From the NCBI RefSeq assembly GCF_003336425.1, contig NZ_QEIO01000034.1, positions 1 through 42,635 of the forward strand: 42,635 bases of DNA, given 5' to 3'. Position numbers and translations under genes: made by a program. The stretch comes from Marinitenerispora sediminis (GTDB lineage Bacteria; Actinomycetota; Actinomycetes; Streptosporangiales; Streptosporangiaceae). This document shows positions 1-42,635 of the stretch, piece after piece; the first letter of the stretch is position 1, and each line of letters opens with the position of its first letter. The notes beneath the pieces were generated by a model. It saw only the letters and a list, made by a program, of their open reading frames with translations, searched no databases and was not told the origin of the DNA.

Positions 1-238
1 GGCATCGCGAGCGGGCTGGCGGCCGTGAGGGGGAGGCGGAGGGTTCGCCCGCCGGAACGCCACTGGTGGAGTTGGCGGCGTTCGCCAGCCACTCACCGGA
101 CGGGACCCCTCCGACGGCCAGCAGGACGACCCCCGCCGAGACGGCCGCCAGCCCGCTCGCGATGCCGGGGCGGATCCGGCGGCGCCGACGGTGCGCGGGG
201 CGGTATCGCCGTCGGGGGTCCGACTCGGGGGTGGGCAA
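1..238 (-). CDS. N-terminus of a probable membrane-anchored protein, cut by the window edge
   Basis: A reading frame starts at a TTG codon at 238 and stays open to the left edge, giving 79 codons without a stop. The start is supported by a good ribosome binding site (GGAAAGGA) about seven bases upstream. The product begins with a short polar stretch and an Arg-rich cluster (about residues 8-22). A hydrophobic segment follows (about residues 24-42, GIASGLAAVSAGVVLLAVGG), then a Ser/Pro/Ala-rich region. This is the pattern of a cytoplasmic basic tail, one membrane span and an extracytoplasmic linker. A different frame (93-278) covers the same DNA but lacks this organisation. Only the anchor is visible, so the function cannot be named; a secreted or cell-surface enzyme or receptor is possible. 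Confidence 0.5.
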   Translation of the reverse strand, partial: MPTPESDPRRRYRPAHRRRRRIRPGIASGLAAVSAGVVLLAVGGVPSGEWLANAANSTSGVPAGEPSASPSRPPARSRC

Positions 239-377
239 TGCGGGGTCCTTTCCAGGTCGACGGGAGGGTGCCCAGCATCCCAGATGCCGCTCGCGCGCGG
301 CGAAGTGCGCTGGGGGCGGGGCCGGCGACGGGGAGCGGCCCACTGCTCAGGCTATCGGCCCGCGCCTGCTATGTCCG

Positions 378-1331
378 TTATGCCGGTTTAGTGGGTCGGG
401 TGGCCGCGGGTCCCGCCTCCGCCGGAGCTCCGGCGAGGAAGCCGGTGACGATCTCGGCGACCCGGTCCGGCTGCTCGACCGCCATGGCGTGGCTGGCGCC
501 GGCGAGCGGAGCGACGCGCAGCAGGGGGTTGCGCTGTGCGGCGGCCGCGGCGTACTCGGCGACACCGGCACGGTAGGCGGCGTAGAGGGCGTGGAACTCC
601 CGCTGCTCCGGCAGATCCTCGGTCGCCAGGACGAGGAGCAGCGGGCAGCGCGCGTCCAGGTAGGCCGGGAGCGGGTCGAAGGCCTGCTGGGCGGCGCGCA
701 GCTGGCCGAGCGTGTCGGCCCGGGGGCGGAGGAACGTGGCCGTGCCGTCCGTCACCAGGTTGCGCTCGAAGCCCTCCAGTGCGACCTCCTCGGCGATTCC
801 GTAATGCGCCGCCATCGCCCGCTGCCCGGCCCGGGCCGCGTCCAGGCGTTCGGCGCTCAACGGCTCGGCCATCGCCGCGGCCATGGCCGAGAACGTCCGG
901 TCGAGGCGGTCGAGCTCTCGGGCCGCCTCCGCCGCCTCCAGGCCCGGCACCTGCTCCGGCCGGGTGGGGGTCGGGTTGCCGTCCAGGCTGACCGCTCCGG
1001 GGCATTCGGGATGGCGCTGCGCCCACAGGGCGGCGAGCATTCCGCCCAGCGACACCCCCACCACGGCCGGGGCGTCCAGTGCGAGTTCCTCGGTCACGGC
1101 GGCCAGGTCCGCCAGCACCTCCTCCCACTCCCACGGGCCGTCGCCGGACCGGCCGTGCCCGCGTAGGTCCGCGGCGACCACGCGGTGCCGGGTCCGCAGC
1201 GCCTCGGCCAGCGGGGCCACGGTCGCGAGGTTGCCGCCCGAGCCGTGCAGGAGCAGCAGCGACCGGCCCGGGCCTCCGAAGTCGCGGACGGCGACGGGCA
1301 CGCCCGCTGATCCGATTAGTACGTCACGCAT
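378..1331 (-). CDS. alpha/beta hydrolase
   Basis: This 317-residue protein has the alpha/beta-hydrolase layout. The oxyanion loop is LLLLHGSGG (residues 25-33), and the strand ADLRGHGRSG is at about 54-63. The nucleophile elbow is GVSLG with Ser94. A probable acid is Asp239 (ATEDLP), and the catalytic His281 lies in GASHAM. It is probably a cytoplasmic esterase, lipase or haloperoxidase-like enzyme; the substrate cannot be told from sequence. Its ATG lies inside the stop region of the upstream HTH gene (8-nt overlap), with GGAAGGA about nine bases before it, so the two are translationally coupled and share the promoter near 1850. The coupling suggests that the regulator controls the hydrolase, which is an inference. 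Confidence 0.9.
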   Translation of the reverse strand: MRDVLIGSAGVPVAVRDFGGPGRSLLLLHGSGGNLATVAPLAEALRTRHRVVAADLRGHGRSGDGPWEWEEVLADLAAVTEELALDAPAVVGVSLGGMLAALWAQRHPECPGAVSLDGNPTPTRPEQVPGLEAAEAARELDRLDRTFSAMAAAMAEPLSAERLDAARAGQRAMAAHYGIAEEVALEGFERNLVTDGTATFLRPRADTLGQLRAAQQAFDPLPAYLDARCPLLLVLATEDLPEQREFHALYAAYRAGVAEYAAAAAQRNPLLRVAPLAGASHAMAVEQPDRVAEIVTGFLAGAPAEAGPAATRPTKPA

Positions 1332-1794
1332 GTCTGGTATGTCCTTCCTGGCGGAGGCGGTCGCGGATGGCGGTCGGCAGCACGCCGCCCTCGGGATGGC
1401 GGGGGAGCCGGCCGCGCGCGACGAGGTCGTGCACGCCCTGCCGGGTGATCCCGAGCATCGCGCCGGCGACCGGGTAGGAGACCCGCTCCGCGGTCGGATG
1501 CCCCACCCGCCAGGCGACGACCCGCCCCATCGGGGTGCGCCACCAGTCGGTCGGCGGGTCGAACGGGCCGTCGCCCGGGTACAGCGTGGCGACCGCCCGC
1601 ATGATCAGCCCGATGGCGACCCGGTCGTCGGCTTCGAGCATGTCGCGTGCCCAGGCCGCCGCCCGGATCCGGACCGCCGTGCGGACGCCGTCGACCATGG
1701 CGGCGTCCTCCAGCAGGATCTCCAGCGGGTCGAGCAGCCGGGCACCGATCAGGTGGACGAGCTGGTCCTGGAGTTGCGCCGTGGTGGGCAGCAT
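1324..1794 (-). CDS. small HTH DNA-binding protein, probable autoregulator
   Basis: This is a 156-residue protein started at the ATG at 1794, which has GAAAGGGGG about seven bases upstream. The frame extends further upstream, but that DNA holds the promoter and palindromes, so the longer form is unlikely. Residues 1-95 form a mostly helical domain that I do not recognise. Residues about 105-150 (SYPVAGAMLGITRQGVHDLV and the basic residues that follow) look like an excisionase/MerR-type helix-turn-helix. Its 3' end overlaps the hydrolase start by 8 nt. The promoter region contains two inverted repeats that are natural candidates for its own operator. The ligand or signal is unknown. Confidence 0.75.
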   Translation of the reverse strand: MLPTTAQLQDQLVHLIGARLLDPLEILLEDAAMVDGVRTAVRIRAAAWARDMLEADDRVAIGLIMRAVATLYPGDGPFDPPTDWWRTPMGRVVAWRVGHPTAERVSYPVAGAMLGITRQGVHDLVARGRLPRHPEGGVLPTAIRDRLRQEGHTRHA

Positions 1795-1810
1795 GGGCAC
1801 GCCCCCTTTC

Positions 1811-1849
1811 TTGACGTACATCGTCAAGTGCTTGACGCGCTGTGTCAAG
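1811..1849 (-). promoter_or_regulatory. promoter overlapped by two inverted repeats (probable operator)
   Basis: On the plus strand, TTGACG-tacat-CGTCAA (1811-1827) and CTTGAC-gcgctgt-GTCAAG (1831-1849) form two dyads sharing the TTGAC/GTCAA half-site. On the minus strand the distal half reads TTGACA, a perfect -35. It is followed by 17 bases and GACGAT, an acceptable -10, then the ribosome binding site of the HTH gene. A repressor bound here would cover -35, -10 and the start region. Autoregulation by the adjacent HTH protein is inferred. Confidence 0.7.
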
Positions 1850-1897
1850 GTAACGGCCGCCCATGCCTCACCGGACCGGCGGCGCGCCGGAAACGGC

Positions 1898-1935
1898 CGA
1901 CCGGCCTCCGGAGCCGATGCTCCCGAGGCCGGTCG
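1898..1935 (-). terminator. hairpin terminator behind the MhuD-like gene
   Basis: An 11-bp stem (CGACCGGCCTC with GAGGCCGGTCG) continues after one C-C mismatch into GGAGC-cgat-GCTCC. This makes one long hairpin about 45 bases after the stop of the minus-strand gene. There is no clear U tract, as is common in actinomycetes. Confidence 0.6.
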
Positions 1936-1978
1936 CCGGTCGCCGGGGCCGGGGCGCGTCTCGGACGCGCCCAGGCGG

Positions 1979-2329
1979 TCACTTCGCGGTGACGTGCTCC
2001 ACCACTTCGAAGCCCCACAGCTCGGAGCCGGTGGCGGCCGGGCCGCCGTGCCCGTGCCCATGGCCGTGCCCGGAGGCCGCGGCCTCGTCGGCGGCCTGGG
2101 CGTGACCGCGGCCGAACGCCTCGCTCCGCAGCCAGTTCTGGAAGGACTCCTCGTCCGCCCAGCGGGTGTACACCAGGTACTTGTCGGTCCCCTCGACCGG
2201 CCGGAGCAGCTGGAACTCCTCGAACCCCGGCTGGTTCTCCACCAGGCCGGCCCGGTTGGCGAACCGCTGCTCCAGGGTCTCGCCGGCCCCTTCGGGGACG
2301 GTCAGGACGTTGAACTTGACGATGCTCAT
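1979..2329 (-). CDS. MhuD-like heme-degrading monooxygenase (ABM family) with a His-rich insert
   Basis: The product has 116 residues and belongs to the antibiotic biosynthesis monooxygenase (ABM) fold. It closely resembles mycobacterial MhuD as I remember it: shared segments are RFANRAG (22-28), ENQPGF (31-36), QLLRPV (40-45) and TGSELWGFEVV near the end. MhuD residues Asn7 and Trp66 are present at the same positions. The heme-ligand His corresponds to His76, one residue later than in MhuD. The ATG at 2329 gives this alignment; an upstream GTG at 2347 is less likely. An insert at about 85-97 contains four alternating His residues (88, 90, 92, 94) and is not in MhuD. Expected activity is oxidative heme ring opening with iron release. 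The upstream Shine-Dalgarno is weak. Confidence 0.8.
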   Translation of the reverse strand: MSIVKFNVLTVPEGAGETLEQRFANRAGLVENQPGFEEFQLLRPVEGTDKYLVYTRWADEESFQNWLRSEAFGRGHAQAADEAAASGHGHGHGHGGPAATGSELWGFEVVEHVTAK

Positions 2330-2585
2330 GGCGCCATTGTCGTCCACCGGCGTCCGGGTCCGTCATGGGCCTCGCCGCGGGCCTGCCGCGACCCGCCGGC
2401 CCTGGCGGCGGCCTCCGGCGCGGCGGCCACCGTGCTCCTCCCGCCGTCCCGTCCCCAGGCTCCGCGGCGCCTCCGCGGCTCGGCGCCGGAGCCGTCCGGC
2501 GTGCCCGTGGGCGGCAGGCGGGGCGCCCGCGCCGCCTCGCTAACCTCGGGGGAGGACAACCGCAGGTACAAGAGGTAGGACAGCC
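2330..2585. other. divergent intergenic region between the MhuD-like and FAH genes
   Basis: This 256-nt region separates two divergent genes. On the plus strand TAACCT at about 2540-2545 could be a -10 for the FAH gene. No convincing -35 or palindrome was seen. No credible gene was found here. Confidence 0.4.
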
Positions 2586-3395
2586 GTGCGCATCGCGAGA
2601 TTTTCGGTCGAGGACGAGGTCGCCTACGGGCTCGTCGACACCGACGACACCGGCCAGCAGTTCGTGTCCCGGCTCACCGGGCACCCGCTGCTGGGGACCA
2701 TCAAGATCACCGGCGAGCCCGTCCGGCTGGAGGACGTTCGGCTGCTCTCCCCGGTGCTGCCGAGCAAGGTCGTGTGCATCGGCAAGAACTACGCCGACCA
2801 CGTGGCCGAGATGAAGGACGTCACGGGCGGCGGCAGCGACGCGCTTCCGGAGGAGCCGGTGGTGTTCCTCAAGCCCTCCACCTCGGTGGCGGGGCCGGGC
2901 GACCCGATCTTCTACCCGCGGCTCTCGGAGCGGGTGGACTTCGAGGGGGAGCTGGCGATCGTCGTCGGCCGGATCGCCCGCGAGGTACCGCGTGAGCGGG
3001 CCGCGGAGGTGGTCTTCGGCTACACGGTGGCCAACGACGTCACGGCCCGGGACCTGCAGAAGCGCGACAAGCAGTGGACGCGCGGCAAGGGCTTCGACTC
3101 GTTCTGCCCGATCGGCCCGTGGATCGAGACCGGCCTGTCCCTGGAGGAGGCCGCCGACCTGCGGATCACCACGCACGTCGACGGGGAGCTCCGCCAGGAC
3201 GACCGCACGTCCCGCCTGATCCACGACATCCCCGCGCTGATCTCCTACATCACCGAGTTCATGACCCTGCTGCCCGGCGACGTGGTGCTCACCGGCACCC
3301 CCGCCGGCGTCGGCCCCCTGGAGGTCGGCCAGCGGGTGACCGTGGCGGTCGAGGGCGTCGGGGAGCTGACCAACCAGGTGGTCACCCGGGACTGA
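2586..3395 (+). CDS. fumarylacetoacetate hydrolase (FAH) family protein
   Basis: This is a 269-residue member of the FAH family. These are divalent-metal enzymes that hydrolyse or decarboxylate acylpyruvate-type compounds in the cytosol. The hallmark VCIGKNYADHVAEM (63-76) is present. The metal site is formed by Glu120 and Glu122 (DFEGELAIVVG) and Asp151 (TVANDVTARD). The C-terminal LLPGDVVLTGTPAGVG loop is also intact. The GTG start at 2586 follows a strong AGAGGTAGGA site. Members placed just before gltX are common in actinobacteria. They are usually annotated as fumarylpyruvate hydrolase or oxaloacetate decarboxylase-like proteins; the true substrate is not readable here. Confidence 0.9.
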   Translation: MRIARFSVEDEVAYGLVDTDDTGQQFVSRLTGHPLLGTIKITGEPVRLEDVRLLSPVLPSKVVCIGKNYADHVAEMKDVTGGGSDALPEEPVVFLKPSTSVAGPGDPIFYPRLSERVDFEGELAIVVGRIAREVPRERAAEVVFGYTVANDVTARDLQKRDKQWTRGKGFDSFCPIGPWIETGLSLEEAADLRITTHVDGELRQDDRTSRLIHDIPALISYITEFMTLLPGDVVLTGTPAGVGPLEVGQRVTVAVEGVGELTNQVVTRD

Positions 3396-3404
3396 CGTCC
3401 ACCC

Positions 3405-3442
3405 GGGGGCCGGTACCGCTTCCGGGGGCGGTACCGGGCCCC
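3405..3442 (+). terminator. GC-rich hairpin after the FAH gene
   Basis: The arms GGGGCCGGTACCGC and GCGGTACCGGGCCCC are nearly perfect complements (one extra G) around a short loop. The hairpin starts about ten bases after the stop codon. It lacks a T tract. Confidence 0.55.
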
Positions 3443-3444
3443 TC

Positions 3445-3469
3445 GGTGCGGTGCGGTGCGGTGCGGTGC
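3445..3469. repeat. five tandem copies of GGTGC
   Basis: The pentamer GGTGC occurs five times in direct succession between the FAH hairpin and gltX. It is a simple repeat that could vary in copy number by slippage. It lies about 120 bases upstream of the inferred gltX transcription start. Confidence 0.9.
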
Positions 3470-3589
3470 GGCCGTCCGGCCGGACCAGTCCGGCCGGCCA
3501 CCGGGCGCACCGTCGGCCGCTGCCGGCGTCCTCCCCGCGGCCGCCGCCCCTGGACTGCGGCGACGCCGGACCCCGGTCGCGCGGCCCAG

Positions 3590-3602
3590 TAGGCTTTGGA
3601 CG
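3590..3602 (+). promoter_or_regulatory. -10 element for a probable leaderless gltX transcript
   Basis: TAGGCT (3590-3595) fits the actinobacterial TANNNT -10. It lies so that the expected start point is at or next to the GTG at 3602. There is no Shine-Dalgarno sequence in the few bases before that GTG, consistent with a leaderless mRNA. No good -35 was found. Confidence 0.5.
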
Positions 3603-5035
3603 TGGCTGACAATCCCATTCGCACCCGATTCGCTCCGTCCCCGACCGGCATGTTCCACGTCGGCGGTGCGCGCTCCGCGCTGTTCAACTGGGCTCTCGCG
3701 CGCCAGCAACCCGAGGGCAGGCTCGTGCTGCGCGTCGAGGACACCGACGCCGCGCGCAACCGGCCCGAGTGGACCGAGGGGATCATCCGCGCGCTGGCGT
3801 GGCTCGGGATCAGCGAGGCCGACCCGCACTTCGAGGGCCCCTACTTCCAGTCGGCCTACGCGGCCAAGCACCGCGAGACCAGCGAGCGGCTGTACAAGGA
3901 CGGCCGCGCGTACTTCTGCGACTGCACCCGCGAGCAGGTGCAGGAGCGGCGCGGCAACCCGCACCTGGGCTACGACGGGTTCTGCCGCGACCGCGGTCTG
4001 GAGCCGGCACCGGGGCGGGCGCTGCGGTTCCGGGTGCCCGAGGGCGGTCCCACGGTGGTGGACGACCAGATCCGCGGCCGGGTGGAGTTCGAGCACAGCG
4101 CGATCGAGGACTTCGTGATCGCGCGCGGTGACGGGTCGCCGCTGTTCGTGCTGGCCAACGTGGTCGACGACATCGAGATGCGCATCACCCACGTCATCCG
4201 GGGCGAGGAGCACCTGTCCAACACCCCCAAGCAGCAGCTGCTGTGGGAGGCGCTGGGGCAGACGCCGCCGGTCTGGGCGCACCTGCCGGTCATCGTCAAC
4301 GAGAAGCGGCAGAAGCTCTCCAAGCGCCGGGACAAGGTGGCGCTGGAGTCCTACCAGGACGAGGGCTACCTGCCCGAGGCCATGGTCAACTACCTGATGC
4401 TGCTCGGCTGGGCGCCGGGCGGCGACCGGGAGATCATGCCCTGGGCGGAGATGGAGCCGCTGTTCCGCGTCTCCGACGTCAACAGCTCCAGCGCGTTCTT
4501 CGACGAGAAGAAGCTGCGCGCGTTCAACGGCGAGTACATCCGGGCGCTCCCGGTCGAGGAGTTCGCGGAGCGCTGCCGGCCGTGGCTGCGTCCGGAGACC
4601 GCGCCGTGGCCGGCGGAGAACTTCGACCCCGAGGTGTTCGCGGCGGTGGCCCCGCTCGCGCAGAGCCGCATCGCGGTGCTGAGCGAGATCGTGCCCAACG
4701 TCGACTTCCTGTTCCTGGACCGGCCGGTCGAGGACCCGCAGAGCTGGAGCAAGGCCATGAAGCCCGGCGTGGGGCGCGAGATGCTCGCCGCCGCGCTGGC
4801 GCGGTTCGACGACCCTGCCCTGCCCTGGGAGGCGGCGGCGCTCAAGACCGCCCTGGAGGAGGTCGGTGCCGCGCAGGGGCTCAAGCTGGGCAAGGCGCAG
4901 GCCCCGGTGCGGGTGGCGGTCACCGGGCGCACGGTGGGGCTGCCGCTGTTCGAGTCGCTGGAGCTGCTGGGGCGGGACCGCGTCCTGGACCGGCTGCGCG
5001 ACGCGCTCGCGAAGCTGGACGCCGCCGAGGAATGA
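3602..5035 (+). CDS. gltX: glutamyl-tRNA synthetase
   Basis: This 477-residue class I aminoacyl-tRNA synthetase charges tRNA-Glu with glutamate. In organisms without GlnRS it also mischarges tRNA-Gln for later amidation. The HIGH motif appears as FHVGG within [12 protein letters not shown] near the N-terminus. The KMSKS motif is KLSKRR at about residue 240. [12 protein letters not shown], typical of the family, precedes it. An anticodon-binding helical domain follows, to the end. I prefer the GTG at 3602 over the TTG at 3596 because of the leaderless promoter spacing. The tRNA-Gln and both tRNA-Glu genes lie directly downstream, a functionally sensible arrangement. Confidence in the product is very high; the exact start is less certain. 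Confidence 0.97.
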
Positions 5036-5104
5036 CGGGTGGCGGGGCGGTCCCGTGCCGCCGTGCCGCCCCGCAATCCGTTCGCGAGCACTCTGGATGT
5101 CCGC

Positions 5105-5110
5105 TAAAGT
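5105..5110 (+). promoter_or_regulatory. candidate -10 of the tRNA-Gln promoter
   Basis: TAAAGT fits TANNNT and lies 52 bases before the tRNA-Gln gene. The hexamer TTCGCG 18 bases upstream is a poor -35, so the call rests mainly on position and the locally AT-richer sequence. Confidence 0.35.
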
Positions 5111-5162
5111 AATTCCTGCGCCGAGGGGAGCAGGCCCGACAGGGCAGGCCCTCCAAGAGCAC

Positions 5163-5234
5163 TGGGGTATGGTGTAATCGGCAGCACGACTGATTCTGGT
5201 TCAGTTAGTCTAGGTTCGAGTCCTGGTACCCCAG
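5163..5234 (+). tRNA. tRNA-Gln (CTG)
   Basis: The sequence folds as a full cloverleaf. The 7-bp acceptor stem is TGGGGTA with TACCCCA, and the discriminator is G. The anticodon stem ACTGA/TCAGT holds loop TTCTGGT with anticodon CTG at 5196-5198. The T arm contains GGTTCGAGTCC. The U1-A72 first pair and G73 are the usual glutamine identity features. CCA is not encoded. Confidence 0.97.
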
Positions 5235-5300
5235 CTGGTGGGATCTCCTTCGGGAACTCACCGGAGCCGGTCACCGGCTCGTCCGCATCACGCGGTCCAG

Positions 5301-5373
5301 GCCCCCGTCGTCTAGCGGCCTAGGACGCCGCCCTCTCAAGGCGGTAACGGCGGTTCAAATCCGCTCGGGGGTA
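5301..5373 (+). tRNA. tRNA-Glu (CTC), copy 1
   Basis: A cloverleaf has acceptor GCCCCCG paired with CGGGGGT and discriminator A. The anticodon stem CCGCC/GGCGG holds the loop CTCTCAA, with anticodon CTC at 5335-5337. The T arm contains GGTTCAAATCC. It is followed after 14 bases by a textbook terminator. The gene differs from copy 2 by a single base in the D loop (CCTAGG against CCCAGG). Confidence 0.97.
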
Positions 5374-5387
5374 CGCAACAGGGAGAT

Positions 5388-5413
5388 GCTCCCACTCCGG
5401 TGGGAGCTTTTTT
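5388..5413 (+). terminator. intrinsic terminator after tRNA-Glu copy 1
   Basis: GCTCCCAC-tccg-GTGGGAGC is followed at once by six T residues, the clearest Rho-independent terminator in the window. Confidence 0.95.
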
Positions 5414-5472
5414 CTGGCACGGAGTCGGCTCCGGTCGGCTGCAACCGGGACGAAGTCCCCATCAGAATCCGA

Positions 5473-5478
5473 TAGGGT
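5473..5478 (+). promoter_or_regulatory. candidate -10 for tRNA-Glu copy 2
   Basis: TAGGGT lies 19 bases before the second tRNA-Glu and after the terminator of the first copy, so the second copy needs its own promoter. The -35 is not clear. Confidence 0.45.
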
Positions 5479-5497
5479 GAGTCCCACGGTAGTACGG

Positions 5498-5570
5498 GCC
5501 CCCGTCGTCTAGCGGCCCAGGACGCCGCCCTCTCAAGGCGGTAACGGCGGTTCAAATCCGCTCGGGGGTA
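5498..5570 (+). tRNA. tRNA-Glu (CTC), copy 2
   Basis: This has the same fold and anticodon as copy 1, with one base changed in the D loop. It is bounded upstream by the terminator of copy 1 and downstream by its own terminator, so it appears to be a separate transcription unit. Confidence 0.97.
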
Positions 5571-5576
5571 CCAGCA

Positions 5577-5608
5577 CGAGGCCCGCATCAGCAGATGCGG
5601 GCCTCGTT
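5577..5608 (+). terminator. terminator after tRNA-Glu copy 2
   Basis: A perfect 13-bp stem (CGAGGCCCGCATC with GATGCGGGCCTCG) has the loop AGCA and ends in TT. It starts seven bases after the tRNA. Confidence 0.85.
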
Positions 5609-5748
5609 CGTCGTTATCGCCGCAGGGCACCGGAGGGAAGCCTGCCGGTGAGGGGGAGCGGCCACTTTCGGTACGCGTCCCGCGGATGTGTATGAAACCG
5701 CGCTCCGGTGGGCATGGCGATACCCACCACCGAGTGCGGGGAGAGCCG

Positions 5749-6855
5749 ATGCGTCACCCGAGATGGCTCAGCGTGCTGGGCGGCGTCGTCCTCGTGCTCG
5801 GGGTGGGATGCGCGGCCACTCCGCCCGCCGAGCAGGCGCGGACCGGGGCGACGGGCGGCGCGGAGAGCACCGCCGCGGCGCCGGCCGAGCCCGAGGACGT
5901 CGCCACCGGGCTTGAGGTGCCCTGGGCCCTGGGCTTCCTGCCCGACGGCAGCGCCCTGGCCACCGAGCGCGACACCGCCCGGATCGTGCGCATCGACCGG
6001 GACGGCACGGTCACCGAGGCCGGCGAGGTCCCCGGGGTCGAGCCGCGGGGCGAGGGCGGGCTGCTGGGCATCGCCGTGTCCCCCGACTACGAGCGCGACA
6101 GGCTGGTCTACGCCTACCTGACCTCCGCGACCGACAACCGCATCGTCCGCATGACCTACCACCCCGCCGCGGGGCTGGGCACCCCCGAGACGGTCGCGGA
6201 GGGCATCCCGAGGGCCGACTTCCACAACGGCGGCCGGATCGCCTTCGGCCCCGACGGCCTGCTCTACGCGGGAACCGGTGACGCCGGTACCCGCCAACTG
6301 GCCCAGGACGTCGACTCGACGGCCGGAAAGATCCTGCGGATGACGCCCGAGGGCGACGTGCCCGACGACAACCCGTTCGGCAACCTGGTGTACAGCTACG
6401 GGCACCGCAACGTGCAGGGCCTGGCCTGGCACGGCGACACCCTGCTGGCCACCGAGTTCGGCCAGAACGCCTACGACGAGGTCAACGTCATCCGGCCCGG
6501 CGGCAACTACGGCTGGCCCGAGGTCGAGGGCGTCGGCGACCGCGACGGGTTCGTGGACCCGGTCGTCACCTGGCGGACCGCCGAGGCGTCACCGAGCGGT
6601 GCCGCCGTGGCCGGCGGCTCGCTGTGGGTCGCCGCGCTGCGGGGCGAGCGCCTGTGGCGGGTGCCGCTGACCGGTGACCCCGCCCGGCCGGTGGGTGAGC
6701 CGGAGGCGCTGTTCACCGGCGAGTTCGGGCGGCTGCGCGACGTGGTCACCGAGCCGGGCGGAACCGGGATCTGGCTGACCACCAGCAACCGTGACAGCCG
6801 CGGCACCCCGCACGACGGGGACGACCGCGTCCTGCGCGTCGCACTCGGGGAGTGA
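5749..6855 (+). CDS. glucose/sorbosone dehydrogenase-like (PQQ-type beta-propeller) lipoprotein
   Basis: The product has 368 residues and a lipoprotein-type signal peptide. A basic start is followed by a hydrophobic core (about 7-20) and Cys21 in LGVGC, so it is probably anchored outside the membrane. The Gly at -3 is not the classic lipobox residue. The rest is the glucose/sorbosone dehydrogenase beta-propeller. Its blades include VPWALGFLPDG, GEGGLLGIAVSPDY, HNGGRIAFGPDG, SYGHRNVQGLAW and PGGNYGWPEVEG. Family members oxidise aldoses with PQQ, but the physiological substrate of actinobacterial homologues is mostly unknown, and cofactor binding cannot be confirmed. The ATG at 5749 has GGGGAGAG upstream. 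An upstream in-frame extension to 5686 would bury the signal peptide and is rejected. Confidence 0.88.
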   Translation: MRHPRWLSVLGGVVLVLGVGCAATPPAEQARTGATGGAESTAAAPAEPEDVATGLEVPWALGFLPDGSALATERDTARIVRIDRDGTVTEAGEVPGVEPRGEGGLLGIAVSPDYERDRLVYAYLTSATDNRIVRMTYHPAAGLGTPETVAEGIPRADFHNGGRIAFGPDGLLYAGTGDAGTRQLAQDVDSTAGKILRMTPEGDVPDDNPFGNLVYSYGHRNVQGLAWHGDTLLATEFGQNAYDEVNVIRPGGNYGWPEVEGVGDRDGFVDPVVTWRTAEASPSGAAVAGGSLWVAALRGERLWRVPLTGDPARPVGEPEALFTGEFGRLRDVVTEPGGTGIWLTTSNRDSRGTPHDGDDRVLRVALGE

Positions 6856-6866
6856 GTCCGGGGACG

Positions 6867-6884
6867 CGGCCGCCGAAGCGGCCG
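6867..6884. terminator. short GC hairpin between convergent genes
   Basis: CGGCCGC-cgaa-GCGGCCG forms a compact stem 11 bases after the dehydrogenase stop. It lies between two convergent genes and may serve either direction. There is no T tract. Confidence 0.45.
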
Positions 6885-7040
6885 GGCCGCCCGCCCCCCA
6901 GCCGTGCGGGGCCGTGCGCCGAGCCGGCCCCGGAGGGCGCGGCGCCGACCGCACCGCGGCGGCTCCCGCGACGGGCTCGGGGGTGCCCAGGGCGGCGCGC
7001 GGCGGGCCCGGGCAGCACGGAGCGGGCCCCGGCCGACGGC

Positions 7041-7775
7041 CTAGCCGTTGCCCTCGTGGTTGTGCAGGGCCTCGCTGATCCGCTCGGCGGCGGCGATGAC
7101 GGCCTGGGCGTGCAGCCGGCCGGGGGAGCGGGTCAGGCGCTCGATGGGGCCTGAGACCGACACCGCCGCGATCACCCGGCCGCCCGGGCCAGCGATCGGC
7201 GCCGAGACCGACGCCACCCCCTGCTCGCGCTCGCCGACGCTCTGCGCCCAGCGGCGGCGGCGCACCTGGGTGAGCGTGGCGGCGGTGAAGTGCGCCCCGC
7301 GCAGCGCGCGCCGGATGCGGTCGGAGTCCTCCCAGGCGAGCAGCACCTGTGCGGCGGAGCCGGCGTTCATCGGGAGCTCGCTGCCGACCGGGACGGTGTC
7401 GCGCAGGCCGCTGGCGCGTTCGGCGGCGGCGACGCAGACCCGGGCGTCGCCCTGCCGGCGGTAGAGCTGCGCGCTCTCCTGGGTGAGGTCGCGCAGCTGG
7501 AGCAGCACCGGGTTGGCGATGGCGAGCAGCCGGTCCTCCCCGGTGGCGACGGACAGCTCTCCCAGGCGCGGGCCCAGCACGAACCGGCCCTGGCTGTCGC
7601 GCGCGACCATGCGGTGCCGCTCCAGGGCCACCGCGAGCCGGTGCGCGGTGGGCCGGGCGAGCCCGGTGATCTGCACGAGCTGGGCGAGCGACGCGGGCCC
7701 CGACTCCAGGGCGTCCAGCACCGACATCGTCTTGTCCAGCACACCAACGCCGCTGGATGGGCTAGAGTTGTCCAT
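7041..7775 (-). CDS. ndgR: IclR-family regulator divergent from leuCD (NdgR/LtbR type)
   Basis: This 244-residue IclR-family protein has an N-terminal winged helix (about residues 11-65, with SLAQLVQITGLARPTAHRLA) and a C-terminal effector domain (about 80-240). The position divergent from leuCD is that of NdgR (Streptomyces) and LtbR (Corynebacterium), known regulators of leucine and related amino-acid genes; the name rests on family and synteny. The start is the ATG at 7775. No Shine-Dalgarno precedes it, and a -10-like CAATAT lies six bases before the ATG, so the mRNA is probably leaderless. TTGCAT 17 bases further upstream is a matching -35. This promoter overlaps the start of the leuC control region, so autoregulation is likely. 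Confidence 0.85.
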   Translation of the reverse strand: MDNSSPSSGVGVLDKTMSVLDALESGPASLAQLVQITGLARPTAHRLAVALERHRMVARDSQGRFVLGPRLGELSVATGEDRLLAIANPVLLQLRDLTQESAQLYRRQGDARVCVAAAERASGLRDTVPVGSELPMNAGSAAQVLLAWEDSDRIRRALRGAHFTAATLTQVRRRRWAQSVGEREQGVASVSAPIAGPGGRVIAAVSVSGPIERLTRSPGRLHAQAVIAAAERISEALHNHEGNG

Positions 7776-7809
7776 GGCTTGATATTGCCGTCTCGCTATT
7801 TGGAATGCA
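7773..7809. promoter_or_regulatory. divergent control region of the IclR regulator and leuC
   Basis: On the minus strand, TTGCAT (7809-7804), a 17-base spacer and CAATAT form a promoter ending six bases before the regulator ATG. On the plus strand TTGATA (7779-7784) could be the -35 for leuCD, with a less certain -10 near 7802. The short region holds an imperfect symmetry (ATtGC...GCtAT, 7784-7799), a likely regulator-binding site. Confidence 0.55.
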
Positions 7810-7816
7810 AGTCGGC

Positions 7817-7834
7817 CCGGCCCGCACGGGCCGG
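7817..7834 (+). promoter_or_regulatory. palindromic hairpin in the leuC leader
   Basis: CCGGCCCG-ca-CGGGCCGG is a perfect palindrome in the untranslated leader, about 90 bases before leuC. It could act as an attenuator or as a protein site. No leucine-rich leader peptide was found near it. Confidence 0.4.
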
Positions 7835-7923
7835 CCTGCGTGCGGCGGACCTCCGGCGGCCGTTCCGCGGTCGCGCAGTGGCGAGAAGCTCCGAGAACCC
7901 CGAGACGCGAGGAGGCGTCCCAC

Positions 7924-9321
7924 ATGGCTCGCACGATGGCCGAGAAGGTCTGGGAGGAGCACGTCGTCCGGCGTGCCGAGGGCGAACCCGACCTGCTCTA
8001 CATCGACCTGCACCTCGTGCACGAGGTCACCAGCCCGCAGGCCTTCGAGGGACTGCGGCTCGCCGACCGCGCGGTGCGCCGTCCCGACCTCACCATCGCC
8101 ACCGAGGACCACAACGTCCCGACCGAGAACATCCTGCTGCCCATCGCCGACCCGGTCTCGCGCACCCAGATCGAGACGCTGCGCAAGAACGCCTCCGACT
8201 TCGGGGTCCGCCTGCACCCGATGGGCGACATCGAGCAGGGCATCGTGCACGTCGTCGGCCCGCAGCTCGGCCTGACCCAGCCGGGCATGACGATCGTGTG
8301 CGGCGACAGCCACACGAGCACGCACGGCGCCTTCGGGGCGCTCGCGTTCGGTATCGGCACCAGCCAGGTCGAGCACGTCCTCGCCACCCAGACGCTGCCG
8401 ATGACCCCCTTCAAGACCATGGCGGTCACCGTCAACGGCACGCTGCCCTCCGGTGTCACGTCCAAGGACGTCATCCTCGCCGTCATCGCCAGGATCGGCA
8501 CCGGCGGCGGCCAGGGGTACGTGATCGAGTACCGCGGCGAGGCCATCCGGCAGCTCTCGATGGAGGCCCGGATGACGATCTGCAACATGTCGATCGAAGC
8601 CGGCGCGCGCGCCGGGATGATCGCGCCGGACGAGACCACCTTCGACTACATCAAGGGCCGTCCGCACGCGCCCACCGGCGCCGACTGGGACGCCGCGGTC
8701 GAGCACTGGAGGAGCCTGCGCACCGACGACGAGGCGGTCTTCGACGCCGAGGTCGTGCTCGACGCCGCCGAGCTCAGCCCGTTCGTCACCTGGGGAACCA
8801 ACCCCGGGCAGGGGCTGCCGTTGGACGCCTCCGTACCGGACCCGGCCGACTTCGCCGACCCCACCGAGCGCGCCGCCGCGGAGAAGGCGCTCGCCTACAT
8901 GGACCTGGCGCCCGGCGTCCGGCTGCGCGACGTCCGGGTGGACACCGTCTTCCTGGGCTCGTGCACCAACGGCCGCATCGAGGACCTGCGCTCCGCGGCC
9001 GAGGTGATCCGCGGGCGCAGGGTCGCTGACGGCGTCCGCATGCTCGTGGTGCCCGGGTCGATGCGGGTCAAGGAGCAGGCCGCCGCGGAGGGACTCGACG
9101 AGGTGTTCCGCGCGGCCGGCGCCGAGTGGCGCGAGGCGGGCTGCTCGATGTGCCTGGGCATGAACCCCGACCAGCTCAAGCCGGGGGAGCGCAGCGCCTC
9201 CACCTCCAACCGCAACTTCGAGGGCCGGCAGGGCAAGGGCGGCCGCACCCACCTGGTGTCGCCGCTGGTCGCCGCCGCGACCGCCGTGCGCGGCACGCTG
9301 TCCTCCCCCGCCGACCTGTAG
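7924..9321 (+). CDS. leuC: 3-isopropylmalate dehydratase, large subunit
   Basis: This 465-residue aconitase-family subunit works with LeuD to isomerise 2-isopropylmalate to 3-isopropylmalate in leucine synthesis. The three [4Fe-4S] ligands are present as Cys347 (FLGSCTNGR), Cys407 and Cys410 ([11 protein letters not shown]). [20 protein letters not shown], a strongly conserved substrate and cluster loop, is also intact. The ATG at 7924 has GGAGG eight bases upstream. leuD follows after 53 bases on the same strand, so they form an operon. The IclR regulator is divergent and probably senses leucine or a pathway intermediate. Length and motifs are those of a functional bacterial LeuC. Confidence 0.98.
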
Positions 9322-9374
9322 CGCGCGGCCGGCCGTACCCACCACAGGCAACCAAGGGAGCGTAGGAACCGCCC

Positions 9375-9965
9375 ATGGAGAAGTTCACCGTCCACACCGG
9401 CCGCGCCGTGCCGCTGCGCCACAGCAACGTGGACACCGACCAGATCATCCCCGCCGTCTACCTGAAGCGGGTGGCCCGCACTGGCTTCGAGGACGGCCTG
9501 TTCGCCGCCTGGCGGGCCGCCGACCCCGACTTCGTCCTCAACCGGCCGGAGTACGCCGGCGGCACCGTCCTGGTCGCCGGCCCGGACTTCGGTACCGGCT
9601 CCTCCCGCGAGCACGCGGTGTGGGCGCTGCAGGACTACGGCTTCAAGGCGGTCATCGCCCCGCGCTTCGCCGACATCTTCCGCGGCAACTCGCTCAAGGG
9701 CGGCCTGCTCACCGTGCTGCTCCCGCAGGACGTCGTCGAGCGGCTGTGGGCCCTGGTCGAGGCTGACCCCTCGACCGAGGTCACGGTGGACCTGGTGGCC
9801 CGCGAGGTCCGCGCGCCGGGAGTCACCGAGCCGTTCGAGCTGGACGACTACACGCGCTGGCGGCTGATGGAGGGGCTGGACGACATCGCCCTGACGCTGC
9901 GGCACACCGACGCCATCGCTGACTACGAGACCCGACGCAAGCCGTGGCTCCCGGTGACGCAATAG
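9375..9965 (+). CDS. leuD: 3-isopropylmalate dehydratase, small subunit
   Basis: The 196-residue swivel-domain subunit pairs with LeuC. It has the usual N-terminal [10 protein letters not shown] (about 16-25) and the substrate-binding loop [14 protein letters not shown] (about 75-88). [11 protein letters not shown] is also typical. The ATG at 9375 follows GGGAG and TAGGAA motifs. It lies 53 bases after leuC. Its last 22 bases overlap the predicted start of a small downstream gene, suggesting translational coupling of that gene to the leucine operon. Confidence 0.97.
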
Positions 9966-10192
9966 GGCCGGATCGCCCGGAGCAGCCGGAATTTTACCTG
10001 GATTTGGCACGGCGGCTCCGGGAGGCGCATCGCCGTGCCAACGCGCTCCCGGATGCTGTCCGGATTCCGGTAATCCGTAGGCTTTTGACGGTCACCGAAG
10101 CGGTGAAGCGGGACCCCCTCCGGGCCTCCGAACGGCTCGATCGGATGCTCCAGGACCTCCCTCCGGGGCCCGAAGGGCCCTCGACACGCTGA
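9944..10192 (+). CDS. small unknown protein coupled to leuD
   Basis: This open frame of 82 residues starts at a GTG at 9944 inside the end of leuD and ends before the hup promoter. The segment from about residue 16 to 70 reads as an amphipathic, highly charged helical protein, for example [18 protein letters not shown] and [20 protein letters not shown]. It has no signal, Cys or metal motif. Codon use looks actinobacterial but with more A/T-containing codons than its neighbours (TTT TAC, GAT TTG, AAG). The ribosome binding site is weak, so translation may depend on termination at leuD. The final codons form GGGCCC-gaa-GGGCCC, which may also work as a terminator. I do not recognise the family. 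Confidence 0.6.
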
Positions 10193-10210
10193 TTTCTCAG
10201 GCGTTTGTAT

Positions 10211-10240
10211 TTGTATCGAGGGCCTGACGTCCCCTAATTT
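10211..10240 (+). promoter_or_regulatory. promoter of the HU gene
   Basis: TTGTAT (10211-10216) and TAATTT (10235-10240) are separated by 18 bases, and the start point would fall about 25 bases before the ATG of hup. The region is notably AT-rich for this genome. Confidence 0.6.
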
Positions 10241-10270
10241 CGTGCGAGCAAGGGGGAACCGGAGGAACCA

Positions 10271-10552
10271 ATGAACAAGCGTGACCTGATTGACGCGATC
10301 TCCGACCGGTTGGGGGACAAGAAAACCGCCACCGAAGCAGTGAACGCTGTGTTGGAGACCGTGCAGCGCACCGTCGCCAAGGGCGAGAAGGTGGCCATCA
10401 CTGGGTTCGGCGTCTTCGAGAAGTCCGAGCGCGCCGCCCGTACCGCCCGCAACCCGGCCACCGGGGCCACCATCGACGTTCCGGCGAGCTTCGTCCCGAA
10501 GTTCCGCGCCGGCGCCGACTTCAAGGCCCTGGTGAACGGCGAGAAGAAGTAA
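10271..10552 (+). CDS. hup: HU-family nucleoid-associated protein
   Basis: This 93-residue protein is a short HU, without the long Lys/Ala-rich tail of HupB-type proteins. It starts MNKRDLIDAISDRLGDKKTA, has the dimer-forming helices, GFGVFEKSERAART (about 46-59) and the DNA-binding arm RNPATGATIDVPAS with the minor-groove proline at about 65. HU dimers bend and compact DNA. The ATG at 10271 follows a strong GGAGGAA site. The promoter directly upstream makes it independent of leuCD. Confidence 0.95.
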   Translation: MNKRDLIDAISDRLGDKKTATEAVNAVLETVQRTVAKGEKVAITGFGVFEKSERAARTARNPATGATIDVPASFVPKFRAGADFKALVNGEKK

Positions 10553-10566
10553 CCTCGCACCGCGTA

Positions 10567-10601
10567 CGCTGCCCGGGCCGCCGTCGGCTGCCCGGGCAGC
10601 G
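10567..10601. terminator. bidirectional terminator between hup and cofC
   Basis: CGCTGCCCGGG and CCCGGGCAGCG form an 11-bp perfect stem in the 81-base gap between two convergent genes. Confidence 0.7.
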
Positions 10602-10633
10602 GTGCGTCCGGCCCCGCGCCCGGCGGGCCGCCG

Positions 10634-11281
10634 TCACAGCGACAGGCGGGCCAGCAGCTTCGCGGTGTGCGGGCCGACCCCGAGGCGGGCGGCCTCCCGG
10701 AGGTCGCTGAGCGTGTCGACGTCCCGGCGGGCTCCGGGGACGTCGACGAGGTCGATCTCCGCGGCGCCGCCGGCGCGGTGCCGCTCGCGCGAGCGCCCCT
10801 CGAAGGCCGGGCGGAACTCCCCCCCGGACGCGGCGGCGTAGAGCGTCGTGCCGACACCGGGCGCGTCGGCGAGGAACGCGTGCTCGTGGCGCGCGGCCGC
10901 GGCCAGCACCCGGTCGAGCTCCGCCGGCCGCAGGGCCGGCAGGTCCGCGGACAGCGCACACACCCCGGATCCGGGGTGGAGCCCGGCGGCCACCGCGGCG
11001 CCGTGCCGCAGCGCCGGGTTCAGACCGGCGTCGGGCTCGTCGGCGACCGGGCGCGCCCCGAGGTCGGCGAGCGCTCCGGCGGCGAGCGGGTCGTCGGTGA
11101 CCACGATCACCTCGATCACCCGGGGGCACTCGACGGCGGCCATGACCGTGTCGGACGCGACCGCCAGGGCCAGCTCCGCCCGGTGCCGGCCCACGGACGG
11201 CGCGAGCCGCGACTTGGCGGCGGTGAGGCGCTTCACCGGGATCACCAGCGACCAGCGCTGGTCGTCCTCGACTCCGGTCAC
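10634..11281 (-). CDS. cofC: 2-phospho-L-lactate/phosphoenolpyruvate guanylyltransferase (F420 biosynthesis)
   Basis: The 215-residue protein is of the CofC/FbiD nucleotidyltransferase family, which activates 2-phospholactate or phosphoenolpyruvate with GTP in coenzyme F420 synthesis. Seen motifs are WSLVIPVKRLTAAKSRLAP near the N-terminus, VIVVTDDPLA, DEPDAGLNPALRHG and LSADLPALRP, which carry the nucleotide-binding and metal residues. The GTG at 11281 has GGAGGG just before it and gives a family-typical length; a GTG at 11305 is possible but lacks a site. The other fbi genes are not in the window. Presence of F420 agrees with an actinomycete host. It is transcribed towards hup and away from plsC. 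Confidence 0.9.
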   Translation of the reverse strand: MTGVEDDQRWSLVIPVKRLTAAKSRLAPSVGRHRAELALAVASDTVMAAVECPRVIEVIVVTDDPLAAGALADLGARPVADEPDAGLNPALRHGAAVAAGLHPGSGVCALSADLPALRPAELDRVLAAAARHEHAFLADAPGVGTTLYAAASGGEFRPAFEGRSRERHRAGGAAEIDLVDVPGARRDVDTLSDLREAARLGVGPHTAKLLARLSL

Positions 11282-11405
11282 CGGCCCTCCGCTCGCCCTC
11301 TCCACCGCGCGGGTACCCGGCGCGTCCCGGCGCTCCCGCCGTCCGTCCCACCCCGCCGGCGGCTCCGGGTGCCCGCGGTGACGCCTCCGAGCCGGTGGGA
11401 CTGCC

Positions 11406-11411
11406 TAGACT
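11406..11411 (+). promoter_or_regulatory. candidate -10 for plsC
   Basis: TAGACT fits the actinobacterial -10 consensus and lies about 95 bases before the plsC start in the divergent cofC/plsC region. No good -35 was found. Confidence 0.4.
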
Positions 11412-11506
11412 GGAGCGGTCGTGCGCGGCCGGGTATTCCCCCGAGGACCGCGCCGGCGCACCCGCCGTCCCCCACCGCCACGCCAGCGCCATGCGAAGGA
11501 GCCGCC

Positions 11507-12289
11507 ATGAAACGCCGGGAATCGCCGTGGGTGAAGGCGATGGCCATCGCCGTCGTCCGTCCCATCATGGCAGCGGTCACCCGGCGCGAGTGGAGCGGCC
11601 AGCAGCACATCCCGCGCGAAGGCGGTGTGATCCTCGCCGCGAACCACCTCTCGATGTCGGACCCGCTGACGGTGGCGCACTTCGTCTACGTCGCCGGCCG
11701 CCGCTGGCCCACCTTCACGGCGAAGGAGGGCGTCTTCCGGATCCCCGTCGTCGGCGCCGTGGCCCGCAAGACGGGGCAGATCCCGGTCTCCCGCGGCAGC
11801 GCCGACGCGGTGAAGGCGCTGCGCGAGGCCGAACGGGCGCTCGTCGAGGACGGCGCGTCCGTCATCTTCTACCCGGAGGGCACCTGCACCCGCGACCCCG
11901 ACCTGTGGCCCATGGCCGCCAAGACGGGGGTGGCGCGGCTCGCGCTGTCCACCGGGGTCCCGGTCGTCCCGATCGCCCACTGGGGCGAGCAGCACCTGAT
12001 GCCCTACGGGACGAGCAAGGTGCGGCTGTTCCCGCGCAAGCGGGTCCAGATGGTCGCCGGACCGCCGGTGGACCTCGCGAAGTACCGCGAGCAGCCGATG
12101 ACCGCGACCGTGCTGCGGGCGGCCACCGCCGACATCATGGCCGCCATCACCGGCCTGCAGGCCGAGCTGCGCGGCGAGGAGCCGCCCGCCGAGATCTACG
12201 ATCCCAAGCAGGCCCGCCGGGCGCGGCTGGACCCGGCGGAGGGCGCCGGCGCGGAGCGGACCGGCGACGACGACACGGCGCGCGCGTGA
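11507..12289 (+). CDS. plsC: 1-acyl-sn-glycerol-3-phosphate acyltransferase
   Basis: This 260-residue PlsC-family acyltransferase adds the second acyl chain to make phosphatidate at the inner face of the membrane. Block I is NHLSMSD (46-52, the HX4D catalytic pair His47/Asp52). The substrate block is FYPEGT (about 122-127), and VPVVPIAHWG follows. A hydrophobic stretch near residues 10-22 may contact the membrane. The C-terminal 40 residues are charged and variable. The ATG at 11507 follows GAAGGAG. gpsA starts 28 bases after its stop, so the two phospholipid genes form an operon; GpsA makes glycerol-3-phosphate, the backbone of the same pathway. Confidence 0.93.
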   Translation: MKRRESPWVKAMAIAVVRPIMAAVTRREWSGQQHIPREGGVILAANHLSMSDPLTVAHFVYVAGRRWPTFTAKEGVFRIPVVGAVARKTGQIPVSRGSADAVKALREAERALVEDGASVIFYPEGTCTRDPDLWPMAAKTGVARLALSTGVPVVPIAHWGEQHLMPYGTSKVRLFPRKRVQMVAGPPVDLAKYREQPMTATVLRAATADIMAAITGLQAELRGEEPPAEIYDPKQARRARLDPAEGAGAERTGDDDTARA

Positions 12290-12317
12290 CCGCGCGGCCG
12301 CGCACGGAGAGGACGAG

Positions 12318-13328
12318 ATGACCAAGGTCGCGGTGCTGGGCAGCGGCTCGTGGGGGACCGCGTTCGCCAACGTGGTGGCCGACGCGGGGGTGGCCGAGGT
12401 GACGCTGTGGGCGCGCCGGGCCGAGGTGGCCGAGGCGATCGGCCGGGAGCACGCCAACCCCGAGTACTTCCCCGGGATCGGGCTGAACCCCCGCCTGGCG
12501 GCCACCACCGACGCCGCCGCCGCGGTCGAGGGGGCGGGGTTCGTGGTCGTCGCCGTGCCGTCGCAGACGCTGCGCGCCAACCTCACCGCGTGGCGGCCGC
12601 ACATCCCGCGCGACGCCGTGATCGTCAGCCTGATGAAGGGCATCGAGCTCGGCACGTCGCGGCGGATGAGCGAGGTCATCGTCGAGACGCTGGAACTGCC
12701 GGCCGACCAGGTGGCGGTCGTCTCGGGCCCCAACCTGGCCCGGGAGATCGCCGAGCGCCAGCCGGCCACTGCCGTCGTCGCCTCCCCGCACGAGGCCACG
12801 GCGGTGCGGCTGCAGGAGATCTGCCGGGCGCCCTACTTCCGCCCCTACACCAACACCGACATGATCGGAGTGGAGCTCGGCGGTGCGGTGAAGAACGTCA
12901 TCGCGCTGGCCGTGGGGGTCGCCGTCGGCATGGGCTTCGGCGACAACGCCAAGGCGTCGCTCATCACCCGCGGGCTCGCCGAGACGGTGCGGCTGGCCGT
13001 GGCGCTCGGCGCCGACGAGCACACCCTCGCGGGCCTCGCCGGCATGGGCGACCTGGTGGCCACGTGCAGCTCCCCGCTGTCGCGCAACCGCACCTTCGGC
13101 GAGCGGCTCGGCGCCGGCAGGACCCTGAGCGAGGTCATCGCCGAGACCAGCCAGACGGCCGAGGGCGTCAAGTCCTCGGAGTCCGTCCTCGCGCTCGCCC
13201 GCGCCAACGGCGTGGACATGCCGATCACGGAGGCCGTCGTCGCCATGATGCACGGCGACCTGCCGCCGGCCGAGGCGCTGCTGGGCTTCATGGCGCGCAG
13301 CGCCAAACCGGAGCGGTACGGCGTCTGA
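12318..13328 (+). CDS. gpsA: NAD(P)-dependent glycerol-3-phosphate dehydrogenase
   Basis: This 336-residue enzyme reduces dihydroxyacetone phosphate to sn-glycerol-3-phosphate for phospholipid synthesis. The Rossmann motif is VLGSGSWGTAFA at residues 6-17. LMKGIE (about 109-114) and VSGPNLAREIA (about 135-145) are family marks. The catalytic Lys192 lies in GGAVKNVIALAVG. The ATG at 12318 has GGAGAGGACG upstream. It is the second gene of a plsC-gpsA unit. Length and all motifs are as expected. Confidence 0.97.
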   Translation: MTKVAVLGSGSWGTAFANVVADAGVAEVTLWARRAEVAEAIGREHANPEYFPGIGLNPRLAATTDAAAAVEGAGFVVVAVPSQTLRANLTAWRPHIPRDAVIVSLMKGIELGTSRRMSEVIVETLELPADQVAVVSGPNLAREIAERQPATAVVASPHEATAVRLQEICRAPYFRPYTNTDMIGVELGGAVKNVIALAVGVAVGMGFGDNAKASLITRGLAETVRLAVALGADEHTLAGLAGMGDLVATCSSPLSRNRTFGERLGAGRTLSEVIAETSQTAEGVKSSESVLALARANGVDMPITEAVVAMMHGDLPPAEALLGFMARSAKPERYGV

Positions 13329-13506
13329 CCCGGCGGCGCGAGCGGGCCGTACCGTGCCCCGCCGGCCCGCCGGCCCGCCGCGAGCCGGCGCCCACCTGCG
13401 ACGGGACCCGCGTGCGGGCTCCGCCCGGCCGGTGCGTACCGTGGAAGGCGGCCGCGCCGGCGGGAGCCGGCGCCGACGTCGAACGGGAAGCGGGGAAGCG
13501 GGAAGC

Positions 13507-14718
13507 ATGGTCCAACGTCCGGGAGAGAACACGCGCGCGGCTCGGCTGCCGGTGCCGGACGCGCCGGTGGGCCGCCCGGTGCGGCTGCCGGTGCACCGCA
13601 GCACGACCTACGCGTTCGAGACCTCCCAGGAGTACGCGGAAGTCCTGGACGGGATCCGGCCGGGCTACTCCTACGCCCGGATCGACAACCCGACCACCGA
13701 GGCGTTCGCGCACGCCGTCGCCGCGCTGGAGGGCGACCGGCTCGACCACGCCGTGCGCGGCCAGGCGTTCGCCTCGGGGATGGCGGCCATCAGCACGACG
13801 CTGCTCGCCCTCACCCGGGCCGGTGCGCACGTGGTCGCGGCGCGCTCGATCTACGGCAACACCTACTCGCTGCTCGACGGGCTGCTCCGCCGGTTCGGCG
13901 TGACCACCGACTTCGTCGACATCACCGACCTCGCCGCGATCCGGGCCGCGCTGCGCCCGGAGACCGCGCTCGTCTTCACCGAGACGCTGTCCAACCCCAC
14001 CATGACCGTGAGCGACCTGCCGGCGCTGGCCGGACTCGCCCGGGAGGCCGGAGTCCTGCTGGTCGTGGACTCCACGTTCGCCTCGCCGGCCGTCTGCCGG
14101 CCGCTGGAGCACGGCGCCGATGTCGTGCTGCACTCGGCCACCAAGTACCTCGGCGGGCACAGCGACGCCACCGGGGGCGTCGTCGTCGCCCGCGACGAGC
14201 TCATCGGCGCGATCCGGTCGGCGCGGGTGGACCTGGGACCGTGCCTGGCCGCCGACGAGGCCTTCCTGCTGCACCGCGGGCTGGAGACGCTGCCGCTGCG
14301 CGTGGCGCGGCAGTGCGCGACCGCGACCGAGTTCGCCGCCGCCGTCGCCCGGCACCCGGCCGTGGAGCGGGTGGACCACCCGGGCCTGCCGGAGCACCCG
14401 GGGCACGCGCTCGCCGGCCGGCTGTTCGACGCCGGGCGGTTCGGCGCGGTCGTGACCGTGACTCCGCGCGGCGGCCGGGACGCGGGCATGGCCCTGGCCG
14501 ACCGGGTGCGGGTCGCCACCATCGCCGCGTCGCTGGGCGGGACGCACACGCTGGCCGGCCATGTCGGCTCCACCACGCACCGGCAGATGACCGACGAGGC
14601 CCTGCGGGCCGCCGGAATCGGCCCGGCCGCGGTGCGCTTCTCGATCGGCGTCGAGGACCCGGCGGACCTGATCGCCGACGTGCTGGGGGCCCTCGACACG
14701 CTCGACGGCCGACCGTGA
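13507..14718 (+). CDS. Cys/Met-metabolism PLP-dependent enzyme (cystathionine gamma-lyase/synthase type)
   Basis: The 403-residue fold-type I PLP enzyme belongs to the trans-sulfuration family. YSYARIDNPTTEAFAHAVAALEG near residues 56-78 matches the family YSRxxNPT block. SIYGNTYSLL contains the PLP-stacking Tyr. VDSTFASP holds the Asp that pairs with the pyridine nitrogen. HSATKYLGGHSD carries the Schiff-base Lys213. The C-terminal SLGGTHTLAGHVGSTTHRQM is the substrate loop, somewhat different from classic SLGG.ETL.. members. Whether it makes or cleaves cystathionine, or acts on another sulfur amino acid, cannot be decided here. The ATG at 13507 has GGGAAGC repeats upstream. It stands between gpsA and ddl. 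Confidence 0.88.
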   Translation: MVQRPGENTRAARLPVPDAPVGRPVRLPVHRSTTYAFETSQEYAEVLDGIRPGYSYARIDNPTTEAFAHAVAALEGDRLDHAVRGQAFASGMAAISTTLLALTRAGAHVVAARSIYGNTYSLLDGLLRRFGVTTDFVDITDLAAIRAALRPETALVFTETLSNPTMTVSDLPALAGLAREAGVLLVVDSTFASPAVCRPLEHGADVVLHSATKYLGGHSDATGGVVVARDELIGAIRSARVDLGPCLAADEAFLLHRGLETLPLRVARQCATATEFAAAVARHPAVERVDHPGLPEHPGHALAGRLFDAGRFGAVVTVTPRGGRDAGMALADRVRVATIAASLGGTHTLAGHVGSTTHRQMTDEALRAAGIGPAAVRFSIGVEDPADLIADVLGALDTLDGRP

Positions 14719-14783
14719 CGAACGCCTATATTCGGGACGGCCGGGCCCGGCAGTTCCTGGTTCCGGTTCGGGTCGACGGCGAG

Positions 14784-14789
14784 ATAGGG
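14784..14789 (+). promoter_or_regulatory. candidate -10 for ddl
   Basis: TAGGGT lies about nine bases before the ddl ATG. With TTCCGG 18 bases upstream it would give a very short or absent leader, which fits the lack of a strong Shine-Dalgarno sequence. Confidence 0.45.
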
Positions 14790-14798
14790 TCAGGCACC

Positions 14799-15914
14799 AT
14801 GGCCGAGCAGCGCAAGATACGGGTCGCCGTGGTATTCGGCGGGCGGAGTTCCGAGCACGAGATCTCCTGCGTCACCGCGGGGAGTGTGCTCTCCGTGATC
14901 GACGCGGACCGCTACGAGGTCGTCCCCGTCGGGATCACCCGTGACGGCGACTGGGTGCTGGCCTCCGGTGATCCGCGGCGGCTGGCGATCACCGACGGAC
15001 GGCTGCCCGAGGTCGCCGGGGACGGAGCGTCCCTCGCGCTGCCCTTCTCCGGCGGGTCCGGCTTCCTGGTGGTCAGCCCCGAGCGCGTGCCGCAGGCCAT
15101 CGGCGAGGTCGACGTCGTCCTGCCGCTGCTGCACGGCCCGTTCGGTGAGGACGGCACCCTCCAGGGGCTCCTGGAGATGATGGGCGCCCGCTACGCCGGC
15201 TCGGGCGTCTTCGCGAGCGCCGCATCCATGGACAAGGTGTTCATGAAGGTGCTGCTCGCCGGGCAGGGGATCAAGGTCGGACCGTACGTGGCGGTCAGCG
15301 ACCGCGAGTGGCGGCGCGAGCGCAAGCGGATCCTCGACGACGTCGCCGAACTCGGCGGCGTGGTCTTCGTCAAGCCCGCCCGCGCCGGTTCCAGCATCGG
15401 CATCAGCCGGGTGCCCGACGCCGCCGACGCCGAGGCGGTGACCGCCGCGATCGAGGCGGCCCGCGCGCACGACCCCAAGGTCATCGTCGAGGCGGGCATC
15501 TCCGGCCGCGAGATCGAGTGCGGCGTCCTGGAGTCCCTGGACGGCGGCGCCCCCGACGTGTCCCTCCCGGCGGAGATCCACGTCGCCGAGGGGTTCGACT
15601 TCTACGACTTCGAGGCCAAGTACCTCTCCAGCAGCAGGCTGACGATCCCGGCCGAGCTCCCCACGGAGGTCACGGAGCGCATCCGCGGCCTCGCCGCCGC
15701 GTCCTTCGAGGCCATGGGCTGCGAGGGGCTGGCCCGGGTGGACTTCTTCTACGGCGACGACGGCGAGGTCTACGTCAACGAGATCAACACGCTGCCCGGC
15801 TTCACGCCGGCGTCGGCCTTCCCGCAGATGTGGGCGGCCAGCGGGCTGGACTACCCGGCACTGGTCGACCGGCTGATCCAGACCGCCCTGCGGCGTTCAC
15901 CGGGGCTGCGCTAG
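14799..15914 (+). CDS. ddl: D-alanine--D-alanine ligase
   Basis: This 371-residue ATP-grasp ligase makes the D-Ala-D-Ala dipeptide for peptidoglycan. FGGRSSEHEIS (about 14-24) binds the first D-Ala. LPLLHGPFGEDGTLQG is the family signature. VFVKPARAGSSIGIS is the phosphate-binding loop. The C-terminal RVDFFYGDDGEVYVNEINTLPGFT carries the metal ligands. The omega-loop FYDFEAKY retains the Lys-Tyr pair typical of D-Ala ligases rather than the VanA-type His, so D-Ala and not D-lactate is the expected acceptor. The ATG at 14799 follows a probable near-leaderless promoter. The next gene is convergent. Confidence 0.96.
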   Translation: MAEQRKIRVAVVFGGRSSEHEISCVTAGSVLSVIDADRYEVVPVGITRDGDWVLASGDPRRLAITDGRLPEVAGDGASLALPFSGGSGFLVVSPERVPQAIGEVDVVLPLLHGPFGEDGTLQGLLEMMGARYAGSGVFASAASMDKVFMKVLLAGQGIKVGPYVAVSDREWRRERKRILDDVAELGGVVFVKPARAGSSIGISRVPDAADAEAVTAAIEAARAHDPKVIVEAGISGREIECGVLESLDGGAPDVSLPAEIHVAEGFDFYDFEAKYLSSSRLTIPAELPTEVTERIRGLAAASFEAMGCEGLARVDFFYGDDGEVYVNEINTLPGFTPASAFPQMWAASGLDYPALVDRLIQTALRRSPGLR

Positions 15915-16056
15915 CGCGCGGGAGCACGCGCGGCCCGGTGGGCGGCCGCCATGGACGGCCCCCGCCGGGTCCCCCGATCGGCGGCTCGGTGCGCGTTCGC
16001 CGCGGACGTCCATCCGCCGTGCTCCGGGTCCGCGATCCGCTGGCGAGCGTGCCGCC

Positions 16057-16845
16057 TCACCTGTTCCCCGTGCTCGGCGCGGGAGACCCGGCCGGCACGC
16101 CCAGCAGCTGCCGTGCCAGTACGGTCCCTCCCGCCGTGGCCGCGGGGAAGACGAGGACGGCGACGAACGGGATGGCGAGCAGCAGGTAGGCCGGCACCGA
16201 GAAGCCGAGCGAGCGCAACCGGTAGTGCGCCATGTGGGCGCGGCGGTCGCTCAGCCGGCGCAGGCCGCGGCGGTCGAAGGCGGCGCCGACCAGTTCGACG
16301 CACAGGATCCAGCCGCCGAACAGCGCCGAGAGCACCGGGATCACGGTCTGCCCGACCACCGGGATGAAGCCGGCCGCGAACAGCACGATGCCGACCAGCG
16401 CGGAGACCAGGATCAGGGCCAGCGACTGCCGGATGGCGCGCAGCACCGAGCTGACCACCGGCTCCTCCACGGCCGGCGGCGCGTGGCCGAGCTCCTCCTC
16501 GACGTCCTCGGCGATCTTGTCGTACAGGGGGAAGCCGAGCGCCAGCGTGATGCCGGTGAAGCCGACCACCATGACGAGCACGAGACCCGCGACGAGGGCG
16601 ATCCCGAAGGCCACCCGCAGGGTGGTGCGCCAGACCTCGTCCCAGTTGTCGGCGAACGGGGTCATCCAGGCGACGAGGTCGGCGGCGTTCGTGATCAGCA
16701 GCACCAGCGCGACCACGAAGAGCACCGAGGTGACGAGCGGCGGGATCGCGCCGAGCACGAACAGCTTCGGGCGGCGCAGGATGAGGCTGAACCCCTGGAG
16801 GAGCGCGCCGGCGCCGGTGAGGACTTCGCGTACAGGATTGGTCAC
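16057..16845 (-). CDS. EI24-domain (CysZ-like) integral membrane protein
   Basis: The 262-residue protein has several strong hydrophobic segments. They lie at about 30-55 (PPLVTSVLFVVALVLLIT), 75-105, 145-185 and 212-240. It matches the EI24/CysZ family layout. In other bacteria CysZ imports sulfate, but actinobacterial members are unproven and often kept without cys genes. The Lys/Arg-rich loop RRLSDRRAHMAHYRLRSLGFS is typical of the family. It is convergent with ddl and has no obvious operon partner. I assign the family with good confidence and the transport role only as a possibility. Confidence 0.85.
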   Translation of the reverse strand: MTNPVREVLTGAGALLQGFSLILRRPKLFVLGAIPPLVTSVLFVVALVLLITNAADLVAWMTPFADNWDEVWRTTLRVAFGIALVAGLVLVMVVGFTGITLALGFPLYDKIAEDVEEELGHAPPAVEEPVVSSVLRAIRQSLALILVSALVGIVLFAAGFIPVVGQTVIPVLSALFGGWILCVELVGAAFDRRGLRRLSDRRAHMAHYRLRSLGFSVPAYLLLAIPFVAVLVFPAATAGGTVLARQLLGVPAGSPAPSTGNR

Positions 16846-17113
16846 GACGCGACCTTATCGCCGGTTCGCGGGGTTTCGAGCAGGTCCGTCATGCGAGCGG
16901 GGGCCCCGGACCCCCGCCGAGCCTCGCTGGCGGGGACGCGGCGGGCCATGCGCGTGCTAAGGTGCCCGGGTCAATATCAGTTGAGGTTCATCAGCGCCAG
17001 GTTGGTGGTGGAGTGCGCTGGTCCACCCGCATGGTCGCGGGCAGGGCCGGCCGCGTCCCCGCGACGTCGCGTCCCTGCCTCGGGACCGTACGTCTTCCGG
17101 AAGGACGCCCACC
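16846..17113. other. divergent intergenic region
   Basis: This 268-base region lies between the EI24 gene and the ATC-hydrolase-like gene. An AT-richer patch at 16970-16995 (GTCAATATCAGTTGAGG) is the only candidate promoter or operator sequence. No gene was recognised. Confidence 0.4.
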
Positions 17114-17803
17114 ATGACCACCACCGACGTGTTCGACCACGGCGACGGCGGCTATCAGCCTGACCCGGACCGCGAGACCACGCTCCTCCTCGACGCCTTC
17201 TTCGACCACCTCGCCGGGACGGTGCGCGCCCGCGCCCTCGCCGGCGACCTGGTCCCCCGGATGCGCGCCCGGCACGCCGAATTGGTCGCCGCGAACGCAC
17301 ACCGGGTCGTGGACGAGCCGGCCCGCCACAACCTGCGGCTGACCCTCGCGCTGGTCGCCGCCTACGAGCTCCTCCGGCCGGTTATGGGCCGCGCCGATGC
17401 CGTGGAGGAGGTGCGGGAGGCGCTCGTCGAGCCGATGGGCGACGAGCTGCGCGCGGGCACCCGGGCCGTGCTGGACGCGGCGCCCGACCCCTTCGCGGCC
17501 ATGGTCGCCATCTCGCGGTCGCGGGAGGAGCACGCCTTCGGCGCGGGCTTCACCTTCGAGCGGGAGGTCGGCGAGGACCGCTACCTGCTGAGCGTCGGCC
17601 GGTGCTTCTACCACGACGTGCTGGCGGCCAACTCCGCGGCCGAGCTCACCCCGGTGATGTGCGCGTTCGACGCCAACTGGATCGAGGAGATCGATCCGCG
17701 GCGCCATGGCTTCCGGTTCGAACGCGCCACCACCATCGGCCTGGGCGGGACCCACTGCCCGTTCCACTTCCGGCGCACCGGCGCCGCGCCCGAGGCCGGC
17801 TAG
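17114..17803 (+). CDS. L-2-amino-thiazoline-4-carboxylate (ATC) hydrolase-like protein
   Basis: This is a 229-residue, mostly helical protein. The C-terminal segment ATTIGLGGTHCPFHFRR with its single conserved Cys is the hallmark of the ATC-hydrolase-like family. The mid part (FYHDVLAANSAAELTPVMCAFD) is also typical. The founding Pseudomonas enzyme opens ATC to N-carbamoyl-cysteine in L-cysteine production; most homologues are of unknown role. The ATG at 17114 has AAGGA upstream. It stands alone, with convergent cydC behind a strong hairpin. Family assignment is good; the reaction is inferred. Confidence 0.75.
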   Translation: MTTTDVFDHGDGGYQPDPDRETTLLLDAFFDHLAGTVRARALAGDLVPRMRARHAELVAANAHRVVDEPARHNLRLTLALVAAYELLRPVMGRADAVEEVREALVEPMGDELRAGTRAVLDAAPDPFAAMVAISRSREEHAFGAGFTFEREVGEDRYLLSVGRCFYHDVLAANSAAELTPVMCAFDANWIEEIDPRRHGFRFERATTIGLGGTHCPFHFRRTGAAPEAG

Positions 17804-17855
17804 CCCCGTCCGCACCGGCGGCCCGGGCGGGCGTGGCGCGGCGGGCCGCCGGCGT

Positions 17856-17879
17856 CGCGCGGCCCGTTCGGGCCGCGCG
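17856..17879. terminator. bidirectional terminator before cydC
   Basis: CGCGCGGCCC-gttc-GGGCCGCGCG is a perfect 10-bp stem with a tight loop, located between two convergent genes. Confidence 0.75.
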
Positions 17880-17882
17880 GGC

Positions 17883-19664
17883 TCATCCCGCGGCGGTGTG
17901 CGCCGCCCGGTACCAGCCGTCGCGGGCGAGGAGCTCGGCGTGGCTGCCGTGCTCGACCACCCGGCCGTCGGCGATGACGTAGATGTGGTCCACCCGGTCG
18001 AGGCCGGCGAGGTCGTGGGTGATGAGCAGGGTCGAGCAGCCCTCCGCCGCGGCCGCCGCGGCGAGCAGGTCGGCCATCACCGCGTCGCGGGCGTCGGGGT
18101 CCAGGTGCGCGGTCGGCTCGTCCAGCACCAGGACGCGGGGGGCGGCCAGCAGGGCGCGGGCCAGGGCCAGGCGCTGGCGCATGCCGCCGCTGAGCCGGGA
18201 GCCGTGCGAGCCGACCTCGGTGTCCAGGCTGTCCGGCATGGCCTCGACGTCGGACGCCAGCCGGGCGCGGCGCAGCGCCGCCCACAGCTCCTCGTCCCCG
18301 GCTCCCGGGCGCGCCAGCCGCAGGTTCTCCCGGAGGGTACTCGCGAACACGTGCGGGTCCTGCGGTACCCCGGAGACCGCGGCGCGGGCCTCGTCGACGG
18401 GGAGGTCGGTGAGGTCGGTGCCGCCCAGTAGCACACTCCCCGCGTCGGGGTCGCGGAACCGGAAGAGCACTGAGGCCAGCGTGCTCTTGCCCGCGCCGCT
18501 GGGGCCGAGCACCGCGACGGTGCGCCCCGGCGGCACGTCGAGGTCGACGCCGTCCAGCGCCCACTCCTCGTCGGGGCCGTAGCGCACCCGCAGGCCGCGC
18601 ACCCGCAGGTGCGGCTCTCCGGCCGGGAGTTCACGGGGGTGCTCCGGCTCGTCAACCGCCGGCGGGGTGTCCAGGACGTCGAACAGCCGCTCACCGCTGG
18701 CCCGCACCGCCCCCAGCCGGGCGGCCACGGGAGGCAGCGGCGCGACGATCTCGAACGCCGCCAGCGCCGTGAGTACCAGCACCGCGAACGGGATCGCGTC
18801 CAGCGTGCCGCCCGCCACCGCCGCCACGCCGAGCAGCAGGGCGCCCCAGACCGTCAGCCCGGTGATCAGCGCGGTGGCGCCCGCACCGAAACCCAGGATG
18901 CCGGCGTCGCGGCGCGCCACCCGCGTCAGCTCGGCGTCGGCCCGCCGCACCCGCTGCACCGCGCGGTCCATCGCACCGTAGGCGACGAGGTCCGGGGCGC
19001 CGTACAGTGTGTCGACAAGCGCGGTGGACAGCTCGCCGCGGGCCACCGCCTGCCGCCGCCCCGGACCGCGGCCGAGCACGGCCGCCGCCAGCGGCACGGC
19101 GAGGCCGGCCAGCAGCAGGCCGGCGGCGAGCAGCAGCCCGCCGGGCGCCAGCAGCGCGGTGCACACCGCGACCGCCGCGCCGCCGGTGACCACCGCCACG
19201 AGCGGCGGGGTGAGCCCGCGCACCAGCAGGTCCTGGGTGGCGTCGGTGTCGCTGACCAGCCGGCTGACCAGGTCCCCGGAGCGGAACCGGCGGACCGGCT
19301 CGGTGCTCGCGAGCCGCTGGTAGACGCGCACCCGCACGTCGGCGAGCGTGCGGAAGGCGGCGTCATGGGTGACCAGCCGCTCCAGGTAACGGGTGACCCC
19401 CCGCGTCACACCGAGCGCCCGGGTGGCGACCACCGCGACGCTGAGCGCGGTGATCGGCGGATGTTGCGCGGCCGTGGCCAGCAGCCAGGCCGCGACCCCG
19501 AGCAGCGCCACTCCGGCGCCGGTCGCCGCGGCGCCGAGCAGCACGCCCAGCGCGAACCGGGCGCCGCGCGGCCGGGCCAGCGCGATCATCCGCAGCAGGG
19601 GCTCCCGCCGGGCTGGCGCCGGCGGGCGCGGCTTTGCGGGGGCCGTTCGGCCGGGACGCGTCAT
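17883..19664 (-). CDS. cydC: cytochrome bd assembly ABC exporter, subunit CydC
   Basis: This 593-residue half-transporter has an N-terminal membrane domain (about residues 30-330, six predicted spans) and a C-terminal ATPase. The ATPase has Walker A GPSGAGKS, signature LSGGMRQR, Walker B VLVLDEPTAHLD and H-loop LLITHD. With CydD it forms the transporter needed for assembly of cytochrome bd, exporting cysteine/glutathione or handling heme in studied bacteria. The ATG at 19664 overlaps the cydD stop in an ATGA arrangement, so they are translationally coupled. The frame is open further upstream, but that part is antisense-like and lacks a start context. It is the last gene of the cyd cluster. 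Confidence 0.94.
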   Translation of the reverse strand: MTRPGRTAPAKPRPPAPARREPLLRMIALARPRGARFALGVLLGAAATGAGVALLGVAAWLLATAAQHPPITALSVAVVATRALGVTRGVTRYLERLVTHDAAFRTLADVRVRVYQRLASTEPVRRFRSGDLVSRLVSDTDATQDLLVRGLTPPLVAVVTGGAAVAVCTALLAPGGLLLAAGLLLAGLAVPLAAAVLGRGPGRRQAVARGELSTALVDTLYGAPDLVAYGAMDRAVQRVRRADAELTRVARRDAGILGFGAGATALITGLTVWGALLLGVAAVAGGTLDAIPFAVLVLTALAAFEIVAPLPPVAARLGAVRASGERLFDVLDTPPAVDEPEHPRELPAGEPHLRVRGLRVRYGPDEEWALDGVDLDVPPGRTVAVLGPSGAGKSTLASVLFRFRDPDAGSVLLGGTDLTDLPVDEARAAVSGVPQDPHVFASTLRENLRLARPGAGDEELWAALRRARLASDVEAMPDSLDTEVGSHGSRLSGGMRQRLALARALLAAPRVLVLDEPTAHLDPDARDAVMADLLAAAAAAEGCSTLLITHDLAGLDRVDHIYVIADGRVVEHGSHAELLARDGWYRAAHTAAG

Positions 19665-21496
19665 GGTGCGGCCTCCGCTCCGCCGGTGCGGGCGCCGGCC
19701 CGCGCTTCGTCGGTCTCGATCCGTCCGGCGGTGAGCCGCACGGTCTCGTCGACCACGTCGGACCAGCCCCGGTCGTGGGCGACGACGAGTGCCGTGCGGC
19801 CGGCCAGCAGCCGGGTCACGGCGCGGCGCACCGCGGCCGCGTTGTCCGGGTCGAGGTGCGCCGTCGGCTCGTCGAGGAGCACGATCGGGGCGTCGCGCAG
19901 GAACGCCCGCGCCAGCGCGACGCGCTGCCGCTGCCCGGCCGAGAGCCGGGCGCCGCGCTCGCCGATCCGGGTGTCGTAGCCCTGCGGCAGCGCGCCGACG
20001 AAGCCGTCGGCCTCGGCGAGCACCGCGGCCCGCCGCACGGCCGCGAGATCGGCGTCCGGGGCGCCGAGCCGGATGTTGTCGGCGACGCTGGCGTCGAACA
20101 GGTACGGGTGCTGCGGGACCCAGGCGATCCGACTCCGCCACTCGGCGACCGCCAGGCGTTCCAGCGGGACCTCGCCGGGCCGGTCGGGGTCGGACACCAG
20201 GACCGCGCCGGACGTCGGGGCGGCGAAGCGCAGCAGCAGGGCCAGCAGCGAGCTCTTGCCCGACCCGCTCGGCCCGGTGACGAGGATCCGCCGCCCCGGC
20301 GGCACCGTGAGGGAGACGCCGCTCAGCGCGTCGGCGCTACGGCCCGGATAGCGCAGCGACACGTCGGCCAGGCGCAGCAGCGGGGCGCGCTCGCGGGTGC
20401 CGGGCACCGGCTCGGCGGTCGCCCCGGCGGCCGGTCGCGCGCCGGCCGGCCCGCCGCGGTCCAGCTCCGCGAACACCTGCTCGGCCGCGGCAACCCCCTC
20501 CATGCTGGCGTGGAAGCGGGCGCCGACCTCGCGCAGCGGCAGGTACGCCTCCGGCGCGAGGATGAGCACCAGCAGGGCGGTCTCGTAGTCGAGCTGGCCG
20601 TACATCAGGCGCAGCCCCACCTCGACCGCCACCAGCGCCACCGCGATCGTGGAGAGCAGCTCCAGCACCAGCGCGGAGAGGAACGCCACCCGCAGCGTGC
20701 CCATGGTGGCCCGGCGGTGCTCCTCGGTCACCCGGCGGATGATCGCGGCCTGTGCCTTGGCGCGGCGGAAGACCGCCAGTGTCGGCAGCCCCTCGACGAC
20801 GTCCAGGAAGTGGCCGCCCAGCCGGTTGAGCAGCCGCCACTGGCGCTGGGTGCGCGCCTGGGTGTGCCAGCCGACGAGGGCCATGAAGACCGGGATCAGC
20901 GGCAGGGTGACCGCGATGACCGCCGCGGAGATCCAGTCGGCGCCGGCCACGACGACGAGCACGGAGAGGGGGACGAGCACCGCCAGCACCAGTTGCGGGA
21001 GGTACCGGGCGAAGTAGTCATCCAGCGCGTCCAGGCCACGTGTGGCGAGCGTGACCAGTTCACCGGCGCGGGGGGTGCCCGTCCCGTCGGGGCCGGTCTG
21101 CCCTGACAACCAGACCGGTCCCGGGTCGTGGTCCCCCGGCGCGGCGCCGGGGGAGGGGCGCGATGCCGCGCCGTCGGCTCCGGGACCCTGGCCGGTGACG
21201 TGGTCCACCAGCCGGGTGCGGAGTTCGGACTTCGCCCGCGCCGCCGAGCGCAGCGCGGCGGTCTCGGCGCCGTAGGAGAGCAGCGCCCGGGCCAGGGCGA
21301 CCGCGGCCACGCCGGCGATCGCGCCGGACAGCTCGGCGGCTCCCGCCCCGGCCGTCGCGCCGGCGATGGTGTGCGCCAGCAGGCCCGCCTGGGCGAGCAC
21401 GAGGCCGGTCGCCGCCGTGCCGCAGAGCACGGTGACCGCAAGGTGCACCCGCACCGCGCGGGCGGTGCGCACCAGCCTCGGGTCGAGGGGCTTCAT
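19661..21496 (-). CDS. cydD: cytochrome bd assembly ABC exporter, subunit CydD
   Basis: This 611-residue half-transporter partners CydC. The membrane domain covers about residues 20-330. Within it is a low-complexity Gly/Pro/Asp-rich insert (about 102-142, after DHVTGQGPGADG) not normally found in CydD. The ATPase has Walker A GPSGSGKSS, signature LSAGQRQR, Walker B IVLLDEPTAHLD and H-loop LVVAHD. It starts 30 bases after cydB on the same strand. The four-gene order cydA-cydB-cydD-cydC is the usual actinobacterial one. Confidence 0.94.
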   Translation of the reverse strand: MKPLDPRLVRTARAVRVHLAVTVLCGTAATGLVLAQAGLLAHTIAGATAGAGAAELSGAIAGVAAVALARALLSYGAETAALRSAARAKSELRTRLVDHVTGQGPGADGAASRPSPGAAPGDHDPGPVWLSGQTGPDGTGTPRAGELVTLATRGLDALDDYFARYLPQLVLAVLVPLSVLVVVAGADWISAAVIAVTLPLIPVFMALVGWHTQARTQRQWRLLNRLGGHFLDVVEGLPTLAVFRRAKAQAAIIRRVTEEHRRATMGTLRVAFLSALVLELLSTIAVALVAVEVGLRLMYGQLDYETALLVLILAPEAYLPLREVGARFHASMEGVAAAEQVFAELDRGGPAGARPAAGATAEPVPGTRERAPLLRLADVSLRYPGRSADALSGVSLTVPPGRRILVTGPSGSGKSSLLALLLRFAAPTSGAVLVSDPDRPGEVPLERLAVAEWRSRIAWVPQHPYLFDASVADNIRLGAPDADLAAVRRAAVLAEADGFVGALPQGYDTRIGERGARLSAGQRQRVALARAFLRDAPIVLLDEPTAHLDPDNAAAVRRAVTRLLAGRTALVVAHDRGWSDVVDETVRLTAGRIETDEARAGARTGGAEAAP

Positions 21497-21526
21497 CGGC
21501 GGCTGATCTCCTGTCGGCGACGGCGG

Positions 21527-22609
21527 CTATCCGGTGACGGGGGGCTCGGGCTCGCGCCGGGCCGCCGGCAGCACCACGGGCCCGGGCGCGCCCCCGTGGC
21601 CACCGTACGCCGGCGCCGGCTCGATGTGCTCCCGGGTCACCCGGCGGCGGAACACCCAGTAGCTCCACGCCTGGTAGCCGATGACCACGGGCAGCGCCAC
21701 CAGGGTCACCCAGCTGATGACGGTGAGCGTGTACTCGGCGGACGCGGCGTTGCGCACGGTCAGGTTGTACGCGGGATCGATGGTCGAGGGCAGCACGTCG
21801 GGGAACAGCGATCCGAACAGCAGCGCGGTGGCCGCGGCGATCGCCGTCGCGGTGGCGGCGAACGACCACCCCTCGCGGCCGCGCGCGGCGAGCAGCACGC
21901 CCGCGACCAGCGCGATCGCGGCCAGAGCGGCGAGCGGGGCGGTCCACGCGCGGCCGTGCGCGAACTGAGTCCAGGCCAGGAAGACCGCGAGCAGCGGGAC
22001 CGCGGCGAGTGCCGTGCGCAGGACCGCGGTGCGCGCGCGCCGGCGCACCGGGCCGTCGGTCTTCAGGGTCAGGAAGACGGCGCCGTGCAGGGTGAACAGC
22101 GCCAGGGTGGTGAGCCCGCCGAGCAGCGAGTAGGGGTTGAGGAGGTCGGACAGGCCGCCGACGACGATCTGGTCGGCGTCCACCCGCAGTCCCCGGACGA
22201 GGTTGCCGAACACCACGCCCCACAGCACGGCGGGCAGCACGCTGCCGGCCACGATGGCGCGGTCCCACGCGGCCCGCCAGCGGTCGGTGTCGACCTTCCC
22301 CCGGTACTCGAAGGCGACCCCGCGCACGATCAGGGCGAGCAGGATGAGCAGCAGCGGCAGGTAGAGGCCGCTGAGCATCGAGGCGTACCAGGCGGGGAAG
22401 GCCGCGAACATGGCGCCGACGGCGGTGATGAGCCACACCTCGTTGCCGTCCCACACCGGGCCGATCGAGTTGATCATGACCCGCCGGTCGGTGTTGTCCC
22501 GGCCGACGACCGGCAGCAGTGCGCCGACGCCGAAGTCGAAGCCCTCCAGCACGAAGTAGCCGGTCCACAGGATCGCGATGGCGACGAACCAGATGACGGG
22601 GAGATCCAT
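21527..22609 (-). CDS. cydB: cytochrome bd quinol oxidase, subunit II
   Basis: The 360-residue membrane protein starts with the family signature WFVAIAILWTGYFVLEGFDF (about 7-26) and contains several further hydrophobic helices. INSIGPVWDGNEVW (about 46-59) is the conserved quinol-oxidase loop. It is the scaffold subunit pairing with CydA. The C-terminal tail is Pro/Gly-rich and cytoplasmic. It begins 12 bases after cydA, so the two subunits are cotranscribed. Confidence 0.96.
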   Translation of the reverse strand: MDLPVIWFVAIAILWTGYFVLEGFDFGVGALLPVVGRDNTDRRVMINSIGPVWDGNEVWLITAVGAMFAAFPAWYASMLSGLYLPLLLILLALIVRGVAFEYRGKVDTDRWRAAWDRAIVAGSVLPAVLWGVVFGNLVRGLRVDADQIVVGGLSDLLNPYSLLGGLTTLALFTLHGAVFLTLKTDGPVRRRARTAVLRTALAAVPLLAVFLAWTQFAHGRAWTAPLAALAAIALVAGVLLAARGREGWSFAATATAIAAATALLFGSLFPDVLPSTIDPAYNLTVRNAASAEYTLTVISWVTLVALPVVIGYQAWSYWVFRRRVTREHIEPAPAYGGHGGAPGPVVLPAARREPEPPVTG

Positions 22610-22621
22610 GGCAGCCCGTTC

Positions 22622-24073
22622 CTAGTAGACGAACGCGGGGACAGGGGCGCTGGCGTCGCCGGCGGAGTCGTCGTCCTTGGGCGGGACGACGTGCGCCGGG
22701 CCGGCCTTGATGTAGCGCCAGAGCAGCCCGGCCTCGACGACCGCGAGTACGCCGTAGACGGCCGTGAAGAGGGCGAGGGAGAGGGCGACCTCGGCGAGGC
22801 TCACGCCGGGGGAGACACTCTGCGCGGTGAGGAGCTCGCCGTGCACGGTCCACGGCTGCCGGCCCATCTCGGTGAGCACCCAGCCGAAGATGTTGGCGGC
22901 CAGCGCCAGCGGCAGGCCGAGGACGGCGGCGTGGTAGAACCAGCGGGTCGCGGGCAGCCGGTCGCGCCGGGTGAGCCACAGGCCGAGCGCCGACAGCGCG
23001 ACGCTGAACATCCCGAACCCCATCATGAGCCGGAACGACCAGTACAGGACGAAGATGTTGGGCGTGTAGTCGCCCGGTCCGTACGCCGCCTCGTACTGCG
23101 CCTGGAGGTTGTTGATGCCCTCGACGGTGCCGCCGAACTCGCCGGTGGCCAGGAAGCTCAGCACGTAGGGGATGTTGAGGTCGAAGACGTTGGTGCGGGC
23201 CTCGGTGTCGCCGACCGCGAACATCGAGAAGTGCGCGGCGTCCTCGGTGTTCCACAGCGCCTCGGCGCCGGCCAGCTTCATGGGCTCGTAGGCGGCGGCG
23301 AGCTTGGCCTGGTGGTCACCGGAGTAGACGACGAGCACGCCGGCGATGAGGGTGACGAGCATGCCCACCCGCAGGGTGCGCCGGAACAGCTCGTGGTCGC
23401 CCTTGGGCGGGGCCACGCCGGGCTCTCCGGTGTCGCCGTGCGCCCGGCTGCGCCACAGCTTGAAGGCGCTCACCGCGACCACGAACATGCCGGCGGTGAT
23501 GAACGCCGCGCTCACCACGTGCAGGTAGGTGGACCACGCCTGCGGGTTCGCCAGCACGGCCCAGATGTCGGTGAGCTGGGCGCGCCCGGTCTCGGGGTCG
23601 ACCCGGTAGCCGACCGGGTGCCGCATCCAGGCGTTGGCGGCCAGGATGAAGTAGGCGGACAGGTTGGTGCCGATCGCGGCGGCCCAGATGCACGCCAGGT
23701 GCACCTTCTTCGGCAGCTTGTCCCATCCGAAGATCCACAGGCCGATGAAGGTGGACTCCAGGAAGAAGGCGAGCAGCGCCTCCATGGCGAGCGGGGCTCC
23801 GAAGACGTCGCCGACGAAGCGCGAGTACTCACTCCAGTTCATCCCGAACTGGAACTCCTGCACGATGCCGGTCACGACGCCCATGGCGAAGTTGATCAGG
23901 AAGAGCTTCCCGAAGAACTTCGTGGCCTGGAGGTACTCGTGCCGCCCCGTGCGCAGCCACGCGGTCTGCAGGCTGGCGACGATGACCGACAGGCCGATCG
24001 TCAGGGGCACGAACAGGAAGTGGTAGATGGTGGTGACTCCGAACTGCCACCGTGCGAGGTCCATTGCGTCCAT
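22622..24073 (-). CDS. cydA: cytochrome bd quinol oxidase, subunit I (short Q-loop type)
   Basis: This 483-residue heme-bearing subunit oxidises quinol and reduces oxygen to water at the membrane, supporting growth at low oxygen. Axial-ligand candidates are His18 (TTIYHFL), His185 (TYLHVVS) and Met350/351 (FRLMMGFG). The proton-path glutamates Glu99 and Glu106 are present. The GRQPW motif (404-408) is intact. The quinol loop around HQAKLAAAYEPMKLAGAEAL (254-273) is short and lacks the long insert of the E. coli enzyme. The ATG at 24073 has GGAGAGG six bases upstream. It opens the cyd operon, behind a cluster of dyads. Confidence 0.97.
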   Translation of the reverse strand: MDAMDLARWQFGVTTIYHFLFVPLTIGLSVIVASLQTAWLRTGRHEYLQATKFFGKLFLINFAMGVVTGIVQEFQFGMNWSEYSRFVGDVFGAPLAMEALLAFFLESTFIGLWIFGWDKLPKKVHLACIWAAAIGTNLSAYFILAANAWMRHPVGYRVDPETGRAQLTDIWAVLANPQAWSTYLHVVSAAFITAGMFVVAVSAFKLWRSRAHGDTGEPGVAPPKGDHELFRRTLRVGMLVTLIAGVLVVYSGDHQAKLAAAYEPMKLAGAEALWNTEDAAHFSMFAVGDTEARTNVFDLNIPYVLSFLATGEFGGTVEGINNLQAQYEAAYGPGDYTPNIFVLYWSFRLMMGFGMFSVALSALGLWLTRRDRLPATRWFYHAAVLGLPLALAANIFGWVLTEMGRQPWTVHGELLTAQSVSPGVSLAEVALSLALFTAVYGVLAVVEAGLLWRYIKAGPAHVVPPKDDDSAGDASAPVPAFVY

Positions 24074-24106
24074 GCCCGCCTCTCCGCGATTTCGGCTCGA
24101 CGACCG

Positions 24107-24143
24107 GTAGTACTACAAAGTGTAGTTCTACGGCGTGTAGTAA
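24107..24143 (-). promoter_or_regulatory. clustered GTAG/CTAC dyads upstream of cydA (probable operator)
   Basis: The plus strand contains GTAGTACTAC (24107-24116, perfect palindrome), ACTACA-aag-TGTAGT (24112-24126, perfect 6-bp arms) and CTAC-ggcgt-GTAG (24128-24140) in a run of overlapping sites. The middle dyad resembles sites bound by BlaI/MecI/CopY-family winged-helix repressors. The region is AT-rich for this genome and 34 bases before the cydA start. On the minus strand TACACT within it could be the -10. Confidence 0.65.
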
Positions 24144-24402
24144 ATCGACGGAGCCGAGCGAGGGGGAGGTCACGTCGGGCCGCGCGGACCCGGCGCGGCG
24201 CGGTCGGCGGGGAGCGGTCCGGGGGAGCGCCGCGAGCACGCGGGCGGGCTGACCTCCGGCTCCGCCGGGGCGGCGGTGCGCCCCGGCGGTACCGCCAGTC
24301 GGCCGCGCCGGCCCGTCCGGCGCGGCGCGTGCGGCGGAAAGTGAGCGGGAACACGCGGGGAGAGCGCTCGCGGCGCCGTCCCCGGGGCGCCGCGCGCACG
24401 CG
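24144..24402. other. non-coding stretch between the cyd control region and the DUF305 gene
   Basis: This GC-rich stretch contains no credible gene. Besides the hairpin at 24369-24394 I see only short G/C inverted repeats. Confidence 0.5.
24369..24394 (-). terminator. hairpin after the DUF305 gene
   Basis: CGCGGCGCC and GGCGCCGCG form a 9-bp perfect stem starting eight bases after the stop of the minus-strand gene. It would separate DUF305 from cydA. Confidence 0.6.
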
Positions 24403-25053
24403 TCAGGAGGTGCCCGGCCGCACGCCGCGCTCCTCCAGCATGCGGGTCATGAGCTCGATCTCGGAGCGCTGCGCTCCGGCCATGCCGCGCGCGAACCCGG
24501 TCACCATGGGCTCGCGTGCCAGGCTCGCCGCCGCGTCCGCCATCTCCGCGCCGCCCTGGTGGTGCTCGATCATGAGCTCCAGGTACTGGATCTCGGCCTC
24601 CTCGCCCTCGGCCGCGGCGAGCGCGTCCATGTCCTCCTCCGTGGCCAGACCGGGCATGCGCTCCGGTGCGTCGCCGTGGCCGTGTCCGGCCATCCACGCC
24701 ATGGGGGGCTGGGCGCCGCGCGCGCCCAGCCCCCACTGGACCAGCCAGCCCTGCATGCGCCCGATCTGCGACTGCTGCGTGGTGGCGATGTCGTAGGCCA
24801 CGGTTCGCAGCGTCGGGTCCTCGGCCGTCTCCAGGACGGTCATCGACATGTCCACGGCCTGGGCGTGGTGCGCGCTCATGTCGCGGAGGAAGCCCGCGTC
24901 CGCGGAGTTGTCCAGCGGGTAGCCCGGCCGTCCCAGCACGTAGCCGGCGACCAGCGCCGCCGCGACGAGTACCGCCACGAAGGGGAGTGGAACCGCGCGG
25001 CGGCGCGGACGCGACCCGGTTGATACGTCCCTGCCGTCGCCTTCGTTACTCAC
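24403..25053 (-). CDS. DUF305 family membrane-anchored, His/Met-rich protein
   Basis: The 216-residue protein has one N-terminal membrane span (about 22-42, FVAVLVAAALVAGYVLG) and an extracytoplasmic DUF305 (ferritin-like four-helix) domain. The two signature helices are present: FLRDMSAHHAQAVDMSM and LMIEHHQGGAEMAD. Their HH...M patterns are often proposed to bind copper or another metal. A further AGHGHGD stretch lies between them. I use the GTG at 25053, which has AGGA eight bases upstream; an ATG at 25062 is an alternative. It is divergent from a DUF3105 gene, a pairing seen repeatedly in actinobacteria. Confidence 0.85.
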   Translation of the reverse strand: MSNEGDGRDVSTGSRPRRRAVPLPFVAVLVAAALVAGYVLGRPGYPLDNSADAGFLRDMSAHHAQAVDMSMTVLETAEDPTLRTVAYDIATTQQSQIGRMQGWLVQWGLGARGAQPPMAWMAGHGHGDAPERMPGLATEEDMDALAAAEGEEAEIQYLELMIEHHQGGAEMADAAASLAREPMVTGFARGMAGAQRSEIELMTRMLEERGVRPGTS

Positions 25054-25062
25054 GGGAACCAT

Positions 25063-25135
25063 CCTGATATATCTGGCGTTTCTGGTGCGTACGCTCCAAA
25101 TGAGAATAAGTTGACATGTCGATCGGTTGGGGCCA
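25063..25135. promoter_or_regulatory. AT-rich divergent control region of the DUF305/DUF3105 pair
   Basis: The short gap is unusually AT-rich. It contains TGAGAATAAGTTGACA (25101-25116), which partly resembles Fur/Zur-type boxes (TGAAAATnATTTTCA), and TTGACA at 25111-25116. ATATATC at 25067-25073 may serve as a -10 for the minus-strand gene. The matches are imperfect, so this is a candidate only. Confidence 0.35.
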
Positions 25136-25822
25136 GTGGGTAAGAAGGCAGCGGAGAGCGCGGCGCAGCGGCGCCGGAAGAAGGCCGAGGAACGGCGTGC
25201 GCAGCGGATTCGTGAGGAGCGCCGCCGCAAGGCCCTCCGGACCGCCGGCATCAGTGCCCTCGCGGTGCTGCTCGTGGGCGGCGTCGCCTTCGCGGGGTTC
25301 ATGGAGTACCGGCGCCGCCACATCGAGGGGCTCCTGGAGTACGACGGGCTGACCAACACCCACGTCGCCGAGGACGTCGACTACGAGCAGTCCCCTCCGG
25401 TCGGCGGGGACCACCACGAGGCCTGGCAGAACTGCGGCGTCTACACCGAGCCGCTGCGCGACGTGCACGCCGTGCACTCCCTGGAGCACGGTGCGGTCTG
25501 GATCACCTACGGCCCGGACCTGCCCGCGGACGAGGTCGAGCAGCTGAACGCGTTCTACACCCCCGGCAGCTACGTGCTCGTCAGCCCGTACGAGGGCGAC
25601 ATGCCCGGGCCCATCGTCGCCTCGGCCTGGGGCCGCCAGGTCGCGGTGGACAGCACGGCCGACGAGCGGTTGGGCAAGTTCCTGCGCCTCTACGAGCAGC
25701 ACCCGGACGTGCCCGAGCCGGGCGCGCTCTGCTCCGGCGCGATCGACATGACGGCCGCCGAGCTCGAAGCGGGCACGGGCGGGCCCGCCGAGGAGGGGGA
25801 GCCCGCGGCTCAGGGCGACTGA
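25136..25822 (+). CDS. DUF3105 family membrane-anchored protein
   Basis: The 228-residue protein begins with a very basic cytoplasmic tail (Lys/Arg-rich to about residue 36). One membrane span follows (about 38-56, TAGISALAVLLVGGVAFAGF), then an extracytoplasmic DUF3105 domain. The domain marks are SPPVGGDHHEAWQNCGVY and AVHSLEHGAVWITYGPDL, with a conserved Cys in NCGVY and a second in ALCSG that could form a disulfide. The GTG at 25136 is chosen; upstream TTG and ATG codons are weaker or out of frame. Function is unknown. Conserved His/Cys and the divergent DUF305 neighbour suggest a metal or redox role at the cell surface, which is inference. Confidence 0.83.
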   Translation: MGKKAAESAAQRRRKKAEERRAQRIREERRRKALRTAGISALAVLLVGGVAFAGFMEYRRRHIEGLLEYDGLTNTHVAEDVDYEQSPPVGGDHHEAWQNCGVYTEPLRDVHAVHSLEHGAVWITYGPDLPADEVEQLNAFYTPGSYVLVSPYEGDMPGPIVASAWGRQVAVDSTADERLGKFLRLYEQHPDVPEPGALCSGAIDMTAAELEAGTGGPAEEGEPAAQGD

Positions 25823-25831
25823 GCGCCGACG

Positions 25832-25873
25832 GAGTCCGCCGGCGGTGCGCTGCCACACACCGCCGGCGGACTC
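25832..25873. terminator. perfect 16-bp bidirectional terminator
   Basis: GAGTCCGCCGGCGGTG (25832-25847) and CACCGCCGGCGGACTC (25858-25873) are perfect complements around a 10-base loop, between convergent genes. Confidence 0.85.
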
Positions 25874-25891
25874 GGTGGTGAGGCGCCCGTC

Positions 25892-26353
25892 CTACAGCTC
25901 GCCGGCCGGCAGGGCCGGAACCTCCCGGGCGATGAGGTCGCCCACCGCCACCAGCGCCTCGGCTGGCGGCGTGTACGACGGCGGGATCGACATCTCCACG
26001 TAGGCCTCGCGCCCGACGGCCGTGTAGAGGTTCGGCCGGTCCGCCGGCTGCGGCAGCCACGCGATCTCGTTCACCACGGTGAGTTCGGAGTCGGCGCGCA
26101 GTCCCTCGGGCCGGGGGACCCCGCAGCGCAGCGCGATCGTGGGCGAGCCCCACGCCGCGACGAACTCCGAGTCCGGGCGGACCGCGACCCGCTCCTGACC
26201 GAACAGCGTGTCGGGGGCCTGGTCGACCAACGTGCGGCACAGGTCGGCCGCCCGCCCCTGCGGGGCCGGCGCGGGTACCTCGACCTCACCCGCGGCGCAC
26301 CCCGCGAGCAGCACCGCAACGGCGAGCGTCCCACCTGCCGCCGCACGTCGCAT
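25892..26353 (-). CDS. DUF3515 family lipoprotein
   Basis: The 153-residue protein starts MRRAAAGGTLAVAVLLAGC, a clear lipoprotein signal with lipobox LAGC (Cys19). The mature part carries Cys residues in DLCRTL and ALRCGVP and the segment FVAAWGSPTIALRCG that is typical of DUF3515. The ATG at 26353 has GGAG eight bases upstream. In actinobacteria this family usually sits next to thiL, as here, but no function is known. The AsnC-domain gene starts just upstream on the same strand (16 bases between them), so the two are probably cotranscribed. Confidence 0.87.
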   Translation of the reverse strand: MRRAAAGGTLAVAVLLAGCAAGEVEVPAPAPQGRAADLCRTLVDQAPDTLFGQERVAVRPDSEFVAAWGSPTIALRCGVPRPEGLRADSELTVVNEIAWLPQPADRPNLYTAVGREAYVEMSIPPSYTPPAEALVAVGDLIAREVPALPAGEL

Positions 26354-26369
26354 CAGGCCCACTCCGCGT

Positions 26370-26603
26370 TCAGATATTGACGATCGGACACGTCAGCGTG
26401 CGCGCGATGCCCTCCAGGTGCTGGATCCGGGCGACCACCAGCCGCCCGAGGGCGTCGACGTCGTCCGCCTCCGCGCGCACCACCACATCGTAGGGGCCGG
26501 TGACGTCCTCAGCCTGGGTGACCCCCTCGATCCGGGCCACGTCGCGCGCCACGTCGCCGGCCCGGCCGACCTCGGTCTGGATCAGTATGTACGCCTGCAC
26601 CAT
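26370..26603 (-). CDS. stand-alone Lrp/AsnC ligand-binding domain protein
   Basis: The product of 77 residues is only the RAM (Lrp/AsnC C-terminal) domain, without a DNA-binding part. It reads MVQAYILIQTEVGRAGDV, then VTGPYDVVVRAEADDVDALG, with the GPYD turn typical of the family. Such proteins form decamers or dimers that bind amino acids. The ATG at 26603 follows GGAGGGG. It is divergent from thiL and upstream of the DUF3515 lipoprotein. Its role is unknown; it may modulate a full-length Lrp protein or an enzyme. Confidence 0.88.
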   Translation of the reverse strand: MVQAYILIQTEVGRAGDVARDVARIEGVTQAEDVTGPYDVVVRAEADDVDALGRLVVARIQHLEGIARTLTCPIVNI

Positions 26604-26691
26604 CAAACACCCCTCCATGAACCTTGTGGGCTCCTCGTCCCGCGCGCCTGCCGGCCACGGGGTCTAGACCACTGCACCGCGTGCGTCACCG

Positions 26692-26705
26692 TACCCTGAT
26701 GCCTG
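26692..26705 (+). promoter_or_regulatory. -10 of a probable leaderless thiL transcript
   Basis: TACCCT (26692-26697) fits the -10 consensus and is followed by seven bases and GTG at 26705. The ATG at 26699 is nearly as close. Neither has a Shine-Dalgarno sequence. Confidence 0.45.
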
Positions 26706-27664
26706 TGGGGAGCACCATCGGGGATATCGGTGAGTTCGGGCTGATCGCCCGGGTCACTGCGAAATTCCCGCAGACGGAGAACGTAATCATCGGCCCCGGC
26801 GACGACGCCGCCGTGGTCCGGGCGGCCGACGGCCGGGTGGTCGCGACCACCGACCTGCTGGTCGAGGGGCGGCACTTCCGGCGCGACTGGTCCAGCGCCC
26901 GCGACGTCGGCCACAAGGCAGCGGCGCAGAACCTCGCGGACGTGGCCGCCATGGGCGCCCGGCCGACCGCGCTGCTCGTCGGGCTCGCCGCGCCCCCGGA
27001 CCTGCCCACCGCCTGGACGGACGAGCTCAGCGAGGGGCTCAGCGCGGAGTGCGCGCTGGCCGGCGCCGCCGTGGTCGGTGGCGACGTGGTGCGCGCCGAC
27101 ACGGTCACCCTCGCGATCACCGCGCTCGGCGACCTGGGCGGCCGGGCGGCGGTCCGCCGGGACGGCGCGCGCCCCGGGGACCTCGTCGCGGTGAACGGGA
27201 CGCTGGGGCGCTCCGCCGCCGGCCTCGCGCTGCTGCGGGCCGGCGCGGACGGACCGGCGGAGTGCCTGGCGGCGCACCGGCGGCCGCGCCCGCCGTACCC
27301 GGAGGGACCGCGGGCCGCCGACCTGGGCGCCACCGCCATGCTGGACGTCAGCGACGGCCTGGTGCAGGACCTCGGACACGTCGCGGCGGCCTCCGGCGTG
27401 GCGATCGCCCTGCGCGAGGAGGCGCTGCCGGCGGACCCGGTGCTGGAGGAGGCGGTGCGGGTGCTGGCCGGACTGGGCGCGGCCCCGCCGCGGGCGGCCG
27501 CCTTCATGCTCGCGGGCGGCGAGGACCACGCCATGGCCGCCGCCTTCCCGGCCGGAACCCGGCTGCCGGCGGGGTGGACGGAGATCGGGGCGGTCACCGA
27601 GGGCGACGGTGTCACCGTCGACGGCGCGGTCCCGCCGCGTGGGGGGTGGGACCACTTCGGTTAG
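26699..27664 (+). CDS. thiL: thiamine-monophosphate kinase
   Basis: This 321-residue PurM-like enzyme phosphorylates thiamine monophosphate to the coenzyme diphosphate. GEFGLIARV near the start, IIGPGDDAAVV (about 30-40), TTDLLVEGRHF, NLADVAAMGA and VVGGDVVRAD are family blocks binding ATP and magnesium. LDVSDGLVQDLGH and LAGGEDHAM are the C-terminal substrate blocks. The start may be the ATG at 26699 or the GTG at 26705, probably on a leaderless mRNA. Other thi genes are not present. thiL next to DUF3515 is the usual actinobacterial order. Confidence 0.95.
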   Translation: MPVGSTIGDIGEFGLIARVTAKFPQTENVIIGPGDDAAVVRAADGRVVATTDLLVEGRHFRRDWSSARDVGHKAAAQNLADVAAMGARPTALLVGLAAPPDLPTAWTDELSEGLSAECALAGAAVVGGDVVRADTVTLAITALGDLGGRAAVRRDGARPGDLVAVNGTLGRSAAGLALLRAGADGPAECLAAHRRPRPPYPEGPRAADLGATAMLDVSDGLVQDLGHVAAASGVAIALREEALPADPVLEEAVRVLAGLGAAPPRAAAFMLAGGEDHAMAAAFPAGTRLPAGWTEIGAVTEGDGVTVDGAVPPRGGWDHFG

Positions 27665-28044
27665 CCGCTCAGGGGCCGCCCCCGCCGCCCGGCCCGCCGG
27701 GCGTCGCCCCAGGTGGGTCGGGATGCCGGACGACACGCCTCGCACGATTCATCACAAGTCGGATTTTGGAGACGAATCACGCTAAGCTCGGGCCGGTTAT
27801 TATCGGGGGACCCCGTCCCGAGGCCCCGCGGTGACGGAACGTGAACCCCCAGGTCCGACCCCGAGCGCACCCCGCACCGCCGCGTGGCCGGCCGGGACCA
27901 CCGCGGGAACGGCGAGCGCCGCCGCACCGCCGCCGACCGCCGAGAGACGAGGTCGCCGCCGACACGCCAGCCGGTCGGCGCACCCAGGCAGGACTTCCGG
28001 TTACCCACCCCCGTTAACTGACGCGAATCGGAAGGCGGAACGAC
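27665..28044. other. 380-base gap between thiL and the CBM2 protein gene
   Basis: The first part is GC-rich. At 27745-27810 there is an AT-rich segment with TAAGCT (27783-27788) and TTATTATC as candidate -10 sequences for the downstream gene, giving a leader of over 200 bases. An open frame from 27831 runs through the leader but its composition is Pro/Ala/Thr-rich and frame-shifted to the real gene. I see no tRNA or convincing small gene. Confidence 0.4.
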
Positions 28045-28812
28045 ATGGGTCGGCACGCGGCCGAGGGCGGCCAGCGTGGCGCGCATCGCGCCGAACCGGC
28101 GGACAGCGGCCCCCTCGCGACCGTCGGGCACGTGCTCGGCAGCACCGTTCCCCGGAAGGTGCGTCCCCCGCGGCTGCTGCGGGTGCTCGTACTCTCCGGC
28201 ATCACCGTGGGGCTGGTGCTCTTCGCCTACAGCACCACCCAGATCTACCTGCGGTTCTCCGAACCGGGGACCGAGCAGGGCACCCACGCCGATCCCGGGG
28301 ACAGCGGGCGGCTGCCGGCCACCGAGGTCAGTCCCGGTCCCCCGGACGACCCCACCCCCGAGGAGTCCCTGGAGGCGGAGGTCCTCCCCGACACCGAGCG
28401 CGGCCCGGCCGACCGCACCGGCACCGCAGCGGAGGGCGACGAGGAGTCCGGGCCGCCGAGCGGCGACGAGCACGGCCCGGTGGACGGCGGCCCGCCGGGC
28501 GCCGGCGGCAGCCCCGCGGTCACCTACCAGATGACCCGGTACAACGACTCCCAGTTCGGCGGGACGGTCACCATCACCAATAACGGGACCAGCCCCCTGG
28601 ACTGGGAGCTGGCCCTGGGTTTCTCCGGCGTCGAGATCACCGGGGCATGGGAGGCCGACTGGGAGGCGACCGGCGACGGCATGGTGGCCCGGCCCCCCAG
28701 CTACCGGGGCGCCATCGCGCCCGGCGAGAGCGCCACCGTCAACTTCACGGCCGAGGGACGCGCCCAGCGCCCCGCCCGTTGCTCGCTCAACGGCGGCTCC
28801 TGCGGACTGTGA
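28045..28812 (+). CDS. membrane-anchored protein with a CBM2-like carbohydrate-binding domain, no enzyme domain
   Basis: The 255-residue protein has a cytoplasmic N-terminus of about 43 residues and one membrane span (about 44-62, LLRVLVLSGITVGLVLFAY). An acidic, Pro/Gly/Glu-rich linker follows (about 72-157), then a C-terminal domain (158-255) that reads as a family 2 carbohydrate-binding module. Its marks are YNDSQFGGTVTITNNGTSPL, DWELAL, ITGAWEADWEATG, APGESATVNFTAEG and CSLNGGSCG. The WNxGF motif is changed to YNDSQF, and the usual N-terminal Cys is absent, leaving two Cys (246, 253) near the end. Trp187, Trp202 and Trp206 remain. The ATG at 28045 follows GGAAGGCGGAA. It may bind cell-wall or environmental glycan; no catalysis is expected. 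Confidence 0.8.
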   Translation: MGRHAAEGGQRGAHRAEPADSGPLATVGHVLGSTVPRKVRPPRLLRVLVLSGITVGLVLFAYSTTQIYLRFSEPGTEQGTHADPGDSGRLPATEVSPGPPDDPTPEESLEAEVLPDTERGPADRTGTAAEGDEESGPPSGDEHGPVDGGPPGAGGSPAVTYQMTRYNDSQFGGTVTITNNGTSPLDWELALGFSGVEITGAWEADWEATGDGMVARPPSYRGAIAPGESATVNFTAEGRAQRPARCSLNGGSCGL

Positions 28813-28840
28813 CGCGAGCTCCGGGCCGCCACCGACACGA

Positions 28841-28870
28841 AGCGCCGCACCCCCGGAGGGATGCGGCGCT
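28841..28870. terminator. terminator between the CBM2 gene and rpmB
   Basis: AGCGCCGCA and TGCGGCGCT form a 9-bp stem around a GC-rich loop, 28 bases after the CBM2 stop and 31 before the rpmB stop on the other strand. It can serve both. Confidence 0.65.
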
Positions 28871-28901
28871 CAGGTGATGATCCAGATGGGCCGACGGCCG
28901 G

Positions 28902-29087
28902 TCAGCGGTCGACCTTGCCCGCCTTGATGCAGGAGGTGCACACCTGGAGGCGCTTGGGCGTACCGCCCACGCGCGTGCGCACGGTCTGGATGTTGGGGTT
29001 CCAGCGGCGGCGGGTGCGGCGGTGCGAGTGGGAAACACTGTTACCGAACCCTGGTCCCTTGCCGCAGACGTCGCAGACGGAAGCCAC
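28902..29087 (-). CDS. rpmB: 50S ribosomal protein L28, zinc-ribbon (C+) form
   Basis: The 61-residue protein reads MASVCDVCGKGPGFGNSVSH, continues through RRRWNPNIQTVRT and ends LQVCTSCIKAGKVDR. Two CxxC pairs (Cys5/Cys8 and the pair in CTSC) make it the zinc-binding C+ form. L28 is a late-assembling large-subunit protein. The GTG at 29087 has GGAG about six bases upstream; a longer frame from 29201 has unrelated sequence before it. It is divergent from recG. Actinomycetes often carry a second, zinc-free L28 elsewhere; that is not visible here. Confidence 0.96.
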   Translation of the reverse strand: MASVCDVCGKGPGFGNSVSHSHRRTRRRWNPNIQTVRTRVGGTPKRLQVCTSCIKAGKVDR

Positions 29088-29485
29088 GGTAACTCCATTC
29101 AAGCGCTCGGGCCCCCGCGGGCTGACGCGCGCGATAGCGACCCGAGAGAGGTCTGATGAGCAGGCAGGCCGGCGCGGTGCGCCAACCGTGGAAGCGTACA
29201 CGACGACGAACGCGCCCCACCACGTCCATCGCGGTGATCGACCGTGGAGCGGGCCGGGTGGCGTGCACGCCCTCGCCCGGAACCGCGGGGGTTCCGGTGT
29301 CCGGCGGGAACCGGACCGGCCGCTTCCCAGGACGAACGCTCCGCCCAGTATAGCCCGGTCGGCCGGTGCCCTCGCCGCCGCCGGTCCGGCCCCGGCGCGG
29401 TTCCCGGCGATTCGCCCGGGCCCGGCGGGGGGAAGGGCCTTCTAGGATGCCTCAGAGGCCAGGGAGGACGGCAGGGGGACAGCCG
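29088..29485. other. 398-base divergent gap between rpmB and recG
   Basis: On the minus strand TATACT (29352-29347) is a good -10, which would give rpmB a leader of about 250 bases. On the plus strand TAGGAT (29443-29448) may be the -10 for recG. Frames on both strands are open but without family likeness or coding bias. In related genomes a DAK2-domain gene often stands here; none is present. Confidence 0.45.
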
Positions 29486-31717
29486 GTGAAGACGTTGGAC
29501 GAACCGCTGCGCAGGACGCTCGGCGACCGCACCGCCAAGAAGCTGGCCACCGCCCTCGACCTGCATACCGCCGGCGACCTGCTGCGGCACTACCCGCGCC
29601 GCTACGCCACCCGCGGCGAGCTGACCGACCTCGCGGGGCTGGCCGAGGGCGAGCAGGTCACCGTGATGGCCGAGGTCTCGCGGGTGAGTACCCGGCGCAT
29701 GCGCAACCGGCGGGGCAGCCTGCTGGAGGTCGTCGTCACCGACGGGCGCGGGCGGCTGACCCTGACCTTCTTCAACCAGCAGTGGCGCGAGCGGGAGCTG
29801 GTGCCCGGACGGCGGGGCCTGTTCGCCGGCAAGGTCTCCGCCTTCCGCGGCCACCGCCAGCTCGCGCACCCCGAGTACCAGCTGTTCCCGGCCGACTCCG
29901 GCGACGGCGCCGCCGAGGACCGGGCGCGCGCCTTCGCCGAGGAGCTGATCCCGGTGTACGCGGCGTCGGCCGACGTCGCGTCCTGGAAGATCGCGCAGTG
30001 CGTCGGCATCGTGCTCGACCAGCTGGACGAGCAGGCTGACGAGGCCGATCCGCTGCCGCCCGAGCTGCGCGCCCGGCACCGCCTCCCGGGCCTGCGCGCG
30101 GCCTACGAGGGCATCCACCGCCCCGGCGACCAGGCCGACGTCGGCCGCGCGCGGCGCCGCCTCAAGTGGGACGAGGCGTTCGTGCTGCAGGTCGCGCTCG
30201 CCGCCCGCCGCCGCGAGGCCCAGGCGCTGCCCGCCCGGCCGCGGCCGCGGCGGACCGGCGGGCTGCTGTCCGCCTTCGACGACGCGCTGCCGTTCACCCT
30301 CACCGACGGGCAGCGCGAGGTGGGCGAGACCATCGCGGCCGACCTCGGCTCCACTCACCCCATGCACCGGCTGCTGCAGGGCGACGTCGGCGCGGGCAAG
30401 ACCCTCGTCGCGCTGCGGGCGATGCTCCAGGTGGTCGACGCCGGCGGCCAGGCCGTGCTGCTCGCCCCCACCGAGGTGCTGGCCCAGCAGCACCACCGCT
30501 CCATCACCGCGATGCTCGGCCCGCTGGCCGAGGGCGGCCGGCTCGGCGGCGCCGAGCACGCGACGCGGGTCGCGCTGCTCACCGGTTCGCAGGGCGCGGC
30601 GGCCCGCCGCGAGGCGCTGCTGGACGCCGCCTCGGGGGCGGCCGGCGTGGTGGTGGGCACGCACGCCCTGCTCCAGGAGCACGTCTCCTTCGCCGACCTC
30701 GGCCTGGTGGTGGTCGACGAGCAGCACCGGTTCGGGGTCGAGCAGCGCGACGCGCTGCGCGAGAAGGCCGCCGACGGCCGGCCGCACGTGCTCGTCATGA
30801 CCGCGACCCCGATCCCGCGTACGGTCGCGATGACCGTCTACGGCGACCTGGACGTCGTGGCCCTCACCCAGCTCCCGGCCGGGCGGGCGCCGGTCGCCAC
30901 GCACGTGGTCCCGGCGCAGGACAAGCCGCACTTCGTCGCCCGCGCCTGGGAACGCGTCCGCGAGGAAGTGGGGCAGGGGCGCCAGGTCTACGTCGTGTGC
31001 CCGCGCATCGGGGGCACCGAGACCGACGCGGACGAGGAGCCGGCCGGGGCCGGCGCGCCCGAGGAGTCGGCCGCTTCCGGCGGGGAGGAGCCGGCGGCCC
31101 GCCGCCCGCCGCTGGCGGTGCTCGACGTCGCGGCCGAGCTGGCCGAAGGCCCGCTCGCCGGGCTGCGCGTGGCCGCGCTGCACGGACGGCTCGCGCCCGA
31201 CGAGAAGGACGGCGTCATGCGCCGCTTCGCCGAGGGCGGGATCGACGTGCTCGTCGCCACCACCGTCATCGAGGTCGGCGTGGACGTGCCCAACGCCTCC
31301 GTGATGGTCATCATGGACGCCGACCGGTTCGGCGTCTCGCAGCTGCACCAGCTGCGCGGCCGGGTCGGCCGGGGCAGCCTGCCGGGGCTCTGCCTGCTGG
31401 TCACCGACGCCCCCGAGGCCGCGCCGGCGCGGGAGCGGCTGGCCGCCGTCGCCGCGACCACCGACGGCTTCGAGCTGTCACGGGTCGACCTTGAGCAGCG
31501 CCGCGAGGGCGACGTGCTCGGGGCCGCCCAGTCGGGACGGCGGTCCTCGCTGCGGCTGCTCACCCTGATCCGCGACGAGGAGCTCATCCGGGAGGCGCGC
31601 GACGAGGCGGCGGCGTTCGTCGGGGCCGACCCGGACCTCGCCACGCATCCGCCGCTGGCCGCGGCGCTGCGGGAACTGCTCGGCGACGAGCGCGCGGAGT
31701 TCCTGGAGAAGACCTGA
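29486..31717 (+). CDS. recG: ATP-dependent DNA helicase RecG
   Basis: This 743-residue helicase reverses and remodels stalled forks and branched DNA. The N-terminal wedge/OB part (about 50-150) includes RGSLLEVVVTDGRGRLTLTF. The helicase part has Walker A LLQGDVGAGKT (about 294-304), the DEQH box VVVDEQHRFGVEQRD, MTATPIPRT and the C-terminal RGRVGRG. A Glu/Ala-rich insertion (about residues 512-538) lies between helicase motifs and is not usual for RecG. The GTG at 29486 is preceded by AGGGGGAC; an upstream frame to 29366 lacks family sequence. rsmD and coaD follow on the same strand, as in other actinobacteria. Confidence 0.96.
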   Translation: MKTLDEPLRRTLGDRTAKKLATALDLHTAGDLLRHYPRRYATRGELTDLAGLAEGEQVTVMAEVSRVSTRRMRNRRGSLLEVVVTDGRGRLTLTFFNQQWRERELVPGRRGLFAGKVSAFRGHRQLAHPEYQLFPADSGDGAAEDRARAFAEELIPVYAASADVASWKIAQCVGIVLDQLDEQADEADPLPPELRARHRLPGLRAAYEGIHRPGDQADVGRARRRLKWDEAFVLQVALAARRREAQALPARPRPRRTGGLLSAFDDALPFTLTDGQREVGETIAADLGSTHPMHRLLQGDVGAGKTLVALRAMLQVVDAGGQAVLLAPTEVLAQQHHRSITAMLGPLAEGGRLGGAEHATRVALLTGSQGAAARREALLDAASGAAGVVVGTHALLQEHVSFADLGLVVVDEQHRFGVEQRDALREKAADGRPHVLVMTATPIPRTVAMTVYGDLDVVALTQLPAGRAPVATHVVPAQDKPHFVARAWERVREEVGQGRQVYVVCPRIGGTETDADEEPAGAGAPEESAASGGEEPAARRPPLAVLDVAAELAEGPLAGLRVAALHGRLAPDEKDGVMRRFAEGGIDVLVATTVIEVGVDVPNASVMVIMDADRFGVSQLHQLRGRVGRGSLPGLCLLVTDAPEAAPARERLAAVAATTDGFELSRVDLEQRREGDVLGAAQSGRRSSLRLLTLIRDEELIREARDEAAAFVGADPDLATHPPLAAALRELLGDERAEFLEKT

Positions 31718-31829
31718 CGGCGGGTCCGCGCGGCGGAGCGGGAACGGCTGGCGCGGCCGTGTCCGGTGCCAGGCCCTAGGCTGGACCGACGTCCAGCGCG
31801 TCGCGGCACAGGAGAGGCCACAGCCAGTC

Positions 31830-32408
31830 ATGACCCGGATCATCGCCGGCACCGCGGGCGGGCGCAGGCTCGCCGTCCCGGAGGGGCGGACCACGCGTCC
31901 GACCAGCGACCGAGCGCGCGAGGCGCTGTTCGCGTCCGTGCTGTCGGAGCTCGGCTCCCTGGACGGGCTGCGGGCGCTCGACCTCTACGCCGGTTCGGGG
32001 GCGATCGGGCTGGAGGCGCTGTCGCGGGGCGCCGCCCACGCGCTGCTCGTGGAGTCCGACCGCCGGGCCGCCGCCGTCATCCGGCGCAACATCGCGGCCC
32101 TCGGCCTGGCGGGCGCGGAACTGGCCGCTGACCGGGTGCGCCGGGTGCTGGAGCGGGGGCCCGCGGGCGGGTACCACCTCGTCGTCGCCGATCCGCCCTA
32201 CGCCACCCCGGCCGCGGAGATCGCCGAGGCGCTGGGGCTGCTGCGCGACCGCGGCTGGCTGGCGGCCGACGCCCTGGTGGTGGTCGAGCGGGCCGGCCGC
32301 GACCCGGACCTGGTGTGGCCGGAAGGGTACGAACCGGGCAGGGTGCGTCGTTACGGCGAAGCGGCGCTTTGGTACGGTCGCGCCGCGAGTCTCCGCGATC
32401 GGGCCTGA
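31830..32408 (+). CDS. rsmD: 16S rRNA (guanine-966-N2)-methyltransferase
   Basis: The 192-residue SAM-dependent enzyme methylates G966 of 16S rRNA. MTRIIAGTAGGRRL and RPTSDRAREALF open the family. ALDLYAGSGAIGLEAL (about 49-64) is the SAM loop. VVADPPYA (about 119-126) carries the catalytic (N/D)PPY motif, here DPPY as usual for RsmD. It starts at 31830 after GGAGAGG. TAGGCT at 31777-31782 may be a promoter -10. coaD lies 114 bases downstream. Confidence 0.95.
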   Translation: MTRIIAGTAGGRRLAVPEGRTTRPTSDRAREALFASVLSELGSLDGLRALDLYAGSGAIGLEALSRGAAHALLVESDRRAAAVIRRNIAALGLAGAELAADRVRRVLERGPAGGYHLVVADPPYATPAAEIAEALGLLRDRGWLAADALVVVERAGRDPDLVWPEGYEPGRVRRYGEAALWYGRAASLRDRA

Positions 32409-32522
32409 TCATCTGGGCACAATCCCCCTGAGACTCCTCAGAGTGGGACAGTGCAGAGCGGGGCAGTCCGCGATCCCGGAGGTGGCTCGCTGTCCGCAGG
32501 CCGCCAGAGAGGATGGTGCACC

Positions 32523-33005
32523 GTGCGCCGAGTCGTCTGTCCGGGGTCGTTCGACCCCGTCACCAACGGCCATATCGACATCATCGGGCGCGCCGCCCGG
32601 CAGAACGACGAGGTGATCGCGGCCGTCCTCACCAACGTCAACAAGCGGGCGCTGTTCAGCGTGGAGGAGAAGCTCGACATGCTGCGCGCCTCCACCCGCG
32701 GCCTCCCCAACGTCCGGGTGGCGACGTTCAACGGGCTGCTGGTGGACTTCTGCCGGGAGAACGACGTCACCGCGATCGTGCGCAGCCTGCGGTCGGTCAG
32801 CGACTTCGACTACGAGCTGCAGATCGCGCAGATGAACTACCAGCTCTCCGGGGTGGAGACGCTGTTCATGACCGCCAACCCGCAGTACTCCTTCCTCAGC
32901 TCCTCGCTGGTCCGCGAGGTCGCCCAGTACGGCGGCGACGTCGGCAGCCTGGTCACGCCCTACGTCGAGGAGCGGCTGCGGGCCAAGTACGCGGCCCGGG
33001 ACTGA
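32523..33005 (+). CDS. coaD: phosphopantetheine adenylyltransferase
   Basis: The 160-residue enzyme makes dephospho-CoA from 4'-phosphopantetheine and ATP. It starts MRRVVCPGSFDPVTNGHIDI, containing the T/NxGH nucleotide motif with His17. VNKRALFSVEEKLDML and IVRSLRSVSDFDYELQIAQ bind substrate. FLSSSLVREVAQYGG is the C-terminal SSxxVR motif. The GTG at 32523 is supported by AGAGGA upstream. The rsmD-coaD order is standard. All active-site residues look intact. Confidence 0.97.
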   Translation: MRRVVCPGSFDPVTNGHIDIIGRAARQNDEVIAAVLTNVNKRALFSVEEKLDMLRASTRGLPNVRVATFNGLLVDFCRENDVTAIVRSLRSVSDFDYELQIAQMNYQLSGVETLFMTANPQYSFLSSSLVREVAQYGGDVGSLVTPYVEERLRAKYAARD

Positions 33006-33056
33006 GCGGCCCGGCGCGGCGGCGCCGACGGTGCGGGGCGTGGTCGGCGGCGCTGA

Positions 33057-33086
33057 TTTGGGGCGGATCGGCCGCTGTCGCTAGAC
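33057..33086 (+). promoter_or_regulatory. promoter for the DUF177-rpmF unit
   Basis: TTGGGG (33057-33062) and TAGACT (33081-33086) are 18 bases apart. A second -10-like TACCCT at 33215-33220 lies close to the DUF177 coding region. The leader between them has no recognised gene. Confidence 0.5.
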
Positions 33087-33248
33087 TGGGAACTTGACTG
33101 TGCTCATGGCCCCGGCCCACGCCGCGTCCGTGATCCGGTCTCCGGAGCCATCGATCGATGGCGGTCAGCTGTCGCCGCCGCGCAAGCGGAGGCGAGTCCC
33201 ACCGAAAGCGCGATTACCCTGTCTCGTCTAGATGCCCGCTCCCCGCTC

Positions 33249-33803
33249 GTGGTCGACACCCGGCCGCTGGGCCGCCGCCCCGGTTCCATGCGGACCGAGC
33301 AGCGGATCGTGCCCAACCCCGGCGCGCTCGCCGTCGGGATGACCGGTGTGCCGGAGAACGGGGAGATCGAGCTCGACCTCCGGCTGGAAGCGGTCATGGA
33401 GGGCGTCCTCGTCACGGGCCGTGCGCGGACCCGCATGGAGGGCGAGTGCGCGCGCTGCCTGGACCCTCTCGCCGAGCAGGTCGAGGCCGAGTTCCAGGAG
33501 CTCTTCCGGTACCCCCTGGACGACGAGATCGGCGGGGTCGCGGCCGGGGTGGAAGCTGACGCGGAGTCCGAGGATGAGGACTACTATCTTGAGGGCGATC
33601 TGATCGACCTTGAGCAGGTGGTCCGCGACGCCGTCGTGCTCGCGCTGCCCCTCTCGCCGCTCTGCCGGGACGACTGTCCGGGACTGTGCATCGAGTGCGG
33701 CGCGAAACTGGCGGAGGCCGGCCCCGATCACGGTCACGATGACCGCGTCGACCCCCGGTGGGAGGCGCTACGGACGCTGGGCGAGGAGCCTGGCGGCCGA
33801 TGA
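33249..33803 (+). CDS. DUF177 (YceD-like) protein; start uncertain
   Basis: At least 184 residues are encoded from the GTG at 33249. The protein has the YceD/DUF177 pattern: LGRRPGSMR near the start, ECARCLDPL in the middle and PLCRDDCPGLCIECGAKL near the end, giving several Cys in CxxC-like pairs. An acidic stretch (DAESEDEDYY) precedes the C-terminal motif. Members are linked to 23S rRNA accumulation in E. coli and plants and nearly always precede rpmF. In frame upstream of the GTG, the residues SRLDARSPL continue the family N-terminus, but no ATG, GTG or TTG is found there; a CTG at 33219 is the nearest candidate. Translation may therefore start upstream of the reported GTG. Confidence 0.9.
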   Translation: MVDTRPLGRRPGSMRTEQRIVPNPGALAVGMTGVPENGEIELDLRLEAVMEGVLVTGRARTRMEGECARCLDPLAEQVEAEFQELFRYPLDDEIGGVAAGVEADAESEDEDYYLEGDLIDLEQVVRDAVVLALPLSPLCRDDCPGLCIECGAKLAEAGPDHGHDDRVDPRWEALRTLGEEPGGR

Positions 33804-33826
33804 GTTCGTGTTCCCGAACCGGGCTG

Positions 33827-33950
33827 GGTTCCCCGTTGCGGCGGGGATGACCACCGCGCCCCCTCGCGGGGCGGTTCCCAGGAGCATGGCGCCCCGCAGC
33901 CGCGGGGGTGACCCGAGAAAGTGAGCTCCCGCGACCGCGGGGGTGACCCA
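33827..33950 (+). repeat. three CRISPR-repeat-like hairpin segments in the rpmF leader
   Basis: Segments at about 33827-33853, 33888-33915 and 33923-33950 share the pattern CCCCGC-n-GCGGGG(A/G)TGA(A/C)CC with the CRISPR repeat at the right end of the window. The middle one matches it at 22 of 27 positions when aligned without gaps (33889-33915); the first matches 17 of 24, the third 18 of 27. The TGA of the first and second segments are exactly 61 bases apart, the period of the array; the third is 35 further. They lie between DUF177 and rpmF. They could be relics of an array, regulatory RNA hairpins or both. Confidence 0.6.
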
Positions 33951-33961
33951 GGAGGATTGAA

Positions 33962-34138
33962 GTGGCCGTCCCGAAGCGGAAGATGTCGCGGAGCAACACC
34001 CGCACCCGCCGTTCCCAGTGGAAGGCGTCGCGCCCGGTGCTGGTCAACTGCCCGCGGTGCCGTGACCCGAAGCTCCCGCACGTCGCGTGCCCCACGTGCG
34101 GCACCTACAACAACCGCCAGGTCATCAACCCGGCGTAA
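33962..34138 (+). CDS. rpmF: 50S ribosomal protein L32, zinc-ribbon form
   Basis: This 58-residue gene begins at the GTG at 33962 after a strong AGGAGGA site and ends with TAA. It reads [20 protein letters not shown], then [20 protein letters not shown] and a C-terminal [18 protein letters not shown]. The two CxxC pairs (CPRC and CPTC) form a zinc ribbon, so this is the C+ form. L32 is a small large-subunit protein near the exit-tunnel region. It follows DUF177 and precedes rnc, a conserved trio. A terminator follows immediately, so rnc needs its own promoter or read-through. Its leader carries the CRISPR-like hairpins. Confidence 0.97.
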
Positions 34139-34145
34139 CGCGGAC

Positions 34146-34177
34146 AAGGCGGGCTCAATCACTGGGCCCGCCCTTTG
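34146..34177 (+). terminator. terminator after rpmF
   Basis: AAGGCGGGC and GCCCGCC-c-TTT form a stem beginning eight bases after the rpmF stop and ending in a short T run. Confidence 0.75.
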
Positions 34178-34390
34178 TCTGTCCGTCTCATGAACCGGGC
34201 CGACTCGGGCACAGCCCGAGGCCGTGGTGGCCGCCGGGGAGTACCCCTCCGCGACGCTCACCTCGCCCTCGGATCGAGCGTTCCCGGCCGGCCGCCGTAT
34301 ATCGCAGTCGTGTCCGACCCGGTGCGTCCCGCGGGACCGCCGGCCCGCGCGGCGATCTCCGCGCGGGGCAGAGAGGGATGTGATCGTCGA

Positions 34391-35125
34391 GTGGCCACCC
34401 AGCTCTCCGCAGCCGAGGCCCGCGAGTTCCATCGCGCGATCGGGGTCGAACTGGACCCGAAGGTCCTGGTGCGCGCGCTGACCCACCGCTCCTACGCCTA
34501 CGAGAAGGGCGGCCTGCCCACCAACGAGCGCCTGGAGTTCCTCGGCGACTCCGTGCTCGGGCTGGTCGTGACCGACACCCTGTTCCGCGAGCACCCGGAC
34601 CTCCCCGAGGGGCAGCTGGCGAAGCTGCGGGCCGCCGTCGTGAACATGCGGGCGCTCGCCGACGTCGCGCGCGGCCTGGGCATCGGCCGCTACATCCGGC
34701 TCGGCCGCGGCGAGGAGGGCACCGGGGGCCGCGACAAGTCCTCCATCCTGGCCGACACGCTGGAGGCGATCATCGGCGCGGTCTACCTCGACCGCGGCCT
34801 GGCCGAGGCCTCCGAGCTGGTGCACCGGCTGTTCGATCCGCTGATCGCCACGGCGTCCGGACTCGGCGCCGGCCTGGACTGGAAGACCTCGCTGCAGGAG
34901 CTCACCGCCTCCGAGCTCCTCGGGGTCCCGGAGTACCACGTGGACGAGAGCGGCCCCGACCACCAGAAGACGTTCCGGGCCACGGTGCGGGTCGCCGGCC
35001 AGAGCTACGGCTCCGGCGAGGGCCGCAGCAAGAAGGAGGCCGAGCAGCAGGCGGCCGAGTCGGCTTGGAAAGCCATCCGCGCCCAGGCCGAGGCCGGCCG
35101 GCAGCAGGCCGGCGAGGGGGCGTAG
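34391..35125 (+). CDS. rnc: ribonuclease III
   Basis: The 244-residue enzyme cuts double-stranded RNA in rRNA maturation and regulation. The catalytic signature [14 protein letters not shown] (45-58, with Glu46 and Asp53) is present, followed by [18 protein letters not shown] carrying the other metal ligands. A C-terminal double-stranded RNA-binding domain (about 160-230) has [18 protein letters not shown] and [18 protein letters not shown]. The GTG at 34391 fits the family; GAGAGGGATG lies 10-12 bases upstream, a rather long spacing. mutM starts seven bases after its stop, so the two are cotranscribed. Confidence 0.95.
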
Positions 35126-35131
35126 CCGGCG

Positions 35132-36061
35132 ATGCCCGAACTACCGGAGGTCGAGGTGGTCCGGCGCGGGCTGGAGCGCTGGGTGACCGGCCGCGCCATC
35201 GGGGCGGTGACCGTGCTGCACCCGCGCTCGGTCCGGCGGCACGTGCCGGGGCCGGAGGACTTCGCGGGCCGGCTGGCCGGGCGCCTGGTGACCGGGACGC
35301 ACCGGCGCGGCAAGTACCTGTGGCTGACGCTGGACTCCGGCGACGCGCTGCTGGCGCACCTCGGGATGAGCGGCCAGTTGCTGGTGCAGCCGCCGGCCCA
35401 GGCCGCCGAGCGCCACCTCCGGGTCCGGCTGCCGCTGCGAGCGGCCGGCGCCAAGCCCGCGCCCGCGGCAGCGCCGGCGGAGCGACCCGCGGCCGCGCCG
35501 GCCGACGCCGTGGAGCTCCGGTTCGTCGACCAGCGCACCTTCGGCCACCTGCTCGTCGACACGCTGGTGCCCGACGACGCGGGCCGGGGACTGCCCAGCC
35601 TGATCCGGCACATCGCACGCGACCCGCTCGACCCGGCCTTCGACGACGAGGCCTTCGCCGCCGCGCTGCGCCGCCGGCGTACCGGCGTCAAACGCGCGCT
35701 GCTGGACCAGTCGCTCATCAGCGGAGTGGGCAACATCTACGCCGACGAGGCGCTGTGGCGCGCCCGCCTGCACTGGACGCAGCCCACCGAGACGCTGGAC
35801 CGCGAGCGCGTCGCGGCGGTGCTGGCCGCCGCGCGCGAGGTGATGCGCGCGGCCCTCGCCGAGGGCGGCACCAGCTTCGACAGCCTGTACGTCAACGTCA
35901 ACGGGGAGAGCGGCTACTTCGCCCGCGGGCTGCGCGCCTACGGCCGGCGCGACGAGCCGTGCGAGCGCTGCGGGACGCCCATCCGCCGCGAGGTGTTCAT
36001 GAACCGCTCGTCGTTCAGCTGCCCGACCTGCCAGCCCACCCCCGACGGCGCGCGGTTCTGA
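35132..36061 (+). CDS. mutM: formamidopyrimidine-DNA glycosylase
   Basis: This 309-residue base-excision repair enzyme removes 8-oxoguanine and formamidopyrimidines. It has the N-terminal catalytic PELPEVE with Pro2/Glu3, Lys61 in RRGKYLW, and the helix-two-turn-helix [20 protein letters not shown]. The C-terminal zinc finger is CERC...CPTC. An Ala/Pro-rich insert (about 106-128, [20 protein letters not shown]) lies in the N-terminal domain and is not part of the standard fold. The ATG at 35132 is seven bases after rnc. acyP follows 25 bases downstream. Confidence 0.96.
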
Positions 36062-36086
36062 GCCGCGGCGGCACCTGGAGGTACCC

Positions 36087-36362
36087 ATGAGTGAGATCCG
36101 GCTGACCGCCTGGGTGCGTGGCCACGTGCAGGGGGTCGGGTTCCGGTGGTGGGTGCGGGCCCGCGCCCTGGAACTCGGACTGGCCGGCGCCGCCACCAAC
36201 CTGGCCGACGGCCGGGTCGAGGTGGTCGCCGAGGGACCGCGGGAGCGGTGCGAGCGCCTGCTCGCGATGCTCAGGAGCGGCGAGACGCCGGGGCGGGTGG
36301 AGTCGGTCGTGGAACGTTGGACGAACTCGGGGGGTTCCTACTCCGGTTTCGTCGAACGGTGA
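36087..36362 (+). CDS. acyP: acylphosphatase
   Basis: The 91-residue enzyme hydrolyses acyl phosphates. The family motif [13 protein letters not shown] (12-24) gives the phosphate-binding Arg20, and [15 protein letters not shown] (36-50) gives Asn38. The usual aromatic/Val before the RN pair is replaced (AATN in place of xVRN), a modest variation. The ATG at 36087 has GGAGG upstream. It is the last gene of a probable rnc-mutM-acyP unit. Confidence 0.93.
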
Positions 36363-36687
36363 GTATCCTGTAAGGGCAACGCGGTTCGTGGGCTGTCGCC
36401 CGCCTGTGTCCCGTTGTCATGCGCTTGGCGTTCCGCTGGTGTGACACGTGCTCAGGAAGTGACGGGGGCGCTCCGAGGACGACCCGCGCGATGTGACCTG
36501 CCCGGTTACTGTCTGTAACACCTGTGTTCTGTTCAATCTTGACCAGCGACTCGCATAGTGAGACTCTGGAAGGCAAACCGCGTGCCTTTTCTTCCCACGA
36601 CGCGGCAGGGGCATATACGACCCCTCGCTCGTGGCTCACGCGTGCGTGTTCACAAATCTGGTCGCTCAATGTGGAGGGCCCAAAATC
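36363..36687. other. 325-base control region of the 63-residue coiled-coil gene
   Basis: GGTTAC-tgtct-GTAAC at 36504-36519 is a palindrome. Twenty bases downstream TTGACC (36539-36544) is a good -35, with a poor -10 (GACTCT) 17 bases later. The leader from about 36570 to the start codon is over 100 bases and comparatively AT-rich. No gene was recognised. Confidence 0.45.
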
Positions 36688-36879
36688 ATGGCGAAGGCTC
36701 TGTTCGGCCACGTCGGCGGTCCTGACCCGCGAATGGTTCAGGAAATGCGGCGGCTGCAGAAGCGAGTACGCGACCTGGAGGACGAGATCGGTCGACTCCA
36801 GGCGCAGAACGACCAGCTTTCCTCGGCAGTCGCCGACGTCGCAGTCAACGCGACCGACCGCGAGCCGGCTCTCGCCTGA
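36688..36879 (+). CDS. small conserved-looking coiled-coil protein
   Basis: The 63-residue product starts MAKALFGHVGGPDPRMVQEM. Its middle RRLQKRVRDLEDEIGRLQAQ and NDQLSSAV (about 21-48) have heptad spacing of Leu/Val/Ile, so it should form a short coiled coil. The start is supported by GGAGGG nine bases upstream. The composition and codon use are gene-like. I do not know a named family. It has its own promoter region and terminator, so it is a single-gene unit just before smc. A scaffolding or regulatory small protein is possible; no function is assigned. Confidence 0.8.
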   Translation: MAKALFGHVGGPDPRMVQEMRRLQKRVRDLEDEIGRLQAQNDQLSSAVADVAVNATDREPALA

Positions 36880-36912
36880 CAACTGGCGAATTCGGCATAC
36901 CCGTCTCGATAT

Positions 36913-36945
36913 AAGGGACGCCCGCAGCCGCGACCGGCGTCCCTT
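36913..36945 (+). terminator. terminator after the coiled-coil gene
   Basis: AAGGGACGCC and GGCGTCCCTT form a perfect 10-bp stem with a 13-base loop, 34 bases after the stop. Confidence 0.75.
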
Positions 36946-37060
36946 GGCGGACAGCGCCGACAGCAGCTCAACGCGGCCCTTTCCACTGTTGACCAGATGA
37001 TGATCGAGGATTTACCCCGAGTCGCTCCGCGACAACCCTCGGCACTCTGAGCATTTTCGA

Positions 37061-37083
37061 CGGACGGTGACCGCCACCGTCCG
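37061..37083. promoter_or_regulatory. perfect 9-bp inverted repeat upstream of smc
   Basis: CGGACGGTG-accgc-CACCGTCCG lies about 275 bases before the smc start, in a gap from 36880 to 37358 that otherwise holds only the terminator and a tandem repeat. It may be a second terminator or a protein site. Confidence 0.45.
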
Positions 37084-37250
37084 GACCCCCTCTCCGTGCG
37101 GCCCAGGTCGCTGCCGAACGCCCCTCTCCGGTCACCGTCCGTGGCGAGCGATGCGCCGTTCCGCGGTCCCACGGGCGGGCCGCACCCCGATCCGCCTGCG
37201 TCGACGCCGAGATCATGGCACCCTTACCGAGGGGCCGGAGGAGAGTGGAC

Positions 37251-37328
37251 GCCTCCGTGGCGGTGAACGGTCGGGTACAGCCTCCGTGGCGGTGAACGGT
37301 CGGGCGCCTCTGCGGCGGTGGACGGACG
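37251..37328. repeat. tandem 25-base repeat in the smc leader
   Basis: A 25-base unit beginning GCCTCCGTGGCGGTGAACGG and ending TCGGG occurs at 37251-37275 and identically at 37280-37304. A third, diverged copy starts at 37306 and matches 17 of the first 20 bases. The unit starts are 29 and 26 bases apart. The last copy ends about 30 bases before the smc GTG. Confidence 0.85.
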
Positions 37329-37358
37329 AGCGGACGAGGGGATGGGGACGCCAGCACC

Positions 37359-40300
37359 GTGTACCTGAAGAACCTCACGCTGCGGGGATTCAAGTCGTTC
37401 GCCTCGGCGACCACGCTGCGCTTCGAGCCGGGCATCACCTGCGTCGTCGGCCCCAACGGGTCGGGCAAGTCCAACGTGGTCGACGCGCTCGCCTGGGTGA
37501 TGGGCGAGCAGGGGGCCAAGTCCCTGCGCGGCGGCAAGATGGAGGACGTCATCTTCGCCGGGACGTCCTCCCGCGCCGCCCTCGGCCGCGCCGAGGTGAG
37601 CCTGACCATCGACAACACCGACGGCGCCCTGCCGATCGAGTACTCCGAGGTGACCATCAAGCGGACGATGTTCCGCAACGGCGGCTCCGAGTACGCGATC
37701 AACGGCGACACCTGCCGACTGCTCGACATCCAGGACCTGCTCAGCGACTCCGGTATCGGCCGGGAGATGCACGTCATCGTGGGCCAGGGCCAGCTCGACA
37801 CCGTGCTGCACGCGGGCCCCGAGGAACGCCGCGCCCTCATCGAGGAGGCGGCGGGCATCCTCAAGCACCGCAAGCGCAAGGAGAAGGCCCTGCGCAAGCT
37901 CGACGCCATGCAGGGCAACCTCAACCGCGTAGGAGATCTCACGGCGGAACTCCGCCGGCAGCTCAAGCCTCTCGGGCGCCAGGCCGAGATCGCCCGGCGC
38001 GCCGCCACGATCCAGGCCGAGCTGCGCGACGCGCGGCTCCGGCTGCTCGCCGACGACATCGTCACCCTGCGCGAGCGGCTGGAGCGGGAGGAGGCCGACG
38101 AGGCCGACGTCCGCCGCCGCCGCGCCGCCGCCGAGCGCGCCCTCGCCGACGCCCAGGAGCGGGAGACCCACCTCGACACGGCCGCCGCGGAGGCCGCACC
38201 GCTGCTCGCCCGCGCCCAGGACGCCTACCACGGCCTGTCCCGGCTCTCCGAACGCCTGAACGGCGTGGCCGGCCTCGCCGCGGAGCGGCACCGCAACCTC
38301 TCCAGCGAGGTCGAGGACGAGCGCCGCGGGCGCGATCCCGAGGACCTGGAGCGCGAGGCCGACGAGGTCCGCGCGCAGGAGGAGGAGCTCCAGGAGCAGC
38401 TGGACGAGGCACGCGCCCGGCTCGAGGAGGTCGTCGCCGAGCGTGCCGCCACCGAGGCCGCGCTGGAGCAGGAGGAGCGGCGCATCGCCGCCGCCGCCCG
38501 CGCCGCCGCCGACCGCCGCGAGGGTCTGGCGAAGCTGCGCGGCCGCGTCGATGCCCTGCGCAGCCGGCTGGCGGCGAGTGAGGACGAGGTCGAGCGGCTG
38601 CGCGAGGCCGCGGCCGAGGCGGCCGAGCGCGCCGAGGCCGCCCGGGTCGAGCACGAGCTGGCCGAGTCCGACTCCGCTGACCTGGACGTGGGCGACGCCG
38701 AGCTCGACGCCGCCCACGAGGCCGCCCGGCACGACCTCGCCGCCGTCGAGACCCGGCTGAACGAGCTCCGCGACACCGAGCGGGCGGCCGAGCGCGAGCG
38801 GGCGGCGCTGGCCGCGCGAAAGGAGGCCCTGGAACTGGGGCTGAACCGCAAGGACGGCGCGGGCGCCCTGCTCGCCGCCGCCGAGCGGATCCCCGGGCTG
38901 CTCGGCTCCGTCGCGGCGCTCGTGCAGGTCGAGCCGGGGGCCGAGGCCGCGATCGCCGCCGCGCTCGGCGCCGCCTCCGACGCCGTCGCGGTAACCGGTG
39001 CGGCCGCCGCCGACACCGCGCTCGCGCTGCTCAAGAAGGACGACGCCGGCCGGGCCGCCGTGCTGGTCGGGGCGGTTGACCCGGCCGACGCGCCCGGTGG
39101 CGCCGCGCCGCCGCCGGCCGGCGCCCGCTACGCCCTCGACGCGGTCACCCCGCCGCCGGAGCTGCGGGACGCCGTGGCCCTGCTGCTCGCGGACACACTG
39201 CTGGTCGAGGACGTCGCCGCCGCCCGGCGCGCCGTCGGTGAGCGGCCCGGCGTCCGCGCCGTGACCCGCGACGGCGACGTCGTCTCCGCGGCGCTGGTGC
39301 AGGGCGGCTCGTCCTCGGCGCCCAGCCTGCTGGAGGTCCAGGCGGCGGTCGACGAGGCCGCCGAGCGGCTGGAGCAGGCCGCCGAAGCCTGCGAGCACGC
39401 CGCGGTCGAGCTGGCCGAGGCCAAGGCGGAGCGCGCCCGCGCCGCCACCGCGGTCGACGAGGCCGCCGCCCGCCGCCGGGCGGCCGACCGGCGCCGCAAC
39501 GAGATCGCCCAGCAGCTCGGCAAGCTCGGCGGCCAGGCACGCGCGGCGGCGGCCGAGGCCGAGCGGTCTGCCGCCGCGGTCGGCAAGGCCGCGCAGGGGC
39601 GCGAGGCCGACCTGCAGCGGCTCGCTGAGCTGGAGGACCGGCTCGCCCAGGCCGAGGCGGAGCCGGTGGACGACGAGGACCCCGACACGGGGTACCGCGA
39701 CGAGCTCGCCGAGAGCTCCGCGCACGCCCGCGCCGCGGAGATGGAGGCCCGGCTGGCGGTGCGCACCGCCGAGGAGCGGGCACGCTCGATCGCCGGCCGC
39801 GCGGACTCGCTGCTGCGCGCTGCCGCGAACGAGCGCCAGGCGCGGGAGCGCGCCGCGCGCCGCCGAGCCCTGCGCGCGCGGCAGTCCCAGGTCGCCCGCG
39901 CCGTCGCCGAGGCCGCCGAGGAGGCGCTGCGCCGCATCGCGGTCTCCCTGCACACCGCCGACGCCGAGCGCCGCGCCGCGGAGGAGCAGCGCGCCGCCCG
40001 GGACGCCGAACTCAAGACGGTGCGGGCGCGGGTCCGCGAGCTCTCGGTGGAGTTGGAGAAGCTGCTCAACGTCGTGCACGGCAGCGAGGTGGCGCGCGCC
40101 GAACGCAAACTGCGCCTGGAGCAGCTGGAGACCCGGGCGGTCGAGGAGTACGGCGTCGAGGCGGCCGCCCTCGTGGCCGAGTACGGCCCCCGCGTCCCGG
40201 TCCCGCCGCCGCCGGATGCCGGCCCCGACGAGGCGGCGGTGCCCTTCGTCCGGGCGGTCCAGGAGAAGCGGGCCCGCACCGCGGAACGCCAGCTCGGCCA

Positions 40301-40907
40301 GCTCGGCAAGATCAACCCGCTCGCGCTGGAGGAGTTCGCCGCCCTGGAGGAGCGGCACGCGTTCCTGACCGCGCAGCTGGAGGACCTGAAGAAGACCCGC
40401 CGCGACCTGCTCACCGTGGTCAAGGAGGTGGACGACCGGGTCCAGGAGGTGTTCGCCTCCGCCTACGCCGACGTCGAGCGGGAGTTCGCCGGAATCTTCG
40501 GCCGCCTGTTCCCGGGCGGCGAGGGCCGGCTGGTGCTCACCGAGCCGGACGACATGCTGGCCACCGGCGTCGAGGTCGAGGCCCGCCCGCCGGGCAAGAA
40601 GGTCAAACGGCTCTCCCTGCTCTCCGGCGGCGAACGCTCGCTGACCGCCGTCGCCTTCCTCGCCGCCATCTTCAAGGCGCGCCCCTCACCCTTCTACGTG
40701 ATGGACGAGGTGGAGGCGGCGCTGGACGACACCAACCTGCAGCGGCTACTGGTGATCTTCGAGGAGCTGCGCTCCACGTCGCAGCTGATCGTCATCACCC
40801 ACCAGAAACGCACGATGGAGGCGGCCGACGCCCTGTACGGCGTGACGATGCAGGGCGACGGCATCTCCCAGGTGATCAGCCAGCGACTCGACCGCAAGGC
40901 GGGCTGA
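37359..40907 (+). CDS. smc: chromosome segregation ATPase SMC
   Basis: The 1182-residue protein is a full-length condensin-type ATPase. The N-terminal Walker A is GPNGSGKSN (31-39) after MYLKNLTLRGFKSFA. Long charged coiled coils run at about 160-490 and 660-990. They flank the hinge (about 500-650, starting near RIPGLLGSVAALVQV), which has a Gly/Pro-rich stretch. The C-terminal head has the signature LLSGGERSLTA and Walker B FYVMDEVEAALDD. SMC with ScpA and ScpB compacts and aligns chromosome arms. The GTG at 37359 gives the family N-terminus; the nearest G-rich site is 13 or more bases upstream, so initiation may be weak. The expected ftsY is not next; the CRISPR region follows instead. Confidence 0.97.
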   Translation: MYLKNLTLRGFKSFASATTLRFEPGITCVVGPNGSGKSNVVDALAWVMGEQGAKSLRGGKMEDVIFAGTSSRAALGRAEVSLTIDNTDGALPIEYSEVTIKRTMFRNGGSEYAINGDTCRLLDIQDLLSDSGIGREMHVIVGQGQLDTVLHAGPEERRALIEEAAGILKHRKRKEKALRKLDAMQGNLNRVGDLTAELRRQLKPLGRQAEIARRAATIQAELRDARLRLLADDIVTLRERLEREEADEADVRRRRAAAERALADAQERETHLDTAAAEAAPLLARAQDAYHGLSRLSERLNGVAGLAAERHRNLSSEVEDERRGRDPEDLEREADEVRAQEEELQEQLDEARARLEEVVAERAATEAALEQEERRIAAAARAAADRREGLAKLRGRVDALRSRLAASEDEVERLREAAAEAAERAEAARVEHELAESDSADLDVGDAELDAAHEAARHDLAAVETRLNELRDTERAAERERAALAARKEALELGLNRKDGAGALLAAAERIPGLLGSVAALVQVEPGAEAAIAAALGAASDAVAVTGAAAADTALALLKKDDAGRAAVLVGAVDPADAPGGAAPPPAGARYALDAVTPPPELRDAVALLLADTLLVEDVAAARRAVGERPGVRAVTRDGDVVSAALVQGGSSSAPSLLEVQAAVDEAAERLEQAAEACEHAAVELAEAKAERARAATAVDEAAARRRAADRRRNEIAQQLGKLGGQARAAAAEAERSAAAVGKAAQGREADLQRLAELEDRLAQAEAEPVDDEDPDTGYRDELAESSAHARAAEMEARLAVRTAEERARSIAGRADSLLRAAANERQARERAARRRALRARQSQVARAVAEAAEEALRRIAVSLHTADAERRAAEEQRAARDAELKTVRARVRELSVELEKLLNVVHGSEVARAERKLRLEQLETRAVEEYGVEAAALVAEYGPRVPVPPPPDAGPDEAAVPFVRAVQEKRARTAERQLGQLGKINPLALEEFAALEERHAFLTAQLEDLKKTRRDLLTVVKEVDDRVQEVFASAYADVEREFAGIFGRLFPGGEGRLVLTEPDDMLATGVEVEARPPGKKVKRLSLLSGGERSLTAVAFLAAIFKARPSPFYVMDEVEAALDDTNLQRLLVIFEELRSTSQLIVITHQKRTMEAADALYGVTMQGDGISQVISQRLDRKAG

Positions 40908-41196
40908 CCTCCCGATCCGAAGCCAGCGATCGACCGGGCCGCGACGCGCGTCCTGCGGACAGAGACGGTCCGCGATTTACGCGGTTCCGAAAGCATCGCG
41001 GACAAAAGCCGTCCGCATCTCGCCTCAGTATGCGGCCCGGGCTCTTCGGTAGTGAGGCCATCTCCTACGCCCTGCCAAGGCGGTGACCTGCGGCTACGCG
41101 CCCTCGCGCCGAACAGTGGTAGGAAAGGGGCGGGAGGCATCGATGGCGTTGGGATTGCGTTACGATAACGGACTGGATCGCCGCAGGTCATTCAGT
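40908..41196. other. smc-CRISPR interval with tandem hairpins and probable CRISPR leader
   Basis: This 289-base region has no recognisable gene. It contains two similar hairpins, GCGGAC-agagacg-GTCCGC (40955-40973) and GCGGAC-aaaagcc-GTCCGC (40998-41016). The last part (about 41120-41196) is purine-rich then AT-richer, with TACGATAACGG at 41161-41171 just before the first repeat. By repeat orientation this is the leader side of the array, where the crRNA promoter and spacer-integration signals should lie. No strong -35/-10 pair stands out. Confidence 0.55.
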
Positions 41197-42635
41197 CCAA
41201 GCCCCGCAGGCGCGGGGATGAACCGTTTCGTGCATGCAGCGCACGATACACGTGCACCCAAGCCCCGCAGGCGCGGGGATGAACCGCTGGGCTTGGATCC
41301 GGTCCACTTGGTCGCGAGCCAAGCCCCGCAGGCGCGGGGATGAACCGCAGCCCACCGCGATGCTCGTCGCGAGGGCGACCCAAGCCCCGCAGGCGCGGGG
41401 ATGAACCAGCGGCCCCAACAGAGACCGCTCCCTACACCGGCCAAGCCCCGCAGGCGCGGGGATGAACCGGTCGCCCACGTCGTGGTGTCGCCGGAGCGAC
41501 GCCAAGCCCCGCAGGCGCGGGGATGAACCGTCCGTGGCGAATCGCGGCGTGCCGGGCCGCGTCCAAGCCCCGCAGGCGCGGGGATGAACCGACCGTGGCC
41601 CGCATGTACGGCACGCCGGCCATCCAAGCCCCGCAGGCGCGGGGATGAACCGAGTCCGGCGGCCGTGGAGACCCGACGAACCGACCAAGCCCCGCAGGCG
41701 CGGGGATGAACCGTCGTGCGGGGCGCTGGTCGCGTAGTCGCCGAGCCAAGCCCCGCAGGCGCGGGGATGAACCCCGGACCTGCGGGTCCGGGCCTACGTC
41801 CAGTTCCCAAGCCCCGCAGGCGCGGGGATGAACCGCTCCCGGTCCGCGCGCTCGGCCATGACCCGCTCCAAGCCCCGCAGGCGCGGGGATGAACCGTACC
41901 TCGTCGGCGTAGGCGCTCGACTGGTTGTCCAAGCCCCGCAGGCGCGGGGATGAACCGCTGGTCGGCTGGCACTCGGCCGTCAGCGTCGACCAAGCCCCGC
42001 AGGCGCGGGGATGAACCGCACTACATCAACGAGACCTACATGTTCGGTCGCCAAGCCCCGCAGGCGCGGGGATGAACCGGGGTTGACGACCTCAGGGTCG
42101 GTGGCCAGAGTCCAAGCCCCGCAGGCGCGGGGATGAACCGAGGTCGCCCGGGGTGAACTCCATGCCGGACAGCCAAGCCCCGCAGGCGCGGGGATGAACC
42201 GGGATGGGGCGTCACCCTGCATGACGCCCTTTCCCAAGCCCCGCAGGCGCGGGGATGAACCGCAGTGGAACGGCGGCATCCCGCCCCGCACGGACCAAGC
42301 CCCGCAGGCGCGGGGATGAACCGCGCGCCGCCTACGTCCGCAAAACCATCGAGAACCAAGCCCCGCAGGCGCGGGGATGAACCGCTGTTCAGAGGAATCC
42401 GTCGACTTAGGGAGCCCCAAGCCCCGCAGGCGCGGGGATGAACCGGATCTCCACCGAGCTGGCGAGCGGGATCGGGGCCAAGCCCCGCAGGCGCGGGGAT
42501 GAACCGTCCGTGATGGCCGTCGACATCCTCCGCAAGGCCCAAGCCCCGCAGGCGCGGGGATGAACCGGACTTCTCGACGGGCGGCCCCGACGGCGGCCTC
42601 CAAGCCCCGCAGGCGCGGGGATGAACCGACCGCGT
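41197..42635 (+). CRISPR. type I-E style CRISPR array, 24 repeats, runs off the window
   Basis: A 28-base repeat starts with CCAAGCCCCGC and ends with GCGGGGATGAACC, and contains a hairpin. It occurs 24 times from 41197 to 42600 with an invariant 61-base period. I see no mismatch in any copy. There are 23 complete 33-base spacers and eight bases of a 24th. If the following base is counted, the repeat is 29 and the spacer 32, as usual for type I-E; that base is G after 22 repeats, A after repeat 4 and C after repeat 10. The plus strand is the crRNA sense, giving an 8-base handle ATGAACCG. The leader is thus on the smc side and the oldest spacers are beyond the right edge. No degenerate terminal repeat and no cas gene is in view. 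Confidence 0.98.

Follow-up and report, generated by a model that had tools for sequence, protein, structure and literature searches.

Three GC-rich hairpins precede rpmF, the gene for ribosomal protein L32, in Marinitenerispora sediminis, and they resemble the repeats of a type I-E CRISPR array of the same contig. Are they remains or targets of the CRISPR machinery, or an element of the rpmF mRNA itself? The original prediction for this DNA (positions 1 to 42,635 of contig NZ_QEIO01000034.1, analysed as a whole and called the window below) had offered three options, namely relics of a lost mini-array, hairpins that Cas6e could process, and an RNA element controlling rpmF. The relevant features of the window are the following.

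33249 to 33803, plus strand: DUF177 (YceD-like) gene, adjoining the leader on its 5' side, with a C-terminus shorter than in outgroup DUF177
33804 to 33961, plus strand: DUF177-rpmF leader, 158 nt
33831 to 33852, plus strand: hairpin HP1, CCCCGT-TGCG-GCGGGG followed by ATGACC
33891 to 33914, plus strand: hairpin HP2, CCCCGC-AGCC-GCGGGG followed by GTGACCC, resembling a type I-E repeat
33925 to 33949, plus strand: hairpin HP3, GCTCCCGC-GACC-GCGGGGGT followed by GACCC, directly 5' of the Shine-Dalgarno (SD) sequence
33946 to 33960, plus strand: ACCCAGGAGGATTGA, remnant of the last codons of the ancestral DUF177 (TQED*), now holding the rpmF SD
33962 to 34138, plus strand: rpmF, ribosomal protein L32, GTG start, 58 aa
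34148 to 34172, plus strand: terminator-like hairpin 3' of rpmF
34391 to 35125, plus strand: rnc (RNase III), the gene after rpmF, named from its sequence
41197 to 42628, plus strand: type I-E CRISPR array, repeat CCAAGCCCCGCAGGCGCGGGGATGAACCG, period 61, used as comparison

All three hairpin segments are present as predicted. The stems of HP1 and HP2 start at 33831 and 33892, respectively, which confirms the 61-base spacing claimed for the window, while HP3 follows HP2 at a distance of ~34 nt and ends 5 nt before the SD, directly 5' of the rpmF ribosome binding site (RBS). The DUF177-rpmF region yielded no sigma-70-like promoter. Sites comparable to the terminator-like hairpin between rpmF and rnc occur in 11 of 30 relatives, suggesting that rpmF is often transcribed separately from rnc.

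To place the leader in the family, we gathered DUF177-rpmF junctions from ~70 genomes of the GTDB family to which the window belongs. A leader with HP2, HP3 and the RBS is syntenic in 39 Nocardiopsaceae-type genomes from 15 genera, where the gap between DUF177 and rpmF varies from 72 to 250 nt; the closest named relative carrying it is Marinactinospora thermotolerans, and in one locus (L036) HP2 is degenerate. The final 75 nt of these 39 leaders align throughout, comprising HP2, a short link, HP3, TGACCC, AGGAGGATTGAA, and the GTG start. HP3 is almost invariant over the 15 genera. HP1 is detectable only in the genera closest to the window, and its spacing from HP2 is 60 nt in Marinactinospora and 57–59 nt in the L015 locus, that is, three genera in all including the window. 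The leader is not present in 29 other genomes of the family, in which the DUF177 stop codon is at most 34 nt, and mostly 1 nt, from rpmF. In two further loci (L039 of G018 and L057 of G062) there is a gap between the genes, and the HP2/HP3 element was not found in it.

The leader was also built into a covariance model (R2), which yielded one match per Nocardiopsaceae genome, situated at rpmF, the remaining matches being mainly CRISPR arrays. When 297 genomes were searched, the model retrieved rpmF leaders 17 times, along with six other matches, all weak: four lie in type I-E arrays, a fifth covers the start of rpmF in a different family, and the sixth has no evident context. Besides CRISPR arrays, no further copies of the leader were found in Nocardiopsaceae genomes, save for a second equal-scoring match in one Nocardiopsis, G209 (C54:78054 and C57:55579), which would mean that the contig is duplicated or that rpmF has a second locus. 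Judging from alignment and synteny, this is a real, clade-specific and previously undescribed leader of a ribosomal-protein gene, limited to Nocardiopsaceae-type genomes. With HP2 and HP3 conserved in 15 genera, we rejected the possibility that the element is decayed mini-array debris, and the first of the three original options does not describe its present state.

The leader matches no family of Rfam 15 at the gathering score. We therefore rejected its assignment to a known Rfam family; matches to the CRISPR-DR families are far below the threshold even for the true array. In being a conserved structured RNA directly 5' of the start of a ribosomal-protein gene and restricted to one clade, it is similar to the leaders of ribosomal-protein mRNAs (PMC7247131). 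The actinobacterial cases listed there are those of L31 and L17, and not of L32 alone, and the rpmF leader differs from them in having no known protein ligand.

The junctions also indicate how the leader may have arisen. The outgroup DUF177 ends in xQEG* directly 5' of rpmF (in L054, ...ETQEG*, encoded by ACCCAGGAGGGCTGA), and the final 15 nt of the leader, ACCCAGGAGGATTGA, are homologous, in frame, to these last codons. Therefore, the leader is sequence gained within the old 3' end of DUF177; the DUF177 stop codon now comes earlier, and stop-start coupling is broken. Having placed the gain by DUF177 similarity and the state of the junction, we infer an insertion in the ancestor of the group, in which ~100–200 nt of hairpin-bearing sequence would have come between the DUF177 body and its last five codons. 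With the early stop, the stop-start coupling on which rpmF translation in relatives appears to rely is no longer available to this group, and the old DUF177 codons remain as the rpmF RBS. The CRISPR-like TGACCC flank of HP3 is largely inherited DUF177 coding sequence. We also considered an upstream ORF or leader peptide that stops at the old TGA or at AAGTGA, and rejected it: such frames are present in some leaders, but neither the frames nor the starts are conserved, and there are 1-nt indels in the HP3 loops.

Support for RNA structure comes from base changes in the sequence-only alignment, where four of the seven HP2 pairs show changes on both sides. In HP2 and HP3 together there are 15 such changes versus 5.0 in shuffles, and 0 of 500 shuffles reach as many, although these shuffles ignore kinship; sliding the pairing partner lowers the pairing from 87% to 48–73%. 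HP3 is conserved with almost no covariation, as it barely varies. Run on the sequence alignment, RNAalifold missed HP2 and recovered HP3 only in part; an additional pairing that it proposed, between the invariant GACCCA and the start of rpmF, would fold around the SD, in a stretch where the alignment lacks variation. In the window, GACCCA at 33945–33950 can base-pair with UGG..GUC at 33963–33970, where rpmF starts, enclosing the SD. The fold of the window leader is no more stable than its own shuffles (z −0.27). A merged long stem of HP2 and HP3 was rejected as the conserved fold, being the minimum-energy structure in only 18 of 38 leaders, the window among them.

How far do the hairpins resemble type I-E repeats? 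HP2 (33891–33917) matches the repeat of the local array at 22 of 27 positions (81%) without gaps, as originally reported, and at 22 of 29 when aligned over 29 nt. Another 22/29 match to the repeat is found elsewhere in the window on the minus strand (~3779–3807); as such matches arise by chance, the HP2 alignment alone is weak evidence, and the argument depends on the comparison of genomes. From 14 type I-E repeats of the same family we built a covariance model (R1), which was run on 138 kb of DUF177-rpmF loci. Nearly all top matches fall in the leader, on the mRNA strand, with E-values of 8e-7 (L019), 1.6e-6 (L026), 3.6e-6 (L029) and 1.2e-4 (window HP2); the L019 (GTGTTCCCCGCGAACGCGGGGATGACCG) and L026 (GTGTTTCCCGCGCATGCGGGGATGTACCG) hairpins score 28–30 bits. 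As tandem GC hairpins mostly occur in arrays, we applied a stricter test, comparing the flank match to any type I-E repeat with that of 800 background hairpins of equal stem and loop size. Given a GC hairpin, the flank p-values are 0.015 for the window HP2 and 0.004 for L015, L026 and L029 (HP2 range 0.004–0.055), 0.055 for HP1, and 0.44 for HP3; a PWM version of the test gave 4e-4 to 0.03. By this measure HP2 is modestly more repeat-like than expected by chance, and only in the sense orientation; HP3 is not.

The original prediction had also proposed to align the gap across the clade and to compare it with each genome's own repeats. The alignment extends over 39 genomes, as described above, but the leader is not significantly closer to the repeats of its own genome than to those of other genomes (p 0.06, 28 genomes), and we rejected coevolution of the two on these grounds. 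The best match of the window HP2 is the array of its own genome. Nor do HP1, HP2 and HP3 behave as repeats in register with constant spacers, the HP2-HP3 distance being ~34 nt everywhere.

Many solitary type I-E repeats or groups of one to three copies lie outside the main arrays in the window genome (G000: C333, C114, C247, C401, C106, C301, C399, C136; L181–L189) and, likewise, in G147 (L156–L162). Several of them share a CRISPR-leader-like end, CCCAGGTCAAYGAGA, directly 5' of the first repeat. The scatter of solitary and two-copy repeats makes an old landing of repeats at the DUF177-rpmF junction conceivable. Type I-E repeats and solitary repeat units (Racrs, PMC10651486) share with the leader a 6-bp GC hairpin with a tetraloop, and HP2 has the GTGTT...ATGACC flanks in the sense orientation. 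The leader differs from them in the spacing of HP2 and HP3, which are not in spacer-repeat register, in being kept without type I-E genes, in its fixed position 5' of a core gene, and in the HP3 flanks, which are not repeat-like. A very old type I-E repeat origin of HP2 is possible but unproven by these alignments; the likeness itself reflects either a common hairpin form combined with chance or a vestige of the element's ancestry, and not a current function.

The last point follows from genomes without the machinery. Each of the 40 Nocardiopsis genomes has a match to PF08798, but for 13 the sole full match is a divergent orphan (one of the 13, G134, also holds a 66-residue PF08798 fragment), and G147, from another genus, has no match. 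Cas7e (PF09344) was not found in these 14 genomes, while the positive controls were. The leader is intact in all 14 genomes lacking canonical cas6e and cas7e, and the leaders of Nocardiopsis with and without type I-E genes are only a few bases apart. Conservation without type I-E was what the original prediction itself had named as speaking against a CRISPR link; a functional link is thereby left unsupported, and dependence on Cas6e is refuted. Since the hairpins persist in strains without CRISPR machinery, they most likely act on the rpmF mRNA independently of it. G147 (L154–L163) carries type I-E repeats and mini-arrays, yet neither cas6e nor cas7e was detected there.

The orphan Cas6e-like protein, of ~188 aa, was found by profile search in all 40 Nocardiopsis genomes and, among the genomes searched, in no other genus. 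Three of its loci are the following.

L147, 9690 to 10256 (G165): orphan Cas6e-like protein
L146, 2486 to 3058 (G088): orphan Cas6e-like protein
L148, ~9650 to 10300, minus strand (G134): orphan Cas6e-like protein

Where examined, the gene is located away from cas genes; in G165 it sits between genes for threonine dehydratase and a P-type ATPase. The protein scores 66–69 bits against PF08798 (cut-off 25), and the top Foldseek matches of its structure model, which is of moderate confidence (pLDDT 70), are Cas6e structures (E 9e-10). It has glycine at the position of the conserved catalytic histidine (MG[KR]AV versus MHAAV in canonical Cas6e of these genomes). It is possibly a domesticated, non-cutting Cas6e. 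As it is found only in Nocardiopsis, we rejected it as a general partner of the leader.

Several explanations of the leader have to be weighed against these data. One of them derives HP2, and perhaps HP1 and HP3, from type I-E repeats, which the ancestor of Nocardiopsaceae would have received between DUF177 and rpmF and retained as the leader of the mRNA. The repeat-like flanks on the sense strand only, the appearance of type I-E arrays in four genomes as secondary matches of the leader model, the dispersed repeats of the window genome and G147, and the HP1-HP2 spacing of 57–61 nt all agree with such an exaptation. Still, the flank matches are modest once a GC hairpin is given, the HP2-HP3 distance is not a repeat-spacer unit, the 3' flank of HP3 is old DUF177 code, and neither a CRISPR leader nor a trace of a spacer was seen; moreover, tandem GC hairpins are so rare outside arrays that the leader model would match arrays anyway. 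We consider this origin rather unlikely, and slightly less likely the fuller scenario in which the captured repeats were domesticated as the rpmF leader and kept in some strains without CRISPR-Cas, where the His-less Nocardiopsis orphan might still bind the hairpins. Among the rival present-day functions, the likelihood falls from feedback by L32 through cleavage by RNase III to processing by Cas6e. Cas6e would cut at the base of HP2 or HP3 and so mature or destroy the rpmF mRNA; the geometry and orientation of the hairpins are those of a crRNA repeat and cas6e is common in the clade, but the intact leaders of the 14 genomes described above, the near identity of leaders in Nocardiopsis with and without type I-E, and the non-significant similarity to own repeats make this highly improbable.

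Under autoregulation, excess L32 would bind HP3 and the SD and block initiation. The position of HP3 beside the SD, the invariant GACCCAGGAGG, the possible GACCCA/UGG-GUC pairing around the SD, and the frequent clade specificity of ribosomal-protein leaders (PMC7247131) are consistent with this. Yet coding also explains the invariance of the start region, the Rfam matches of the leader include no L32 leader, and PMC7247131 lists none for Actinobacteria besides the Corynebacteriaceae L31 leader with rpmE, rpmF, so we regard autoregulation as doubtful. More doubtful still is a merged HP2-HP3 stem cut by RNase III to control its own operon, in the manner of AbsB in S. coelicolor. Here, rnc lies downstream of rpmF, and AbsB cleaves the polycistronic mRNA that encodes it, both inside rnc and upstream of this gene (Xu et al., 2008, as reported in PMC10126417), and the merged stem is favoured in 18 leaders; but it is not favoured in the other 20, the HP2 changes compensate inside HP2, and a terminator-like site parts rpmF from rnc in several genera.

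The explanation that we prefer, with slightly better than even confidence, is that the leader is a Nocardiopsaceae-specific 5' structure of the mRNA that takes the place of coupling and protects rpmF against degradation from the 5' side. Within the mRNA, the tandem hairpins HP2 and HP3 would form a 5' structural barrier and a boundary for processing, and RNase J, which degrades RNA in the 5'-to-3' direction, would be kept away from rpmF and from any transcript reading through into rnc. The leader would also permit rpmF expression separate from DUF177, and two stable hairpins just 5' of the SD would, as their simplest role, mark the 5' side of the rpmF mRNA and keep the RBS in a defined context. 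The part given to RNase J is carried over from Streptomyces: in S. venezuelae, RNase J directly targets the transcripts of vnz_26030 (hypothetical), vnz_26035 (L32) and vnz_26040 (rnc), as described in PMC12096830, and vnz_26030 is, by its position, probably DUF177. Both this case and that of AbsB place the same operon under post-transcriptional control by RNases; they concern the operon, and it is at this level that the likeness to the Nocardiopsaceae leader is drawn. Of the three original options, the third, in which an RNA element controls rpmF, agrees best with a leader that is conserved, syntenic and structured, the regulatory role being the conjectural part.

The leader provides an example of a stop-start-coupled ribosomal-protein gene that apparently gained its own structured leader through an event truncating the C-terminus of the upstream gene, in an operon (DUF177-rpmF-rnc) on which RNases are already known to act in Streptomyces. 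Should the hairpins descend from CRISPR repeats, the leader would offer a rare instance of repeat RNA converted into a housekeeping regulatory element. In the Nocardiopsis strains without type I-E, any function of the leader must be CRISPR-independent, which makes the question testable.
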